A DNA stretch of 64,000 nt. Source: Streptomyces fradiae ATCC 10745 = DSM 40063 (lineage in GTDB: Bacteria > Actinomycetota > Actinomycetes > Streptomycetales > Streptomycetaceae). The stretch is taken from assembly GCF_008704425.1 (NCBI RefSeq), contig NZ_CP023696.1, positions 6,550,501-6,614,500 on the forward strand. Reading direction: 5' to 3'. This document shows, in pieces, positions 1-64,000 of the stretch. The notes under the pieces are model-generated. The model was not told the DNA's origin and did no database searches. It saw only the letters and a list, made by a program, of their open reading frames with translations. The position numbers and the translations under genes are program-made. How positions within the stretch are numbered: the first letter of the stretch is position 1; each line of letters opens with the position of its first letter.

Positions 1-491
1 TCCGGAGAGCCTTCGGCAGGGGCAACGGACGGCCTCCCTCCACACGTGTCGGCGGCGGCACGGCCCTGCGGCCCACGCCACCCGCCGGGAGTGTGCCGCC
101 CCACCCGTGAGGAGCACGTCACCCCCGCGTCCACCCCACGTCGCCGCACCCCGGCGGGGTGTCACCATGAGCAGGCGCACAGGCCCGGAGACGGCGGCTC
201 GTCCATCGACTGACCGCCTGTCCACCACACCGTGGTCGACCTGTGCCGGTGAACGTCGACCGATTGCCGGCGAAGGGCGATCAACGGGGGTGTGTGCCAG
301 TCGGGGCTGACCGTCTGTGGGTTCGTGACAGTGGAAGACGACCGCTGGTGGTCGTCCTGCCCCATCGAAGGTTGGTCACCTCCATCGAGGTGTCAGCGCG
401 GTGCGTCGCGGCCGTCGTCGGCCTCGGCCGCATCGCCGGCCTCCTGTCAGTGGCGCGTGGTTGGGTGGCCGCATCCTTGAAGGAGGACCAC
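1..491. other. Left-edge stretch with no supported gene
   Basis: I see no open frame here with family-like sequence, a convincing ribosome binding site or actinomycete codon bias. The open frames present are short or antisense to the next gene. The last part holds the leader and ribosome binding site (GAAGGAGG) of the DinB-fold gene starting at 492. Confidence 0.5.
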
Positions 492-1106
492 GTGACCGAT
501 CTCAAAGCGGAGTTGCACCGCGAGCTGCGGGCAGGACGGGCCGGTCTGCTCTCCAAGCTGGATGGGCTCACCGCATACGACATGCGCCGGCCCATGACGC
601 CCACCGCCACGAACCTGCTGGGGTTGGTCAAGCATCTGGCAGGCCTTGAGTACGGATACCTCGGCGCATCGTTCGACCGGCCGGCACCAGAGCCGCTGGC
701 CTGGGTCGAGGACGGTTCGATCTGGGACGGCGCAGACATGTGGGCCCGGCCCGACGAGTCCGGCAAGTACATCGTCGAGCTCTATCGACGTGCCTGCGCG
801 CATGCCGACCGGACCATCACGGATCTCGCACTCGACACGCCGGGCCAGGTGCCGCACTGGCCCGAAGACCGCCGGGCCACCACCCTGGGCGTGCTGCTCG
901 TCCGCATGGTCTCCGAGACCGCCCGGCATGCCGGCCACGCCGATGTCCTGCGAGAGCTCATCGACGGCGAAGCCGGACCGGATCACGACGGCTTCGGCGA
1001 CGAGGCCGAGTGGCGGCGGTATCACGCCCGTGTTCAGGCGGCGGCCGACACCCACCGCGCATCAGGCGGGCCCCGTTGCGTGTCGAGGTCTCGACGCCCT
1101 CTTTGA
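492..1106 (+). CDS. DinB-fold / DUF664 family protein
   Basis: Predicted cytosolic protein of 204 aa from the DinB four-helix-bundle superfamily, which includes mycothiol- and bacillithiol-dependent transferases and maleylpyruvate isomerases. The GTG start at 492 follows a strong GAAGGAGG; the same frame stays open upstream but lacks such a site. Three histidines sit where the family binds metal: H48 (VKHLAG), H146 and H149 (ARHAGHAD). The substrate is unknown. The last roughly 17 residues (after THRAS) are arginine-rich and unlike the family. They are encoded where a degraded transposase remnant begins on the other strand, so the native C-terminus has probably been replaced by read-through into that remnant. 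Confidence 0.8.
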   Translation: MTDLKAELHRELRAGRAGLLSKLDGLTAYDMRRPMTPTATNLLGLVKHLAGLEYGYLGASFDRPAPEPLAWVEDGSIWDGADMWARPDESGKYIVELYRRACAHADRTITDLALDTPGQVPHWPEDRRATTLGVLLVRMVSETARHAGHADVLRELIDGEAGPDHDGFGDEAEWRRYHARVQAAADTHRASGGPRCVSRSRRPL

Positions 1107-1335
1107 TCGCCTGCCGCATCGCCGCATCGCCGCATCGCCGCATCGCCGCGACGACGGCGTCAGGTGCGTCACCGAACTCCTCGCGCTTGCGGGCCGAACG
1201 ATGGTCCATGACCCTGGCCGGTCCGGCCAGGCCGTCCTCCGTGCAACGGCGTCGCCGCAGCCGCACCGCCCCGGACTTGATCCCGAGGCCGAGGGCCGCG
1301 AGTTCGGCGGCCTCGGTCTTCCGGCGTGAGGTCAC
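1075..1335 (-). pseudogene. Remnant of a DDE/Mu-type transposase N-terminus
   Basis: An open minus-strand stretch reads RRRRCTEDGLAGPARVMDHR, then RKREEFGDAPDAVVAAMR, then QAIKEGVETSTRN. From memory this resembles the helix-turn-helix and linker of Mu/TnsB-like actinobacterial transposases (pattern: RYRAEGLAGLxDHR, FGxxDxxVVAAMRQAI, ASTRT). The catalytic core is missing: similarity stops at the DinB gene end. The match is interrupted by an 8-residue in-frame insertion (MRRCGDAA) produced by expansion of an 8-bp repeat at 1113-1144. It is probably a dead fragment. A search against transposase families would decide. Confidence 0.45.
1113..1144. repeat. 8-bp microsatellite, four copies
   Basis: The unit GCCGCATC is repeated four times perfectly, with a degenerate fifth copy (GCCGCGAC). 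Growth from one to four copies adds 24 bp, so it keeps the reading frame of the overlapping transposase remnant and inserts eight residues. Confidence 0.9.
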
Positions 1336-1426
1336 CGACGGGCCCGGTCCGCCGCCACCGCGCGGGTGGTGGGCGGCGGACCGGGCCGCGGACGGTGCCG
1401 GCGGCCGGCGCGGGAGCGGCGGCGGT

Positions 1427-2752
1427 CTACTCGTTCCGCGAGCGGGTGAGGTCGCGCCCGAGGGTCTCCCTCGTGACGGCCACCGTGATGGTGGTGACGA
1501 CGGCCGCCACGCTGAGGTAGACGGCGATCGGGACGGAGGAGTCGTACTCCTTCAGCAGCTCGACCGCGATGATCGGAGCGAGGGCGCCGGCGAGGATCGA
1601 GGCGAGCTGGGAGCCCATGGAGGCGCCGGAGTAGCGGACCTTGGTGTCGAACATCTCGGAGATGAACGCGGCCTGCGGTCCGTACATCGCGCCGTGCAGC
1701 AGCAGACCCGCCGTCACGGCCAGCGTGATCACCGTGAACGACCCGGAGTCGACGAGGCCGAAGAAGACGAACGCCCAGACCGCCATGCCCACCGAGCCGA
1801 TGAGCGTGACCGGGCGCCGGCCCAGCCGGTCCGACAGCGCACCCCACAGCGGGATGGTGACGAAGTGGACGGCGGAGCCGATCAGGACGGCGTTGAGCGC
1901 GGTGCTCTTGGGCAGCCCCAGGTGGACGGTGACGTAGACCAGGAGGAAGGAGGTGAGGATGTAGTACGAGATGTTCTCGCCGAAGCGGGTGCCGATGGCC
2001 GCGAGCACCTCGCGCCAGCTGCGCCGGAACACCTCCACGACCGGGGCCTCCTCCTTGGCGCCCTCGGCGGCCGCTGCCTCGGCCTTCGCCTGCGCCGCCA
2101 GGAAGACCGGGGACTCGGACACCGAGACGCGGATCCACAGGCCGATCACCACGAGCAGCCCGGACAGCAGGAACGGGACGCGCCAGCCCCACGACTGGAA
2201 CGTCTCCTCCGACTGGACGGCGGCGAGCAGCGCCAGCACACCGGTCGCGAGCAGGTTGCCGCCGGGTGCGCCGGCCTGCGGCCAGGAGGCCCAGAAGCCG
2301 CGGTGCCTGTCCCCGCCGTGCTCGGAGACGATCAGGACGGCGCCGCCCCACTCGCCGCCGAGCGCGAAGCCCTGGACCAGGCGCAGCACCGTCAGCAGGA
2401 TCGGGGCCCACACGCCGATGGTCTCGTAGGTGGGCAGCAGGCCCATGGCGAAGGTGGCGCCGCCCATCATGAGGAGGCTGAGCACCAGGAGCTTCTTGCG
2501 GCCGATCTTGTCCCCGAAGTGGCCGAAGACGATGCCGCCGAGCGGCCGGGCGGCGAACCCGATGGCGTACGTGACGAACGCGATGAGCGTGCCCACCAGG
2601 GGGTCGGAGGTGGGGAAGAAGAGCGTGTTGAAGACCAGGGCCGCGGCCGAGCCGTACAGGAAGAAGTCGTACCACTCGATGGTGGTGCCGATCAGGCTCG
2701 CTCCGACGATGCGGCCGATGCCGCCTCTCGGCTGGGTGGTGGTGTCAGACAT
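1427..2752 (-). CDS. MHS-family MFS transporter, likely 3-hydroxybutyrate/organic acid uptake
   Basis: Integral membrane protein of 441 aa with about 12 transmembrane segments, from the metabolite:H+ symporter family (ProP/ShiA/KgtP-like). The N-terminal signature TTIEWYDFFLYG and the loop GHFGDKIGRKK are typical. The ATG at 2752 begins MSDTTTQ; the longer open frame upstream is only a proline/serine artefact of a purine-rich tract. It lies downstream of, and on the same strand as, 3-hydroxybutyrate dehydrogenase and a secreted oligomer hydrolase. I infer that it imports 3-hydroxybutyrate released from PHB. Family membership is secure; the substrate is inferred from context only. Confidence 0.85.
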   Translation of the reverse strand: MSDTTTQPRGGIGRIVGASLIGTTIEWYDFFLYGSAAALVFNTLFFPTSDPLVGTLIAFVTYAIGFAARPLGGIVFGHFGDKIGRKKLLVLSLLMMGGATFAMGLLPTYETIGVWAPILLTVLRLVQGFALGGEWGGAVLIVSEHGGDRHRGFWASWPQAGAPGGNLLATGVLALLAAVQSEETFQSWGWRVPFLLSGLLVVIGLWIRVSVSESPVFLAAQAKAEAAAAEGAKEEAPVVEVFRRSWREVLAAIGTRFGENISYYILTSFLLVYVTVHLGLPKSTALNAVLIGSAVHFVTIPLWGALSDRLGRRPVTLIGSVGMAVWAFVFFGLVDSGSFTVITLAVTAGLLLHGAMYGPQAAFISEMFDTKVRYSGASMGSQLASILAGALAPIIAVELLKEYDSSVPIAVYLSVAAVVTTITVAVTRETLGRDLTRSRNE

Positions 2753-2770
2753 GGGTTCACCGGTTTCGCG

Positions 2771-2889
2771 GACGGAAGGGACAGGGGGAGGGGAGGAAGG
2801 AGAAGGGGAGAGGGGGAGAAGGGGAGAGGGGGAGAGGGGGAGAAGGGGAGAGGGGGAAGAAGCGGGAGGAAGGTGGGGAGGGACGGAGG
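2771..2889. repeat. Purine-rich low-complexity tract
   Basis: About 120 bp of almost pure purine on the plus strand, built from variants of GGGGAGAGG and GGGGAGAAGG. It lies between the 3-hydroxybutyrate dehydrogenase and transporter genes. On the transcribed (minus) strand the message would be an unstructured C/U tract just ahead of the transporter. Homopurine mirror-like tracts can form triplex DNA or slip in replication; no function is evident. Confidence 0.85.
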
Positions 2890-2947
2890 GCATCGGTGCC
2901 CCGCACGGACGGCGGCGCCCCGGGGGCGGTGCCGCTCGGGCCCGTCG

Positions 2948-3739
2948 TCAGCCGGCGGTCCAGCCGCCGTCGAGCGGCAGGGAGGCGCCGGTCAGGTAGC
3001 CGGTGTGCGGGCCGCACAGCCACAGCACGGCCGCGGCGACCTCCTCCGGCTCCAGGAGCCGTTTGACGGGCGAGCGGGCCAGCATCACCTCCGAGAGGAC
3101 GTCGCCCTCGCTGATGCCGTGCGCGGCGGCCTGGTCGCGGACCTGGCCCTCGACGAGCGGCGTGCGGACGTAGCCGGGACTGACGCAGTTGCTGGTCACC
3201 CCGTGCGGGGCGCCCTCGATCGCCGCGACCTTGCTCAGCCCCTCGAGGCCGTGCTTGGCGGCGACGTAGGCGGACTTGTAGGCGCTGGCCCGCAGTCCGT
3301 GGACGCTGGAGACGTTCACGATCCGGCCCCACCCCTGCCCGTACATGTGCGGCAGGACCCGGCGCATCAGCAGGAACGGGGCGGTCACCATCACCTTCTG
3401 GATCAGTTCGAACCGCTCCGCCGGGAACTCGGTGAGCGGGGCGACGTGCTGGAGGCCGGCGTTGTTGACCAGCACGTCCACCCCGGACGGGAGGAGGTCG
3501 ATCGCGGCCCGGTCCGCGAGGTCGGCCTCATGGGCCTGTCCGCCGGCCATCCTCGCGACGGCCTCGGCGGCGGCTCCGTCCCGGTCCACGACGTGCACGG
3601 CGGCCCCGGCCCGGGCCAGGGCGAGCACGCAGGCCCGTCCGATGCCGCTGCCGCCGCCGGTCACCATCGCCGTGCGGCCGCTCAGGTCGGCCGCGGCGTC
3701 GGGCGGTGGAGGAACCGGAGTGGGAAAGGTGTTCGTCAT
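2948..3739 (-). CDS. bdhA: 3-hydroxybutyrate dehydrogenase (SDR family)
   Basis: Cytosolic NAD-dependent oxidation of (R)-3-hydroxybutyrate to acetoacetate, 263 aa. It shows the Rossmann motif TGGGSGIG (27-34), NNAG (92-95), catalytic serine in NVSS (144/145) and YVAAK (Y158, K162). The stretch NNAGLQHVAPLTEFP is characteristic of 3-hydroxybutyrate dehydrogenases rather than generic SDRs. The ATG at 3739 gives a slightly long proline-rich N-terminus. It stands between the oligomer hydrolase and the MHS transporter, all on the minus strand, and completes a route from PHB to acetoacetate. A perfect palindrome lies 39 bp upstream and may be its operator. Confidence 0.88.
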   Translation of the reverse strand: MTNTFPTPVPPPPDAAADLSGRTAMVTGGGSGIGRACVLALARAGAAVHVVDRDGAAAEAVARMAGGQAHEADLADRAAIDLLPSGVDVLVNNAGLQHVAPLTEFPAERFELIQKVMVTAPFLLMRRVLPHMYGQGWGRIVNVSSVHGLRASAYKSAYVAAKHGLEGLSKVAAIEGAPHGVTSNCVSPGYVRTPLVEGQVRDQAAAHGISEGDVLSEVMLARSPVKRLLEPEEVAAAVLWLCGPHTGYLTGASLPLDGGWTAG

Positions 3740-3777
3740 GGCCGGAAACAGTAGGGAGAGCTCCGGGTCTCTCCCAT

Positions 3778-3789
3778 GTGGTCGACCAC
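3778..3789. promoter_or_regulatory. Palindrome GTGGTCGACCAC upstream of bdhA
   Basis: A perfect 12-bp palindrome 39 bp upstream of the bdhA start codon. The TGGTCGACCA core looks like a GntR-type operator, but no regulator is encoded next to it. The assignment as an operator is inference. Confidence 0.45.
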
Positions 3790-3881
3790 TACAAGCTGAT
3801 GACGTTCAGTGGTGTCAGGCCCTATGGGCGCGGTGCGGAGGGGAGTGACGGAGCCTCCGGAGGCGGTGCCGTGGCGCTCGG

Positions 3882-5405
3882 TCAGGAGAACCTTCGTCCG
3901 CGCAGGGAGCAGTGGGCGACGAGCGACGCGGCGTCCGCGCCCGGAGGCCGCGCGACCGTCCCGGAGGCGGGCGGGCGGTCGCCCCTGACGACCCACCGCT
4001 CCAGGGCGGTGAAGCCGGCGCGGTGGCAGGGCACGAGCGGCCGCAGCCTGTCGGGGAAGGCGTCGAACAGCGAGTCCGCGTGCGTGCCGCCCTCGATCCG
4101 GTAGTAGCGGTGCAGGTGGCCGCGGCCGGCTTCGCGCACCATGCGGGCGTAGACGTCGGAGTCCCGCCCTATCGGCAGCAGGACGTCCAGGGTGCCGTGC
4201 AGGGTGATCAGGGGGCGGCCGATCCTGCCGGTGAGGGCGATCTTCCGCACGGCCCGCCGCACGTCGTCGGGGCGCGTGCCGTAGTCGTAGTCGGCGTCGC
4301 AGGCCGGGGTGCCGGGCGCGCAGTACGGGGTGCCCGCCTCGGTCGCGCCGTCGAAGTCCGGGTCGAACTCCTCGCGGTAGACGCGCTGGGTGAGGTCCCA
4401 GTAGACCTGGTGGTGGTACGGCCACAGGAACTCCGAGCCCGCCGGGAAGCCCGCCGCGTGCAGGGCCCGCCGCGCCGCGGGCGCGCCGGCGCCCCCCGCG
4501 GCGTACTCGGGGTACGCGCGCAGCGCCTTCGGCAGGAAGTCCAGCAGGTTGGGGCCCTCGACGCGCCACAGGGTGCCTTCCCAGTCGACTCCGCCGTCGT
4601 ACAGCTCGGGGTGGTTCTCCAGTTGCCAGCGCACCAGGTAGCCGCCGTTCGACATCCCGGTCACCAGGGTGCGCGAGGGCGGCCGGCGGTAGCGCTGCGC
4701 CACCGTCTCGCGGGCCGCTCGCGTGAGCTGGGTGAGACGGTCGTTCCACTCGGCGACGGCGTCGCCCGGCTCCGCCCCGTCGCGGTGGAAGGCGGGCCCG
4801 GTGTTGCCCTTGTCGGTGGCGGCGTACGCGTAGCCCCTGGCCAGCACCCAGTCGGCGATGGCCCGGTCGTTCGCGTACTGCTCGCGGTTGCCGGGGGTGC
4901 CGGCCACCACGAGGCCGCCGTTCCACCGGTCGGGCAGGCGGACGACGAACTGGGAGTCGTGGTTCCAGCCGTGGTTGCCGTTGGTGGTGGAGGTGTCGGG
5001 GAAGTAGCCGTCGATCTGGATGCCCGGCACCCCGCTCGGCACGGGCAGGGAGCGGGGCGTGAGGCCCGCCCAGTCGGCGGGGTCGGTGTGCCCGGAGGCG
5101 ACCGTGCCGGCCGTCGTCAGCTCGTCCAGGCAGGCCGACCGCTGGTGCTCGGCGCCCGGAACGCGGACCTGCCCGACGCGCGGGCAGTGCCCGGCGGCGC
5201 CGCCGGGCGTCGACGCCCCGGGCACCGAAGTGCCGGGGGCGGCCGTGGCCGGCCCGGCGGTGGCCACCAGGGCGGCGAGGGCCAGGGCCGCGGCCGCGCT
5301 CCGGCGGGCCCCGGACGTCCGGCGCCCGTGCGGACGCGCTGGAGCAGCGGGCGGACGTGGCGGGGGAGCGGGTGACAGCGCCGGGCTGTCGGCGAGAAGC
5401 CCCAT
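3882..5405 (-). CDS. Secreted 3-hydroxybutyrate oligomer hydrolase-like esterase (tannase superfamily)
   Basis: Predicted secreted alpha/beta hydrolase of 507 aa. It has a twin-arginine-like basic N-terminus (GRRTSGARRS), a hydrophobic stretch (about 36-50) and an Ala-x-Ala-like cleavage region near 55. The candidate triad is S252 in GMSNG (250-254), D407 in HGTLDVLL and H442 in EGGTHAD. The GMSNGGYLVRWQLE and DWEGTLW segments recall 3-hydroxybutyrate oligomer hydrolases and the tannase/feruloyl esterase superfamily. The ATG at 5405 has GGAGG upstream. It is divergent from a secreted PHB depolymerase and upstream of bdhA, so hydrolysis of oligomers released by the depolymerase is the best reading. 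An aromatic-ester substrate is the main alternative. Confidence 0.72.
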   Translation of the reverse strand: MGLLADSPALSPAPPPRPPAAPARPHGRRTSGARRSAAAALALAALVATAGPATAAPGTSVPGASTPGGAAGHCPRVGQVRVPGAEHQRSACLDELTTAGTVASGHTDPADWAGLTPRSLPVPSGVPGIQIDGYFPDTSTTNGNHGWNHDSQFVVRLPDRWNGGLVVAGTPGNREQYANDRAIADWVLARGYAYAATDKGNTGPAFHRDGAEPGDAVAEWNDRLTQLTRAARETVAQRYRRPPSRTLVTGMSNGGYLVRWQLENHPELYDGGVDWEGTLWRVEGPNLLDFLPKALRAYPEYAAGGAGAPAARRALHAAGFPAGSEFLWPYHHQVYWDLTQRVYREEFDPDFDGATEAGTPYCAPGTPACDADYDYGTRPDDVRRAVRKIALTGRIGRPLITLHGTLDVLLPIGRDSDVYARMVREAGRGHLHRYYRIEGGTHADSLFDAFPDRLRPLVPCHRAGFTALERWVVRGDRPPASGTVARPPGADAASLVAHCSLRGRRFS

Positions 5406-5774
5406 CTGCGTACCTCCGGGATCGGGTGTCAAGGACGCGCGAGAGGCTACGACCCCACTCCGACCCGCCCCATGGGTGCGCCGCCCACTCTTCCCTCGTA
5501 GTTCATGGGTGAAGGCACCACCCTGCCGGGTCTGACGGGTTCCTCCCCGCAGGAGGCGGGACGAGTGCCTGCCCACGGGGCTTGCGACGTACCTCGCCCC
5601 TCGCCTGCGGTACATGGCGGCCCATCACATACCGGCCGACGCAAGCCTGGGCGGCCGCCCCATGCCACCGCCTCCGCACGGCCCCCATGATGCACGCCAC
5701 GCCACGCCACACCGCGCCGACGCCGGCGGGACCGGCCTCGGCGCGGGCCGGAAACCCTCAGGAGGCAGTCGACC
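5406..5774. promoter_or_regulatory. Divergent promoter region of the two PHB hydrolase genes
   Basis: Intergenic 369 bp between two divergent secreted-hydrolase genes; both promoters must lie here. The octamer CATGGGTG occurs twice (about 5472 and 5504). I could not assign clear -10/-35 boxes. Confidence 0.4.
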
Positions 5775-7301
5775 ATGGGACAGCTCCCCTCTCCGCTCCA
5801 CCCCGCACGCACCCGCCGCGGCGGACGTGTCCGGCGCCGGCTCGCCACCGCCGCGGCGGCACTGGCCCTCTCGGCCGGCCTCACGGCGGCGGGCCCGCAC
5901 GCGTCCGCCGCCGGCCCGGCGGCCACGGGCCCGCACGCGTCCGCCGCCGGCCTGACCCAGGTCACCGGCTTCGGCTCCAACCCCGGGAACCTGTCCATGT
6001 ACACCCACGTCCCCGACGGCCTGCCCGCCGGCGCCCCGCTCGTCGTCGCCCTGCACGGCTGCACCCAGAGCGCGAGCGACTACCACGCCGGGTCCGGCTG
6101 GCCGCGCATCGCCGACCGCGACGGCTTCGCCCTGGTCTTCCCCCAGACGACCGGGGCCAACAACGCGAACTCCTGCTTCAACTGGTTCGACCCGGCGGAC
6201 AGCGCACGGGACCGGGGCGAAGCACTGTCGATCCGCCAGATGGTCGACAAGGCCGTCGCGCTGTACGGCAGCGACACCGGCCGGGTCTACATCACGGGCC
6301 TCTCCGCGGGCGGCGGCATGACCGCCAACATGCTGGCCGCCTACCCCGACGTCTTCGCGGGCGGCGCCGTCGCCTCCGGGCTGCCCGCGTCCTGCGCGAC
6401 CACCCTGACCGCCGCGTACACCTGCATGTACAGCCCCCCGGACCGGACCCCGGCCCAGTGGGGCGCGCTTGTGCGCTCCGCCGCTCCCGCCGGAACCTCC
6501 GCCTGGCCCCGCGTGGCGGTCTGGCAGGGCACCGCGGACACCACGGTCGCCCCGGCCAACGCGGCGGAGCTGCGCGACCAGTGGACCGACGTCTGGGGCG
6601 TCGGCCAGACGCCCTCCCGCACCGCGGCGCTCGGTGGCGGGACGACGCTGGACGAGTACGACGACCCCTCGGGGCGGCCCGCCGTGCGGGTCTACACCGT
6701 CGCGGGCATGGCCCACGGCCTCGCCGTCGACCCCGGCAGCGGCGCCGACCAGTGCGGTACCGCCGGCACCTACTACCTCGACACCATCTGCTCCAGTCAC
6801 CACACCGCCCTCTTCTGGGGACTGGACCGCGAGGGCGACGGCGGCGATCCGGGCACCCTGCCCGCGCCCACGGGGCTGGCCCTCGCGGGGACGACCGACA
6901 CGACCGCGACCCTGAGCTGGGGCGCGGTGAGCGGCGCGGCCGCCTACGAGGTGCACCGCGACGGCACGAGGACGGGCACCACCACGTCGACCTCCCACAC
7001 CGACACCGGACTGGCCACCGGCACGACGTACACGTACACCGTCGCCGCCGTGGACGCGGCCGGCGTGCCGGGGCCGGTCTCCTCGCCGGTCACCGCCACG
7101 ACCACCGGTCACACGCCCGCATGCCACACCGCGAGCAACTACGCGCACACCGTCGCCGGCCGTGCCCACCAGAGCGGCGGCCACACCTACGCCGCCGGCT
7201 CCGGCCAGGCGATGGGGCTGTGGAACACCTTCACCACGCGCACCCTGAAGGAGACCTCCCCCGGCTACCACGTCGTCGCCGACGCGGGCTGCCCGGCCTG
7301 A
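5775..7301 (+). CDS. Extracellular poly(3-hydroxybutyrate) depolymerase with FnIII and substrate-binding domains
   Basis: Secreted depolymerase of 508 aa that cleaves short-chain-length polyhydroxyalkanoate. Order of parts: signal peptide (about 1-46); catalytic type-1 domain (about 60-350) with oxyanion motif HGC (94-96), lipase box GLSAG (175-179, S177), D255 in GTADTT and H314 in GMAHG; a fibronectin type III linker (about 363-444); and a C-terminal domain (about 448-508; starts CHTASNYAHT) like the PHB-binding domains of these enzymes. The ATG at 5775 follows AGGAGGCAG. It is divergent from the oligomer hydrolase and fits the neighbouring dehydrogenase and transporter as the first step of PHB scavenging. 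Confidence 0.9.
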   Translation: MGQLPSPLHPARTRRGGRVRRRLATAAAALALSAGLTAAGPHASAAGPAATGPHASAAGLTQVTGFGSNPGNLSMYTHVPDGLPAGAPLVVALHGCTQSASDYHAGSGWPRIADRDGFALVFPQTTGANNANSCFNWFDPADSARDRGEALSIRQMVDKAVALYGSDTGRVYITGLSAGGGMTANMLAAYPDVFAGGAVASGLPASCATTLTAAYTCMYSPPDRTPAQWGALVRSAAPAGTSAWPRVAVWQGTADTTVAPANAAELRDQWTDVWGVGQTPSRTAALGGGTTLDEYDDPSGRPAVRVYTVAGMAHGLAVDPGSGADQCGTAGTYYLDTICSSHHTALFWGLDREGDGGDPGTLPAPTGLALAGTTDTTATLSWGAVSGAAAYEVHRDGTRTGTTTSTSHTDTGLATGTTYTYTVAAVDAAGVPGPVSSPVTATTTGHTPACHTASNYAHTVAGRAHQSGGHTYAAGSGQAMGLWNTFTTRTLKETSPGYHVVADAGCPA

Positions 7302-7560
7302 CCCCGGCGCCGGCCGACGGGCCGCCGGGGTCGCCGCGCCCCGCCGGGCACACCGCCGCCCCGGCCGGCTCCCGACGCCCGCGGCGCCCGGCGCCCGCAG
7401 AGCCCCGAACCGGGGCGCCCCGGTTCGCGGGGCCCCGGTTCGGGGCGCCCGGGTTCGCGGCGCCGCCACCCCGCCCGGCGCGCCGGCCCTCCGCCCCCGC
7501 CACCTCCCACCGCGGAAGCGACCGTGCGGAGCCCGCGGACGTGACGCTCACCACGTCGGG
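7302..7560. other. GC-rich spacer with degenerate repeats
   Basis: No gene is supported. Around 7390-7465 short GC units (GGGGCGCCC and GGTTCGCGG/GGTTCGGGG) alternate and can form several hairpins, which may terminate the depolymerase transcript. Confidence 0.5.
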
Positions 7561-7576
7561 ATACCCCCCGGGGCAT
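7561..7576. promoter_or_regulatory. CsoR/CstR-type operator, site 1
   Basis: ATACCCCCCGGGGCAT is an imperfect inverted repeat of the C-tract/G-tract kind bound by CsoR-family repressors. It lies 47 bp upstream of a better copy and 95 bp upstream of the first rhodanese gene. Confidence 0.6.
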
Positions 7577-7607
7577 AAAGCGGATCCTGTTACGGTTGGG
7601 TCCAGGC

Positions 7608-7623
7608 ATACCCCCCTGGGTAT
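7608..7623. promoter_or_regulatory. CsoR/CstR-type operator, site 2
   Basis: ATACCCCCCTGGGTAT is a near-perfect inverted repeat (ATACCC/GGGTAT) just ahead of the rhodanese operon, and it resembles CstR and CsoR boxes. A possible -35 (TTGGGT, 7596-7601) and -10 (around 7620) would flank it, so a bound repressor would block polymerase. A CsoR-family gene lies at 12681 and a third site at 12209. Confidence 0.7.
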
Positions 7624-7655
7624 TTCTGAACGGCAAGTGAGCAGGAGTTCCCCGC

Positions 7656-8006
7656 ATGGTTCCCGAGATCGACCAGCAGCGGTTCGCCGAGGCGCACGCG
7701 GCGGGCGGCCTCGTCGTCGACGTCCGCAACAGCGGCGAGTACCGCGCCGGCCACGTCCCCGGCGCCCGATCCGCACCCCTCCCCGACCTCCCCCTGGCCC
7801 TCGCCGGGCTGCCGAGGAACCGGCCGGTCTACGTGATCTGCCAGAGCGGCGGCCGCAGCGCGCAGGCGACCTCACTCCTCCGCCAGTTGGGTTACGACGC
7901 CCACAGCGTGAACGGAGGCACCGCCGCCTGGATCGAAGCGGGCCGCCCCGCGGTCACCGGCGCCGCGCCCGGCGCCCCCACCGCCACTCCGGAGGAAGCC
8001 CGATGA
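7656..8006 (+). CDS. Single-domain rhodanese (sulfurtransferase)
   Basis: Cytosolic 116-aa rhodanese-fold protein that probably carries sulfane sulfur as a cysteine persulfide. VVDVRNSGEYRAGHVPGA is the usual start of the fold and CQSGGRS is the active-site loop with its cysteine. The ATG at 7656 is preceded by GCAGGAG. It is the first gene of an operon and its TGA overlaps the ATG of the next gene (ATGA), indicating translational coupling. Confidence 0.9.
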   Translation: MVPEIDQQRFAEAHAAGGLVVDVRNSGEYRAGHVPGARSAPLPDLPLALAGLPRNRPVYVICQSGGRSAQATSLLRQLGYDAHSVNGGTAAWIEAGRPAVTGAAPGAPTATPEEAR

Positions 8007-9517
8007 TCACCGTTCTGCCCGTCGAGACCCCCGGCCTGGGCGACCGCACCTACCTCGCCCACGACGGCTCCGCAGCCCTGGTGGTCGACCCCCAGCGCGA
8101 CTACGACCGCGTCACCGCGCTGGCCGAGGCCGCCGGGGTGCGGATCACCCACGTGTTCGAGACGCACATCCACAACGACTACGTCACCGGTGGTCTGGCC
8201 CTGGCCCGCGAGGTGGGCGCCCAGTACCTGGTGAACGCCGACGACGAGGTCTCCTACGAGCGGACCCCCGTGCACGACGGCCAGGTGATCGAGGTCGGCG
8301 ACACCATGCGGGTGCGGGTGATCCACACCCCGGGCCACACCCACACCCACCTGTCCTACGCCCTGGAGGCCGACGGGGAGCAGGTCGCGGTGTTCACCGG
8401 AGGCTCCCTGCTGTACGGCACCACCGGACGGCCCGACCTGCTGGGGCCGGACCACACCGACACCCTGGTGCGGGCCCAGTGGCACTCGGCGCACCGGCTG
8501 GCGAAGGAACTGCCGGACGAGACCGCCGTCTACCCCACCCACGGGTTCGGGTCGTTCTGCTCGGCGACCCAGGCGGCCGGCCTGTCCAGCACCATCGGCC
8601 AGGAGAAGCGGACGAACACCGCCCTGACCGCCGGCGAGGAGGCGTACGTCGGGCAGCTCCTGGCGGGACTGGACGCCTACCCGGCGTACTACGCCCACAT
8701 GGGCCCGGCCAACTCCCACGGCCCCGGCGCGCCGGACCTGTCCCCGCCGTCCGTGGCGGACCCGGCCGAACTGCGGCGCAGGATCGAGGCCGGCGAGTGG
8801 GTCGTGGACCTGCGCGACCGCACCGCCTTCGCCGCCGGGCACCTCGCGGGCAGCCTCAACTTCGGTCTGGACGGTCCCTTCGTCACCTACCTGGGCTGGC
8901 TGATCCCGTGGGGCACCCCGGTCACCCTGCTCGGCGAGACCGCGGGCGACGTCGCCGAGGCCCAGCGCGAGCTGGTCCGCATCGGCATCGACCGCCCGGC
9001 CGCCATGGCCACCGGCGGACCGGAGGACTGGACCGGCGGCGCGCCCCCGGCCGCCTACGACCGGGCCACCTTCGGCGACCTGAAGGCCGCGCTGGCCGGC
9101 GGCGACGGCATCGTCGTCCTGGACGTGCGCCGCGACCAGGAGCGCGCCGAGGCCCACATCCCCGGCACGGTGCACATCCCGATCCACGAGGTGCCGGGCC
9201 GGCTCGCCGAGATCCCCGAGGGCCGCGTGTGGGTGCACTGCGCCGGCGGCTACCGCGCCGGGGTCGTCGCCGCACTGCTCCACGCCCGCGGCCGCGACGT
9301 CGTCGCCGTCGACGACAGCTTCGACACCGCCCGCGACCTGGGCCTGTGCGCCCCCGCGCACCCCGCCGCGGCCCGCGCCGCCACGGAGACCCCCGAGGCA
9401 TCCGTGACTCCCGGGTCCGCCGAGACCCCCGAGACCCCCGAGACCCCCGCGTCCCGCGGGACGCTCCCCACCCCCACCCCCACCACCGACGACGACCGTC
9501 AGGAGATCACCATATGA
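8003..9517 (+). CDS. CstB-like metallo-beta-lactamase/rhodanese fusion (persulfide dioxygenase family)
   Basis: Protein of 504 aa with the CstB domain order: an MBL domain (about 1-235), an inactive rhodanese domain (about 255-345, no active-site cysteine) and an active rhodanese domain (about 355-450, loop CAGGYRAG, C413). CstB enzymes oxidise persulfides and transfer sulfur. The metal site is unusual. The first motif is H55-x-H57-x-D59-Y60, where HxHxDH is canonical, and the usual metal-ligand Asp (FTGD) is glycine here (FTGGS). Actinobacterial relatives with THIHNDY and FTGGS may form a distinct subfamily. The C-terminal 50 residues are Pro/Thr/Glu-rich. It overlaps both neighbours by ATGA. 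Confidence 0.82.
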   Translation: MITVLPVETPGLGDRTYLAHDGSAALVVDPQRDYDRVTALAEAAGVRITHVFETHIHNDYVTGGLALAREVGAQYLVNADDEVSYERTPVHDGQVIEVGDTMRVRVIHTPGHTHTHLSYALEADGEQVAVFTGGSLLYGTTGRPDLLGPDHTDTLVRAQWHSAHRLAKELPDETAVYPTHGFGSFCSATQAAGLSSTIGQEKRTNTALTAGEEAYVGQLLAGLDAYPAYYAHMGPANSHGPGAPDLSPPSVADPAELRRRIEAGEWVVDLRDRTAFAAGHLAGSLNFGLDGPFVTYLGWLIPWGTPVTLLGETAGDVAEAQRELVRIGIDRPAAMATGGPEDWTGGAPPAAYDRATFGDLKAALAGGDGIVVLDVRRDQERAEAHIPGTVHIPIHEVPGRLAEIPEGRVWVHCAGGYRAGVVAALLHARGRDVVAVDDSFDTARDLGLCAPAHPAAARAATETPEASVTPGSAETPETPETPASRGTLPTPTPTTDDDRQEITI

Positions 9518-10095
9518 CCGCCCCCACGACCCCCCGCGGCCTGACCGTAGGCGAACTGCGCACCCGGCTCGAGTCGGCCGCCCCGCCCCGGCTGCTCGAC
9601 GTCCGCTCGCCCGCCGAGTTCGAGGGGGCGCACATCCCCGGGTCCTACAACGTCCCCCTGGACACCCTGCGCGAGCACCGCGAGGAGCTGACCCGGCACC
9701 TGGACACCGACGTGGTCCTGGTCTGCCGCTCCGGACAGCGCGCGGGCCAGGCCGAACGCGCCCTCGCCGAAGCCGGGCTGCCCGGCCTCGCGGTCCTGTC
9801 GGGCGGCATGTCCGCCTGGGAGAAGTCCGGTGCCCCGACCAACTACGGGCAGGAGCGCTGGGACATGGAGCGCCAGGTCCGCCTCGTGGCCGGCTCCCTG
9901 GTCCTGGTGGGCGCCCTCGGCAGCTTCGTCCTCCCCGGCCTCCAGGCGCTGTCCGCGTTCGTCGGCGGCGGGCTGGCCTTCGCCGCGATCAGCAACACCT
10001 GCGCCATGGGGGTGCTGCTGTCGCGGATGCCGTGGAACCGCAGGCCGTCCTTCGATCCGGCCAAGGCCGTCGCACAGCTCGCCGAGGGAAGGTGA
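9514..10095 (+). CDS. Rhodanese fused to a two-helix membrane domain (YgaP-like)
   Basis: Protein of 193 aa: an N-terminal rhodanese domain (about 9-110; active loop CRSGQRAGQ) followed by two hydrophobic helices (about 120-160) of the DUF2892/YgaP type. This would anchor a sulfurtransferase at the inner face of the membrane, next to the sulfite exporter encoded downstream. The ATG at 9514 overlaps the previous stop (ATGA) and has AGGAG upstream. It is co-transcribed with the persulfide-handling genes. Confidence 0.88.
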   Translation: MTAPTTPRGLTVGELRTRLESAAPPRLLDVRSPAEFEGAHIPGSYNVPLDTLREHREELTRHLDTDVVLVCRSGQRAGQAERALAEAGLPGLAVLSGGMSAWEKSGAPTNYGQERWDMERQVRLVAGSLVLVGALGSFVLPGLQALSAFVGGGLAFAAISNTCAMGVLLSRMPWNRRPSFDPAKAVAQLAEGR

Positions 10096-10099
10096 CCGG

Positions 10100-10969
10100 G
10101 TGACCGCCATGACGCTGACCCTCGTCCTGGCCCTCGCGCTGCTGGTCGGCCTCTCCCTCGGCCTCCTCGGTGGAGGCGGCTCCATCCTGACCGTGCCGTT
10201 GCTCGTGTACGTGGCCGGGATGGACGCCAAGGAGGCCATAGCGACCTCCCTCTTCGTCGTCGGCGTCACCTCCGCCGTGGGCATGATCAACCACGCCCGC
10301 GGCGGCCGGGTCCGCTGGCGCACCGGTGTCCTGTTCGGAGCGGCCGGCATGGCCGGCGCGTACACCGGCGGGCTCGTCGGCGGCCACATCCCCGACACGG
10401 TCTTGCTGATCGCCTTCGCGGTCATGATGATCGTCACAGCCGGCGCCATGCTCCGGGGACGCCGCGAGGTCGACCCCGACCGGGCGCACCGGCAGATCCC
10501 GGTGGGGCGGGTGCTGCTGGACGGCGCGGCCGTCGGCCTGGCCACCGGCCTGGTCGGCGCGGGCGGCGGCTTCCTCGTCGTACCCGCGCTGGCGCTGCTG
10601 GGCGGGCTCCCGATGCCGGTGGCCGTCGGCACCTCGCTGCTGGTCATCGCGATGAAGTCCGCGGCGGGCTTCACCGGATACCTGTCGACCGTCAAGATCG
10701 ACTGGTCTCTGACCCTCGCGGTCACCGCCTTCGCGGTCGTCGGCAGCCTCGTCGGGGCGCGGCTGGCCGGGCGTGTCCCCGCGCACGTCCTCTCCCGGCT
10801 CTTCGCCTGGTTCGTGCTGGCCATGGGCGCCTTCGTCCTGGTCCAGCAGGCCCCCGCCCACATCGGCGTCCCGATCCTCGCCGCCCTCGCCTCCCTGGGC
10901 GCGGGAGCGGGTGTCTGCTACGGCTTCGTCGCCCGCTGCCCACTGCGGCGCGCCGTCCAGAGGACCTAG
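10100..10969 (+). CDS. TauE/SafE-family sulfite (sulfonate) exporter
   Basis: Membrane permease of 289 aa with about eight transmembrane helices in two similar halves. The glycine-rich motif GLLGGGGSILTVPLLVY recurs in variant form as GLVGAGGGFLVVPAL, as usual for TauE/SafE. It probably exports sulfite or thiosulfate formed by persulfide oxidation. The GTG at 10100 is chosen because GAGGGAAGG precedes it; an ATG at 10109 is possible. It starts 4 bp after the YgaP-like gene. Its TAG stop lies inside the 6-bp target duplicated by an IS481-family element, so the reading frame is unharmed. Confidence 0.88.
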   Translation: MTAMTLTLVLALALLVGLSLGLLGGGGSILTVPLLVYVAGMDAKEAIATSLFVVGVTSAVGMINHARGGRVRWRTGVLFGAAGMAGAYTGGLVGGHIPDTVLLIAFAVMMIVTAGAMLRGRREVDPDRAHRQIPVGRVLLDGAAVGLATGLVGAGGGFLVVPALALLGGLPMPVAVGTSLLVIAMKSAAGFTGYLSTVKIDWSLTLAVTAFAVVGSLVGARLAGRVPAHVLSRLFAWFVLAMGAFVLVQQAPAHIGVPILAALASLGAGAGVCYGFVARCPLRRAVQRT

Positions 10970-10970
10970 C
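10965..10970. repeat. Target-site duplication, left copy (CCTAGC)
   Basis: CCTAGC directly flanks the left end of the IS and is repeated at the right end (12043-12048). It contains the tauE stop codon. Confidence 0.85.
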
Positions 10971-12042
10971 TGTTCTGTCCCGGGAGGTTGTGGACGGGTG
11001 ATGCAGGTCTCGGCTGAGGGATCTTGAAATGGGTGAGGGCCTTCTGGCCTGGTGTGGATTGCGACATCTGCACCGGCGACCAGAAAGGCCCTCGTGCCCC
11101 ACCGTAATGCACCCCTGACCGAGACCGGACGGCTGCGCCTGGCCCGCTGCGTGGTCAAGGACGGCTGGCCGCTTCGGCGGGCCGCCGAACGTTTCCAGGT
11201 CTCACCCACCACCGCCCATCGATGGGCTGCCCGCTACCGGGCCATGGGCGAGGCCGGGATGGGCGACCGTTCCTCCCGTCCGCACGCAAGCCCGCGCCGG
11301 ACCCCGACCCGCACCGAACGCCGGATCATCAAGGTCCGCCTCATCCGCCGGTGGGGGCCGGCCCGCATCGCCCACCTCCTGGACCTGGTGCCCTCCACGG
11401 TCCACCGCGTGCTGACCCGCTTCGGGCTGGCCCGCCTGACCTCCCTGGACCGGGCCACCGGCCGTGTCATACGACGCTACGAACGCGACCGGCCCGGCGA
11501 ACTCGTGCACGTCGACATCAAGAAACTCGGCAACATCCCCGACGGCGGCGGCCACAAGACCCTCGGCCGCCAAGCCGGCCGCAAGACGAAGTCCGGCGTC
11601 GGCTACAGCTACATCCACACCGCCGTCGACGACCACTCCCGTCTCGCCTACAGCGAGATCCTGGCCGACGAGAAGAGGGAGACCGCCACCACCTTCTGGC
11701 AGCGGGCCCACGCCTACTTCGCCTCATGCGGGATCACGGTGCAGCGGGTCCTGACCGACAACGGCTCGTGCTACAGATCCCACGCCTGGCGCGACGCGCT
11801 GGCGGCGGCCGGGATCACCCACAAGCGAACCCGGCCCTACCGGCCCCAGACCAACGGCAAGGTCGAACGCTTCAACCGCACCCTGCTCGACGAATGGGCC
11901 TACGCCCGCCCCTACCGCTCAGAGCAGGAACGACGCGATGCCTTCCCCGACTGGCTGCATACCTACAATCACCACCGCGGACACACCGCGCTCGCAGGCA
12001 AACCACCCGCCAGCCGCGTCCCCAACCTCACAGGGCAATACA
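10971..12042 (+). mobile_element. IS481-family insertion sequence, apparently intact
   Basis: A 1,072-bp element with terminal inverted repeats of about 23 bp. The left end starts TGTTCTGTCCCGGGAGG and the right end finishes CACAGGGCAATACA, with most positions matching. The ends have the TGT...ACA form, and a CCTAGC duplication flanks the element. It encodes one full-length transposase. It lies between the tauE stop codon and the original downstream hairpin, splitting tauE from its terminator but breaking no gene. The intact frame and perfect duplication suggest a recent insertion. Confidence 0.87.
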
Positions 12043-12047
12043 CCTAG
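11094..12047 (+). CDS. IS481-family transposase
   Basis: DDE transposase of 317 aa. An N-terminal helix-turn-helix region (CVVKDGWPLRRAAERFQVSP) is followed by the rve integrase core: HVDIKK (first Asp), LTDNGS (second Asp) and NGKVERFNRT (Glu). The GTG at 11094 (VPHRNAPLTE) is preferred because relatives start there; an upstream start at 11052 is open. The TAG stop is not part of the element. The last sense codon spans the IS/target junction and the stop is read from the duplicated target CCTAGC. Confidence 0.92.
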   Translation: MPHRNAPLTETGRLRLARCVVKDGWPLRRAAERFQVSPTTAHRWAARYRAMGEAGMGDRSSRPHASPRRTPTRTERRIIKVRLIRRWGPARIAHLLDLVPSTVHRVLTRFGLARLTSLDRATGRVIRRYERDRPGELVHVDIKKLGNIPDGGGHKTLGRQAGRKTKSGVGYSYIHTAVDDHSRLAYSEILADEKRETATTFWQRAHAYFASCGITVQRVLTDNGSCYRSHAWRDALAAAGITHKRTRPYRPQTNGKVERFNRTLLDEWAYARPYRSEQERRDAFPDWLHTYNHHRGHTALAGKPPASRVPNLTGQYT

Positions 12048-12048
12048 C
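12043..12048. repeat. Target-site duplication, right copy (CCTAGC)
   Basis: Second copy of the 6-bp duplication. It supplies the transposase stop codon (TAG at 12045-12047). Confidence 0.85.
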
Positions 12049-12065
12049 GCCTTCTTCTCCGGCCC

Positions 12066-12102
12066 CCGCCGCCCCGGCGCCCACAGTGCGTCGGGGCGGC
12101 GG
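12066..12102 (+). terminator. Hairpin, original terminator of the rhodanese-tauE operon
   Basis: An 11-bp perfect stem (CCGCCGCCCCG / CGGGGCGGCGG) around a 15-nt loop. Without the IS it would sit 18 bp past the tauE stop, as expected for an operon terminator. There is no U-run, which is usual in Streptomyces. Confidence 0.6.
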
Positions 12103-12179
12103 TGCGCCAAGCCGCGGACGCCGCGCATCCCACGGCGGACGGCAGCCGCTCACCTCGGCGCAATGCCCCATCCGGGCAC

Positions 12180-12205
12180 GGAATGCCCCGCCCGGTCGAG
12201 GCGTT
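12180..12205 (+). promoter_or_regulatory. Sigma-R-type promoter of the thioredoxin gene
   Basis: GGAAT (12180-12184), an 18-bp spacer, then GTT (12203-12205, within GCGTTG). This matches the GGAAT-N18-GTT consensus of the disulfide-stress sigma factor SigR, which drives trx genes in Streptomyces. A CsoR/CstR-type operator begins 3 bp downstream, overlapping the expected transcription start. Confidence 0.65.
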
Positions 12206-12208
12206 GAT

Positions 12209-12222
12209 TACCCCAGGGGGTA
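12209..12222. promoter_or_regulatory. CsoR/CstR-type operator, site 3
   Basis: TACCCCAGGGGGTA is a close inverted repeat just downstream of a sigma-R-like promoter and ahead of the thioredoxin-cstR pair. It matches the two sites upstream of the rhodanese operon, so the repressor probably controls both transcription units and itself. Confidence 0.7.
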
Positions 12223-12270
12223 TAAGTCGCCCCCCGTACCCGTCCCACCCACCGCAGAAGGAGTCACCCC

Positions 12271-12639
12271 ATGAGCACCGTCGACCTCACCGCGGCGAAC
12301 TTCGAGACCACCGTCACCGGCAACGACATCGTCCTCGTGGACTTCTGGGCCTCCTGGTGCGGACCCTGCCGGATGTTCGCCCCCGTCTACGAGCGGGCCT
12401 CCCAGGCCCACCCCGACGTCGTCTTCGGCAAGGTCGACACCGAGTCCGAGCGGGACCTGGCCGCGGCGGCGCAGATCACCTCGATCCCCACCCTGATGGC
12501 CTTCCGCGAGGGCCACCTGGTCTTCTCCCAGCCCGGCGCGCTGCCGCCCCAGGCCCTGGAGCAGGTCATCACCGCTGTGCGCGGCCTCGACATGGACGAG
12601 GTGCGCGCGTCCCTCGCCACCCGCGGCCCCGGCCGGTGA
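12271..12639 (+). CDS. trxA: Thioredoxin
   Basis: Cytosolic thiol-disulfide reductant of 122 aa with the canonical WCGPC active site (in VLVDFWASWCGPC), the cis-proline motif SIPTLMAF and normal thioredoxin length. The ATG at 12271 follows AGAAGGAG. In this setting it probably reduces protein persulfides or regenerates sulfurtransferases. It is the first gene of a two-gene unit with the CstR-like repressor and has a sigma-R-like promoter plus a repressor site. Confidence 0.92.
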   Translation: MSTVDLTAANFETTVTGNDIVLVDFWASWCGPCRMFAPVYERASQAHPDVVFGKVDTESERDLAAAAQITSIPTLMAFREGHLVFSQPGALPPQALEQVITAVRGLDMDEVRASLATRGPGR

Positions 12640-12680
12640 CCGCGACCGGCCCCCGGCCGGCTCTTCGAAAGGAACCCCCC

Positions 12681-12947
12681 ATGGTCCAGCTCCCCGCCGA
12701 CCAGGTGCGGTCGGCCGCCAACCGCCTCAAGCGCGCCCAGGGCCAGCTCGCCGGTGTCGTCCGCATGCTGGAGGAAGGGCGCGACTGCGAGGACATCGTC
12801 ACCCAGCTCGCCGCCGTCAACCGCGCACTGGACCGGGCCGGCTTCGCCATCGTCGCCAGCGGACTCAGGCAGTGCCTCGCCGAGGAGGGCGGAGCCGACA
12901 GCCTCGACACCCGGAAGATGGAGAAGCTCTTCCTCTCCCTCTCCTGA
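12681..12947 (+). CDS. CstR-type (CsoR family) persulfide-sensing repressor
   Basis: All-helical repressor of 88 aa from the CsoR/RcnR family, which binds C-tract/G-tract inverted repeats. Both conserved cysteines are present (C36 in RDCEDIV, C65 in LRQC). The copper-ligand histidine expected four residues before the second cysteine is glycine (G61). Cysteines without the histidine are the mark of CstR-like proteins that sense sulfane sulfur, not copper. The ATG at 12681 follows AAAGGAA. The persulfide-handling neighbours and three operator-like sites at 7561, 7608 and 12209 support this. Confidence 0.82.
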   Translation: MVQLPADQVRSAANRLKRAQGQLAGVVRMLEEGRDCEDIVTQLAAVNRALDRAGFAIVASGLRQCLAEEGGADSLDTRKMEKLFLSLS

Positions 12948-12993
12948 GCCCCGCCCTCCGGCGGCGGCCGAGCCCCGCCCTCCGGCGGCGGCC
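12946..12993 (+). terminator. Two tandem 24-bp hairpin repeats after cstR
   Basis: The 24-bp unit GAGCCCCGCCCTCCGGCGGC plus GGCC occurs twice in a row. Each copy folds on CCGCC-CTCC-GGCGG. The first copy overlaps the cstR stop codon. A tandem terminator is likely. Confidence 0.6.
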
Positions 12994-13016
12994 GGGCGGC
13001 TCAGGCCGCGGAGTGC

Positions 13017-13610
13017 TCACGCGCCCGCGCGGGTCATGGACGTGACGCTCAGCGGGCCCAGCGGAGTCACACGCGAGACGGTGAAGCCGAAGTGGCGGTA
13101 GAGCGAGACGTTGGCCGGATCGGCCGTGGTCAGATGCAGACCCGAGGGAGTGCTGGCCAGGACATGGTCCAGCAGGAGACGGCCGGCGCCGCGCCCCGCC
13201 GACTCGGGCCGGACCCCGATGAACTCCAGCGTCCAGGCCCCGGTGGGGGCGCCCCCGTCGGTGACGGCGAGGTGGCGCAGAGTACGCCCGAGGGCGCGTG
13301 GCCCGCAGCGGAGCCCGGTGCGGGCCGTCCACAGAGCACGGGCCCACAGGTCCGGCCTCGCGCCGGGCGGGGTGAGGACAGCCGCCGCGATGAGCCGGCC
13401 CTCCGCGTCCACCAGCGCGGAACGACGAGCCCCGGCAAGACCGGCGTGGGCCCGCAGGACGGCCCGGAACCAGTGGGTGCGTCTGGGGGCCGAGCCGTCG
13501 CAGATCCAGGAAACCGCGGGCTCCCGCGCGAACGCGGCGGCCAGTACGACGGCGCAGGCGGCCGGGTCGGGATCGGTGTCGATCCGCCAGGAGCCGGCGG
13601 CCTCAGCCAT
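13017..13610 (-). CDS. GNAT-family N-acetyltransferase
   Basis: Predicted cytosolic acyl-CoA-dependent acetyltransferase of 197 aa. The acetyl-CoA-binding region reads EFIGVRPESAGRGAGRLLLD (R/Q-x-x-G-x-G/A loop), followed by the typical NVSLYRHFGF near the C-terminus. The substrate is unknown. It is the last gene of a TetR - membrane protein - GNAT operon, overlapping the membrane-protein gene by 8 bp. Confidence 0.82.
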   Translation of the reverse strand: MAEAAGSWRIDTDPDPAACAVVLAAAFAREPAVSWICDGSAPRRTHWFRAVLRAHAGLAGARRSALVDAEGRLIAAAVLTPPGARPDLWARALWTARTGLRCGPRALGRTLRHLAVTDGGAPTGAWTLEFIGVRPESAGRGAGRLLLDHVLASTPSGLHLTTADPANVSLYRHFGFTVSRVTPLGPLSVTSMTRAGA

Positions 13611-14220
13611 CCCGCCTCCGCTCCAGCGGTGCCTCGGGTACGAGGTGGCAGACGAGCAGCTTCAGGAAGAACAGCGGCGCGAACCAGGCGAGCGCCGCGG
13701 GGACCGGCAGCCAGAACAGGTTGACCAGGACGGCCGCCATCAACAGGGCCATCGCCACCGGGCGACCGAGGTGCAGGGGAGCGAACTCCACGACCACCGC
13801 CCCACCGAGCAGCAGCGCGGCGTTGGCCAGCATCCACGTGACGTCGCCGGACAGGACGATCAGCCCCATCGCGGCGAGGTGGACCAGGTGCGCGGAGACG
13901 AACAGCAGCCGGGAGCGCCTGACTCCCGGGCCGGCCCGGTGGTACCAGCGCTTGGCGGCGTTGGTCGCGTTGGTCAGCACCCCGCCGATCAGGTCGAGCC
14001 CGGTCAGGGCGACCACGACGAGCTGAGCGGTGGACCAGCCGCGCGCGGTGTCGGAGGTCCACAGGCCGGCGGCCAGGATCAGGGCGCAGCCGAGGAGGCC
14101 GAGGGCCTCCACCGCGGACTCGGAGCGGGACTTGCCGGGACCCATGAACCGCTCCAGGCGTCCGGCGAGGCCGGTCCCGGTGGGCGGGATCTCCCAGCGG
14201 ACCCGCAGGTCAGCGCGCAT
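13603..14220 (-). CDS. Multi-pass membrane protein of unknown function
   Basis: A 205-aa protein with about five or six hydrophobic segments (first ALGLLGCALILAAGLW near 40; last ALAWFAPLFFLKLLVCHLVP near 190) and a short basic tail. I do not recognise the family. The ATG at 14220 overlaps the TetR gene by 11 bp and its own end overlaps the GNAT gene, so the three are translated as a unit. It may be the transported or modified-lipid component controlled by the TetR regulator. Confidence 0.7.
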   Translation of the reverse strand: MRADLRVRWEIPPTGTGLAGRLERFMGPGKSRSESAVEALGLLGCALILAAGLWTSDTARGWSTAQLVVVALTGLDLIGGVLTNATNAAKRWYHRAGPGVRRSRLLFVSAHLVHLAAMGLIVLSGDVTWMLANAALLLGGAVVVEFAPLHLGRPVAMALLMAAVLVNLFWLPVPAALAWFAPLFFLKLLVCHLVPEAPLERRRDG

Positions 14221-14902
14221 CGGCGGAGTCCTCTCGGCGCGCTGGGGCCGCTCCGCCCCACAGGCCGGACAGGAGGCTCCAGACCTGTGCGAAGACCTCG
14301 CCCTCCGGGAGGTTCGCGGTCTCGGCGGGTCCGTCGGGTGCGTCAGGTCCTGCGGGTCCGGCGGTGTCCGCGGCCGCGGAGGCGCCCCCGGTCGTCATGC
14401 GGGCCAGTGCCCAGGTGTCGGCGGCCCGGATGACCGCGGCGGTCGCCGATACCAGCAGCCCGCGGTCCACGTCGGTGCGGATCACCCCGAGCCGCTGCCC
14501 GTCCGCGACCAGGGCGTCGAACCAGTCGAGCCACGCGCCGCCGTGGGCGCGGCCGATGGCCGCGTCGGCGAGGGCCAGATCGTCGGGATGGTCCCGCAGG
14601 TGGGCGGCGAGGACCGCGCTGGAGGCGGCGAACCGGGCCCGGAAGTCGGCGCCGTCGCGTGCCGGGTGCCAGGGACCGAGGGCGTCGAGCAGTCGATCGA
14701 GCACCCCGTCGAGGACCGTGGCGAGCAGGTCGTCGCGGCCGTCGAAGTAGTGGTAGGCGGCGGTCTTCGAGACCCCCGCCGCTTCGATGATCCTGTTGTA
14801 GGAGGCGCCCTCGGCGCCGTGCTCGGCGAAGAACCGGCGCGCGACCTCCAGGATGAGGCCGCGGCGCTCGGCGGGCAGGCGATGGAACCGTGGGAGGGGC
14901 AT
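14210..14902 (-). CDS. TetR/AcrR-family regulator
   Basis: A 230-aa repressor with the N-terminal helix-turn-helix ASYNRIIEAAGVSKTAAYHYF (about residues 34-54) and a variable ligand-binding domain. The C-terminal part (about 170-195) carries an Ala/Gly/Pro insert. The ATG at 14902 lies 10 bp from a strong palindrome (14913-14948), so autoregulation is very likely. It is the first gene of the TetR - membrane protein - GNAT operon. Confidence 0.88.
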   Translation of the reverse strand: MPLPRFHRLPAERRGLILEVARRFFAEHGAEGASYNRIIEAAGVSKTAAYHYFDGRDDLLATVLDGVLDRLLDALGPWHPARDGADFRARFAASSAVLAAHLRDHPDDLALADAAIGRAHGGAWLDWFDALVADGQRLGVIRTDVDRGLLVSATAAVIRAADTWALARMTTGGASAAADTAGPAGPDAPDGPAETANLPEGEVFAQVWSLLSGLWGGAAPARREDSADAR

Positions 14903-14912
14903 GACGTCAACG

Positions 14913-14948
14913 TACCACCAGGGTGTACTGGTGGTACACCCTGGTGGT
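14913..14948. promoter_or_regulatory. Overlapping palindromic operators of the TetR operon
   Basis: ACCACCAGGGTGTAC (14914-14928) and GTACACCCTGGTGGT (14934-14948) form a perfect 15-bp inverted repeat around 5 bp. Inside it, TACCACCA (14913-14920) and TGGTGGTA (14929-14936) form a second palindrome. Two overlapping TetR dimers could bind. It sits directly upstream of the TetR start. Confidence 0.8.
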
Positions 14949-15032
14949 TTCCGGGTGCGCTCCCCTGGTCGGCCGGCGATCGGCGCGCTCTCCGGGGAAG
15001 AGGGCGCGCCGCGTCGGAGGGGAGGGGGCGGC

Positions 15033-15626
15033 TCACTCCCAGAGGCGTGCCAGGTGTGCGTGGAGGACGTCCTGGGCCTCGTCGGGAGTGAGGTGGCCGA
15101 TGAGGACCTGTGCGGTGAGGCCGTCGGCGAGGGCGAGCAGGGTGCGGGCCTCGCGCGCCGCGTCGAGGGACGCGACCGGGCCGGCGCCCCCGAGGGCCTC
15201 TGCCGCGAGGGCGGTGAACGCCTCCTGAAGCTGCGCGTAGTTCGCCCTCAGCGTCCCCGCGAGTGCCTCGCTCACCGCCGCCTGTGCGACGAAGGCGAGC
15301 CAGACCCTGGCCTCGGCGCGGTGTTCCTCCCGCAGCAGTGACACCTCGGCGGCCGCGTGCCCCAGCTCGGTGCGGGCCGACTGGGCGGGGCTTTCGTTCA
15401 GGCGGGCCCGTACGCGCTCGCCGATCCGCGCGCCGACGTGCCCCAGGGCGAAGACGAGCATCTCCTCCTTGGTGCGGAAGCACCGCTGCACCGCCCCCAT
15501 CGACACCTGCGCGCGGGCGGCGACGTCGCGCAGCGTCACGCCCTCCAGCCCGCGTTCGTCGGCGAGGAGGCAGACGGCCTCGGCGATGAGGCGGCGCCGG
15601 CCCGCGTGGTCCACCTGCCTGGGCAT
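15033..15626 (-). CDS. TetR/AcrR-family regulator, divergent from an amidase
   Basis: A 197-aa regulator with the helix-turn-helix VTLRDVAARAQVSMGAVQRCF. The ATG at 15626 (MPRQVDH) is chosen; the open frame extends much further upstream only as an antisense artefact of the amidase. Two near-identical palindromes lie in the 138-bp divergent region, so it probably represses itself and the amidase. The ligand may be the amidase substrate (inference). Confidence 0.85.
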   Translation of the reverse strand: MPRQVDHAGRRRLIAEAVCLLADERGLEGVTLRDVAARAQVSMGAVQRCFRTKEEMLVFALGHVGARIGERVRARLNESPAQSARTELGHAAAEVSLLREEHRAEARVWLAFVAQAAVSEALAGTLRANYAQLQEAFTALAAEALGGAGPVASLDAAREARTLLALADGLTAQVLIGHLTPDEAQDVLHAHLARLWE

Positions 15627-15689
15627 GTCCCGCACCTTCCGTTCGTCGTGCTCGGCCGACTTCGTGCTCGGCCGCCCGGCGCACTTTAT

Positions 15690-15707
15690 CCGATGCGGCC
15701 GCATCGG
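15690..15707. promoter_or_regulatory. TetR operator 1, perfect 18-bp palindrome
   Basis: CCGATGCGGCCGCATCGG is perfectly self-complementary and lies between the divergent TetR and amidase genes. Confidence 0.8.
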
Positions 15708-15722
15708 TTTCCAGGGTACGGT

Positions 15723-15740
15723 CCGATGCAAGCGCATCGG
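15723..15740. promoter_or_regulatory. TetR operator 2
   Basis: CCGATGCAAGCGCATCGG shares both arms with operator 1 and differs only at the centre. Its centre is 33 bp away, about three helical turns, so two repressor dimers would lie on the same face of the DNA. Confidence 0.78.
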
Positions 15741-15764
15741 TACGAGGACGAGGAGGGTGCGGGC

Positions 15765-17180
15765 ATGAAGGACGCCCTGTGGCGGATGCCGGCCGCCGAA
15801 CAGGCGGAGGCCGTACGGCGGGCGGAGGTCTCCGCCGTCGAACTGGTCGACAGCCACCTGGAGCGCATCGCCGAGGTCAACCCGCGGGTCAACGCGGTCA
15901 CGCGGCTCATGGCCGAGAGCGCGCGGGAGGCCGCGGCGCGGACGGACCGCCGGCGCGCCGCGGGCGAGGAGCTGGGTCCGCTCGCGGGCGTGCCCTTCAC
16001 GGTGAAGGAGAGCACGGCGGTCGAAGGCGTGCCCACCACGTTCGGCACGCCGCGCTTCCGGAACCTGGTGGCGCCGGCCGACGCGCCACCGGTGGCCCGC
16101 CTGCGCGCGGCCGGGGCCATCCCCGTCGGGCGCGGCAACATCCCCACCCTGATCCTGGCCGGAATGCACACGCGCAGCGAGCTGTTCGGCGACACGGTCA
16201 ACCCGTGGGACGGCGGCCGGACCCCGGGCGGCTCCAGCGGAGGCGACGCGGTGGCCGTCGCCACGGGCATGGCGGCGCTCGGGCTCGGCAGCGACTCCGG
16301 CGGGTCGGTGCGCATACCGGCCCAGTTCTGCGGCGTGGCCGGGCTGAAACCGTCCACGGGCCGGTTCCCCGCCGACCACCGCGTCCTGGGCCCGGACGAC
16401 CCGGGCCCGGCGTCCCAGGCGCTGGTCACCGACGGCCCGCTGGCCCGCAGTGTGCGCGACCTGCGGCTGGCCTACGAGGTCCTGGTCGGGACCGACCCCC
16501 GCGACCCGCGCGCCGTGCCGGTACCCGCCTACGGGGAGCCGCTGCCCGGCCGCGTGAAGGTGGCGGTGGTCGCCGACCCGGGCGGGCACGGAGTCCACCC
16601 CGCGGTGCGCGGCGCCGTCGCGACGGCGGCGGACGCGCTGCGCGACGCCGGGTACGACGTACGCGAGGTGCGGGACGTACCGCGGCTGGACGAGGCCCTG
16701 GAGGCGTACGGCCGGATCACGCTGACCGAGTTCGCCCCGACCTGGCCGGCGGTGCGCGGACTGCTGGGCGAAGGCGGCGACCGGTACATCGCGATGGCGA
16801 TGGAGCGGACCCCGCCCGCGAGCGCGGCGGAGCTCATGACCCTGATGGGCACGTGGCTGAACATCCGCCGTTCCTGGGCCGAGTTCCTCGACGCCCACCC
16901 GCTGCTGCTCGGCCCGGTCTTCACCGAGCCGCCGGTCGAGCCGGGGCTGGAGTCGCGCGACAGGGCGGGGCGCGACCGTGTCGCGACGGGCATGCGCCTG
17001 TGCACCGCGACCAGCTTCGTGGGCGTGCCCGCCGTGGCCGTGCCGACCGGGACGGTCGACGGCCTCCCCTGCGGCGTGCAGATCGTCGGGCGCGCCTTCC
17101 GGGAGGACCTGTGCCTCGACGCGGCCCAGGCGATCGAGGACCGCCTCGGCACCCTCACACCGGTGGACCCGCGTACCTAG
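15765..17180 (+). CDS. Amidase (amidase-signature family)
   Basis: Amidohydrolase of 471 aa with the Ser-cisSer-Lys signature: the Lys in PFTVKES, the glycine-rich GRTPGGSSGGDA, and the nucleophile region LGSDSGGSVRIPA. It hydrolyses an amide of unknown identity. The ATG at 15765 has AGGAGGG upstream; longer starts would overlap the operators. It is divergently transcribed from a TetR gene with shared palindromic operators, which suggests induction by its substrate. Confidence 0.88.
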   Translation: MKDALWRMPAAEQAEAVRRAEVSAVELVDSHLERIAEVNPRVNAVTRLMAESAREAAARTDRRRAAGEELGPLAGVPFTVKESTAVEGVPTTFGTPRFRNLVAPADAPPVARLRAAGAIPVGRGNIPTLILAGMHTRSELFGDTVNPWDGGRTPGGSSGGDAVAVATGMAALGLGSDSGGSVRIPAQFCGVAGLKPSTGRFPADHRVLGPDDPGPASQALVTDGPLARSVRDLRLAYEVLVGTDPRDPRAVPVPAYGEPLPGRVKVAVVADPGGHGVHPAVRGAVATAADALRDAGYDVREVRDVPRLDEALEAYGRITLTEFAPTWPAVRGLLGEGGDRYIAMAMERTPPASAAELMTLMGTWLNIRRSWAEFLDAHPLLLGPVFTEPPVEPGLESRDRAGRDRVATGMRLCTATSFVGVPAVAVPTGTVDGLPCGVQIVGRAFREDLCLDAAQAIEDRLGTLTPVDPRT

Positions 17181-17312
17181 TCACCGTTCCGGCTGAGCGC
17201 CGCCCGCACCCGGCCGAACGGGGTCGGCACGGCGGCGCGCGGGCCTCCGGCCCTCCGCGCCGGCGCCTGACCCGGTCCCGCCCTCACCCGCCTCCCGGAG
17301 GGCGGCGAAAGC

Positions 17313-17346
17313 GAGGCCCCCGGCCGCCGTGGCGACCGGGGGCCTC
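17313..17346. terminator. Hairpin between amidase and small secreted protein gene
   Basis: A perfect 11-bp stem (GAGGCCCCCGG / CCGGGGGCCTC) with a 12-nt loop, between convergent genes. It is probably a bidirectional terminator. The rest of the 17181-17498 spacer shows no gene. Confidence 0.7.
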
Positions 17347-17498
17347 ATCCTGGTACGTCCGGGCACCCGGTCGTACCGCGGCGCCGGTGCAAGGAGTGGG
17401 CACCCGCGGGTGTCGGGACGCTCACGGACCAGCGTTGGCGGCGGCCTGTGCCCCGGCCCGGCCGTGCGGTGCCGGGGTCACCGCGGACGCACGGGTGA

Positions 17499-17801
17499 TC
17501 AGAAGTGCTCGATGGACACGCGCTCGACGTTGCCCCAGCTGCAGTACGCGTTGGTGCGGGTCGGGCCGGTCACGATGCTGCTCGACCCCGAACCACCCAG
17601 GGTGCAGTCGACGTTGACGCGCCACTTGTACTTCCCGGCCGTGGTGCACTTCCCCCACCCGTTGGTGAGGTTCTTCCCCGTGGTACACGACGGACCGAGC
17701 GCCGAGACGGCTCCGTCGTGGGCGGCGGCGGGCGCGGACACACCGCCCAGAGCCAGCGCCGCACCGATGCCCAGTCCTGCCGCGGCCTTGCGGAAACGCA
17801 T
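17499..17801 (-). CDS. Small secreted cysteine-containing protein, unknown function
   Basis: A 100-aa protein with a clear signal peptide (MRFRKAAAGLGIGAALALGG, cleavage probably after APAAAH near 30). The mature part has four cysteines (in GPSCTTG, WGKCTT, VDCTLG and AYCSWG), suggesting two disulfides, and little else. The ATG at 17801 has CGGAGGAG upstream. I do not recognise the family; it has the look of small Streptomyces extracellular proteins with a beta-rich fold. Confidence 0.75.
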   Translation of the reverse strand: MRFRKAAAGLGIGAALALGGVSAPAAAHDGAVSALGPSCTTGKNLTNGWGKCTTAGKYKWRVNVDCTLGGSGSSSIVTGPTRTNAYCSWGNVERVSIEHF

Positions 17802-18063
17802 GAGTACTCCTCCGAGATCGTCGGGATGCGGAACGCGGTGGCCGACCGCGAACCCGCGACGGCTGAACCGCTGGTGCGAGCCCCCTGGCCGGCACGCGTA
17901 CAAGGCCCGGGGGAGGCAGCCGGGCGGCCGGCGCCGATTGGCGCGGTCCTGGCTTCACGGCCCGCTGTGGACACCACCAGACTGGGGCCCCGGGGGCCGC
18001 GCGTCTTGTACGAACGCGCACCGCTCACCGATCCGCATCCTCCCTATGGAAAGGGCGGCAGGG

Positions 18064-18954
18064 GTGACCCGCGCATCAGCACCGGACGACGCGCGCTCGG
18101 TGGGCGGCGGGGCACGGCGCCGCCGCTCACCCGCCCGGTTGCGCGCGCACGTGGTCGGCTACACCGGCTACCGCCTCAGCGGGGCGCCGGTCGCGCGGCG
18201 GCTGAACCTCCCGTCGGCCACCCTGACACTGTGCCTGACGTGGGGAGCCCCGCTGGATCTCGCCCCGGACGGGGAGCCGACGCCGGGCCGGCGCTGGGAC
18301 GAGGTGCTGCTGGGGCTCCGGACCAGTCCGGTGATCAGCCGTACCAGCGGCACGGGTCACCTCGTGCAGGTGGAGTTGACGCCACTGGGGGGCTACGAGC
18401 TTCTCGGTGTGCCGCTGCGTCACCTGACGGGTGCCACGGTCCGTCCGGCGGACGTGCTGGGACGGCACTGGGACGCCGGTCTCACGGAGCGACTCGCCCG
18501 CGCGCCCGGTTGGGAAGCCCGCTGGCAGATCCTCGACGAAGCCCTCTCCGCACGGCTCGCGGCCGGCCGGTGCCCGCCCTCCCCGGTGGTGTCGGAGGCG
18601 TGGTCCCTGTTGAGGGCCAGTCACGGCACGCTGTCCGTCGGGCGGTTGGCCGAGGAGACTGGACGGAGCCGCCGCCGGCTGGAGGTCCTCTTCGCCGAGC
18701 AGATCGGCCTCGCGCCCAAGACCGCCGCCCGCGTCCTCCGCTTCCAGAGGGCCCTGACCATGCTGCCTGGCCCGTGTACGACCTGGGCCGGGACGGCCGC
18801 CGCGTGCGGCTACCACGACCAGGCCCATCTGACCCGCGAGTTCCGCGCCCTCGCCGGTGTGACCCCGACCGGCCTCCAGGCTCTCGCCCTCCGCGGCGAC
18901 TCCGGCGGCGCCCTCCCGGTGCACCCCCTCACCTCCGTCCTGGCCCCGTTCTGA
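18064..18954 (+). CDS. AraC-family transcriptional regulator
   Basis: A 296-aa regulator. The N-terminal region (about 20-180) resembles the ligand-binding part of AraC proteins that begin with a short cupin-like domain. The C-terminal AraC helix-turn-helix pair includes LSVGRLAEETGRSRRRLEVLF and AAACGYHDQAHLTREFRALAG-like sequence. The GTG at 18064 is preferred because GAAAGGGCGG precedes it; an ATG at 18046 is also in frame but has a pyrimidine-rich upstream. Targets are not evident. Confidence 0.8.
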   Translation: MTRASAPDDARSVGGGARRRRSPARLRAHVVGYTGYRLSGAPVARRLNLPSATLTLCLTWGAPLDLAPDGEPTPGRRWDEVLLGLRTSPVISRTSGTGHLVQVELTPLGGYELLGVPLRHLTGATVRPADVLGRHWDAGLTERLARAPGWEARWQILDEALSARLAAGRCPPSPVVSEAWSLLRASHGTLSVGRLAEETGRSRRRLEVLFAEQIGLAPKTAARVLRFQRALTMLPGPCTTWAGTAAACGYHDQAHLTREFRALAGVTPTGLQALALRGDSGGALPVHPLTSVLAPF

Positions 18955-19131
18955 CCCGCGTCCCGCCTCCACCCCGCCTCCCCTCCGGCCGGGTGGGCGG
19001 CGCCGGGACGTACCCGGCGGGGAGTACGGCCTGGCGCCCCACCGGGCAGGGCGAATCCGGTGAGCACACCGCAGCCATCCCCGACGGGGCCGAGCAGGCC
19101 CTGTCGGAGCGTGGTGACAGACTTGGCGTTC

Positions 19132-19896
19132 ATGGGGAGTGAAGGCCGTGAACCCGGCGACCGGTCGGCGATCGACCAGATCGTCCGCACCCGACTGGGC
19201 GTGGACGCCGCAGAGCGGTTCCTGTCCCTGGTCAGGCCATCGGTGGGCTTCTCTGCGGGCAAACGGTCCTCGGAGTCGGGCAGCGTGATCGGGGGCGTGC
19301 CGGTAACGACCGAGTCGTTCGCCTGGCCCCGCTGCCGTGGACGGCCCATGGTGCTCCTGGCCCAGATCGACTGCGGTCAGGCGGCCCGCCTGCTCGGTGG
19401 GCACTGGACGCTTCCTGACCACGGCCACCTGTTCTTCTTCCACGACGACGACTTCGCCGCGGAGCCCGCTCCCGGGCTCGGCGACGACGGTTGCCGCGTC
19501 CTGCACGTGGCGGCCGGAACCGGCGGACCACCGGAGGGACACGCCCCGGCCCCGCCGTCTTTGCCGGCCCTCCCGCTGGAGGCCTGCGCGCTGCCTTCGG
19601 TGCCCACCCTGGCGGACGCCGAGACCGGTTGCGCGGTCGGTGACGACGTCATCGCCCTCCTGATCGACCTGGCCGAGGCGCTGTCGGCCGTGCTTCCGGC
19701 CCCGCGCCACCGCCTGTTGGGCTGGTGCGACAGCTGGGACACCCCTCGGCCGGAGGGGCATCGCCCACTTCTGCAGTTGGAGGTGGAAGCGGGCACCTCC
19801 TGGGGCGAGATCGTCAACGTCTCCTTCTGGATCCGCGACGAGGACCTGCGGGCCGCCGACCTCCGCGGGGTCCGCCGATCCTACGAGGTCGCCTGA
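19132..19896 (+). CDS. DUF1963 (YwqG-like) family protein
   Basis: A soluble protein of about 254 aa. RPMVLLAQIDCGQA, GHLFFFHD and the late GHRPLLQLEVEAGTSWG match the pattern of YwqG/DUF1963 proteins, whose role is unknown. The start is uncertain: the ATG at 19132 is given, with GTG codons at 19060, 19111 and 19114 in the same frame and no strong ribosome binding site at any of them. Confidence 0.7.
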   Translation: MGSEGREPGDRSAIDQIVRTRLGVDAAERFLSLVRPSVGFSAGKRSSESGSVIGGVPVTTESFAWPRCRGRPMVLLAQIDCGQAARLLGGHWTLPDHGHLFFFHDDDFAAEPAPGLGDDGCRVLHVAAGTGGPPEGHAPAPPSLPALPLEACALPSVPTLADAETGCAVGDDVIALLIDLAEALSAVLPAPRHRLLGWCDSWDTPRPEGHRPLLQLEVEAGTSWGEIVNVSFWIRDEDLRAADLRGVRRSYEVA

Positions 19897-20016
19897 CCCC
19901 GCAGGAGCCGTGGCACGGCGACCGGCGGGCAGACCGGCGGCGCGTTCCGGCGGGTCGGCGGAGGGGGCGCGTCCGGCTTCGCCCTCGCGCTCCCGTGTGA
20001 CGCCGCCGTCGGTGGG

Positions 20017-20051
20017 CCCGACGCCCGACGCCCGACGCCCGACGCCCGACG
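20017..20051. repeat. Heptamer tandem repeat (CCCGACG x5)
   Basis: Five perfect copies of CCCGACG in the 366-bp spacer between the DUF1963 gene and the erythromycin-esterase-like gene. I see nothing else in that spacer. No function is evident. Confidence 0.85.
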
Positions 20052-20262
20052 AACGGCCGGACGTACGCGCCCCTCGTGTCGACCGGAATCCGATGCCTGT
20101 CCCCTTCCCTATCCGCCCGTCATGGTGGCCTGCACATCGGCCATGCCGGCGAGGGGGAGCGGTACGTCGCCGGTCGTCTCGGCTGCTCCGCTGCTCCGCC
20201 GTTCGGGTGGAGAGGCGGGGCGGCGGCGGCGCGGCTGCCTGGTGGGGGGAACGGGTACCGGT

Positions 20263-21651
20263 ATGCCCCCGCCGCGTCCGCTGCTCCTCGCCGCCCTGGC
20301 CCTGGCCGCCCTCGCGCCCGCCGCCGTCGCCCTGGCCCCCGCCGTCGCCCCGGCCCCCGCCGTCGCCCCGGCCCCCGCCCGCGCGCCGCAACCGGTCGTC
20401 GCCTTGCTGGAAGGCGCCGCCACCCCGCTGCGGGCCACCGGGCCCGGTGCGGGCCCGGGCGACCTCCGGCCCCTGGGCCGCGCCGTCGGGGACGCCTCGG
20501 TCGTCGGGATGGGCGAGGCGACGCACGGCTCGCACGAGTTCCCCGCCACCAAGGACCGGGTCTTCCGCCACCTCGTGCGCGAGCATGGCTTTCGCACCTT
20601 CGCCCTGGAGGCGGCGTGGAGCACGGGCGTGCTCCTCGACGCGTACGTCCGGCACGGCGAGGGGGACCCCCGCCGCATCATGCGGGAGGACTTCCAGTAC
20701 ACGTACGCCCTGGCCAACACCGCCGAACACCTCGCGCTGATCGAGTGGATGCGCGACCACAACCGGCGCCACCCGCACGACCCCGTCCGGTTCATGGGCG
20801 ACGACTGGGGGTACACCGGGCCCGAGCTGTACGACCGGGTGACCGGCCACGTCGCCGCCACCCGCCCGGAGCTCGCGCCGCGCCTCGACGCGCTCTACCG
20901 GGGGCTGCGGCCCACGGTCCCCTCCGCCGAGTACCAGAAGCGGTACCTGGCCAAGCCGCTCGCCGAGCGCAGGGAGATGGCCGAGCGCACCGGGCGCGCC
21001 CTGGCCCTGCTGCGCTCCTCCCCGCCGAAGGGCGGCGACGGGCGGGAGGCGGACGCGTACGCATGGACGCTGCGGCACGCCACGGTGATCGACCAGACGG
21101 CCAGGGGGTACGCCTTCGACTTCGACGACCCCCGGCAGGTGGCCGCGGGCATGCGGTACCGGGACGAGGCCATGGCCGACAACATCGCCTGGTGGCATCG
21201 GCACACCGGGCACAAGGTCCTGCTGTCGGGCCACAACAACCACGTCGGATACGAGCCCGAGGACCCGGAGGTCCTGCCCCGCACCCAGGGCGCCTTCCTC
21301 CGCGACCGGCTCGGCGCCCGCTACCGGGCCGTCGGGTTCACCTTCGGCCAGGGCTCGTTCAAGGCCACCGACCCCGAGGAGCGGGAGATGCTCACCCACA
21401 CGGTCGGCCCCCCGCCGCCCGGCGGCAACGAGGACACCCTCGACCGGGTACGGCACGACCGCTACGTGCTGGACCTGCGCACCGCGCCGCCCGCGGCCCG
21501 CCGCTGGCTGGCGACCGCCCGCCCCACGCGCAGTGTCGGCACCGCCTACCCGGAGGAGCGGACCACGTACGACATCGCGTTGGCGCGCTCGTACGACGTC
21601 CTGATCCACCTGTCACGGGTACGCGCCGTCGACCTGCTTCCGGTGTCCTGA
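20263..21651 (+). CDS. Erythromycin esterase family protein, probably secreted
   Basis: A 462-aa protein of the EreA/SuccinoglycanBP_ExoI-like esterase fold. The signature GMGEATHGSHEFPATKDRVF contains the catalytic-base histidine region of Ere esterases, followed by FALEAAW and WMRDHNRR. An Ala/Pro-rich hydrophobic N-terminus (about 1-40) suggests export, which is unlike the cytosolic EreA/B resistance enzymes. The ATG at 20263 is chosen. Many actinobacterial members have no proven macrolide activity, so the substrate is open. Confidence 0.8.
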   Translation: MPPPRPLLLAALALAALAPAAVALAPAVAPAPAVAPAPARAPQPVVALLEGAATPLRATGPGAGPGDLRPLGRAVGDASVVGMGEATHGSHEFPATKDRVFRHLVREHGFRTFALEAAWSTGVLLDAYVRHGEGDPRRIMREDFQYTYALANTAEHLALIEWMRDHNRRHPHDPVRFMGDDWGYTGPELYDRVTGHVAATRPELAPRLDALYRGLRPTVPSAEYQKRYLAKPLAERREMAERTGRALALLRSSPPKGGDGREADAYAWTLRHATVIDQTARGYAFDFDDPRQVAAGMRYRDEAMADNIAWWHRHTGHKVLLSGHNNHVGYEPEDPEVLPRTQGAFLRDRLGARYRAVGFTFGQGSFKATDPEEREMLTHTVGPPPPGGNEDTLDRVRHDRYVLDLRTAPPAARRWLATARPTRSVGTAYPEERTTYDIALARSYDVLIHLSRVRAVDLLPVS

Positions 21652-21662
21652 GCGGGTACCGG

Positions 21663-22931
21663 TCACGCGCGGCACAGCATCCGCTCGACAAGCCCCTGGA
21701 GGGCCTTCTCGGTCGCGAGGAGCCGCCGCTCGTCGGTGGTCCTGCCGCTGAGCGCGATGACGACGGATCGGCTCCCGTCCGCGGTGAGCCCCGTCCTGAC
21801 CATGGCGCCTTCGAGGTCGCCGTGGTGGCCCCAGCGGTGCCCGCCGCAGCCGAGGGGCTGCCGCATCAGGCCGAGGCCGTAGCGCATGCCGGGCGTGTAC
21901 CGCTCGTGCTCCGCGTCGACGGGGACCGTGGCGCGCATCGCGGCGAGCTGCGGGGGCGGCAGCAGCCGGCCGCCGAGCAGGGCCGTGAAGAACCGGTCGA
22001 CGTCGCGGGACGTGGAGACCAGCGCCCCGGCCGGGCCCGCCCACGCCATGGCGCGGACCGTGGTGTCGGTCCAGCCCCCGGACCCCGCGAACCGGTGGTA
22101 GGTGCGCGCGTACGGCTCCGGCAGGCGCGGGTCGTCCCCGGGCGCGCGGGTGCCGGTCAGCCCCAGCTCCCGGACGATCCGGTCGCGCACCTCCGCCTCC
22201 CAGGGGCGGCCGGTGGCCTTCCGGACGACCTCCCCCAGCAGGAGGTAGCCGGTGTTGGAGTAGCTCCAGCGGGGCGCCGGGTCGCCGGGCGCGGCGGGCG
22301 GGAACTCCGGGGCCTGCCGCAGCGCGGCGGCGATCAGCCGCTCCGGTTCCACACCCTCGTACCTGAGCCGCTCGAACTCCGGGGCCGTCCGCCCGGTGAA
22401 CGCGGTGGAGTCGGCGTCGCGCAGGCCGCTGGTGTGCTGGAGCAGGTGCCGGAGCGTGACGCGGTTCCCGTCGTGGCCGTTCCCGCTGACGACGCCGGGC
22501 AGCCAGTGCTCCACCGTGTCGTCCAGGGACAGGCGCCGCTCGGCGGCCAGCCGCAGCACGGTCGCGGCCATGAACGACTTCGTCACGCTGGCGGCCCGGA
22601 AGTGGGTGCCGTCGGGCACCGCGCGACCGGTGCCCAGCTCGGCCTCCCCCGCGCTCGCGGCGACCGCGTGCCGCCCGTCCCGCACCCGGACGTGGACGCT
22701 GACGGCGCCCGCCGCCTCCAGCAGGGCCGCCGCCTCCCGGCGCAGCCGCCCCTCCGTGAGCGGCGGGGAGCCCTGCGCGGCCCGCGACGCCGGGGGCGCC
22801 TGCGCGGTACCCGCCACCCGCGACGGCGTGGTCAGGGACAGGTACAGCGCCAGGGCCGACGCGAGCGCCGCGGCGAGGATCAGTACGAGCACCGCCGTGG
22901 GGCTCGGGCGGCGCGGCAGGCTGGGTCGCAT
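21663..22931 (-). CDS. Membrane-anchored serine hydrolase (beta-lactamase/D-Ala-D-Ala carboxypeptidase family)
   Basis: A 422-aa protein: one N-terminal transmembrane anchor (about 12-33), then a class C beta-lactamase-like domain with SVTK (SxxK nucleophile), YSNTGY (YxN) and a late HHGDLEG in place of the KTG box. It probably acts on cell-wall peptides or esters outside the membrane. The ATG at 22931 is the natural start. It is convergent with the esterase-like gene, with 11 bp between the stops. Confidence 0.85.
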   Translation of the reverse strand: MRPSLPRRPSPTAVLVLILAAALASALALYLSLTTPSRVAGTAQAPPASRAAQGSPPLTEGRLRREAAALLEAAGAVSVHVRVRDGRHAVAASAGEAELGTGRAVPDGTHFRAASVTKSFMAATVLRLAAERRLSLDDTVEHWLPGVVSGNGHDGNRVTLRHLLQHTSGLRDADSTAFTGRTAPEFERLRYEGVEPERLIAAALRQAPEFPPAAPGDPAPRWSYSNTGYLLLGEVVRKATGRPWEAEVRDRIVRELGLTGTRAPGDDPRLPEPYARTYHRFAGSGGWTDTTVRAMAWAGPAGALVSTSRDVDRFFTALLGGRLLPPPQLAAMRATVPVDAEHERYTPGMRYGLGLMRQPLGCGGHRWGHHGDLEGAMVRTGLTADGSRSVVIALSGRTTDERRLLATEKALQGLVERMLCRA

Positions 22932-23045
22932 CCGTCATCCATAACCCACGGGGAGGGAGCCGGCCCTCGGGCTCACCGGCCGCCCGGCCCCGCTTCACCG
23001 GACCTGCCCCACCGCCCGGCGGCAGGGGCCTTCACCGGGCCGCCG

Positions 23046-23179
23046 CGCGGGCGGTGCCGTGTGACGGGGAGACGGGAGCGGACGGGCGGTGCCGTGTGAC
23101 GAGGAGACGGGAGCGCACGGGCGGCGCCGTGTGACGAGGAGACGGAAGCGGACGGGCGGCGCCGGGGGAGGGGGACGCG
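23046..23179. repeat. 35-bp tandem repeat, three copies plus a degenerate fourth
   Basis: Units start at 23046, 23081 and 23116 (CGGGCGGTGCCGTGTGACG, then A/G-rich GGAGACGGGAGCGGA) and differ at a few positions; a fourth decayed unit follows. It lies in the 490-bp spacer between the divergent serine hydrolase and kinase genes. No gene is supported there. Confidence 0.88.
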
Positions 23180-23421
23180 GACGGGCGGCGCAGCGCCGAG
23201 CGAGGGGCGCCCTGCGCCGTGGCGTGTGCGGGCACGGCGTACGGGCCCGTCACGGGGCGCCGCGGTGACCCGAGGCTGTGCGCGGGACGGCCGCCCCGCG
23301 GAGGTCCGGTGCGGTGCGCCCACGGCCGCGCGACGTCCCGTGCCATTCGCCCACCGGCTGCCGGGCGGAACGCGGCGCCTGCCGCGCGGACCGTCACCGG
23401 CGCCGCTTACGATGACCCGCC

Positions 23422-25359
23422 ATGAGCATGAGTGAGGGTGGCAGACCCCTCGTCGACGGACGTTTCGAACTGGTCTCCCGGCTGGGCAGCGGCGGCATGG
23501 GCACGGTCTGGCGGGCACGCGACGTGGCCCTGGACCGGGAGGTCGCCCTCAAGGAGGTCCGCCCGCCCGACCCGGCCGTCGAGGCGGCCAGCCCCGGACT
23601 CGCCGCGCAGCTGCGCGCCCGCGCCGTCCGCGAGGCCAGGGCACTCGCCCGGCTGTCGAACCCCCACGTCGTGACGATCCACCACATCGTCGAGCCCGCC
23701 GACGGCTCCCACCCCTGGATCGTCATGGAGCTGGTCGAGGGCAGCTCCGTCCACGAGCGGCTCGCCCGCGGCCCCATGCCCGTTCCCGAGGTGACCCGCC
23801 TCGGACTGGAGATCCTCTCCGCGCTCCGCGCCGCCCACGCGGCCGGCATCCACCACCGGGACGTGAAGCCCGCCAACGTACTGCTGCGCCCGGACGGGGC
23901 CGCCGTCCTCACCGACTTCGGCATCGCGGCCCTCTCCGAGTCGACGTCCCGGCTCACCTCGACCGGCGACCTCATCGGCTCACCGGAGTTCATCGCGCCC
24001 GAGCGCGTGCGCGGCGAGGAGGGCAACCCGGCCTCCGACCTGTGGTCGCTCGGCATGCTGCTGTACGTGGCGGCCGAGGGCCACCACCCGTTCCGCAGGG
24101 CGACCAGCCTGGCGACCGTGGTCGCCGTCCTGGACGACCCGATACCGCCCCCGGTCAGGTCGGGCGCGCTCGGGCCCGTCCTCGACCGGCTCCTGGTCCG
24201 CGACCCGGCGCTTCGCCCCGACGGGGCGGAACTGGAGCGGCTGCTGCGCGAGGCGGCGGCCCGTCCGGGCACGGCCCCGTACGACGCCCCGGACCACCCC
24301 GCCCCGGACCGCCCGCGGCCCGACCACCGGCCCGGCGGGCGGCCTGACGACCGGTCCGCCGACCACCTCCACGACCACCCCGGCGAGCGCCCCGGCCAGA
24401 GCGCCGGCACCCCGCAGGCCGCCCCCCGGCCCGCGGCCACGCCCGGCCCCACCGCCCACACCCCGCCGTCCGGGCACCCCACCACCCCCGGCCACGCCCC
24501 GCACGTGGCCAAGGAGCCGTTCCCCGGGCCGGGTGCCACCCCGTACGGCTCCCACCCCGCGTACGCGGGCGCGCAGGGCGCGCACGCGACGTGGTCGCCG
24601 CACGCCCCCGTGCCGAACGGCCGGTTCGGGCCGCCCGTGCCCCCCGCCCGCCGCCCGGCGGGCCGCCGCGTGGCCGTCGCCCTCGCGTCGGCCGCGGCCG
24701 TCACCGCCGCGGCCGTCGCCGCGCTCAACTGGCCGTCCGGTGACGGCCGCGACGGCGAGGCCGGGCGGGCCGCCCCGGCGTCGAGCGCCGCCCCGCGCGC
24801 CGCCGTGCCCGCGGCGCCCGGCGCCGGGGGCGCCTCCCCGCTCCCCGCCGGTGCGGCCGGCGCCTCCCCTGAGCCCGGCGGCGCCCGCCAGGCGGCCGCG
24901 GGCACGCTCCTGACCCCGGCGAACGTCCGCACCGTCCTGGCCGCCTTCCGGGCGGCGAGCGGCAACGGGCAGGTCAAGACCGTCACGTTCTACGAGGAGT
25001 ACGCGCTGGCCGAGATCCCCACCAAGCCCGGGGCGAAGACGTACGACCGGTACCAGTACCGCGACGGCGTCGCGCGCAAGTCCGGGCCGGGCGGCACCAT
25101 CGCCTCCGGCTCGCCCGACGAGCAGCCCTTCGACGCGACCGCCCTCGACTGGGACACCCTCCCGGCGCTGATGCGGCGCGGCGAGAAGGAACTCAACGTG
25201 GACGCCCCGGACACGCGGTACGTCATCGTCGACCGGTGGACCTTCAACGCCGACCAGCCGACGCTCCGCTTCTACCTCTCCAACGAGTACCGGGCGTCCG
25301 GGTACCTCGCCGCCGACGGCAGCGGCAAGGTCGTCGCCTCGTACCCCGCGGAAGGCTAG
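23422..25359 (+). CDS. Ser/Thr protein kinase with extracellular domain (PknB-like)
   Basis: A 645-aa membrane kinase. The kinase domain (about 15-280) has the glycine loop GSGGMG (22-27), K44 in VALKEV, HRDVKPAN with D147, and DFG (165-167). A Pro/His-rich linker (about 285-410) leads to a single transmembrane helix (about 415-436). The extracellular C-terminal part (about 490-645) has no PASTA repeats and no family I recognise. ATG at 23422; another ATG lies two codons on. The ligand and targets are unknown. Confidence 0.9.
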   Translation: MSMSEGGRPLVDGRFELVSRLGSGGMGTVWRARDVALDREVALKEVRPPDPAVEAASPGLAAQLRARAVREARALARLSNPHVVTIHHIVEPADGSHPWIVMELVEGSSVHERLARGPMPVPEVTRLGLEILSALRAAHAAGIHHRDVKPANVLLRPDGAAVLTDFGIAALSESTSRLTSTGDLIGSPEFIAPERVRGEEGNPASDLWSLGMLLYVAAEGHHPFRRATSLATVVAVLDDPIPPPVRSGALGPVLDRLLVRDPALRPDGAELERLLREAAARPGTAPYDAPDHPAPDRPRPDHRPGGRPDDRSADHLHDHPGERPGQSAGTPQAAPRPAATPGPTAHTPPSGHPTTPGHAPHVAKEPFPGPGATPYGSHPAYAGAQGAHATWSPHAPVPNGRFGPPVPPARRPAGRRVAVALASAAAVTAAAVAALNWPSGDGRDGEAGRAAPASSAAPRAAVPAAPGAGGASPLPAGAAGASPEPGGARQAAAGTLLTPANVRTVLAAFRAASGNGQVKTVTFYEEYALAEIPTKPGAKTYDRYQYRDGVARKSGPGGTIASGSPDEQPFDATALDWDTLPALMRRGEKELNVDAPDTRYVIVDRWTFNADQPTLRFYLSNEYRASGYLAADGSGKVVASYPAEG

Positions 25360-25704
25360 CGTCCCCCGGCGCACGCCTCCCCGGCGCACGCCTCCCCGAC
25401 GTGCGCCTCCCCGCGCCGGAAGACGCCCGCACCGCGTCCCGCCGCCCGGCCGTGCGACCGGTCCGTGAGCGGCGGACGCGGAGCCCTTCCACGAGGCGGC
25501 ACCTCCCGGACGCACCGCCCCCGCGCGACCGGTCCATGACCGACCGTGTCGTGTCCCGGGCTCCCGCGGCCACGCGACGGCGTGAGCCGGACACTTTCGG
25601 ACGATGGTGGTCGAAGGCGGCTACAGCACCCGAAGGGTGGGGTAGTCGTCCCTTCCCCACGCCGGCCGCGAAGGTGCCCCCGACGGGGGCGCGAGGAGAC
25701 TGCC
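25360..25704. other. 345-bp spacer between kinase and GerMN genes
   Basis: Begins with three near copies of CGCACGCCTCCCCGG-like sequence just past the kinase stop. The remainder must carry the lipoprotein promoter, but I see no clear boxes and no gene. Confidence 0.4.
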
Positions 25705-26724
25705 ATGGCATTTCGGACCCGTACGACATCCGCGCGGCCCCGTACGGCGCCCGCGCGGCCCCGGTGCTCGCGCAAGGCGCCGCTCGCCTCCGCGCTGGCC
25801 CTCGCGCTCGCGCTCTCCGCGTGTGCGGCGGGCACGGGCGGAGGCGGGGCCGGCGCGGCCGACCGGACGCCGCGTACCGGGTCGGCCGCGCCGCAGGACC
25901 CCGCCGCCACCCCGGCCGCACCCTCGGCCTCCGGCACGCGCTCACCGGGCGGTACGGCACCGCCGCCGACGGCCCCGGCCCCCGGCCCCACCACCCCGCC
26001 CGCCGAGGGCAGGCAGGTGCGGACCGGCGTCTACTTCCTGCACGGCGAACGGGTCTCGCCCGCACCCCGCTCCGTCACCGCCCCCGCCACCGTGGCCGGC
26101 GCCCTGCGCGCCCTCCTGGCCGGCCCGAACCCCCGGGAGCGCGGCCACGGCAGGACGACGGCGATCCCCGAGGGGACGCGGCTGCGCTCCCTCGCCGTAC
26201 GCGACGGCGTCGCCACCGTGGACCTGACCGGCCGGTACGACGACGGGGGCGGCACCCTCTCGATGCGCGCGCGGCTCGCCCAGGTCGTCTTCACGGCCAC
26301 ACGCTTCCCGGCCGTCACATCGGTGCGGTTCGCGCTGGACGGCGGGCCGGTGACCCGGTTCGGCGGGGAGGGCGTCGACCTCGCACGGCCGGTGGGGCGG
26401 GCCGACTTCGAGGACCTGACACCGGCGGTGCTGGTCGAGTCGCCGATGATCGGCGACACCGTGCGCGGCCCGGTCAGGGTGTGGGGCACCGCCAACACCT
26501 TCGAGGCGTCCTTCGGCCTGCGGATCACCGACGCGGACGGGCACACGGCGGCGCACACCCCCGTCATGGCGACCTCGGGGAACGGCGTGCGCGGGACCTT
26601 CGACCTGACGGTCCGCCTCCAGGGCTTCCGCGAGGGCCCGGGCACCCTGACGGCCCTGTGGGACGACCCCGAGCAGGAGCGCCTCGTCTCCGAGGCCACG
26701 GTCCCGCTGACCCTGCGGCGCTGA
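25705..26724 (+). CDS. GerMN-domain lipoprotein with Gmad2 immunoglobulin-like domain
   Basis: A 339-aa lipoprotein. A signal peptide ends in the lipobox LSAC (about 37-40), then comes a Pro/Ala/Gly linker, a GerMN (sporulation/germination) domain (about 110-215, TGVYFLHGER ... TVDLTGRYDDGG) and a C-terminal Gmad2 Ig-like domain (about 230-335, VESPMIGDTVRGPVRVWGTA). It is anchored on the outer face of the membrane. The ATG at 25705 follows GCGAGGAG. Some actinobacterial GerMN lipoproteins sit beside two-component systems (LpqB-like); none is next to this one. Confidence 0.85.
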   Translation: MAFRTRTTSARPRTAPARPRCSRKAPLASALALALALSACAAGTGGGGAGAADRTPRTGSAAPQDPAATPAAPSASGTRSPGGTAPPPTAPAPGPTTPPAEGRQVRTGVYFLHGERVSPAPRSVTAPATVAGALRALLAGPNPRERGHGRTTAIPEGTRLRSLAVRDGVATVDLTGRYDDGGGTLSMRARLAQVVFTATRFPAVTSVRFALDGGPVTRFGGEGVDLARPVGRADFEDLTPAVLVESPMIGDTVRGPVRVWGTANTFEASFGLRITDADGHTAAHTPVMATSGNGVRGTFDLTVRLQGFREGPGTLTALWDDPEQERLVSEATVPLTLRR

Positions 26725-26779
26725 CGCACCGTCCGGGGGCGGCGGGCGTACCGACGCCGTCGCGTCCGGCCGGGAGGGC

Positions 26780-27202
26780 CTACCGGATGTCGTGGCCGGG
26801 GTGGGCCAGGTCGTACGCGTGCCGGGCCTCGGCGATGGCGGCGCGGTGGGCGAGGGACCAGTCGGCGAGCGCCTTGACCAGGTGGGTGATGCCCGCCCCG
26901 GTGTCGGTCAGGCGGTAGTCGACCTGGGCCGGGACGGTCGGGTACACGGTGCGCAGGACCAGCCCGTCGCGTTCCAGCCTGCGCACGGTGAGGGTGAGCA
27001 TGCGCTGGGAGATGCCGTCGACGGCGCGCTGCAGCTCCCGGAAGCGGCGCGGCCCGCGGGCGAGTTCGACGATCACAAGGACCGACCACTTGTCCCCGAT
27101 GCGGTCCAGGACGTCGCGGATCCCGCAGTCGGGGTGCTCCTCGCGCCCGCACGGGTCGAGGTCCGCGGGCGGGGTGGTTACCCGGGTGTGCGTGGGTGAC
27201 AT
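26780..27202 (-). CDS. HxlR-family regulator
   Basis: A 140-aa winged-helix regulator with the usual HxlR start, [19 protein letters not shown], and [20 protein letters not shown]18 and C26 near the N-terminus could sense thiol or quinone stress. It is divergent from an NmrA/QorB-like oxidoreductase gene, a common pairing, with a palindrome between them. Confidence 0.88.
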
Positions 27203-27246
27203 CGAACTGCCTCCTTGTGGCCGGTGCGCGGTCGGATCAGGATCAA

Positions 27247-27274
27247 CCGTAGTTACCGAAGAGAACCACTACGG
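27247..27274. promoter_or_regulatory. Palindrome between hxlR-type gene and oxidoreductase
   Basis: CCGTAGT (27247-27253) and ACTACGG (27268-27274) form perfect arms around 14 bp, ending 12 bp before the oxidoreductase start. This is a likely HxlR-family operator. Confidence 0.6.
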
Positions 27275-27286
27275 AGGACGTACGAC

Positions 27287-28105
27287 ATGATCCTGGTGAC
27301 CGGAGCCAACGGGAACCTCGCCTCGGCCGCTCTCGCCGCGCTGCGCGCCCGCGGTGCGGCGGCGACCGGCGGCAGCCGCACCCCGGGCGCGGGGACGCGG
27401 CGCCTCGACTTCGACGACCCGGCCGGCATTGACTTCGCCGGGGTGTCGACCCTGCTGCTGGTCTCCGCCGGATACGCCGAGGACGACCAGGTCGTACGGA
27501 GGCACGCGGCCGCCCTGGACGCCGCCGTCCGCGACGGCGTCCGGCACGTCGTCTACACGAGCCTGACCGCCGCCGGCGACCACCTCGGTTTCGCACTGGC
27601 GCACCGGGCGACCGAGCGGCTCCTGCGCGCCTGCGGCCTGCCGTGGACGATCCTGCGCAACGGCCTGTACGCCGAACTCTTCGGCGGTCTGCTGATGTGG
27701 GCCGGCGAGGGGGTGGAGTCCCCGTTCGGCGACGGCGCGCTGGCCGCGGTCGTCCGCGCGGACCTCGCCGAGGCCGCCGCGGTCGTCGCGGCGGAGGCGG
27801 AGCGGCACACCGGGCGCACCTACGAGCTGACCGGCACGCCGGTCACGGCGGCGTCCGTGGCCGACCGGCTCGGCGTCCCGCACCGGACCATCGGCCTGGC
27901 CGAGTACCGGCGCAGGCTCGCCGGGATGCCGGAGCTGCTGCCGTTCCAGCCGCCCATGCTCGCCTCGATCGCGACCGGCGTCCGGCACGGCTTCCTGGAC
28001 GGGATCGGCGCGGACCTCGCCGGCCTCCTCGGACGACCCGCGCGCGACCCCCTGGCCGCGGCCGTCGCGTCCGCGTCCGCCGCGAGGCCGGTCGCGGCCC
28101 GGTGA
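27287..28105 (+). CDS. NmrA/QorB-like NAD(P)-binding oxidoreductase
   Basis: A 272-aa atypical SDR with the N-terminal Rossmann motif LVTGANGNLASAAL and an NmrA-like body (YTSLTAAG, HRATERLLRACGLPWTILRN). Relatives are quinone oxidoreductases or redox sensors. The ATG at 27287 follows ACGGAGGACG. Divergence from an HxlR regulator suggests induction by quinones or electrophiles. Confidence 0.85.
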   Translation: MILVTGANGNLASAALAALRARGAAATGGSRTPGAGTRRLDFDDPAGIDFAGVSTLLLVSAGYAEDDQVVRRHAAALDAAVRDGVRHVVYTSLTAAGDHLGFALAHRATERLLRACGLPWTILRNGLYAELFGGLLMWAGEGVESPFGDGALAAVVRADLAEAAAVVAAEAERHTGRTYELTGTPVTAASVADRLGVPHRTIGLAEYRRRLAGMPELLPFQPPMLASIATGVRHGFLDGIGADLAGLLGRPARDPLAAAVASASAARPVAAR

Positions 28106-28365
28106 CGGCGAGCGGCACGCGCCCCGCCCCGGCGGCCCTCCCGCGCCCCGCCCCGGCCCGCCTCCCGTGTGGTGTGCCCGGCCGGCCGGCCGCCCCGGCC
28201 TGAGCCGTGCCCGCCCTCCCGCGGCGGCGCCCTTCCCGCGCGGCGGGCCCGCGCCCTTCGGATGACCCGTACGACGTCCCGGTGGCACCCGCATGACGGC
28301 CTCTCACGTGCCGGGTGCGCCCCCCTGTGCCAGGGTCGTGCCCGGTGGGAAGGAGGGCGCGCGGG

Positions 28366-29427
28366 ATGACCGAGACGCCCCACGGCGGCCACGGCAGGCC
28401 GCCCACACGCGGCGAGCGCTGGGCCCGGCTGCGCGGATCGCCCCTGTTCCCGGCCGCCGTCCTGGTGCTGATCATCGCGGCGGCGGCCGGGCTGTTCGCG
28501 GGCTCGTACACGTACTCCATGGCCGACCCGACCCCGCGCGCCATCCCGGCGGCGGTGGTCGGCGCGTACGAGGGGGAGCGCGGCCAGGCGTTCCTGGACG
28601 GCATGGACGAGGCCCTCAACGCGTCGGTGCGGGTCCGTGCCTACGACAGCCTCGCGGAGGCCCGGCTGGCCGTCGAGGAGCAGGAGGTCTTCGCCGTCTT
28701 CGAGGTGCGCGACGGCGGGCGCGCCGTGGTCGTGGACGTCTCGGGCGCGTCGGGCGCCTCGGTGGCCCAGGTGCTCGCCGAGGCCGCGCCCGCCGCAGGC
28801 CGGGAGGCGGGCGTCGCGGTGACCGTACGGGACGTCAAGCCCCTGCAGCCCGGCGACCCGCGGGGGCTCGCCGTCTTCTACGTCTCCCTGGCCGCCGTGA
28901 TCATCGGTTTCGTCGGGGCGATCCAGCTGAGCGTGCACGCGCGGGAGCTCGACCCGCTGGAGCGCATCGCCGTCACCGTCGCGTACGCGCTGCTCGGCGG
29001 CTTCGCCATCGCCGCCGCCGTGGACTGGCTGCTGGGCGCGCTCGCTCTGCCGTTCGTCGAGTCCTGGCTGATCCTGGCGCTGACGATGTTCGCCAGCGGC
29101 ATGGTGTTCACCATGTTCAACACCCTGATCGGGCGCTGGGCGATGCTGCCGACCTGGGGCCTGATGGTGCTGCTCGGCAACCCCTCGTCCGGCGGCGCGG
29201 TCTCCTGGCCGCTGCTGCCGTCCCCGCTGGGCACGATCGGCAAGTGGCTGCCGCCCGGCGCCTCGGTCAGCGCCCAGCACACGGCCGTGTACTTCCCCGG
29301 GCACCAGCACGCCTTCCCGTTCCTGGTCCTGGGGGGATGGGCGCTGGTGTCCTGCGCGGTGTTCTGGACCTGGCGCCACCGGCACCCCGGCGGACGCGGC
29401 CACCACGCCGCACACGCCGCCGACTGA
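28366..29427 (+). CDS. DUF3533 / ABC-2-like multi-pass membrane protein
   Basis: A 353-aa protein: one N-terminal membrane helix (about 28-50), a large extracytoplasmic segment (about 55-180) and five or six C-terminal helices, the YhgE/Pip or ABC-2 permease arrangement. The ATG at 28366 follows GGAAGGAGGG; the frame is open slightly upstream. No ATPase gene is adjacent. Function unknown; export or cell-surface assembly is likely. Confidence 0.78.
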   Translation: MTETPHGGHGRPPTRGERWARLRGSPLFPAAVLVLIIAAAAGLFAGSYTYSMADPTPRAIPAAVVGAYEGERGQAFLDGMDEALNASVRVRAYDSLAEARLAVEEQEVFAVFEVRDGGRAVVVDVSGASGASVAQVLAEAAPAAGREAGVAVTVRDVKPLQPGDPRGLAVFYVSLAAVIIGFVGAIQLSVHARELDPLERIAVTVAYALLGGFAIAAAVDWLLGALALPFVESWLILALTMFASGMVFTMFNTLIGRWAMLPTWGLMVLLGNPSSGGAVSWPLLPSPLGTIGKWLPPGASVSAQHTAVYFPGHQHAFPFLVLGGWALVSCAVFWTWRHRHPGGRGHHAAHAAD

Positions 29428-29451
29428 CCTGCGGGGCGGCGGGCGCGGGCC

Positions 29452-29491
29452 CCGGTGGGCGTGCGAGCCCGTCGACGCGCACGCCCACCGG
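29452..29491. terminator. Bidirectional hairpin terminator
   Basis: A perfect 14-bp stem (CCGGTGGGCGTGCG / CGCACGCCCACCGG) with a 12-nt loop between convergent genes. Confidence 0.8.
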
Positions 29492-29532
29492 ACCCCGGAC
29501 CGCCGGACCCCGGACCGCCGGACCCCGGACCG
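29488..29532. repeat. 15-bp tandem repeat (CCGGACCCCGGACCG x3)
   Basis: Three perfect head-to-tail copies directly adjoining the terminator stem. Origin by slippage is likely. Confidence 0.85.
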
Positions 29533-29591
29533 CCGGTGGTCCGGGACCGGCGGCGGTCCGGACCCGAGGGGCGGGCTCCGGCTGGGGCCGT

Positions 29592-30221
29592 TCAGTGGCC
29601 CCGCTTGACCCACTCGTCGAGCGCGGGCGCCTCTGCCCCGATCGTGGTGCTCTCGCCGTGCCCCGTGCGGACCACCGTCTCCGGCGGCAGGGAGAGCAGC
29701 CGGTCGCGGATCGAGTCGATGATGGTGGGGAAGTGGGAGAAGGACCGCCCGGTGGCCCCGGGCCCGCCGGCGAAGAGCGTGTCGCCGGTGAAGACCGTCC
29801 CCAGGGCGGGGGCGTACAGGCTCACCGCGCCGGGGGCGTGACCCGGCGTGTGCAGGACGGTCAGCTCGGTCCCGGCGACCGACAGGGTCTGACCGTCGGC
29901 GAGTTCGCCGTCCGGCAGCCGGTCGGGGTGGGTCAGCTTCCACAGCGGCAGGTCGTCGGGGTGGAGCAGCACCGGGGCGCCGGTCGCCGCGGCCAGCGCG
30001 GGCGCGGCGTTGACGTGGTCGTCGTGCGCGTGGGTGCAGACGACGGCCCGCAGCGCCCGCCCGCCGAGGGCGGCCACGATGGCGTCGGCGTCGTGAGCGG
30101 CGTCGACGACGATCGCCTCCGAGTCGTCGCCGACGATCCACACGTTGTTGTCGACGTCCCAGGTGCCGCCGTCCAGCGAGAACGTGCCGGAGGTGACCAG
30201 TTGCTCGACGCGGGCGGCCAT
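29592..30221 (-). CDS. MBL-fold hydrolase partner of mycothiol-dependent formaldehyde dehydrogenase
   Basis: A 209-aa metallo-beta-lactamase-fold hydrolase with the complete motif HAHDDH (in VVCTHAHDDHVNA), a second His in TPGHAPG, and FTGDTLF. It is probably a thioester hydrolase acting on S-formylmycothiol, because it is coupled to MscR: the stop and start codons share one base (TGATG). The same gene order occurs in other actinobacteria. Confidence 0.85.
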   Translation of the reverse strand: MAARVEQLVTSGTFSLDGGTWDVDNNVWIVGDDSEAIVVDAAHDADAIVAALGGRALRAVVCTHAHDDHVNAAPALAAATGAPVLLHPDDLPLWKLTHPDRLPDGELADGQTLSVAGTELTVLHTPGHAPGAVSLYAPALGTVFTGDTLFAGGPGATGRSFSHFPTIIDSIRDRLLSLPPETVVRTGHGESTTIGAEAPALDEWVKRGH

Positions 30222-31306
30222 CAGAGGACCACCACCGAGCGCAGCACGTCGCCCTCGTGCATCCGGGCGAACGCCTTCTCGACGTCGTCGAGGCCGATCG
30301 TCTCGGTGACGAACGCCCCGAGGTCGATGCGGCCCTGCTGGTGCAGGTCGACGAGCATCGGGAAGTCACGGGACGGCAGGCAGTCGCCGTACCAGGACGA
30401 CTTGAGCGCGCCGCCGCGGCCGAAGACGTCGAGGAGCGGCAGCTCCAGCTTCATCTCCGGGGTGGGGACACCGACGAGGACGACGGTGCCGGCGAGGTCG
30501 CGGGCGTAGAACGCCTGGTGGTACGTCTCCGGCCGGCCGACCGCCTCGATGACGACGTCGGCGCCGAACCCGCCGGTCAGCTCGCGGACGGCCGCCACGG
30601 GGTCGGTGTCGCGGCTGTTGACGGTGTGGGTGGCGCCCATGGCCCGGGCGGTCTCCAGCTTCCGGTCGTCGATGTCGACGGCGATGATCCGGGCCGCGCC
30701 GGCGAGGCGGGAGCCGACGACCGCCGCGTCCCCGACGCCGCCGCAGCCGATGACGGCGACCGTGTCGCCCCGGCCGACCTCCCCGGTGTTGAGGGCCGCG
30801 CCGATGCCGGCCATCACCCCGCAGCCGAGCAGCCCCGCGACGGCCGGGGACACGGACGGGTCCACCTTGGTGCACTGGCCGGCGGCGACGAGGGTCTTCT
30901 CGGCGAACGCGCCGATCCCGAGCGCGGCGGACAGTTCGGTGCCGTCCGCCAGCGTCATCTTCTGCGTGGCGTTGTGGGTGTCGAAGCAGTACCAGGGCCG
31001 GCCGCGCCGGCAGGCCCGGCACTTCCCGCACACGGCACGCCAGTTGAGGATCACGAAGTCGCCGGGTGCGACGTCGGTGACGTCCGGGCCGACCGACTCC
31101 ACCACGCCCGCGGCCTCGTGGCCGAGGAGGAAGGGGAAGTCGTCGTTGATGCCGCCCTGCTTGTAGTGCAGGTCGGTGTGGCAGACCCCGCACGCCTGCA
31201 CCTTGACCACCGCCTCGCCGGGGCCGGGGTCCGGGACGACGATCGTCTCCACCCGCACGGGCTCGTTCTTCCCCGGGGCCACGACCCCTCGGACCTGCTG
31301 TGCCAT
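30221..31306 (-). CDS. mscR: S-(hydroxymethyl)mycothiol dehydrogenase / nitrosomycothiol reductase
   Basis: Zinc alcohol dehydrogenase of 361 aa that oxidises the formaldehyde-mycothiol adduct and reduces nitrosomycothiol. It has the catalytic zinc site CGVCHTDLH and GHEAAG, the structural zinc cysteines [15 protein letters not shown], and the NAD site [10 protein letters not shown]. The sequence matches mycothiol-dependent enzymes ([15 protein letters not shown]). The ATG at 31306 is chosen over further in-frame extension. It is coupled to the MBL hydrolase gene. Confidence 0.92.
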
Positions 31307-31334
31307 CGCGGCATGTCCTTTCCTCGGTACCGGT

Positions 31335-31357
31335 GTGCCGGTACAGGTGTACGGCAC
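31335..31357. promoter_or_regulatory. Inverted repeat upstream of mscR
   Basis: GTGCCGGTACA and TGTACGGCAC form an imperfect inverted repeat (one extra base) 29 bp upstream of mscR, with a possible -10 (GATAGT on the minus strand) just beyond it. An operator role is inferred only from position. Confidence 0.4.
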
Positions 31358-31528
31358 CACTATCGCGGTCGGGCCGGTGCGGGCGCGAGCGCGTCGGCGC
31401 GCGCCCGCACGACCGGCGGTCCGGGCCCCACATGCCCCTCGGCCGGGCCGTACGGGCCCCGGGCCGGGGCCGTACACGCCCCGCGTGCACGGCCGGGTGG
31501 GCGCCGCGTACGGCCCCGGGCTCCGGGA

Positions 31529-32749
31529 TCAGCCCAGCGCGTCCTCGACGAGGTCGGCGGCGCGCGAGGTACCGCCCTCGGCCCGCGCCGCGGCCCGCAG
31601 GCGCGCCGAGCGGCGGGCGACCTCCGGGTCGCCGACCAGGTCGTGCAGCGCCGCCCGCAGCGCCCCGGCGGAGGCGTCCGGGGTGTCGATGCGGCGGGCC
31701 ACGCCCAGCTCCACGAGCCGGTCGGCGTTCATGAACTGGTCGGCGGCCTGCGGCACGGCGATCATCGGCACGCCCGCCAGCAGTCCTTCGCCGCAGCCGC
31801 CCATCCCGGCGTGGGTGACGAAGGCGTCCGCCTGCGCCAGGATCTCCCGCTGCGGCACCCAGTCGTGCACCTCGACGTTGGACGGCACGGTGCCGAGCTC
31901 CCGCGGGTCGGTGTACTTGCCGATCTGGAGGACGACATGCCATCCGGGCAGGTCGCCGTAGGCCGCCAGGCACCGGCGGTAGAACTCCGGACGGCGGGTG
32001 AACGCCGAGCCGAGGGAGATCAGCAGGACGTTCTCCGCGTGCGCCGGCCGGGTCCAGCCGCCGGCGCCCGCCCCCGCGGCCCCGCCGGTGTCCGCGCCGA
32101 TGTCGAAGCAGGGGCCGACGAAGGTGACCGTACCGGTGTCGACCCGGTCGGCGTACGGCTGCATCGCCCGGGTGATCAGGGCGAGGGTCCGCGCGGGCCG
32201 GCCGGCGAAGAGGTCCATGTCGGTGGTGGTCGCGCCGCACTCCGCGAGCCACCGCGCGAACCTCGCCCGGTAGGCGTCGGCCCCCGGCAGCCGCCACAGT
32301 CCGGCCGCCACCTCGTCCCCGTAGCCCTCCCAGGCCACGAACGTCGGGGACAGCTGCACCACCGGCCGGCCCTGCGCCTCGGCGAGGGCGCGCGCCGCGT
32401 ACGCGCCGATGTCGTACAGGTACACGTCCGCAGGATCGCGGTCGTAGACGGCGCGCAGCCGGGGGAGTGCCTGCACGGCGTCGTCGAGGAAGAGGCCCAT
32501 CGCGGCGACGGGGTCCTCGGGCCAGTCGTTGTCGGCGACCGGCAGCACGGAGCGGCAGGCAACCGGTTCGGCGCCGGTCGGCGCGATCAGGTCGGCCACC
32601 GCCGGGTCGTTGGCGTACGTCACGCGGTGGCCGCGGGCCACCAGTTCCCGGATGACCTCCAGGCTGGGCAGGACGTGGCTGACGGCCGGGATGCCGACCA
32701 TCGCGATGTGGGCGCGGCGACGGGACGGGCGGGACGGGCGAGGGGACAT
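31529..32749 (-). CDS. MGT-family (macrolide) glycosyltransferase
   Basis: Cytosolic UDP-sugar-dependent GT1 enzyme of 406 aa from the macrolide glycosyltransferase family (OleD/OleI/MgtA type). The N-terminal acceptor domain begins AMVGIPAVSHVLPSLEVIRE; the donor domain holds VEVHDWVPQREILAQAD and FVTHAGMGGCGEGLLAGVPM with the conserved histidine. Such enzymes inactivate macrolides by glycosylation of the desosamine 2'-OH. The ATG at 32749 has a GAGTGAT ribosome-binding-like sequence six bases upstream. A 245-nt leader holds a tiny open frame that can pair with the region beside this site (see findings). Confidence 0.87.
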   Translation of the reverse strand: MSPRPSRPSRRRAHIAMVGIPAVSHVLPSLEVIRELVARGHRVTYANDPAVADLIAPTGAEPVACRSVLPVADNDWPEDPVAAMGLFLDDAVQALPRLRAVYDRDPADVYLYDIGAYAARALAEAQGRPVVQLSPTFVAWEGYGDEVAAGLWRLPGADAYRARFARWLAECGATTTDMDLFAGRPARTLALITRAMQPYADRVDTGTVTFVGPCFDIGADTGGAAGAGAGGWTRPAHAENVLLISLGSAFTRRPEFYRRCLAAYGDLPGWHVVLQIGKYTDPRELGTVPSNVEVHDWVPQREILAQADAFVTHAGMGGCGEGLLAGVPMIAVPQAADQFMNADRLVELGVARRIDTPDASAGALRAALHDLVGDPEVARRSARLRAAARAEGGTSRAADLVEDALG

Positions 32750-32763
32750 GGGGGATCACTCGA

Positions 32764-32778
32764 TTCCAGGTCTACGGC
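32764..32778 (-). promoter_or_regulatory. Attenuator arm B, next to the glycosyltransferase ribosome binding site
   Basis: In the mRNA (minus strand) this reads GCCGTAGACCTGGAA. It is complementary in 14 of 15 positions to arm A inside the leader peptide (32971-32985). It ends two bases before the GAGTGAT ribosome-binding-like sequence of the glycosyltransferase gene. Confidence 0.65.
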
Positions 32779-32967
32779 GGAGGCGGACACGGCGGTCCGG
32801 CGCGGCGGCCTCCGACGGGCGACCCGGGATCGCCCCGGTCGGCCGGGGGAGCCCTGGCCGAGGAGCCCTGGGGGCGAGCGGACACCCTGGTCGGGGTCGG
32901 CCCGGGTGGCGGAGGGAGCGCGCACGCGGATGTGCCGGACGGGACGCGGGGCGGTGCCCCGGCCGTG

Positions 32968-32994
32968 TCAGCCGTAGATCTGGAAGAGGTGCAT
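32968..32994 (-). CDS. Putative 8-residue leader peptide (MHLFQIYG)
   Basis: A tiny open frame, ATG to TGA, encoding MHLFQIYG, starting 245 nt upstream of the macrolide-type glycosyltransferase. A -10 box (TAGAGT) ends seven bases before the ATG and a -35-like GTGACC lies 17 bp further up, so the transcript would start at or next to the ATG and be leaderless, as many Streptomyces messages are. Codons 3-8 can pair with the sequence next to the glycosyltransferase ribosome binding site. Leader peptides where macrolide-bound ribosomes stall are known for erm and other macrolide genes. It carries no classic Arg-x-Arg arrest motif. It may be a real regulator; this is inference from sequence. Confidence 0.5.
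   Translation of the reverse strand: MHLFQIYG
32971..32985 (-). promoter_or_regulatory. Attenuator arm A, inside the leader peptide
   Basis: On the mRNA strand it reads TTCCAGATCTACGGC (codons F-Q-I-Y-G). It can form a 15-bp stem with arm B at 32764-32778, with a single A-C mismatch. Confidence 0.65.
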
Positions 32995-33001
32995 GCCGGC
33001 G

Positions 33002-33030
33002 ACTCTACCGTCGGTCGGGCGTTCGGTCAC
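33002..33030 (-). promoter_or_regulatory. Promoter of the glycosyltransferase leader transcript
   Basis: The minus-strand -10 TAGAGT (33002-33007) and -35 GTGACC (33025-33030) are separated by 17 bp, close to the housekeeping consensus (TAnnnT; TTGACa). The predicted start falls on or next to the leader ATG at 32994. Confidence 0.6.
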
Positions 33031-33190
33031 CGGATTTCCGGTCGGCCTCTCCGCCCGCCCGGCCCCCGCGGGCAACGGCCCGCGAACGGAGCGGTTTCAC
33101 CGGCTCGCCGGCGGATATCCGGGTGTCGGCCGAACCACCCACCGCGCCGCTCCCGCAGCGGCGGCGGTCCGCAGCAGGAAGGACCACCCC

Positions 33191-33610
33191 ATGGCGAATC
33201 CCGGCATCCCCGTGCTCAAGAAGATCAGCGAGTCCGGCCAGTCGGTCGGCAGCCCCGAGGAGGACGTGCGGGGCCGCACCGTCGTCAACGCGGCCGGCGA
33301 GAAGCTGGGCACCGTCGAGGACCTGCTCATCGACGAGGCGGAGGGCAAGGTCCGCTTCCTGCTCGTCGAACACGGGGGCTTCCTCGGCATCGGCCAGAAG
33401 AAGACGTTCATCCCGGTCGACGCGGTCTCGGCCGTCGCTGACGACGAGGTCCGGGTCGACCGGTCGCGGGAGCAGGTCTCCGGCGCGCCCGCGTACGATC
33501 CCGACCTGGTGGAGCAGGACCGGTACGCGCACGACGTCTACCAGCACTTCGACGTGGCCCCCTTCTGGGGGCCCGGGTACGTCTATCCGACCTTCCCCCG
33601 GACCCACTGA
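33191..33610 (+). CDS. PRC-barrel domain protein
   Basis: A 139-aa cytosolic protein with a PRC-barrel beta-domain (about 28-100; VVNAAGEKLGTVEDLLIDE and VRFLLVEHGGFLGIGQKKTF) and an acidic/aromatic C-terminal tail (VYQHFDVAPFWGPGYVYP). Streptomyces proteins of this type are often stress-related with unknown biochemistry. The ATG at 33191 follows AGGAAGGA. The upstream region is shared with the divergent glycosyltransferase leader promoter. Confidence 0.85.
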   Translation: MANPGIPVLKKISESGQSVGSPEEDVRGRTVVNAAGEKLGTVEDLLIDEAEGKVRFLLVEHGGFLGIGQKKTFIPVDAVSAVADDEVRVDRSREQVSGAPAYDPDLVEQDRYAHDVYQHFDVAPFWGPGYVYPTFPRTH

Positions 33611-33630
33611 GCCGGCGCCGGGCGGTGGCG

Positions 33631-33659
33631 GGCCCCGCGCGGCACCGCTCCGCGGGGCC
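33631..33659. terminator. Hairpin terminator
   Basis: A perfect 9-bp stem (GGCCCCGCG / CGCGGGGCC) with an 11-nt loop, followed by GTTTG, between convergent genes. Confidence 0.7.
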
Positions 33660-33737
33660 GTTTGGGGCAGCGGCGCCCCGGACCGCGCCCTCCGCTCGCG
33701 GGAGGCGCCGGCCGGGGCGCCGCTGCCGTACCGGAAC

Positions 33738-34229
33738 TCAGGCGACCGCCCGCGCCAGGAGTTCCGTGAGGAACCGCTCCTCGGTTTCGGTCAGCTCCCT
33801 CAGGGCGTAGGCGACCGGCCACACGGCGCCGTCGTCGAGCGCCGCCTGGTCGCTGAAGCCGAGTGTGGCGTACCGCGTCCTGAACTTCCCGGCACCCTGG
33901 AAGTGGCAGACGACCTTGCCGTCCCTGGCGTAGGCGGGCATTCCGTACCAGAGCCTGGGCGCGAGCTCCGGGGCCGCCCGCCGGACCAGGGCGTGGACCC
34001 GCTCGGCGAGCACCCGGTCGGCCTCCGGCATCTCGGCGATCTTCGCCAGGACCTCCTGCTCCGCCGCGGCCGCCTTCTCCGCCCGCGTGGCCCGCGAACC
34101 GCGCCGCGCCGCAGCCCGCCTGACCTCCTGGGCGTGCTCCTTCATGGCGGCGCGCTCCTCGGCGGTGAACCCGCCGTGTCCCTCCCCGGCCGTGTCGGGG
34201 CTTCCGGCGGACGGCTTCCGGTGCTGCAT
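33738..34229 (-). CDS. DUF1801 (YdhG-like) family protein
   Basis: A 163-aa soluble protein. Its C-terminal part (about 70-160: VHALVRRAAPELAPRLWYGM, then KVVCHF, RYATLGFSD) matches DUF1801. The N-terminal half is charged and probably helical. The ATG at 34229 follows GAGGAAG. It is probably expressed with the AraC-like and glyoxalase-like genes upstream on the same strand; this trio recurs in actinomycetes. Function unknown. Confidence 0.8.
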   Translation of the reverse strand: MQHRKPSAGSPDTAGEGHGGFTAEERAAMKEHAQEVRRAAARRGSRATRAEKAAAAEQEVLAKIAEMPEADRVLAERVHALVRRAAPELAPRLWYGMPAYARDGKVVCHFQGAGKFRTRYATLGFSDQAALDDGAVWPVAYALRELTETEERFLTELLARAVA

Positions 34230-34267
34230 GGCGGCTTCCTCTCGCAGGGCTTGCGCTGGTGTGCCCC

Positions 34268-34777
34268 TCACGCTACGGACCCGGCGGCCCGCGGGGCTTC
34301 TCGATTCCTGACCGGTATCGCCGCCCGCCTCGCCACGGCCGCCGGCCCACCGCCCGGCGCGTGCCCCGGGTCCGCCGCCGTGCCCGCCGTCCCGCCCTCC
34401 GCCGTGTCCGCCGCGTTGAGCCGGAAGAGTGCGGGGGACACCCCCACGAGTCCGGTGAAGCGGGCGGTGAACGCGGGGAGCGACGTGCAGCCCACCGCGA
34501 GGGCCACCTCGGCGACGCCGAGGTCGCCACGCCGGAGCAGCGCGGTCGCCCGCTCGATCCGGCGCGTCAGCAGGTACCCGTGGGGCGAACGGCCGTACGC
34601 GGCCCGGAACAGCCGGCCGAGGTGCCCGGCGGGCACGCCCGCGTCACGGGCGAGCGCCACCACGTCCAGCGGCCTCGCGTACTCCCTGTCGATCCGGTCG
34701 CGGACGCGGCGCAACCGCGCCAGCTCCGCCAGGTACTGCGCCTGGACGCGCGCCCTGCGCCACCCGGGCCTGCACAT
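34268..34777 (-). CDS. AraC-type DNA-binding protein lacking a sensor domain
   Basis: A 169-aa protein consisting of an AraC helix-turn-helix pair only (about 20-120; VVALARDAGVPAGHLGRLFR and VAEVALAVGCTSLPAFTARF) with a disordered Ala/Gly/Pro tail. It has no ligand-binding domain. Located between a glyoxalase-like and a DUF1801 gene, it probably controls this small cluster. Confidence 0.83.
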   Translation of the reverse strand: MCRPGWRRARVQAQYLAELARLRRVRDRIDREYARPLDVVALARDAGVPAGHLGRLFRAAYGRSPHGYLLTRRIERATALLRRGDLGVAEVALAVGCTSLPAFTARFTGLVGVSPALFRLNAADTAEGGTAGTAADPGHAPGGGPAAVARRAAIPVRNREAPRAAGSVA

Positions 34778-34890
34778 GCGCGTACTCCTCTCTCACGAAC
34801 GGCGGTCACGTCGGCGGGCGTCCGCCGAGCTGCCGGGAGGACCGCCCGCCGGACACCGGCCCGACCGCGAGCCGGGGACGGGCCGACCGG

Positions 34891-35301
<411 letters not shown>

Positions 35302-35490
35302 GAGGGCCACGCTAGGGCCGGTACGGCGCTCCGCGCTTCTCCGATCGTGACCGTCTCGGTGGGGGCCGTGGGCGATCCCGCCACCGGGGCCTTACCTCCC
35401 GGGTAATCGACCCCTCCACCCGGCCGCGGCAGGATCGGCCGTGTCACCGGGACCCGCCGGAACCCGCCGCAGCCCAGCGAGGAGAGCACC

Positions 35491-35985
35491 ATGTCCGCAG
35501 CCCCCACCGCCCCCACCGCCCCCACCGCCCCCACCGCCCCCACGGCGACCCCGGCGCCCCCGATGACCGGCGCGGAGGCCGCCGCGGAGGCCACCCGCGC
35601 CGTCGTCCGGGAGTTCCTCGCGGCCCGGCTCGCCGGGGACACCGAGCGGCTCGTCGCGCTCTTCGCCGACGAGGTCGACTGGCAGCTCGCCGAGAACCCC
35701 GCCGTACCGTGGATCCGGCCGCGCAGGACCGGCGCGGAGTGCGCCGCGCAGGGGGCGGAGCTGATGGAGCACACCGTGCCCGAGGAGGCGCGCGCCACGG
35801 TCGACGCCGTCCTGGTGGACGGCGCCGACGCCGTTCTGACGGGGCGCCTGTCGGGGACCGTACGGGCGACGGGGAAGTCCTTCGAGGGCCCGTTCGCCCT
35901 GCGCCTCACCGTCGAGGACGGCCGGATCACCCGGCACCACCTGTACGAGGACGGCCTGTCCATCGCCGAGGCGTGCACCCCCTGA
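35491..35985 (+). CDS. SnoaL/NTF2-like protein with a Pro-Thr-Ala repeat N-terminus
   Basis: A 164-aa protein. Residues about 28-160 have the NTF2-like fold (VVREFLAARLAGDTERLVAL, FADEVDW), as in SnoaL-like polyketide cyclases and ketosteroid isomerase relatives. The first 24 residues come from a 9-bp repeat (CCCACCGCC) giving APTAPTAPTAP. The ATG at 35491 follows GCGAGGAGAG. A catalytic role cannot be assigned. Confidence 0.78.
   Translation: MSAAPTAPTAPTAPTAPTATPAPPMTGAEAAAEATRAVVREFLAARLAGDTERLVALFADEVDWQLAENPAVPWIRPRRTGAECAAQGAELMEHTVPEEARATVDAVLVDGADAVLTGRLSGTVRATGKSFEGPFALRLTVEDGRITRHHLYEDGLSIAEACTP
35508..35545. repeat. 9-bp coding repeat (CCCACCGCC)
   Basis: About four tandem copies of CCCACCGCC encode a Pro-Thr-Ala ladder at the N-terminus of the NTF2-like protein. 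Slippage would change length without a frameshift. Confidence 0.8.
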
Positions 35986-36278
35986 GGCGGCGCCGCCCCC
36001 ATGTCCGCGCGGGGACGAGGGGGGAGGGAGCGGCGCGTTCCGGCGCCCGTCGTACGAGGTCGCGGATCGGGTCCGCGCACGGCAGAGCCGGGGCTCGGCC
36101 GCGACCCGCGCCGCGGACGGCGGCGGGCGCACCGGCCCGGGACCGGACCCGCGAGCCCGCCGGGCGGCCGGCCGGAACCCGGCATGGGACCGCGCGAGCC
36201 CGCGGATCGGACCGCGCGAGCCCGCGGACCGGCACGAGCCGTCGGCGGCGCCGGCCGGGCCCGCACGGCGCGCGGGGC

Positions 36279-36797
36279 TCAGGGCGCGACGCGCGCCAGC
36301 GCGCCCAGGACCGCTGCGGCCACCTCGCCGGGGGAGCGGCCGTCGGTGGGCACGACGGCGGTCGCGACCTCCTCGTACAGGTCCCGGCGTGCCTCCATCA
36401 GTTCGCTCCACCGCCGGAGCGGGTCGGCCGCCAGCAGCGGGCGCGCGGCGCCGCCCCCGACCCGGCCGGCCGCCTCGCCGGCGCCCATCGTCAGGTACAC
36501 GACCCGGTGCGCGGCCAGCAGCGCGCGCGTGCCGGCGTCCACGACCGCGCCGCCGCCGAGGGCGAGGACACCGCCGTGCCCGGCGAGCGCACGGCGCACG
36601 GCCCGCCGCTCCAGGTCCCGGAACACCGCCTCGCCCTCCTCGGCGAAGATCTCCGGGATGCTCCGGCCCCGTCCGGCGGCGACGTCGTCGTCCGTGTCGC
36701 GGTAGCCGGCCCCCAGCCGCTCGGCCAGGAGCCGCCCGACCGTGGACTTGCCGACGCCCGCCGGCCCGACGAGGACGACCAGCGGCGGCCCGGTCAC
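36279..36797 (-). CDS. aroK: Shikimate kinase
   Basis: Cytosolic ATP-dependent 3-phosphorylation of shikimate, 172 aa. Walker A is [11 protein letters not shown], the shikimate-binding DTDDDV follows, and LALGGGAVV is the conserved GGG loop. The GTG at 36797 overlaps the aroC stop (GTGA), so translation is coupled. It is the last gene of a minus-strand set that starts with phzC. It is likely a secondary, pathway-dedicated copy, because aroB is missing and the neighbours are secondary-metabolism genes (inference). Confidence 0.9.
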
Positions 36798-37978
36798 CGG
36801 ACCGGCAGGTGGTCGAGGTACGAGCGGACGTTGCGGCGGGTCTCCGGCACGCTGTCGCCGCCGAACTTCTCCGCCACCGCGTCCGCGAGGACCAGCGCGA
36901 CCATGGCCTCCGCCACGATCCCCGCCGCGGGCACCGCGCACACGTCCGAGCGCTGGTGGTGGGCGGCCGCCGCCTCACCGGTGGCCACGTCCACCGTCCG
37001 AAGGGCCCTCGGCACCGTCGCGATCGGCTTCATCGCCGCCCGCACCCGCAGCGGTTCACCGGTGGAGAGCCCGCCCTCCGTGCCGCCCGCACGGCCCGAG
37101 GCGCGCCCGATCCGCCCGTCGGCGGCGACGATCTCGTCGTGCGCCCGGGAGCCCGGCACCCGCGCCAGGTCGAAGCCGTCGCCGACCTCGACCCCCTTGA
37201 TCGCCTGAATGCCCATCAGGGCCGCGGCCAGCCGGGCGTCCAGCCGCCGGTCCCAGTGCACGTGCGACCCCAGACCCGGGGGCACGCCGTGGGCCAGCAC
37301 CTCCACGACCCCGCCGAGCGTGTCGCCGTCCCGGTGCGCCCGGTCGATCTGCGCGACCATCGCCTTCGACGCCTCCGGGTCCAGGCAGCGGACCGGGTCG
37401 GCGTCGAGCGCGGCCACGTCCGCGGGCCGCGGGATCAGCCCGCTCGGCGCCTTCGCCGACGCCAGCTCCACCACATGGCTGACGACCTCGATCCCGGCCG
37501 TCTCCCGCAGGTAGGAGCGCGCCACCGCGCCCAGTGCCACCCGGGCCGCCGTCTCCCGGGCGGAGGCCCGCTCCAGGACCGGACGCGCCTCCGGGAACCC
37601 GTACTTCTGCATCCCGGCCAGATCCGCGTGACCGGGCCGGGGCCGGGTCAGCGGCGCGTTGCGCGCGAGGCCCGCCAGGACCTCCGGGTCGACCGGGTCG
37701 GCCGCCATCACCTGCTCCCACTTGGGCCATTCGGTGTTGCCCACCGTGATCGCCACCGGGGAGCCGAGGGTGAGCCCGTGCCGGACCCCGCCCAGGAAGG
37801 CGACCTCGTCCTGCTCGAACGCCATCCGCGCGCCCCGGCCGTGGCCGAGCCGCCGCCTCGCCAGATGCTCCGCCACCGCCTCCGTGGTGACGGGAACACC
37901 CGCCGGCAGCCCCTCCAGGACCGCCACCAGGGCCGGGCCGTGGGACTCCCCCGCGGTCAGCCAGCGCAGCCTGCTCAC
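36794..37978 (-). CDS. aroC: Chorismate synthase
   Basis: FMN-dependent conversion of 5-enolpyruvylshikimate-3-phosphate to chorismate, 394 aa, normal length. Conserved signatures are [11 protein letters not shown] (N-terminus), [12 protein letters not shown] and [15 protein letters not shown]; the C-terminal region has [14 protein letters not shown]. The GTG at 37978 overlaps the aroA stop (GTGA) and its end overlaps aroK. With aroA and aroK it forms a coupled set boosting chorismate supply for the adjacent phzDE genes. Confidence 0.93.
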
Positions 37979-39315
37979 TCGCCCTCCTCCACACTCGTCC
38001 GGACACCGGGGGCACCGAGGACGCCGGGGCCACCGGGCGCACCGGGACCACCAGGGCCTCCGGGCAGCAGATCGGGGAACAACCGGCCCAGCTCCGCGTG
38101 GAACCCGGGGAACGTCTTGCCCACGCAGGCGGGGTCGTCCAGCACCAGCGGGACACCGGAGGCGAGCGAGAGCACCGAGAACGACATGGCGATCCGGTGG
38201 TCGCGGCGGCAGGCGATCCGCGCCGGGGCCGGGGTGCCGGGGTGCACGGTGATCCGGTCGGGGCCCTCGTCCACCCGCACCCCGCAGGCCCGCAGGTTCG
38301 CGGTGACGGCCGCGACGCGGTCCGACTCCTTCAGCCGGGCGTGCGCGATGCCGTGGATCGTCACGGGCGCGTCGGCGAGGGGCGCGATCGCGGCGAACGT
38401 CATGAAGGTGTCCGAGATGTCGCCCATGTCGACGTCGAACCCGCCGCGCAGCCGCCCGGTACCGGCGACGGTGGTGCCCTCGGCGGTCACCGACACCCGG
38501 GCGCCGGCCTTGGCGAGCACGTCCACGAACCGCAGGTCGCCCTGGAGGCTGCCCGTGCCCAGGCCCGGCACGCTCACGGCGCGTCCGCAGGCCGCGGCGG
38601 CGGCGAGGAAGTAGGAGGCCGTGGACGCGTCGGGCTCGATGTCCAGGGCGTGGGGACGGTAGCCGCCCGGCCGGATGGTGACGCGGTCGGCGTACGCGTC
38701 GACGCCGGCGCCGAAGCGGCGCATCAGCGCCAGGGTCATGTCCACGTACGGGCGGCTCACCAGTCCCTCGGGACGCAGGGTGAGCGGGGTGCGCAGCAGG
38801 GGCGCCGCCATCAGCAGACCGCTCAGGTACTGGCTGCTGAGGCTGGAGTCGAGGTCCAGTTCGCCGCCGTCCAGGCCGGTCGCGGTGATCTCCAGCGGCA
38901 GCCCGCCGCCGTCGGCCCGGACCCTCGCCCCGAGCCGGTCGAGGGCGTCCACCAGGGGCCGCAGGGGCCGGGCGCGCAGTTGCGCGGAGCCGTCGAACCG
39001 GTAGGTGCCGCGGCCGGCGGCCGTGAACGGGGGCAGGAAGCGGGCGGCGGTCCCGGCGTCGGCGCACCAGACCGGGCCGCCGCCGCGCGGGGCGCCGCCC
39101 AGCCCGGTGACGGTCCACCGGGACTCGTCGGACGCGGCGCGCACGGTGGCGCCGAGGTCGGTGAGGGCCTTGCGGAAGGCCAGGGTGTCCTCGCTGACCA
39201 GGGGCGCCCGCAGGGTGGAGGTGCCGTCTGCGGCCGCCGCGAGGAGCAGCGCGCGGTTGGTGATGCTCTTCGAGCCGGGGATCCGGGCGGTGCGGGGAAG
39301 CGGGTCGGCATGCAT
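37975..39315 (-). CDS. aroA: 3-phosphoshikimate 1-carboxyvinyltransferase (EPSP synthase)
   Basis: Transfers enolpyruvyl from PEP to shikimate-3-phosphate, 446 aa. Signatures are [16 protein letters not shown] near residue 12, [14 protein letters not shown] (LGNAGTA-type loop), [13 protein letters not shown], and RLKESDR near 335. The C-terminus carries a Gly/Pro-rich extension ([16 protein letters not shown]) absent from typical AroA. It is separated from phzE by 74 bp that contain a strong hairpin, and is coupled to aroC by GTGA. Confidence 0.92.
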
Positions 39316-39347
39316 GGAAGTGGGTCGTCCTCTTCAGGCGGAGGGGT

Positions 39348-39384
39348 GCGCGGGGCGGCCGGCGGGTGTCCGGCCGCCCCGCGC
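39348..39384 (-). terminator. Strong intra-operon hairpin between phzE and aroA
   Basis: A perfect 15-bp stem (GCGCGGGGCGGCCGG / CCGGCCGCCCCGCGC) with a 7-nt loop, no U-run. It could partly terminate the phzC-D-E transcript or protect its 3' end, leaving aroA-C-K at lower or separate expression. Confidence 0.6.
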
Positions 39385-39389
39385 GCGGT

Positions 39390-41306
39390 TCACAGCCGGG
39401 CGCCCAGGACGTCCGTCATGAGGGTGCCGACGAGGCGTACGCCGTCCTCGGTGAGCACCGACTCGGCGTGGAACTGCATGGAGGCGAAGTGCGGGCCGCG
39501 CAGCGCGTGCACCTCGCCGGTGTGCGGGTCGCGGCTGACCTCGACCGGGCCGACGCCCTGGCAGTCGGCCTTGTCCTCGGCGCTGCGCGCGGCGAAGGTG
39601 TTGTAGAAGCCCACGCGGGTGCGCACGCCGAAGAGGTCGATCTCCTGCTGCACGCCCTGGTTGGGCACCTCCCGGCGCACCAGCGGGAAGCCCAGCCGCA
39701 TGCTGAGCACCTGGTGGCTCAGGCAGACCGCGAGGAACGGCCGCCGCTCGGCGAGCAGGGTGCCGATCGCCGTCCGCAGATGGGCGATCTTGGGATGGGC
39801 GGCGTCGCGCGGGTCGCCGGGGCCGGGGCCCATGACGACGAGGTCGTGCCCGTCGAAGGAGTACGGCTCGTCGAAACGCCGCACCGTCACCTCCAGCCCC
39901 AGGGAGCGCAGCTGGTGGTCGATCATCGAGGTGAAGGTGTCCTCCGCGTCCACGACCAGCACGCGGCTGCCCGCGAGGTGCGGCACGGGCCTCGCGCGCC
40001 CCGGGTCCTCGGCCAGCCAGAACCCGGCGAGCGTGGTGTTGCGCCGCTCCAGCGAGGCCCGCACGGACGGGTGCTCGCCGAGGCGCACGGCGCGGGCCGC
40101 TGAGGTCTCCGGGTCCGCCGGGCCGTCCGGCCGGAGCGCCGCGAGCAGCCCCGCCGCCTTGGCGCGGGTCTCGGCGACCTCGGAATCCGGGTCGGAGTGG
40201 CGGACGAGCGTGGCGCCGACGCCGATCCGGACGCGGCCGGTGCGGTCGATGTCGGCGGTGCGGATGAGGATCGAGGAGTCCATCGCCCGCCCGCCCTGCG
40301 CGTCGCGGCCGATGAGCGCGACGACGCCGCTGTAGTAGCCGCGGCCCCGCGGCTCGTACCGGCCGATCACCCGGCAGGCGCTCTCCAGGGGGGAGCCGGT
40401 GACGGTCGGCGCGAACATCGACTCGCGCAGGATCTCGCGCGGGTCCCGGTCGGTCTCGCCCTCGATGAAGTACTCGGTGTGCGCGAGGCGGGTCATCTGC
40501 TTCAGGTACGGGCCCACGACCCGGCCGCCGGTGTCGCAGATCCGGGCCATCATCTTCAGCTCTTCGTCGACGACCATGTACAGCTCGTCGGCCTCCTTGC
40601 GGTCCGCGAGGAAGTCCAGGACCTCGGGGAGGGTGGGGCCGGTCGGCGGATAGCGGTAGGTGCCGCTGATCGGGTTCATCACGGCGGTGCCGCCGGCGAG
40701 GCTGAGGTGGCGTTCGGGGGTCGCCCCGACGAAGGTGCGGTCGCCGGTGTGCACGACGAACGTCCAGTAGGCCCCGGACTCGCCGCGCAGCAGCCGGCGG
40801 AAGAACGACAGGGCGCTGCGCGGGGTGTAGCCGGTGATGTCGGCGACGAAGGAGCGCTTGATGACGAAGTTGGCGCCCTCGCCGGTGCCGATCTCGTCGG
40901 CGACGACCCTGCGGACCGTGTCGGCGTACTCCTCGTCGGGCACGTCGAAGTGGCCGCCGGCCAGCTCGGTCGGCACGTCCGGGAGCCGGTCCAGGACCTC
41001 GTCGAGCGGGAGCGCCGCCTGGTCGGAGACGGCCATCGCGATCAGCGGTGCACCGTCGTCCGGCGCGGTGAACCCCCGCTCGGCGATCTGCCGGTAGGGG
41101 ATGAGCGTCAGCAGCTCGTGGCGGGGGCCGCCGGACGGCGCGGAGGGCTCGGGCAGCGGCAGCTCGGCGAGCGTCCGCGGGGTGGAGACCGTGCCGAGCA
41201 GCACGTCCACGCGGTCCGCGGCGCCCGACTCGGGGCGGTGCAGCAGGGCGAACGCCGGGGGGTTCGGCGCCAGCACCCGCTCCAGGAGCTCGGCGGGCGG
41301 GGTCAT
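39390..41306 (-). CDS. phzE: 2-amino-2-deoxyisochorismate synthase (PhzE-type anthranilate synthase fusion)
   Basis: A 638-aa fusion of a chorismate-utilising synthase domain (about 1-395; NPISGTYR at 211-218, [37 protein letters not shown]) and a class I glutamine amidotransferase (about 447-638; C528 in CLSHQ, H613 and E615 in FHAES). PhzE makes 2-amino-2-deoxyisochorismate and lacks the lyase step of true anthranilate synthase. The length, the CLSHQ nucleophile motif and the adjacent phzD support PhzE rather than TrpEG. The ATG overlaps the phzD stop (ATGA). Confidence 0.88.
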
Positions 41307-41959
41307 GCGGCGGCTCCGGCCGGTGCGGCGCCCAGCTGGGCGAGGACGGTGCCGGTGGTGGTGACGACGGCGCAGCGCTGGGCGGCGTACTCGACGGCCA
41401 GGCGGTGGTACGCCGCGGAGAAGTCCCCGACCGCGTCGGCCACCAGGAACGGCCGGATGTCGTGGGTGAAGGCGTCCACGGCCGTCATCAGCACGCCGAC
41501 GTGCGCGTACACCCCGCACACCACGAGCTGGTCGCGGCCGAGTCCACGCATCCACTCCAGCAGCCCGGAGCGGAAGAAGGCGCTGTAGCGCCACTTGGTG
41601 AACACCCGGTCGTCCGGGCCGGGCGTCAGCGGTTCGACCACCTCCCGGTCGGCCGGGTCGACGCGCATGCCCGGCCCCCAGAAGTCCTTGAGCAGGCCGC
41701 GCTGCTCGTCGGTCATGCCGCCGGGCTGCGCCGTGTACGCCACCGGCATGCCCGTGGCGACGGCGCGCTCGCGCAGCAGCGCCGCGTTGCCCACCAGCTC
41801 CTCGCGCAGGGGCGCGGGGAAGGGGCGCAGGAAGTAGCGCTGCATGTCGTGGACGAGCAGCACCGCGCGGTCCGGGTCGGCGGTCCACTGGGCGGTGCCG
41901 CCGGGCAGGTCGTCCGCGGACGGCAGGGGGTAGGGCTCGATGGGGGGTATGCCCGCCAT
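41303..41959 (-). CDS. phzD: PhzD-type isochorismatase
   Basis: Hydrolyses the vinyl ether of 2-amino-2-deoxyisochorismate to trans-2,3-dihydro-3-hydroxyanthranilate (DHHA) and pyruvate. A 218-aa cysteine-hydrolase-fold protein. D38 (LLVHDMQ), K122 (TKWRYSAF) and the V150-Y151 cis-peptide position (CGVYAH) are all present at the numbering I recall for Pseudomonas PhzD; the usual cysteine is absent, as expected for this family. The ATG at 41959 follows AGAGGAGAG. It is coupled to phzE. Confidence 0.9.
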
Positions 41960-42180
41960 GACTGTGCTCTCCTCTGGCGAAGGTCGGGGGTGCGGCCGCG
42001 CGGGGGCGGCCTCGCGGTCCCGGCGCGCGGCCGGGCCGGGGCGCCGGCCGTGCTCCGGGCACGGCTCCGGGAGGCCGGGGCGCGGCCGCGCTCCGGGCTG
42101 GGTGTCCGCCTCGCTTCCGGCCGTGCTCCGGGCCGTGTTCCCGGCCGTGCTGCGTGCCGGTCACCGGCCGTGGTCCCGGG

Positions 42181-42344
42181 CGGTGGGCTGGACGGCGGCC
42201 GGCTCGGACGGCCGGGCCGGGCGGTGGGCTGGACGGCGGCCGGCTCGGACGGCCGGGCCGGGCGGTGGGCTGGACGGCGGCCGGCTCGGACGGCCGGGCC
42301 GGGCGGTGGGCTAGACGGCGGCCGGTTCGGCCGAACGGGCGGAC
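42181..42344. repeat. 41-bp tandem repeat derived from the phzC 3' end
   Basis: Units start at 42181, 42222, 42263 and 42304 with an exact 41-bp period (GGTGGGCTGGACGGCGGCC, then GGCTCGGACGGCCGGGCCGG). The fourth, diverged unit is the phzC C-terminal coding end itself (SAEPAAV-stop); in the other three the stop position CTA is CTG. The phzC terminus was apparently duplicated and then amplified into the phzC-phzD spacer. Confidence 0.88.
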
Positions 42345-43540
42345 ACCCACCAGGCGGAGACCGCGGCGAGGGCCTGCACGGGGTTGAGCCGCGGATCGCA
42401 GAAGCTGGTGTAGCGGGTGCCGACCAGGTGCGCCTCGGAGCCGTCGCGGACGCACTCGGTGACATCGTCCGGGGTGGTCTCCAGGTGGAGGCCGCCGGCG
42501 ACGCCGCCCGCCTCGGTGACCGCGTGCTGGAACTCGTCGATCTCGCGGGTGACCGCTTCCAGGAAGCGGGACTTCAGACCGTCCGGGGTGCTCACGGTGT
42601 TGCCGTGCATCGGGTCGGTCAGCCAGATCACCGGGTGCCCGGCGGCGCGGACGGCCGCCACCAGCGACGGCAGCCGCTCGGCGGCCGTGCCGGCGCCCAT
42701 CCGGGCGATGAGGGTGAGCCGGCCGGCCTCCCGGCCCGGGTCGAGCCGCTCGCACAGGGCGAGCAGGTCACCGGCGGTCATACCGGGGCCGACCTTGCAG
42801 GCGACCGGGTTCACGACCTCGGACAGCAGGGCGACGTGGGCGCCGTCGAGCTGCCGGGTCCGCTCGCCGATCCACGGCCAGTGGGTGGAGGCCAGCAGCA
42901 GCCCGCCGTCCGCCTGCCGGCGCAGCATCGGCACCTCGTAGTCGAGCAGCAGGGCCTCGTGGCTGGTCCAGACGGGGGTGCCCATCCGGTCGGCCCCGCC
43001 GGGCGCCCCCAGCCAGCCCAGGTGGCCCATGATGTCGCGGGCGGCCTCGTAGCCGCCGAGCAGCCGGTCCGGGTCCGGGCGGCGCGCCTCGGGGCTGGGC
43101 TCCGGGCTGTTGACCATGTGGCCCCGGTAGACGGGCAGTTCGAGGTCGCCGACCCGCTCGGTGGGACGGGAGCGGGGCTTGGTGAACTGGCCGGCCATCC
43201 GGCCTACCCGCACCACCGGCCGGCAGGTGTCCATCTCCAGCGAGCCGGCGAGCATGCTCAGCAGCCCCGCCTTGCGGGCGACGTGGTCCCGGGTGCGCTC
43301 GGCGGGGTCCTCGGCGCAGTCGCCGGCCTGGACGACGTGCGCCTCTCCGGCGGCGACCCGGGCCAGCGCGGACCGCAGGGCGCGCACGTCCTCGGCGGTC
43401 ACGAGGGGGGCGCGGGCGGCCAGTTCCTTGCGTACCCGCAGCACATGGGCCTCGTCCTCCCACGGAGGCTGCTGCAACGCCTGTTCACAGCGGATGTCGA
43501 GCAGGGCGTCGTCCACCGGATTCTCCAATCGGCACGCCAT
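42311..43540 (-). CDS. phzC: Class II (plant-type) DAHP synthase, PhzC-like
   Basis: Condenses PEP and erythrose-4-phosphate into DAHP, the first shikimate step. 409 aa; family motifs include [41 protein letters not shown] and [13 protein letters not shown]. It lacks the longer N-terminal extension of the usual Mycobacterium-type enzyme that carries allosteric sites, like the phenazine-cluster PhzC enzymes that escape feedback control. The ATG at 43540 follows CGGTGGACG-like sequence; the distance to the three direct repeats at 43669-43714 marks the operon promoter region. Confidence 0.9.
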
Positions 43541-43668
43541 ACGAGGCGGTACGGGACGCGAAACGGGGAAAGTGGGGGAGGGCTGATCCGCCGGGAACCG
43601 GCGGCCCTCCGTACCCGCTGATCGTCCGCCGAATTCCCCGGCGCCACCAACAAGGCGGGGCGCAGTCC

Positions 43669-43718
43669 GTCAGGTGCCGCGAGATCCGTCAAGTGGCCGG
43701 GAATGTGTCAAGTCGACG
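43669..43718 (-). promoter_or_regulatory. Triple direct repeat upstream of phzC (19-bp period)
   Basis: Read on the minus strand: CGACTTGACACAT, ACTTGACGGATC, ACCTGACGGACT, with TGAC cores at exact 19-bp spacing. CGACTTGACA and ACCTGACGGA also occur in the pair of repeats upstream of the carboxylic acid reductase (53042-53083), in the same orientation relative to the gene. It is a probable activator binding site, 130-175 bp ahead of phzC. Confidence 0.65.
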
Positions 43719-43940
43719 GAGAAAGGGCTGCGTTGCTTTCAGGCCGGACCCCCGGCGAATTCGCTCCGCGGCGCGGCGCATGTGTACGGGGTCCCGGCCG
43801 GCGGTCCGCCCGGTGCCCGGGGCCCCGTCCGCCGCCTGCCCGGCGCGCTGCCCGGCGGCGCCTCCCCGCCCGGTGCCCCGCGGGAGTTCCCGTACGCCGC
43901 CCACCCGGCGCCCCGGCCGGGCGCCACCGCACGAAGAAGG

Positions 43941-43983
43941 GACCGGCGGGCGGCGGTCGCGTACGACCGTCCGCCCGCCGGTC
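43941..43983 (-). terminator. Terminator of the IS701-like gene pair
   Basis: A 19-bp stem with a single bulged base (GACCGGCGGGCGGCGGTCG against its complement) around a CGTA tetraloop, 35 bp past the stop of the IS701-like gene. The remaining part of the 43541-44017 spacer shows no gene. Confidence 0.8.
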
Positions 43984-44017
43984 CCGGCGGAGCGCGTATC
44001 CCGGGCTCAGCGGCGGA

Positions 44018-45220
44018 TCACCGCGAGCTCCTGGCCCGGGCGACCACCGCGTGGGCGGCCGAGGCCAGCGTCACATGGCGGTGCCAGCCGCCGAAGGAGC
44101 GCCCGGAGAAGTCCCGGATGCCCACCCGGTCGGCGATGTCGACGAAGTCCCGGTCGACCCGGTCGGCCAGTCCGCTCAGCCGCACCAGCGAGGCCGGCGG
44201 CGTGTGGGCGAGGTTGGTCAGCCACAGCTTCGCCGGCCAGCGCCCGCCCTCCTCGCCCACCCCCAGCAGCAGCGCCTCGCTCCGCTCCCCGGCCGGAGCG
44301 GGGCCGGGGGCGGCAGGGGGAGCCACGACCCGCACGGCGGCGACCCAGCGGGTGGACGGCGCCGCACCGGCCTCGTGGGGCGGGGCGGCCACGGGGCGGC
44401 GCAGGCCCCTGGCCATGATCATGATCTGTTCGGCGGTCAGCCGCCCCCGGCCGGGGACGGGCAGGGCCGGGTCGGCGACGGTGAGCGGCTGCTCCTCGCA
44501 CACGCTCACCAGCAGCGGCATGCCGGCGGCGTGCAGCTTCTCGTAGATGGGTACGGCGTGCACCTCGCAGGAGTCGAGCACCATCGGGCGCACCGGCAGC
44601 CGCCACCGTCGCGTGGTCTCCAGGCACGCGTCGACCACGCACTCGCTCAGCGTCTGCGTCGCCACCCCGTCCGGGATGCCGACCTGGCTGCGCCGCAGGT
44701 CGTCCTGGAGCCAGGTCCGCGGCAGGTGCAGGCGCCAGTTGACCGGGACGCTGACACCGTCCGACGCGGCCCACACGCCGATGGCCCGCTGGGCGTTGAG
44801 CACCTGGCCCAGGGTGGGGAAGAAGTGCCTGTCCACGCCGACGGAGTGCCGGCCGGTCTTCGGGATGATGACCGGCTGCACCACCCACGCCAGGGGCGGG
44901 ACGGAGCTGGTCCAGTGGGCGACGAGCGCCCGGCGGACGGGCACCCAGTCCCAGGTGGACGCGGAGATGAAGTGGTGCAGGTTCTGCTCCGACACCTGCT
45001 CGCCGAGGAGGGCCGCGATGTTCCGGACCGACTTGCGCCCCGGCGCCTCCAGCAGTCCGCGCAGGTACTGCATGGCCTTGCGGCTCTGGTCGCTGCGGGG
45101 CAGCGAGGTGAAGAGTATCGAGGAGATCTCGGACAGGGCGGCGTCGTGGGCGCCGGACGGGAACGACGTGGGGAGCGTCGCCCGCGCGGCGGTCGTGGGA
45201 CGCGGATCGAGGCTGAGCAT
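44018..45220 (-). CDS. IS701-transposase-like protein 1, catalytically degenerate
   Basis: A 400-aa protein with the overall IS701/DDE_5 layout: N-terminal region with VRNIAALLGEQVSEQNLHHF, a core with PKTGRHSVGVDRHFF and VNWRLHLP, and the late signature RDFSGRSFGGWHRHVTLASA. The first catalytic Asp, normally in a DDTGFPKKG-type motif, is absent (QPVIIPKTG); the Glu of the DYxELK-type motif is Asp (RDFVDIA); the second Asp is kept (VLDSCE). The ATG at 45220 has TAGGAGA upstream. No terminal inverted repeats are seen. It is probably a domesticated DNA-binding protein. Confidence 0.78.
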   Translation of the reverse strand: MLSLDPRPTTAARATLPTSFPSGAHDAALSEISSILFTSLPRSDQSRKAMQYLRGLLEAPGRKSVRNIAALLGEQVSEQNLHHFISASTWDWVPVRRALVAHWTSSVPPLAWVVQPVIIPKTGRHSVGVDRHFFPTLGQVLNAQRAIGVWAASDGVSVPVNWRLHLPRTWLQDDLRRSQVGIPDGVATQTLSECVVDACLETTRRWRLPVRPMVLDSCEVHAVPIYEKLHAAGMPLLVSVCEEQPLTVADPALPVPGRGRLTAEQIMIMARGLRRPVAAPPHEAGAAPSTRWVAAVRVVAPPAAPGPAPAGERSEALLLGVGEEGGRWPAKLWLTNLAHTPPASLVRLSGLADRVDRDFVDIADRVGIRDFSGRSFGGWHRHVTLASAAHAVVARARSSR

Positions 45221-45337
45221 GGATCTCCTAACTGCAGGTCAACCCGTCGTGGTGGGGACGTCCGCTGTGATCGAGCCAGAACACCGGGCGAGTGCGCGGT
45301 CGAGGGTAGGGCGCACGGGGTGGGGTGAGTCACCACC

Positions 45338-45360
45338 CGGTGACCGAAAGTGTCAAATTA
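45338..45360 (-). promoter_or_regulatory. Single TTGACAC element upstream of IS701-like gene 1
   Basis: The minus strand reads AATTTGACACTTTCGGTCA, sharing TTGACAC(A/T)TTC with the distal phzC repeat. It overlaps the stop codon of IS701-like gene 2 and may be part of the promoter of gene 1. Confidence 0.4.
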
Positions 45361-46543
45361 CCGGACGGTAGTCCCGTTCTTGCGCGGGCGACCGGTCGCG
45401 CGCCACCGCTCCCCGGTGCCCGCGGGCCGAGACCGCCATCAGATGGGCCACGGAGGCCAGCGTGATGTGCCGGTGCCAGCCGGGGAACGAGCGCCCTCCG
45501 AAGTCCCGCACGCCGACCCGGTCGGAGACCTCCACGAGGTCGCGCTCCACCACGGCGGTCAGCCGGGTGAGCCGCAGCGCGGCGGCGACGCCGGAGGGGT
45601 CCCGTCCGGTCAGCCACAGCCGGGGGAAGGCGCGCCGCTCGGGGCACCACTCGCCGAGCAGCGTCATCGGCTCCCGGCGCCTCGGGGACGCCACCACGGG
45701 GACCGCCGCCACCGTCGTCGAGCCGTCGCCGGGGTTCACCTGCTGCCGCAGGTGCGGCAGCGACTCGGCCAGGTCGCCGGCGGTGCGCAGCAGGTCCCCG
45801 TAGGCGGGGAGCTCCCAGCGGTCGATCCGGACCGGGAGGGACGGGCTCACCCGCACCGCGAACGGCCGCCCCGCCGCCGCCAGGATCCGTACGAGCGGCA
45901 TGCCGCCCGCCTCCGGGACGTCCACGACCACGGGCAGTCGCGGCACCCCCCGGATCTCCGCGAGGCCGGCCACGGCCCGCCGTACACAGGTCTCGACCGT
46001 GTCGGCCGCGGCGTCCTCCGGGACGCTCGCCCGGCTTCGCAGCGGGTCGGCCGTCCAGCGGGCCGACAGCCGCAGCTGCCAGTCCACCGGGACCGCCGCC
46101 CGCTCCGACGCCAGCCAGGCCCCCACCGTGCACTGGCCGTTCACGGTGCCGAGCGGGGTCTGCTGGGGGTCCGCGCCGACCGAGTGCGGGCCCGTCTTGG
46201 GGATCAGGGTGGTGCCGATCACCCACGCCTGCGCGGCCAGCGCGCGCTGCGCGTGCCGGGCCAGGTCGTGCCGGACGGGCGTCCAGTCCCAGGGCGAGGC
46301 GCTGATGAAGTGGTGCACGCTCTGCTGCGCCGAGGCCCCGTCGAACTGCGCCGCGACGCTCCGCAGCGTCTTGCGCCCGCGTACGGACAGCAGCCCGCGC
46401 ACATAGCGCTCCGCCTTCAGCCGCTGCCCGTTGAGGGGGAGGGATGCGAGCAGTCCGCGCAGGACCGCGGCCTCCGCCGCCGTCAGCGGCCCCCCGTCGC
46501 CGGTGCCGCTCTCGTGTCTTCGGTCGTCGCCCAGATCCCGCAT
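45353..46543 (-). CDS. IS701-transposase-like protein 2, catalytically degenerate
   Basis: A 396-aa paralogue of protein 1 with the same layout: LRSVAAQFDGASAQQSVHHF, WVIGTTLIPKTGPHSVGAD, VDWQLRLSARW, and RDFGGRSFPGWHRHITLASV. The first catalytic Asp is Gly (IGTTLIPKTG); a second Asp (VVVDVPE) and the Glu-like position (RDLVEVS) remain. The ATG at 46543 follows CAGGGGGCGG; a TTG at 46561 is possible. The two proteins are clearly related but strongly diverged, so this is not a recent duplication. 132 bp separate the genes. A regulator or DNA-binding role is inferred. Confidence 0.78.
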   Translation of the reverse strand: MRDLGDDRRHESGTGDGGPLTAAEAAVLRGLLASLPLNGQRLKAERYVRGLLSVRGRKTLRSVAAQFDGASAQQSVHHFISASPWDWTPVRHDLARHAQRALAAQAWVIGTTLIPKTGPHSVGADPQQTPLGTVNGQCTVGAWLASERAAVPVDWQLRLSARWTADPLRSRASVPEDAAADTVETCVRRAVAGLAEIRGVPRLPVVVDVPEAGGMPLVRILAAAGRPFAVRVSPSLPVRIDRWELPAYGDLLRTAGDLAESLPHLRQQVNPGDGSTTVAAVPVVASPRRREPMTLLGEWCPERRAFPRLWLTGRDPSGVAAALRLTRLTAVVERDLVEVSDRVGVRDFGGRSFPGWHRHITLASVAHLMAVSARGHRGAVARDRSPAQERDYRPVI

Positions 46544-46559
46544 CGCCGCCCCCTGCCGC

Positions 46560-46587
46560 AAAAAAGGACTCCCGTCCTGTTTTTATA
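46560..46587. promoter_or_regulatory. AT-rich hairpin/operator at the IS701-like gene 2 promoter
   Basis: AGGAC-TCCC-GTCCT flanked by A-run and T-run (AAAAA ... GTTTTTATA), unusually AT-rich here. On the minus strand a TATAAA box (46582-46587) adjoins it, so the predicted start lies inside the palindrome. It could be an operator, or a short GNRA-loop hairpin with a U-run acting as an attenuator. The 46588-46990 stretch shows no gene. Confidence 0.5.
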
Positions 46588-46993
46588 CGCGGCAGGGGCG
46601 CTGTGACCGCGCATTCGCGCCAACGCCCGGCCGGAGAGGGGGTCGTGGACGCCCTGGGTGATCCGTGTCCTCGCCGGTCCGTGCGCGCGCGGGCCACCGC
46701 GATCCCTCTCGCGCCGCGGCACGGACGTCCGGTGGGGCGGGGCGGAGCGCAGGGCGGGGCGCGGGGAGTGGGCGGCGGGCTGCCGGGAGGGCGGCGAGAC
46801 CGGACGAGCGGCCCGGAAGCGGCCCGGAGCGCCCGGGAGCCAGGGGCCCCGCCCCCGGACGGCCTGGAGGTGCCTCCTCCGGCGCAGGGGCCTGTGGCCC
46901 AGGCGTCCTGACGCCGTCTCACATAGCGCTCGTTGCCGTGCCCTTCAGACGGCTGTTCCCTACTCTTACCTGGGCCCACACATACGTTTGGCT

Positions 46994-47020
46994 GAAACCG
47001 AACGGCTATCCGGTATTTTG
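46994..47020. promoter_or_regulatory. Possible ARE-like element upstream of the AfsA gene
   Basis: GAAACCGAACGGCTATCCGG followed by TATTTTG is an imperfect inverted repeat (AAACCG ... CGGTATTT) and loosely resembles gamma-butyrolactone receptor (ARE) sites. It lies 41 bp upstream of the AfsA-family gene. The match is weak. Confidence 0.4.
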
Positions 47021-47061
47021 GCATCGCACTGAGCCCGGCCCAACCGACGACTCAGGGGGGA

Positions 47062-47940
47062 ATGTTGTACGACACCACGCTCGACCCGCGCCCATCCGCT
47101 CCACCGGGCCTCGGGGCCTACGCCCACATCCGGCGCGAGGAGCACCTGCTCGTCACGGGCTGGGAGCGCGCGGCCCGCCACGAGTTCGACCTGGACCTCG
47201 TGTGGCCCGCCGTCCAGGGCGACTTACCGTACGACCCGCGCGTCCTCGCGCAGACGATCCGGCAGACGGGTCTGGTCGTCGCGCACGGCGCCTACGACGT
47301 GCCGCTGACCCACCAGACCGTGCTCAGCGCCCTGAGCTTCGCCCTGCCCGCCTGCCCGCCGCTGCCCCGCGGCCGGACGACGTCCGCGCGCGTGCGGGTC
47401 GCGGTGGACGAGGGCGAGGCCGGCCGGCGCACCCGGCGCACGCTCCGCATGACCTTCCACGTCCAGGTGGACGGCGCCACGCTGGCCCGAGCCGAGAGCG
47501 AGTTCGGCTGGATCCCCGAGCGGGTGTACGAGCGCCTGCGCGGCGTCCGCCGGCACGTCGAGTGGGGCGCCTGGCCGGTCCCCGACCCCGTCGACGCGCG
47601 GACGGTGGGGCGCACCCGGCCCGCGGAGGTGGTCCTGGCGGCCGCCGACCGCCCCGGCCGCTGGCTGCTGCGCAACGACGTCGGCGACCACCAGCTCTTC
47701 GACCACCCGGTCGACCACGTGCCGGGGCTCGCCCTGCTGGAGGCCGCCGACCAGGCGGCGCGCGCCCTGTGCTTCCCGCGGTCGCCGGCGGCGGGGCGCG
47801 TCGACGCCCTCTACCGGCGCTACGTCGAGTTCGACCTGCCGTGCCTGATCGAGGCCGAGCCGCTCGCCGACCCGGGCGCCGTGCGCGTGACCGGTACGCA
47901 GGACGGGGAGGAGGCGTTCCGGGTCGACTTCCGCCCCTGA
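47062..47940 (+). CDS. AfsA/ScbA-family gamma-butyrolactone biosynthesis protein
   Basis: A 292-aa protein with two AfsA repeats of hot-dog-like fold: repeat one about 25-150 (HIRREEHLLVTGWERAARHE, QTIRQTGLVVAHGAYDVP), repeat two about 185-290 (LLRNDVGDHQLFDHPVDHVP). AfsA enzymes acylate dihydroxyacetone phosphate, the key step to gamma-butyrolactone signals. The ATG at 47062 follows AGGGGGGA. It lies within the cluster, with ScbR-like receptor genes at 51681 and 57604, and indicates hormone control of the pathway. Confidence 0.88.
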   Translation: MLYDTTLDPRPSAPPGLGAYAHIRREEHLLVTGWERAARHEFDLDLVWPAVQGDLPYDPRVLAQTIRQTGLVVAHGAYDVPLTHQTVLSALSFALPACPPLPRGRTTSARVRVAVDEGEAGRRTRRTLRMTFHVQVDGATLARAESEFGWIPERVYERLRGVRRHVEWGAWPVPDPVDARTVGRTRPAEVVLAAADRPGRWLLRNDVGDHQLFDHPVDHVPGLALLEAADQAARALCFPRSPAAGRVDALYRRYVEFDLPCLIEAEPLADPGAVRVTGTQDGEEAFRVDFRP

Positions 47941-47952
47941 GAGCGGGGCGGG

Positions 47953-47978
47953 GCCCCGGACGGTGAGCCGTCCGGGGC
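47953..47978. terminator. Bidirectional terminator hairpin
   Basis: A perfect 11-bp stem (GCCCCGGACGG / CCGTCCGGGGC) with a TGAG loop, between the convergent AfsA and MFS genes. Confidence 0.85.
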
Positions 47979-48053
47979 ACACGGCGGCCCCGCCGTACGG
48001 TCCGTCCCGGGTGAGGGGGCGGTCCGTGCGCCGGGGCTGCCGTGGGCGCCGGG

Positions 48054-49553
48054 TCAGTGGGCGACGGCCTCGGCCTCCTCCTGCGGGGCGCCCGTCTCCT
48101 TCGGCACCCAGCGCAGGGCGAGGACGCCCAGGGCCAGGCAGAGCAGGCTCGCCACCCCGATCGCCAGGTGCATCCCGCCGAGGAAGGCGTCCTTGGCCTC
48201 GGCGACGGCGCCCGCGGAGATGCCCGGGCTGTCGAGCGTCTCGTCGAGCGTGCCCGCCACACCGGGGCCGGTGAGCCGGAAGAACACCGCCGCCAGCGAG
48301 CCGAGCAGGGAGATGCCGAGCGCGTTGCCCAGCTCGTTGCTCATCTCCGCGAGCGACGCGGCCGACCCGGCCCGCTCGGGCGGCACCGCGGCGACCGCCG
48401 TGTCCGCCACGAGGCTGAAGGAGAAGCCGTAGCCGACACCGGTGATGACGGAGGACGCGATGAACGCGGCCACGCCGTACTCGGTGGTCGTCAGCAGCAG
48501 GAGCAGCAGCCCGAGGCCCATGAAGAAGTGCGAGGCGATCAGCGCGGACCGCATGCCGATCCGCTCCACCACCCCGCTGGCGCCGACGCAGGAGACGGTG
48601 AGCACGGCCGCCCCCGGGAGCACCAGCACGGCCGCCATGAGGACGCTGTAGCCGAGGACGGACTGGAGGTAGACGCCGGTGAGGTAGCCGGCGGCCGCCC
48701 ACGCGACCAGCGACAGCAGGCCGGTGAGGATCGCGACGGTGAAGACGTGGTCCTTGAACAGGCGCAGGTCCAGGAGCGGGTACTCCAGTGTCAGCTGCCG
48801 GCGCACGAACCACACCAGGATCGCGACGCCGGCGAGCCCGGTGACGACCGGCGTGGGGGAGAAGCCCTCCGCCGCCAGCGTCTTGACCGCGTAGACCGCC
48901 AGCAGGATGCCGACGGCGGACAGGACGACGCTGAGGGCGTCCACACGACCGGGGTTGCTCGTGCGCACCTCCTTCAGCAGCACCGGCGCGAAGGCCAGGA
49001 ACAGCACGACGACCGGGATGTTGATCAGGAAGACCGAGCCCCAGTCGAACCTGCTGAGCAGCAGGCCGCCGATGACCGGGCCGACGGCGAACCCGGCGGC
49101 GAAGGTGGCCGCGAAGATGCCGATGGCCTGGGAGCGCTGCCTCGGGTTGTGGAAGAGGCTGCTGATGATGGCCAGGCTGGCCGGCAGCAGCGTCGCGCCG
49201 CCGAGTCCCATGAGCGCGCGGCAGGCGATGAGGATCTCGGGGTTGGGCGAGAAGGCGGCGCCCACCGAGCCGATGCCGAAGACGACCGCGCCGGACAGCA
49301 GGAACTTCAGCCGGCCGTACCGGTCACCGAGGTTGCCGAAGGCGATGAGCAGGGACGAGACCACGAAGCCGTAGATGTCGAGGATCCACAGGGCCTGGTC
49401 GGTGGTGGGGGTGATGGCGGAGGTGATGCTCGGCATCGCGAGGTAGAGGACGGAGCCGTCCATCGCGACGAGTGCGACCGGGCCGAGGACGAGGACGAGG
49501 CCGAGCCAGGCCCGTCGGTCGGCCCGCTCCGCGACTAATTCCTGGGAAGTCAC
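48054..49553 (-). CDS. DHA2-family MFS drug exporter (14 TMS)
   Basis: A 499-aa inner-membrane proton antiporter of the EmrB/QacA type with about 14 transmembrane helices; GNLGDRYGRLKFLLSG is the loop 2-3 motif A. The ATG at 49553 has GAGGTTG-like sequence upstream (weak). It is divergent from a TetR gene across four phased operator repeats. In this setting it probably exports the product of the cluster or gives self-resistance. Confidence 0.88.
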   Translation of the reverse strand: MTSQELVAERADRRAWLGLVLVLGPVALVAMDGSVLYLAMPSITSAITPTTDQALWILDIYGFVVSSLLIAFGNLGDRYGRLKFLLSGAVVFGIGSVGAAFSPNPEILIACRALMGLGGATLLPASLAIISSLFHNPRQRSQAIGIFAATFAAGFAVGPVIGGLLLSRFDWGSVFLINIPVVVLFLAFAPVLLKEVRTSNPGRVDALSVVLSAVGILLAVYAVKTLAAEGFSPTPVVTGLAGVAILVWFVRRQLTLEYPLLDLRLFKDHVFTVAILTGLLSLVAWAAAGYLTGVYLQSVLGYSVLMAAVLVLPGAAVLTVSCVGASGVVERIGMRSALIASHFFMGLGLLLLLLTTTEYGVAAFIASSVITGVGYGFSFSLVADTAVAAVPPERAGSAASLAEMSNELGNALGISLLGSLAAVFFRLTGPGVAGTLDETLDSPGISAGAVAEAKDAFLGGMHLAIGVASLLCLALGVLALRWVPKETGAPQEEAEAVAH

Positions 49554-49606
49554 GGGGGCAACCTTTCAGGAGAGGGTGCGAGAGGGTTCGGGTACGAGTG
49601 GATGCC

Positions 49607-49693
49607 GCATACGGTGTACGCGAAACGCGTGCGTACGCCGTATGCGATCTCGATGCGTACAAAGTACGCGAAATCGATGCGTACGTCGTACGC
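49607..49693. promoter_or_regulatory. Array of four phased TetR operators (24-bp period)
   Basis: Four 15-bp palindromes start at 49607, 49631, 49655 and 49679: GCATACGGTGTACGC, GCGTACGCCGTATGC, GCGTACAAAGTACGC, GCGTACGTCGTACGC. The consensus is GCGTACNNNGTACGC with nine-base spacers such as GAAATCGAT, and the period is exactly 24 bp. Site 4 overlaps the -35 region of the downstream tetR; a TATAGT -10 lies at 49705-49710. This is a probable cooperative operator for the divergent TetR/MFS pair. Confidence 0.88.
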
Positions 49694-49742
49694 AAGCTGC
49701 TGGGTATAGTACTCCATGGCCATCAACACGCAAGGACGGCAA

Positions 49743-50372
49743 ATGAGTTCACCAACCTTGTCGCGCAGGGTGATCGTGGCGGCCGCCGTTCGCATCGCCG
49801 ACGCGGAGGGCGTGGCGGCCCTCTCGATGCGTCGCCTCGCGGCCGAGCTGGGGTCGGGCGTCATGTCGCTCTACCGCCACGTGGCGAACAAGGACGCCCT
49901 GCTCACCGAGATCACCCGGGCGGCGTGCGAGGAGCACCCCTACCCGGAGCCGGCGCCCCCGGACTGGCGGGACGCGATGCGGCTCGCCGCGCGGCTCGAC
50001 TGGGAGGTGTACTGCACCCACCCGTGGGCGCTGGTCACCTCCAGCTCCGCCCGGCACTTCTCGGACACCTCGTGCCTGGACTGGATGGTCGACGCGCTCG
50101 CCGACCTCACCGACGACCCCGACCTGGCACGGTCCTTCTCGATCGCCGTGTGGTCGTACGTGCAGGGCGTGTGCATCCAGCACGTGGCCCAGCAGCTCCT
50201 CTCCGCCGGGGAGTCACCCGAGCAGTCGCCGCTCCGGGCCACCGAGGAGGACTTCGAGACGGGCCTCGAGACCCTGCTGGACGGCATGGAGCTGCGGGCG
50301 GCGCGCGCCGCGTCGGAGGGCGGCCCGGAGAAGCTCTCCCCCCGCGCCTTCCCGCCCCTCGCCGTACGCTGA
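49743..50372 (+). CDS. TetR-family regulator of the MFS exporter
   Basis: A 209-aa repressor with the helix-turn-helix LSMRRLAAELGSGVMSLYRH, close to TetR-class proteins with a TetR_C ligand domain. The ATG at 49743 has AAGGAC six bases upstream. An ATG at 49716 in the same frame would give a leaderless transcript from the TATAGT box, so the start is open to two readings. Four operator palindromes lie between it and the divergent exporter. Confidence 0.85.
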   Translation: MSSPTLSRRVIVAAAVRIADAEGVAALSMRRLAAELGSGVMSLYRHVANKDALLTEITRAACEEHPYPEPAPPDWRDAMRLAARLDWEVYCTHPWALVTSSSARHFSDTSCLDWMVDALADLTDDPDLARSFSIAVWSYVQGVCIQHVAQQLLSAGESPEQSPLRATEEDFETGLETLLDGMELRAARAASEGGPEKLSPRAFPPLAVR

Positions 50373-50437
50373 CCGAAACCCCGGTCCCCGGACGGCGCGT
50401 GCGGTGTCCGTCCGGGAGCCGGGTCGTTGGGCACGGC

Positions 50438-51343
50438 ATGACGACTCCCCTGACGCCCTCCTCCGCACCTGGCTCGGCGCCTGCCCCGACGTCCTCCCCG
50501 ACATCCGCCCCGCCCTCTTCACCGGCCCCTCCGCCGGCCCTCCTCCCGGCCGTCGCCCGGCTCGACGGCCGCGAGGCCACCGCCGCCGACCTGGCCCCGC
50601 TCGCCTTCGCCGGCTACGCCCACTTCACCGCCATGCAGGTCCGCGGCGGCCGCGTGCGCGGACTCGACCTCCACCTCGACCGGCTGCGGCACGGGTCGAT
50701 GGAACTGTTCGGCCGCGCCCTGCCGGACGAGCGGGTACGGGACCTCCTGCGCGACGCCCTGCGGGACGCCCCGGCCGACCTCTCGCTGACGGCGACGGCC
50801 TACTCGCCGGCCGGCGAGTTCAGCGCGGCGGGGCCCGGCGACGAACCGGGGCTCCTCGTCCGCACCGCCCCGCCCGCCTCCGGCCCCCGGGGTCCGCTGG
50901 CGCTGACGGTGGTGGAGCACGAGCGGTTCCTGCCGGAGGTCAAGCACGTGGGCGAACCCGCCAAGACCTACTTCCTGCGCCGCGCCGCCGACCTGGGCGC
51001 CGACGAGGTCGCCTTCACCGACCGCCGCGGGCGGCTGAGCGAGGCGTCCATCTGGAACCTCGCCTTCTGGGACGGGTCCGCCGTGGTGTGGCCACGGGCC
51101 GGCATGCTGACCGGGGTCACCATGGGCGTCGTGCGGCGGCGGCTCGACGGGCTCGGCATCGCCCAGCGGGAGCGGGAGATCACCCCCGGCGACCTGCCGG
51201 AGCTTGCGGGGGCGGCCGTGCTGAACTCCTGGACGCCGGGCGTCGCGGTGCACCGGATCGGAGCGGTTGCGCTGCCCGAGGCCCCGGACTTCGTGGCGCT
51301 GCTCCATCGCGCCTACGAGGCCGAACCGCCCGTTCGGCCGTAG
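50438..51343 (+). CDS. Class IV aminotransferase-like (aminodeoxychorismate lyase family)
   Basis: A 301-aa fold-type IV PLP enzyme. After a Ser/Pro-rich N-terminus (about 1-36), the core shows HFTAMQVRGGRVRGLDLHLD, the PLP-lysine region EVKHVGEPAKTYFLRR, ADEVAFTDRRGRLSEASIWN and PRAGMLTGVTMGVV. Relatives include 4-amino-4-deoxychorismate lyase and branched-chain or D-amino acid aminotransferases. Here it might act on an aminated chorismate derivative or the aldehyde made by the reductase; neither is proven. The ATG at 50438 lacks a good ribosome binding site. Confidence 0.75.
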   Translation: MTTPLTPSSAPGSAPAPTSSPTSAPPSSPAPPPALLPAVARLDGREATAADLAPLAFAGYAHFTAMQVRGGRVRGLDLHLDRLRHGSMELFGRALPDERVRDLLRDALRDAPADLSLTATAYSPAGEFSAAGPGDEPGLLVRTAPPASGPRGPLALTVVEHERFLPEVKHVGEPAKTYFLRRAADLGADEVAFTDRRGRLSEASIWNLAFWDGSAVVWPRAGMLTGVTMGVVRRRLDGLGIAQREREITPGDLPELAGAAVLNSWTPGVAVHRIGAVALPEAPDFVALLHRAYEAEPPVRP

Positions 51344-51680
51344 GGGCGGGGCCAGGGGCGGCCCGCCGCACAGGCCCGGCCTCCGGTCGGATACCGCCTC
51401 GGACCGCGCAGTGGCTCGGACGCGTTCTGCGTCAGGGGCGTTCCGCCTCGGGGCGCGCCCCGTCCACCGCCGTCCTGTCGGGCGCGGTCGCCGCGCACCG
51501 TATCGTCTCGCCGTCCGCGCCGGGCCGCCCTCCCCGCCGGGCCGCCCCTCATCCGGGCCGCCCTCCCCGCCGGGCCGCCCCTCATCCGGGCCGCCCTCCG
51601 TGCCGGGCCGCCCTCCGTGCCGCGCCGCCCTCCGTGCCGCGCCGCCCGCGCCGGGCCGTCGTGCCGAAGCCGCCCCGCCG
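51344..51680. repeat. GC-rich spacer with tandem repeats
   Basis: Between about 51520 and 51660 a 33-bp unit (GGGCCGCCCTCCCCGCCGG plus GCCGCCCCTCATCC) occurs twice, followed by three copies of an 18-bp relative (GCCGCCCTCCGTGCCGNG). No gene is supported. The palindromic GGGCCG and CGGCGGG parts may terminate the convergent genes. Confidence 0.7.
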
Positions 51681-52388
51681 TCAGCCCACGCCGCAGCCTC
51701 GCCTCGGACGGCGCGGCGCGCCCTCCGAGGCTCCCGGCGCGTCCGAGCCCCGCTCGTCCCGCGACCGCCTCTCGTCGCCGGAGGGCGGGCCGCCCTCCGG
51801 GGCCAGCCGGTCCCGTATCCCCTCGGCGGCCAGCTGGGGCAGTACCAGACGCCAGAAGGGCGTCACCGTCTGCTCCGAGGGCCGGACCGGGCGCCGCCGC
51901 AGCTCCTCCAGTCCCGCCATCACCGCGGTGATCGCCAGGGCCGCGTCGTCCAGGTCCACGCCGGGAGCCAGCTGGTCCTCCCGCCCGGCCAGGTCGAGCA
52001 GCCCGCGCACCCACTCCCGCCAGTGCTGCCACAGGCACTCCCCGTTCGACCACGCCGGATCGCGCGCGAGGCCGAAGCCGGCCCGCAGCACCGGATCGTC
52101 GGAGAGCCGCCGGGCCAGCGCGTGCGAGACGTCCACCAGCAGCTGCAGCGGCGCGGGGTGCCGGTCGGGCACGGGTCCGGTGACTCCCCGCAGGATCTCG
52201 GCGGCGCACGACTCGACCGCCTCGCCGAGCGCCTGCTTGCTCCGGAAGTGGAAGTGCATCGCGCCATGGCTGACCTGGGCCACGGCGCAGATCCGCCCGA
52301 CGGAGGAGCCCGTGAACCCGTTCCGGTCGAAGACCTCGGCGGCGGATCGGATCAGGCGTCGACAGGTCTTCGCGGCACGGTCCTGCAT
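51681..52388 (-). CDS. ScbR-like TetR receptor/regulator
   Basis: A 235-aa TetR-family protein. The N-terminus (MQDRAAKTCRRLIRSAAEVF, then SSVGRICAVAQVSHGAMHFH) has the GALYFHF-type helix of gamma-butyrolactone receptors, and the body (DVSHALARRLSDDPVLRAGF) fits ScbR/ArpA relatives. A hydrophilic 35-residue tail is added. The ATG at 52388 has GGAG 12 bases upstream; a GTG at 52400 is possible. It may be a pseudo-receptor that binds other ligands. A perfect 19-bp palindrome lies 50 bp upstream. Confidence 0.82.
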   Translation of the reverse strand: MQDRAAKTCRRLIRSAAEVFDRNGFTGSSVGRICAVAQVSHGAMHFHFRSKQALGEAVESCAAEILRGVTGPVPDRHPAPLQLLVDVSHALARRLSDDPVLRAGFGLARDPAWSNGECLWQHWREWVRGLLDLAGREDQLAPGVDLDDAALAITAVMAGLEELRRRPVRPSEQTVTPFWRLVLPQLAAEGIRDRLAPEGGPPSGDERRSRDERGSDAPGASEGAPRRPRRGCGVG

Positions 52389-52437
52389 GGCGATGCGCAC
52401 TCCAGGCTGGGGAGGGGAAACCGTGAGGGGAAGGCGA

Positions 52438-52456
52438 CCGGCACGTGACGTGCCGG
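52438..52456. promoter_or_regulatory. 19-bp palindrome upstream of the ScbR-like gene
   Basis: CCGGCACGTGACGTGCCGG is perfectly palindromic around a central G. It is a possible operator for autoregulation. Confidence 0.55.
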
Positions 52457-53041
52457 GGCGATCCCGGGTTCACGGAGACGGCGGGGTCGCGGGTGAGAGT
52501 CCCCGCGCGGCGCTCCACTCTTACCACGCGGACAACACCCCACGTATCGCCCGCCGTTGCGAGTGGCGGGATATCGTGCCTGGCCACCGGCCACGTCGGG
52601 GCGGCGGCGCCGCGCAGTACGGCCTCCGCCCCGCATCCCGTCGCGGCCCGTGGACGCGGGGGGCCGCCCACGGCCCGCGCGCCCGACCGGCCCCGGCCCG
52701 CGCGGTCGGCGGGCGCACGGAGCCGCGCCCCGGCAGGGCACCCGCGAGGCGCACCGCGCGACGCACGGAGGCCGCACCGCGGAACACGCCGCGGACCACA
52801 CCGTGGGAGGGGCCGCGACGGGCGGCGAGGGTATGGCGCAGAGTACGCGGCGCCGCGCGGCCACGGCGAGACGCCCCCACCCGTGCTCAGCCCGGCATCC
52901 CGGCCGCCGGCGTCCCGGCATCCCAGCCGCCGGCGCCCCAGCCGCCGGCGTCCCGGCCCCCGGCGACTCGGCGTCCCGGCGGTACGGCGTCCGGCGCCAC
53001 GGTGCCGGGCAGTCCGGCGGCGCCCGGCCCGCCTCCGCACC
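52457..53041. other. 585-bp gene-free stretch
   Basis: No coding frame with family-like sequence. From about 52880 to 53010 it consists of degenerate copies of GCATCCCRGCCGCCGGCGTC. Sequence and spacing suggest upstream, non-coding DNA of the reductase operon. Confidence 0.45.
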
Positions 53042-53083
53042 CGACTTGACAGATCGTCCGCCCGACCTGACGGATCGTCGCCC
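53042..53083 (+). promoter_or_regulatory. Double direct repeat upstream of the carboxylic acid reductase (21-bp period)
   Basis: CGACTTGACAGATCGTC (from 53042) and CGACCTGACGGATCGTC (from 53063) differ at two positions and lie two helical turns apart. A likely -10 (TAGCAT, 53114-53119) follows 31 bp downstream of the second repeat, placing the site just above the -35 region as for a classical activator. The same motif is found three times upstream of phzC. Confidence 0.7.
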
Positions 53084-53265
53084 TTCCGCTCAAGGCGAGC
53101 CGTGGCCTGTGCCTAGCATCGGGTGACGAGCGGGAAGCGGCACCGGGCCGATCCGTACGTGCGGCCCGGCGCACCCGCCGAACAGCCCACCCGGCACCGG
53201 CGCGGCCCCCGGCCGCCCGGCCCCCTTCCCTGAAGTCGGCCAATCCTGCGACGCGGAGACCCAGA

Positions 53266-56200
53266 ATGCGACTTGCGCACGTGGTGGCATCTGTCATGGA
53301 GCGCCACGCCGACCGGCCCGTGATCGGCGAGCGCGTGAAGGAGTTCGCGCGTGACGACGAGACGGGCCGGACCGTGATCCGGCTGCTGCCCCGCTACGAG
53401 ACGACCAGCTACCAGGAGCTGTGGGCGCGGGTGAGGAGCGTGGCGAGCGACTGGCACCACCACCCCTCCCACGCGCTGACCGCCGGTGAGCGCGTCGCCC
53501 TGCTCGGCTTCACCAGCCGCGACTACACGACCGTCGACCTCGCCTGCATCCATCTCGGCGCGGTCGCCGTCCCGTTGCAGACCAGCGCCGCGCCCGCACA
53601 GCTGCGCTCCATCGTCGCGGAGACCGAGCCGGCCGTCGTCGCGGCGAGCCTGGAGCGGATGGACGCCGCGGTCGACCTGGTACGCGACAGCCCGTCGGTG
53701 CGGCGGCTCGTCGTCTTCGACCACCACCCCGAGGCGGACGACCACCGCGAGGCGTACGACGCCGCACGCGCGCGCCTGGCCGAGGCCCGGCCCGACGTGC
53801 TCGTGGAACCGCTCACGGAGATCGTGCGGCGGGGCGCCGGCCTGCCCGAGGCCCCGCTGTTCGCCGCGCCCGAGGGCGAGGACCCGCTCGCCATGCTCAT
53901 CTACACCTCCGGGAGCACCGGCACCCCCAAGGGCGCCATGTACACCGAGCGGCTGGCCGCCGCGATGTGGGGCGGCGCCTGGGCGAAGCTGTTCGACGAG
54001 ACGTACGCCGTCACCTTCCACTACATGCCCATGAGTCACGTGGCCGGGCACTCCTCGCTGAAGGCCACCATGGTCCGCGGCGGCGCCAGCTACTTCACCG
54101 CGAGCAGCGACCTGTCGACCTTCTTCGAGGACATCGCCCTGGCCCGGCCCACCGAGCTGTCCCTGGTGCCCCGCGTCTGCGAGATGATCCACCAGCGCTT
54201 CCGCAGCGAGGTGGACCGGCGCACCGCGGCCGGCGCCGACCCGGCGGCCGCCGAGGCGGAGGTCCGCGCCGACATCCGGGACAACGTCCTCGGCGGGCGC
54301 GTCACCTGGGCCAGCTGCGCCTCCGCCCCGCTGTCCGCCGAACTGACCGCGTTCACCGAGTCGCTGCTCGGCCTCGAACTGCACAACGTCTACGGCTCCA
54401 CGGAGGCGGCCGGCGTCTCGGTCGACGGCGTGCTGCTGCGCCCTCCGGTGACCGACTACAAGCTCGCCGACGTCCCCGAGCTGGGCTACTTCCGCACCGA
54501 CTCGCCCCACCCGCGCGGCGAACTGCTCCTGAAGACCGACGTCATCATCCCCGGCTACTACAAGCAGCCCGAGCTGACGGCGGAACTGTTCGACGAGGAC
54601 GGCTACTACCGCACCGGCGACATCGTCGCCGAGCTGGAACCCGACCGGATCGCCATCGTGGACCGCCGCAAGAACGTCCTGAAGCTGTCGCAGGGCGAGT
54701 TCGTCGCCACCTCCCGGCTGGAGGCCGTCTTCGCCGCGAGCCCCCTGGTCCGGCAGATCTTCGTCTACGGCAACAGCGAGCGCTCCTACCTCCTCGCCGT
54801 GGTCGTCCCCACCCCCGACGCGCTGCGCGCGGCGGACGGCGACGAGCGGGCGCTGCGGCGCGCCCTGGGCACCTCGCTCCAGGAGCTGGCGCGGGAGAGC
54901 GGCCTCAACTCGTACGAGATACCGCGCGACCTCCTCGTCGAGACCGAACCGTTCAGCCAGGCCAACGGCCTGCTCTCGGACCATCGCAAGCTGCTGTGGC
55001 CGCGCCTGGTGGAGCGCTACGGCGAGCGGCTGGAGCAGCTGTACGCCGACACCGCCGCCCGCGAGGACGAGGAGCTGCGGGAGATCCGCCGCACCGGCGC
55101 GGACCGGCCGGTGCTGGAGACCGTCCAGCGGGCCGCGAGAGCCCTGCTCGGCGGCTCCGCGGCCGCCATCGGGCCCGACGCCCGCTTCCGCGACCTGGGC
55201 GGCGACTCGCTGTCCGCGGTGTCCTTCTCCGCCCTGCTCCAGGAGACCTTCGGCGTCCGCGTCCCGGTCGACGTGGTCATCAGCCCCGCCTCCGACCTGC
55301 GGCACCTCGCCGAGTACATCGAGGGCCGGCGCGGCGCCGCCGACCGGCCGACCTTCGCCTCGGTGCACGGCGAGGGCGCGACCGAGGTCCACGCCAAGGA
55401 CCTCACCCTGGACGCGTTCGTCGACGCGTCCACCCTCGCCGCCGCACGGACGCTGCCCCGCGCGCACGACGAGCCGCGGACCGTGCTGCTGACCGGCGCG
55501 AGCGGCTGGCTGGGCCGCTTCCTCGTCCTCCAGTGGCTGGAGCGGCTGGCCCCGTCCGGCGGGCGCGTGGTCGCCCTGGTGCGCGGCAGGGACGCCGAGG
55601 CGGCCCGGCGGCGGCTGGACGCCGCCTTCGACAGCGGCGACCCCGAGCTGCGGCGGGCCTACGAGACGCTGGCCGAGGGCCGGCTGGAGGTCGTCGCCGG
55701 CGACATGGCCGCGCCGGGCCTGGGCCTGGACGAGGCCGTCTGGGAGCGGCTCGCCGACGAGGTGGACCTCGTCGTCCACGCCGGCGCGCTCGTCAACCAC
55801 GTCCTGCCCTACCCGGAGCTGTTCGAGGCGAACGTCGTCGGCACCGCCGAGCTGATCCGGCTCGCGCTCACCCGCCGCCTGAAGCCCTTCACCTACATCT
55901 CCAGCGTGGCGGTCGCCACCTCCCTGCCCGGAGGGGCCGCGCTCGACGAGGACAGCGACGTCCGCGACGCCCTGCCGGTCCAGCCGGTCGACGGCGGCTA
56001 CGCCGGCGGGTACGCGGCCAGCAAGTGGGCCGGCGAGGTGCTGCTGCGGGAGGCGCACGACCTGTGCGGGCTGCCGGTGACCACCTTCCGCTCCAACATG
56101 ATCCTCGCGCACAGCAGGTACGGCGGACAGCTCAACGTCCCCGACATGTTCAGCCGCCTGCTGTTCAGCGTGCTCGCCACCGGCATCGCGCCGCGCACCT

Positions 56201-56685
56201 TCTACCGGGGCGACGCGGCGCGGGCCCACTACGACGGACTGCCCGTCGACTTCACCGCGGCGGCCGTCGTCGCCCTGGGCGGCGAGACCGGGCGGGCCGA
56301 CACGTACCGCACCTTCAGCCTGGTCAACCCCAACGACGACGGCGTGGGCCTCGACACCTTCGTCGACTGGCTGACCGAAGCCGGCCACCGCGTCGAGCGG
56401 TTGGACGACTACGCGGACTGGTACGCGCGGTTCGAGGCGGCGATGCGCGCCCTGCCCGAGGCGCAGCGGCGGCACTCGGCCCTGCCGATCCTGCACGGCT
56501 TCCGCGAGCCCGAGGAGCCGGTGCCCGGATCGGTCATCCCCTCCGACCGGTTCCGCGCCGCCGTGCGGGCGGGCGGGGTCGGAGGGTACCGGGACATCCC
56601 CGGTCTCGACCGTCCCCTCCTCGCCAAGTACGCGCAGGACCTGACGAGTCTGGCGTCCTCCGCGGGGGTAGTCACCCGGGCATGA
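53266..56685 (+). CDS. car: Carboxylic acid reductase (adenylation-PCP-thioester reductase)
   Basis: Reduces a carboxylic acid to its aldehyde with ATP and NADPH, 1,139 aa. Adenylation domain about 1-600 (core motif [16 protein letters not shown] at 213-228; [16 protein letters not shown]); carrier domain about 612-690 with S648 in LGGDSLS for phosphopantetheine; reductase domain about 735-1139 with [12 protein letters not shown] (741-752), Y916 and K920 in YAASK. The N-terminus is some 40 residues shorter than common CARs. The GTCACGG-like leader has no better start; ATG at 53266. In this cluster the natural acid substrate could be 3-hydroxyanthranilate (inference). No phosphopantetheinyl transferase gene lies nearby. 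Confidence 0.88.
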
Positions 56686-57446
56686 ACAGTGATCTTCTCA
56701 ACGGCAAGGTCGTCCTGGTCACCGGAGCGAGCAGCGGCATAGGCGCCGCCGCCGCCAGGGTGTTCGCCCGGGAGGGTGCCGCGGTCGTCCTCGCCGCCCG
56801 CCGCGAGGAGCGGCTGGCCGCCCTGGTGGAGGAGCTGACGGCGAAGGGCGCCGAGGCCCGTTACGCCGTCTGCGACGTGACCGATCCCGGGGACGCCGCC
56901 CGCGCGGTCCGGACGGCCGTCACCGCGTACGGCCGGCTCGACGGGGCGTTCAACAACGCCGGAGTCGGGGGCGACCGCACCCCGCTGCACCTGATGTCCG
57001 ACGACGTCTACGACACCGTCATGGACGTCAACGTCCGGGGCGTCTGGAACTGCCTGCGCCACGAGATCGCCGCCATGCTCCCGCATGGCGGCGGAGCGAT
57101 CGTCAACAACAGCAGTGTGGCCGGGCTCGTGGCGATCCCCGCCGCCGCCCCGTACGTCGCCGCCAAGCACGCGGTGATCGGCCTGACCCGGGCGGCGGCC
57201 GACGAGTACGCCCGCCAGGGCGTCCGGGTCAACGCCGTCGCCCCCGGCACCACCCGCAGCGAGATCACCGAGGGCTGGTTCCGGCGCAACCCGGGCCTGG
57301 AGCGGACCGTGAACGCGATGACGCCCCAGAACCGCACGGCCGAACCGGAGGAGATCGCCGCGGCGGCCGCCTGGCTGCTGAGCGACCGCTGCCCGTTCCT
57401 GACCGGGACGGTGCTGCCCGTGGACGGCGGTTTCGTCAACCAGTGA
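56682..57446 (+). CDS. SDR-family dehydrogenase coupled to the carboxylic acid reductase
   Basis: A 254-aa classical SDR with TGASSGIG (15-22), NNAGVGG, catalytic NNSSVAG and YVAAKHAV, and a C-terminal PVDGGFVNQ. The ATG overlaps the reductase stop (ATGA), so both are made together. Two roles fit: oxidation of DHHA to 3-hydroxyanthranilate (as DhbA-type enzymes do for dihydroxybenzoate), or reduction of the reductase's aldehyde to an alcohol. The sequence alone does not decide. A terminator follows 14 bp on. Confidence 0.85.
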
Positions 57447-57460
57447 CGGACACCGCCCGA

Positions 57461-57501
57461 GGCGCGGAGCCGGGGAGATCCCCCGTTCCCGGCTCCGCGC
57501 C
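57461..57501 (+). terminator. Terminator of the reductase operon
   Basis: A perfect 14-bp stem (GGCGCGGAGCCGGG / CCCGGCTCCGCGCC) with a 13-nt loop right after the SDR gene. Confidence 0.85.
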
Positions 57502-57603
57502 CGCCCCTTGGTAGCATTCCGCACCTGGCGATAGGCGACGGACGGCGGACCGGCGTCCGCGCGGTGCGGCGCCGGGGCGCGGGGGAAGGGCGGGGGCGGC
57601 CGA

Positions 57604-58254
57604 GTGGCGTGTCAACAGCGTGCGATCCGCACGCGCGATTCCATCCTGGAGACCGTGGCGGGCCTCTTCAACGAAGTCGGCTACGAGGCCGCCACCATCG
57701 CCTCGCTCGTCGAGCGCACCGGACTGACCAGGGGCGCCCTCTACTTCCACTTCCCGACCAAGGAGGCCATGGCGCGCGGGGTCCTCGCCCACGCCGTGAC
57801 CCGAGAGGGCATCAGCCCGCAGGAGTACAAGCTCCAGGAGTGGGTCGACCTCGGACTCGTCCTCGCCTACCGGCTGCCGCGGGAGCCGCTGCTGCGCGCC
57901 GCCGTCCAGCTCTCCGTCGACCCGAAGGCGCGCAGCCTCTTCGGCACCCGCTGGCCCGACTGGATCGACGTCGGCCAGGACCTGCTCGGCGAGGCCAAGA
58001 AGCGCGGCGAGCTGCTGCCGCACGCCGTGCCCGAGGAGATAGCGCGGCTGGTCGTCGGCGCCTGGACCGGGGTGCAGCTGGTGACCGAGACGCTGCCGGA
58101 CAGCCCCGGACTGGCCGAGGAGATCGCCCGGCTCTACCAGCTGATCCTGCCGAACGTCGCCAGCCCCGGCGTCCTCGCCAAGCTCGACACCTCCCCGCAC
58201 CGGCCCGAACGCCTCCTGCGCCCCTCGGAAGGGCCCGACGCCCCCGGCGCGTGA
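57604..58254 (+). CDS. ScbR/ArpA-type gamma-butyrolactone receptor
   Basis: A 216-aa TetR-family receptor. The N-terminus AIRTRDSILETVAGLFNEVG followed by TGLTRGALYFHFPTKEAMAR is the classic receptor helix-turn-helix, and VVGAWTGVQLVTETLPDSPG is the conserved ligand-pocket region. The GTG at 57604 follows GGAAGGGCGG. With the AfsA gene at 47062 it forms a signal/receptor pair bracketing the cluster. I find no clear ARE site upstream of itself. Confidence 0.87.
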   Translation: MACQQRAIRTRDSILETVAGLFNEVGYEAATIASLVERTGLTRGALYFHFPTKEAMARGVLAHAVTREGISPQEYKLQEWVDLGLVLAYRLPREPLLRAAVQLSVDPKARSLFGTRWPDWIDVGQDLLGEAKKRGELLPHAVPEEIARLVVGAWTGVQLVTETLPDSPGLAEEIARLYQLILPNVASPGVLAKLDTSPHRPERLLRPSEGPDAPGA

Positions 58255-58385
58255 GCGCGCCCCTCGCGGCACCCCGGCCCGGCCCCCGTCCCGCCCCTCC
58301 GCGAGGCCGCGGGCGCCGCCCCGTGCGTCCACCGGGCGTCTCGCGCCTCGGCACGCCGCCTCACGCACCGGCCCTCCGGCGTTAA

Positions 58386-59891
<1,506 letters not shown>

Positions 59892-59921
59892 TCCGCACCC
59901 CCGCGCGCGGCCCGGCGGCCG

Positions 59922-59976
59922 GGCCCGGGCGCTGCGGGAAGCCGGCGCCACGGCCGGCGGCCCGCAGCGCCGGGCC
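59922..59976 (+). terminator. Terminator of gdhA
   Basis: A 16-bp stem with one bulge (GGCCCGGGCGCTGCGGG against CCCGCAGCGCCGGGCC), 31 bp after the gdhA stop. Confidence 0.82.
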
Positions 59977-60111
59977 GACGGCCACGGCACGCCTCCGTGC
60001 TAGCGTTGGCCCTTTGCGCGTCCCCGTCCCGGCACTCCGCTCGGAGTGCGGTCGGGGCCGTCTCCCCGCCGCGCCTTCCTCGGTACGGTCCCCTCGGAGG
60101 AAGGCTTGTCT

Positions 60112-61533
60112 GTGAGCGAACCGGTACGCGACGACGCCCCGGCGCCCGGCCGTGCGCCCGAGGCGCCGGGGGACGCCCCGGCGCCGACCGCGGTCGCGTC
60201 CTTCGCGCGGCTGGGGCTCCCGGCCGAGCTCGTGCGGGTGCTCGGGGAGCACGGTGTGACCGTGCCCTTCCCCGTCCAGGCGGCGACCCTGCCGGACGCG
60301 CTCGCGGGACGCGACGTGCTGGGCCGGGGCCGTACCGGGTCCGGCAAGACCCTCGCCTTCGGCCTGGCGGTGCTCACGCGCACGGCCGGGCTGCGCGCCC
60401 GGCCCAAGGAGCCCCTGGCGCTCGTCCTGGTGCCCACCAGGGAGCTGGCGCAGCAGGTCGCCGACGTGCTCACCCCGTACGCCGAGGCGCTGCGCCTGCG
60501 CGTCGCGACCGTGGTGGGCGGGGTGTCCATCGGACGCCAGGCCGCCGCGCTGCGGGACGGCGCCGAGGTCGTCGTCGCCACGCCGGGCCGGCTGCACGAC
60601 CTCGTCGAGCGGGGCGGCTGCCGGCTCGCGCGGGTGCGCGTCGCGGTCCTCGACGAAGCCGACCAGATGTGCGACATGGGGTTCCTGCCGCAGGTCACCG
60701 GACTCCTGGACCAGGTGCGGCCCGACGGGCAGCGGCTGCTGTTCTCCGCCACCCTCGACCGCGGTGCCGACGAGCTGGTACGGCGCTACCTGCGCGACCC
60801 CGCCGTCCACTCCGTGGACCCCGTGGCCGGCGCGGTTCACACGATCGGGCACCACGTCCTCGTGGTGCACGGCCCGGACCGGTACGCCGTGACCACCGAG
60901 ATCGCCGCCAGGGACGGCCGCGTCCTGCTGTTCCTGGACACCAGGCACGGAGTCGACCAGCTCACCCGCCACCTGCGGGCCAACGGCGTCGCGGCCGCCG
61001 CCCTGCACAGCGGCAAGTCCCAGCCGCAGCGCACCCGGACCCTGGCCCAGTTCAGAGACGGCCAGGTCACCGCGCTGGTGGCGACGAACGTCGCCGCCCG
61101 CGGCCTGCACGTCGACGACCTCGACCTCGTGGTCAACGTCGACCCGGCCACCGACCCCAAGGACTACCTGCACCGCGCGGGCCGCACGGCCCGGGCCGGC
61201 CGCTCCGGGACCGTCGTGACACTCGCCCTGCCGGCACAGCGCCGCGAGACGGGCCAGGTCATGGCGGACGCGGGCGTCGCCCCGCGGGTCGCCAAGGTGC
61301 GCTCCGGGGAGGCGGAGCTGAGCCGGATCACCGGTGCCAGGACCCCCTCAGGAAAGCCCCTCGACGGCGTGCCGGCCGCGGCGCGCCCCAAGAACCACAA
61401 CACCCCGTTCCGCGGTCTGGGCAGCGCCAAGGACACCAAGGGCGGCTCCGGCGGCAGACCGTCCCGCAGGAGCGGCGAGGCCCGCCGGCTCGCCGAGGCC
61501 CGCAAGGCGGCCCGCGTCCGCCGCACCGGCTGA
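60112..61533 (+). CDS. DEAD-box RNA helicase
   Basis: A 473-aa ATP-dependent RNA helicase with RTGSGKT (Walker A), PTRELA, TPGR, VLDEADQM (DEAD), FSAT, and HRAGRTARAGR. The C-terminal tail is basic (RPKNHNTPFRGLGSAK and RRSGEARRLAEARKAAR) and may hold RNA. The GTG at 60112 follows GGAGGAAGG; a TTG two codons before is possible. It ends immediately next to the convergent aldehyde dehydrogenase (no spacer). Confidence 0.92.
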   Translation: MSEPVRDDAPAPGRAPEAPGDAPAPTAVASFARLGLPAELVRVLGEHGVTVPFPVQAATLPDALAGRDVLGRGRTGSGKTLAFGLAVLTRTAGLRARPKEPLALVLVPTRELAQQVADVLTPYAEALRLRVATVVGGVSIGRQAAALRDGAEVVVATPGRLHDLVERGGCRLARVRVAVLDEADQMCDMGFLPQVTGLLDQVRPDGQRLLFSATLDRGADELVRRYLRDPAVHSVDPVAGAVHTIGHHVLVVHGPDRYAVTTEIAARDGRVLLFLDTRHGVDQLTRHLRANGVAAAALHSGKSQPQRTRTLAQFRDGQVTALVATNVAARGLHVDDLDLVVNVDPATDPKDYLHRAGRTARAGRSGTVVTLALPAQRRETGQVMADAGVAPRVAKVRSGEAELSRITGARTPSGKPLDGVPAAARPKNHNTPFRGLGSAKDTKGGSGGRPSRRSGEARRLAEARKAARVRRTG

Positions 61534-63057
61534 TCAGAAGAAGCCGAGCTTCTTCGGCGAGTAGGACACCAGCAGGTTCTTCGTCTGCTGGTAGTGCTCC
61601 AGCATCATCTTGTGCGTCTCCCGGCCGATGCCCGACTGCTTGTAGCCGCCGAAGGCCGCGTGGGCGGGGTAGGTGTGGTACGAGTTCGTCCAGACGCGGC
61701 CCGCCTGGAGGGCTCGGCCCGCGCGGTAGGCCGTGGCCATGTCCCTGGTCCAGACACCCGCGCCCAGGCCGTACGGGGTGTCGTTGGCCGTGGCCATCGC
61801 GTCGTCGAAGTCCGTGAACGACGTGACGGCCAGGACCGGGCCGAAGATCTCCTCCTGGAAGATCCGCATCCGGTTGTCGCCCTCGAAGACCGTCGGCCGC
61901 ATGTAGTACCCGCCCGCCATCTCCCCGGTGTACTCGGCGCGCTCCCCGCCCGTGACGAGCCTCGCGCCCTCCTTCCGGCCGATCTCCACGTACGAGAGGA
62001 CCCTCTCCAGCTGTTCGCGGGAGACCTGCGCGCCGATCATGGTGGCCGTGTCCAGCGGATGGCCCTGCACGATGGCCTCCGTGCGGACCACCGCCGCGTC
62101 CAGGAGGTCCGCGTAGCAGCCGCGCTGGACGAGCGCCCGGGAGGGGGCCGTGCACACCTCGCCCTGGTTGAGCGCGAACATCGCGAACCCCTCCAGCGCC
62201 TTGTCGCGGAAGTCGTCGTCCGCCGCCCAGACGTCGTCGAAGAAGATGTTCGGCGACTTCCCGCCCAGCTCCAGCGTCACCGGCTTGATCGTCTCAGCGG
62301 CGTACTCCAGGATCAGCCGCCCGGTCGCCGTCTCGCCCGTGAACGCCACCTTCGCCACCCGCGCGCTCGACGCCAGCGGCTTGCCGGCCTCCTCGCCGAA
62401 CCCGTTCACGATGTTCACCACGCCGGGCGGCAGCAGGTCCGCGACCGTGCTCATCCACAGGTGGATCGACGCGGGCGTCTGCTCCGCGGGCTTCAGCACC
62501 ACCGCGTTGCCCGCGGCCAGCGCGGGCGCCAGCTTCCACGCCGCCATCAGCAGCGGGAAGTTCCACGGGATGATCTGCGCGACCACCCCCAGCGGTTCGC
62601 GGAAGTGGTACGTGACGGTGTCCTCGTCCAGCTCGGCCAGGGAACCCTCCTGCGCCCGCAGCGCTCCCGCGAAGTAGCGGAAGTGGTCGACGGCGAGCGG
62701 CAGGTCGGCCGCCAGGGTCTCCCGGACCGGTTTGCCGTTCTCCCAGCTCTCCGCGACGGCCAGTTCCTCCAGCCGCGCCTCCATCCGGTCGGCGATCCGC
62801 AGCAGCACACCCGCCCGCTCCGCCGCCGGTGTCCGGCCCCAGGCGGGGGCCGCCGCGTGCGCCGCGTCGAGCGCCCGCTCCACGTCCTCGGCCGTGCCCC
62901 GCGCGACCTCCGTGAAGGGGCGCCCGTCGACGGGGCTCGGGTTCTCGAAGTACCGCCCCCGGGCGGGCGGCACGAAGGCGCCGCCGATCCAGTGGTCGTA
63001 GCGGGACTCGTACGAGACGATCGCGCCCTGTGTGCCGGGCGCCGCGTACCGGGTCAT
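61534..63057 (-). CDS. NAD-dependent aldehyde dehydrogenase (ExaC/AldB-like)
   Basis: A 507-aa aldehyde dehydrogenase with [20 protein letters not shown], catalytic Glu in [13 protein letters not shown] and catalytic Cys in [11 protein letters not shown]. The C-terminal [20 protein letters not shown] is typical of the acetaldehyde/chloroacetaldehyde group. The ATG at 63057 has GGAGGCC upstream. The divergent or upstream GAF-type regulator suggests alcohol/aldehyde-responsive control. Confidence 0.9.
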
Positions 63058-63224
63058 CTCCGTGGCCTCCTCGCCGCCTGCGCGGTCCGCGGGGGAGCGC
63101 CGGCCGCCGACCGGCCGGCCCCGCCCGGTGAGGCTACGGGCCGGGACGTTGCGCCCACGTTGCGGCGCCGCGGCCGGACTGACGGGCCGTCCGCGCCGGG
63201 GCCCGCCCGGTCCCGCGCGGCGCC

Positions 63225-64000
63225 CTACCCCTGCGGCGCCAGCTCCGCGTCCAGCGCCCGCAGGCGGGCCCGCACCGAAGCCCGCCGCCCCTCCGGCACG
63301 GCGGCCGCCAGCGCCCGCCACACCTCCACGTCGTCCTCGCCCCAGGGGCTGCCCGCCCAGTCCGCCAGCAGCCGCGCGTCCCCGTGCGCGAGGAGCGCCG
63401 CCCGCAGCTCGTCCGCCAGCCGCCGGCGCGCCCGCACCACCCACGGCGCCGTCGAACGCGGCAGCAGCGGACCCGCGTACCCGCCCACCGCCGCCGTCAC
63501 CGCCCCCGACGCCAGCCGCCGCGCCACCGCCTCGAAGTCCGCGTCCACCGCGACCCCCAGGCGGTACGGGCGCGACCGCAGCAGCTCGGGCCCGAGCACG
63601 GCCCGCAGCCGCGACAACTCGGCGCGCAGGGTCACCGGCGTGACCGACCCCTCCTCGTACAGCGCCGCCAGCAGCCCGTCGCCCGACAGGCCCCGCGGAT
63701 GCCCCGCCAGCACCACCACCAGCTCGCTGTGGCGCGGCCCGAGCCGCACCGTGCGTCCGCCCACCGACAGCAGCGCCTCGTCGCGGCCCAGCGCGGTCAG
63801 CCGAGCCTGGCCGGCCGACGGCGCCGCCGCGCCCGGCAGCAGGGCCAGGTGGCCCTCCACCGACCGCGCCACGGCCTGCACGAACGCCAGGCTGTGCGGG
63901 TGGGCCAGCCGGTCCCCGCCCGTGATGTCCACCGCGCCCAGCAGCCGTCCCGTGCGCGGGTCGTGCACCGGTGCCGCCGCACACGTCCACGCCTGCACCG
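63225..64000 (-). CDS. GAF-domain transcriptional regulator, N-terminus outside the window
   Basis: C-terminal 258 aa of a longer protein cut by the window edge. The visible start ([20 protein letters not shown], then [20 protein letters not shown]) is the end of a GAF sensor domain as in AcoR-type regulators. The rest (about 75-160: [35 protein letters not shown]) resembles a winged-helix or bacterial transcriptional-activator-like DNA-binding part in place of a sigma-54 domain. It is encoded upstream of the aldehyde dehydrogenase on the same strand. Confidence 0.8.

Follow-up and report, generated by a model that had tools for sequence, protein, structure and literature searches.

Control of the thioredoxin gene and its neighbouring repressor

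In actinomycetes, the SigR/RsrA response to disulfide stress and the CstR response to reactive sulfur have been studied as separate circuits, and thioredoxin repairs the damage from both. The 64,000-nucleotide stretch of Streptomyces fradiae DNA analysed here (the window) raises the question of whether the two circuits meet at one promoter, that of a thioredoxin gene, trx, and of the CsoR-family repressor gene behind it, cstR. An earlier note had claimed that this thioredoxin answers to both, disulfide stress inducing it and persulfides lifting its repression. The trx promoter does appear to carry a disulfide-stress switch together with the docking site of a probable persulfide-sensing repressor, and the arrangement of the two points to a gate.

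Class of the repressor and its operators

The cstR gene (12681-12947; all window features described here are on the + strand) encodes a protein of 88 amino acids with the CsoR-family fold (PF02583, E 7e-23, 81.3 bits against a cut-off of 22.8). The C36, C65 and glycine 61 ascribed to it were confirmed. With glycine at 61 the protein lacks the Cys-His-Cys site of a copper CsoR, and it shows what marks a CstR: two conserved cysteines without the copper-site histidine, and operators preceding sulfur-detoxification genes. The Cys-Gly-Cys signature was present in 81 of 81 regulator sequences compared; the copper CsoR of the host genome, set against it, retains the histidine. The repressor is probably a persulfide sensor. 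The copper CsoR was rejected as repressor at trx, since both the signature and the site spacing differ, the site upstream of the host's copper csoR having one extra base between its arms compared with the CstR operator. The host genome encodes three CstR-like paralogues with near-identical operators.

Operators were scored against ATACC-N6-GGTAT, the ScCsoR site of PMC7533328. The three sites claimed at 7561, 7608 and 12209 are all present, with the qualification that only the middle one is exact. Operator 1, ATACCCCCCGGGGCAT (7561-7576), has one mismatch and operator 2, ATACCCCCCTGGGTAT (7608-7623), none, and both occupy the same position in 11 relatives. Operator 3, TTACCCCAGGGGGTAT (12208-12223, one mismatch), covers the predicted trx start at about 12215. 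Allowing at most one mismatch, the pattern occurs at 19 places in the whole 6.73 Mb genome versus 4 for the reversed control. Nine of the 19, including all five exact matches, are at three CstR-like gene clusters, which is more than chance. TACCCCAGGGGGTA was found again at 66885.

Operators 1 and 2 precede a rhodanese gene (7656-8006; PF00581), as had been claimed, but the operon extends further than the claim had it. It includes genes for a persulfide dioxygenase-type protein with a metallo-beta-lactamase fold and rhodanese stretches (8003-9517; PF00753, PF00581), a second rhodanese with a YgaP-like membrane part (9514-10095; PF00581, PF11127), and a TauE/SafE-type sulfite exporter (10100-10969; PF01925; alternative start ATG at 10109). 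The domain make-up of the dioxygenase-type protein matches that of SCO0618 as described in PMC7533328. An IS481-family transposase gene (11094-12047; NF033577) intervenes between TauE and trx. Because IS481 was not found at the loci of 13 relatives (L005-L017), the insertion is private to the host locus. No inverted repeats of at least 8 exact bases were found for it in the stretches compared. Between operators 1 and 2 lies TGTTACGGT (7588-7596), a likely extended -10 with the form TGnTACsGT in the window and 11 relatives, which we take to be that of a housekeeping promoter.

The trx-cstR promoter

The trx gene (12271-12639; PF00085, TIGR01068 over the cut-off) encodes a thioredoxin with the motif WCGPC. 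Upstream of it are a SigR/SigH-type -35, GGAAT (12180-12184), and, 18 bases further on, a -10, GTT (12203-12205), both recognised from sequence and from conservation in relatives. The claim that this element ends 3 bp ahead of the third operator was borne out (TACCCC from 12209), and the GGAAT falls outside operator 3. The start near 12215 is a prediction derived from the C. glutamicum promoter numbering. No sigma-70-like promoter was found at 10900-13000. AdpA was rejected as a sulfur route at trx, as its consensus has no match in 10064-13111 of the window.

Disulfide stress oxidises RsrA and thereby frees SigR, and thioredoxins are a classical SigR output. A SigR-type factor is encoded in the host genome at 4607279-4607839 (TIGR02947, 355.4 bits versus a cut-off of 251.55), and the SigH/SigR model has sixteen matches in the genome, one of them over the cut-off. 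The nearest trx paralogue (62%) has the promoter GGGAAT-N18-GTT without a CstR operator.

Conservation of the composite promoter

Fourteen Streptomyces promoters were compared, those of the window and of 13 relatives picked by CstR similarity. All 14 have the arrangement GGAAT-N18-G[T/C]T-N3-operator; L012 has GCT in place of GTT, and the operator of L016 is degenerate. The elements showed high identity, the flanks 0.43-0.46. The rows were located by an expression that required GGAAT and parts of the operator and that matched 14 of 14, so that the value of 1.00 for GGAAT follows from the procedure. In the clusters of the 13 named Streptomyces relatives cstR is always the next gene, as their selection entails, and 12 of them have trx ahead of it.

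In the wider set of 36 trx-cstR loci, 19 have a SigR-like element that adjoins or overlaps an operator under strict criteria, and 26 do when GGAAC or GCT is allowed. None of 43 cstR loci without a same-strand upstream trx does. These counts come from related, non-independent loci and from control loci of different taxonomy. The operator by itself is present in 21 of the 43 controls. Even the relaxed criteria leave ten of the 36 trx loci without a composite. At one further locus trx is gone and the composite retained; L070 has trx beside cstR on the opposite strand with neither SigR-like element nor operator, and L080 has trx with two operators and no SigR-like element. Searches with the composite pattern alone recovered trx in 8/8 and 6/7 cases, and the background of GGAAT-N17-19-GTT is about 0.005 per 280 strand-bases (80 related loci, trx promoters included). 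By these comparisons the pairing of SigR-like element and operator exceeds chance, and it is conserved as a unit and specific to trx.

Two geometries were observed. The operator is placed 3 bp past the -10 in Streptomyces, Intrasporangiaceae and Dermacoccaceae, and within the spacer in Nocardioidaceae and Kribbella, where its AT is shared with the -35 GGAAT. The two are perhaps of separate origin; the trx gene tree (45 rows) is weakly supported, with 27 of 42 inner branches open.

It was also considered whether SigR might read the Streptomyces pdo promoters, with an operator lying within their spacer. This candidate was rejected, and the GGAAT there, being ambiguous, was left uncounted. For the pdo-type pattern, 38 of the 85 genus matches listed are operator-like and 32 of these 38 have exactly N18; the reversed control gave about 24 matches. 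In 93 of 392 genomes the spacing between an operator and GTTAnnnT, which is likely an extended -10, is constant, and in the 29 loci read with operator and GTTAnnnT (30 retrieved, one mismatched in place) GGA is present in only 13. The GGAAT-N18-GTT pattern alone may mislead, because the same 8 bases occur in these housekeeping-looking pdo promoters.

Proposed mechanism and its alternatives

On balance, we lean towards a SigR-type promoter of trx-cstR that is gated by CstR until persulfides or thiol oxidants release the repressor. The trx-cstR unit would be read from a single promoter, presumably by SigR (SigH). CstR made by the unit would bind the palindrome over the start and block SigR holoenzyme. 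Disulfide stress would oxidise RsrA and free SigR, and persulfides, probably with other thiol oxidants, would modify C36/C65 and take CstR off the DNA. Full expression would then need SigR active and CstR off, a putative two-key gate, and the response would be shut down by the fresh supply of CstR and thioredoxin. The rhodanese-dioxygenase-TauE operon, with two operators and a housekeeping-type promoter, would respond to CstR alone. Thiol oxidants may release CstR too, and the two keys would then possibly be inseparable.

The earlier claim is partly supported: the regulator class, the conserved trx-specific pairing of SigR-like element and operator, the encoded SigR-type factor and the operator-free SigR-like promoter of the paralogue are all consistent with it. 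Its wording suggests two independent inducers, and an operator over the predicted start points more to a gate. We prefer the gate because the operator covers the predicted start of the only promoter seen, a geometry that favours two keys. The literal reading of that claim, in which CstR merely dampens or either signal suffices (persulfides oxidising RsrA, disulfide stress oxidising CstR), is unlikely, with an operator over the predicted start or within the spacer and no second promoter found, so that a block is favoured. It draws on the fact that both sensors are thiol proteins and on the induction of the S. aureus CstR regulon by the thiol oxidant AGXX, as reported in PMC6299908. That the trx operator is bound mainly by either other CstR-like protein or by the copper CsoR is quite unlikely: the near-identical operators of the paralogues and the recurrence of TACCCCAGGGGGTA would allow it, whereas the adjoining cstR in the relatives (again by selection), with trx before it in most, and, for the copper CsoR, the additional base in its site speak against it.

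The remaining alternatives concern the sigma factor. The GGAAT-N18-GTT match might be chance or a decayed relic, with trx-cstR transcribed through a housekeeping sigma factor or by read-through. In favour of this are its mere 8 fixed bases, the relatedness of the Streptomyces loci, and the pdo promoters, in which a match of this kind can come up close to a likely extended -10. We consider this reading very unlikely given the presence of the element in every Streptomyces promoter compared, the lack of a composite at the control loci, the two geometries in different families, the recovery of trx by pattern-only searches and the position of the window's GGAAT, which is not part of the operator. 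A different ECF factor of similar consensus is likewise very unlikely, as trx and its nearest paralogue both encode thioredoxins, which are classical SigR targets, and in C. glutamicum T at the last -35 position marks SigH-only promoters. In its favour are the sixteen SigH/SigR model matches of the genome, of which one passes the cut-off, and the reading of GGAAC-N-GTT by SigE-type factors of other actinobacteria (PMC10012870).

More broadly, and tentatively, CstR operators may have been placed on SigR/SigH-type trx promoters of Actinobacteria in two geometries, perhaps separately, giving a conserved two-key promoter that would fire thioredoxin, and in many also the repressor, only when disulfide and sulfane-sulfur stress coincide. 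With a promoter that reads both stresses, kept in several families and two geometries, it can be tested whether cells class persulfides under disulfide stress, and also how control by an ECF sigma factor is joined to that by a thiol repressor at a single start. The shared promoter also offers a reason for keeping a second, trxC-like thioredoxin next to a persulfide operon.

Comparison with known systems

A CstR-type sulfane-sulfur circuit has been published for Streptomyces, the ScCsoR circuit SCO0618-SCO0621 of S. coelicolor, in which the homologous regulator represses pdo and is released from DNA by polysulfide (PMC7533328, Fig. 7 legend); the earlier note had mentioned such sensing for Staphylococcus alone. 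The locus here shares with it a CsoR-like repressor with two reactive cysteines, the dioxygenase, rhodanese and TauE genes, and ATACC-N6-GGTAT operators, two of which precede pdo. It differs in that trx heads the repressor's operon behind a SigR-like promoter, where the circuit as described has no thioredoxin and no SigR. Actinobacterial SigR/SigH thioredoxin promoters share the GGAAT-N18-19-GTT element and the thioredoxin gene; the excerpts of PMC9205884, PMC10012870, PMC5472188 and PMC3489674 mention no CstR operator, and the host's own trx paralogue promoter has none. A further CstR-like repressor acting on a thioredoxin gene, there soxW, is Thermus TTHA1953, which belongs to the CsoR family and governs genes for sulfur oxidation. 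It serves the Sox pathway and is encoded far from its targets, and the excerpts of PMC10318464 mention no ECF sigma promoter. AdpA of S. coelicolor also controls Streptomyces thioredoxin genes, polysulfide-induced in that case, but is an activator with a different site (PMC9952706). Searches of the open-access literature, with most subscription papers outside their scope, turned up no description of a CstR operator placed on a SigR/SigH promoter. Taken singly, Streptomyces CstR circuits are known, as is the control of trx by SigR; their conserved pairing at one promoter looks new.

Composite promoter at trx-cstR

The genes for a thioredoxin (trx) and a CsoR-family repressor of the CstR type (cstR) occupy 12271-12947, cstR following trx by 41 bases in the same direction. 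The earlier note placed a SigR-like element upstream, and this was borne out, with GGAAT at 12180-12184, an 18-base spacer, GTT at 12203-12205 and, as also claimed, a gap of 3 bases before the CstR operator. GGAAT-N18-G[T/C]T-N3-operator was matched by the window and by all 13 Streptomyces relatives compared (L005-L017), which were chosen for their CstR similarity, irrespective of the promoter. Mean pairwise identity was 1.00 in GGAAT (demanded by the search expression, which dropped no row), 0.66 in the spacer, 0.95 in the -10, 0.38 in the 3-bp gap and 0.95 in the operator, and the 30-base flanks gave 0.43 and 0.46. The -10 reads GCT in L012, and the L016 operator is degenerate.

The genome, 6.73 Mb in a single contig, is Streptomyces-type, judged by its closest named relatives; the window covers its positions 6550501-6614500. 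The rhodanese operon of the window (7656-10969) encodes a rhodanese, a dioxygenase-type protein with a metallo-beta-lactamase fold and rhodanese stretches, a second rhodanese whose membrane part resembles YgaP, and an exporter of the TauE family. An IS481-family transposase gene (11094-12047) lies between this operon and trx-cstR, so that trx-cstR is cut off from rhodanese-operon read-through. The stretch from the TauE stop to the trx promoter (10966-12047) carries the transposase gene with CTAG on either side; no IS481 match was found in the Streptomyces relatives L005-L017. A DUF302 protein (PF03625) is encoded between trx and cstR in L024 and L072, and trx-cstR gaps of like size are present in other non-Streptomyces loci.

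The regulator and its operators

The residues C36, G61 and C65, attributed earlier to the CsoR-family protein, are present in the window sequence, and Cys-Gly-Cys occupied these places in 81 of 81 proteins (window and 80 relatives). The copper-type CsoR of the same genome has Cys-His-Cys at the corresponding places. Two further CsoR-family paralogues are both Cys-Gly-Cys, and the genome therefore encodes three CstR-like regulators, in clusters at 66848-69948 and 5469226-5472160 of its contig (G000:C1) and in the window, each beside dioxygenase-like and rhodanese genes. The operators of the three clusters are near-identical, and cross-talk among the paralogues is likely. The closest solved structures, 7mq1 to 7mq3, were deposited as copper-sensing repressor csoR; we take them to be pneumococcal CstR.

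The S. coelicolor ScCsoR site is ATACC-N6-GGTAT (PMC7533328). With at most one mismatch, it occurred at 19 places in the genome versus 4 for the reversed pattern, and the three CstR-like clusters took 9 of the 19, including all 5 exact ones. The three operators predicted for the window were found, starting at 7561, 7608 and 12208. The two before the rhodanese operon flank TGTTACGGT, a layout common to all 12 loci examined (window and 11 relatives; L013 lacks the gene, and L017 was left out), and none of these 12 has a SigR-like element there. The arms of the site upstream of the copper csoR are one base further apart than in CstR operators.

Association of the composite with trx

In 80 loci fetched by CstR similarity, the 160 bases upstream of trx were tested for the composite or, where no same-strand trx lay upstream within 1.1 kb, the 160 bases upstream of cstR. 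The composite was found in 10/12 (strict) and 11/12 (relaxed) Streptomyces trx loci and in 9/24 (strict) and 15/24 (relaxed) of those from other genera, leaving 10/36 trx loci with neither form. It was absent from cstR loci lacking a same-strand upstream trx (0/36 and 0/7), control loci that differ from the trx loci in taxonomy too. Because 21 of these 43 promoters carry a loose operator, the fairest control is 0/21. These counts are not independent events, as the loci are related. In L007 (S. pilosus, 1/1), trx has been lost and the composite is kept directly before cstR (about 6920-7001). Control locus L070, with an opposite-strand trx, has neither a SigR-like element nor an operator; in L080, whose trx is distant, two operators occur without a SigR-like element.

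Just two operator offsets from the -10 were seen: three bases downstream (Streptomycetaceae, Intrasporangiaceae and, in relaxed form, Dermacoccaceae), or 22-23 bases back, filling the spacer and sharing AT with GGAAT (Nocardioidaceae and Kribbellaceae).

In searches by pattern only, the strict Streptomyces pattern matched in 8/392 genus genomes (control 0), all 8 before trx-cstR, and a looser pattern in 7/296 class genomes (control 1), 6 of the 7 before a trx, where the gap measured 2 to 6 bases. Three of these six showed no cstR in the flanking DNA compared; trx genes of this kind, with a SigR-like element and operator, stand in L245, L246 and L247, from other families. When a loose gap was allowed, 15 matches to the spacer form were listed in 18 genomes of non-Streptomyces relatives (two of them overlapping; control 1). 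The right arm was GGTAT in 10 of these 15, some of the ten having a degenerate left arm. Among the ten, trx lay directly downstream in 8, and for the other two, L251 and L255, the trx is known from a separate comparison of the loci; the spacing was N18-19 in 9 of the ten, though N14-24 was allowed. One of them, L261, belongs to a trx at another place in the genome that supplied L028, itself a control locus. A different motif, GGAATACCCTTTnTGTA..GTT, recurred in several Streptomyces genomes, with matches such as GGAATACCCTTTTTGTACCGTT.

Sigma factor assignment

The published SigR/SigH consensus is GGAAT-N18-19-GTT (PMC9205884, PMC10012870), and C. glutamicum promoters read by SigH alone are distinguished by T in the final -35 position. 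One SigR/SigH-type factor exceeded the curated cut-off in the genome, and GGGAAT-N18-GTT, present at 17 places genome-wide versus 3 for the control, lies about 300 bases upstream of its gene. It also precedes another thioredoxin gene (G000:C1 6384199-6384610, minus strand), a paralogue sharing 62% identity with the window trx, whose own upstream DNA shows no operator. A crude scan of 10900-13000 found no housekeeping-type promoter.

The same bases can arise otherwise. Streptomyces promoters of the persulfide dioxygenase gene (pdo) carry operator-N5-GTTAnnnT in 93/392 genomes (e.g. L185-L244; in this genome L230, 66848-66875), where GTTAnnnT is likely an extended -10. The bases of GGAAT-N18-GTT recur there because the operator stands at a fixed distance from this element, and GGA, completing the perfect motif, was present in only 13 of 29 loci compared. 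The Nocardioides spacer form partly shares this ambiguity; the window trx promoter is free of it because its GGAAT lies outside the operator.

Predicted mechanism and relation to known systems

By C. glutamicum numbering, GTT would be -12 to -10 and the predicted start near 12215, the operator centre, where bound repressor would be expected to prevent open complexes from forming. As this is the only promoter seen, SigR active without repressor release should yield little transcript, a two-key gate. Repressor synthesis would fall under the same gate, as cstR closely follows trx. In cells the two keys may prove inseparable, as the S. aureus CstR regulon is induced by a thiol oxidant (PMC6299908). 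It is plausible that such a gate should have thioredoxin as its output; in S. coelicolor, H2S release rose when thioredoxins were overexpressed (PMC9952706).

Searches of an open-access library found no report of a SigR/SigH promoter bearing a CstR operator. The CstR-type sulfane-sulfur circuit in Streptomyces (PMC7533328) and SigR control of thioredoxin genes are already known, and in Thermus a thioredoxin gene is controlled by a CstR-like regulator (PMC10318464). As anatomy, the trx composite is well supported by sequence comparison; its components are known, the apparently new part is the joining of a CstR operator to a SigR/SigH-type promoter, and its function is a prediction.
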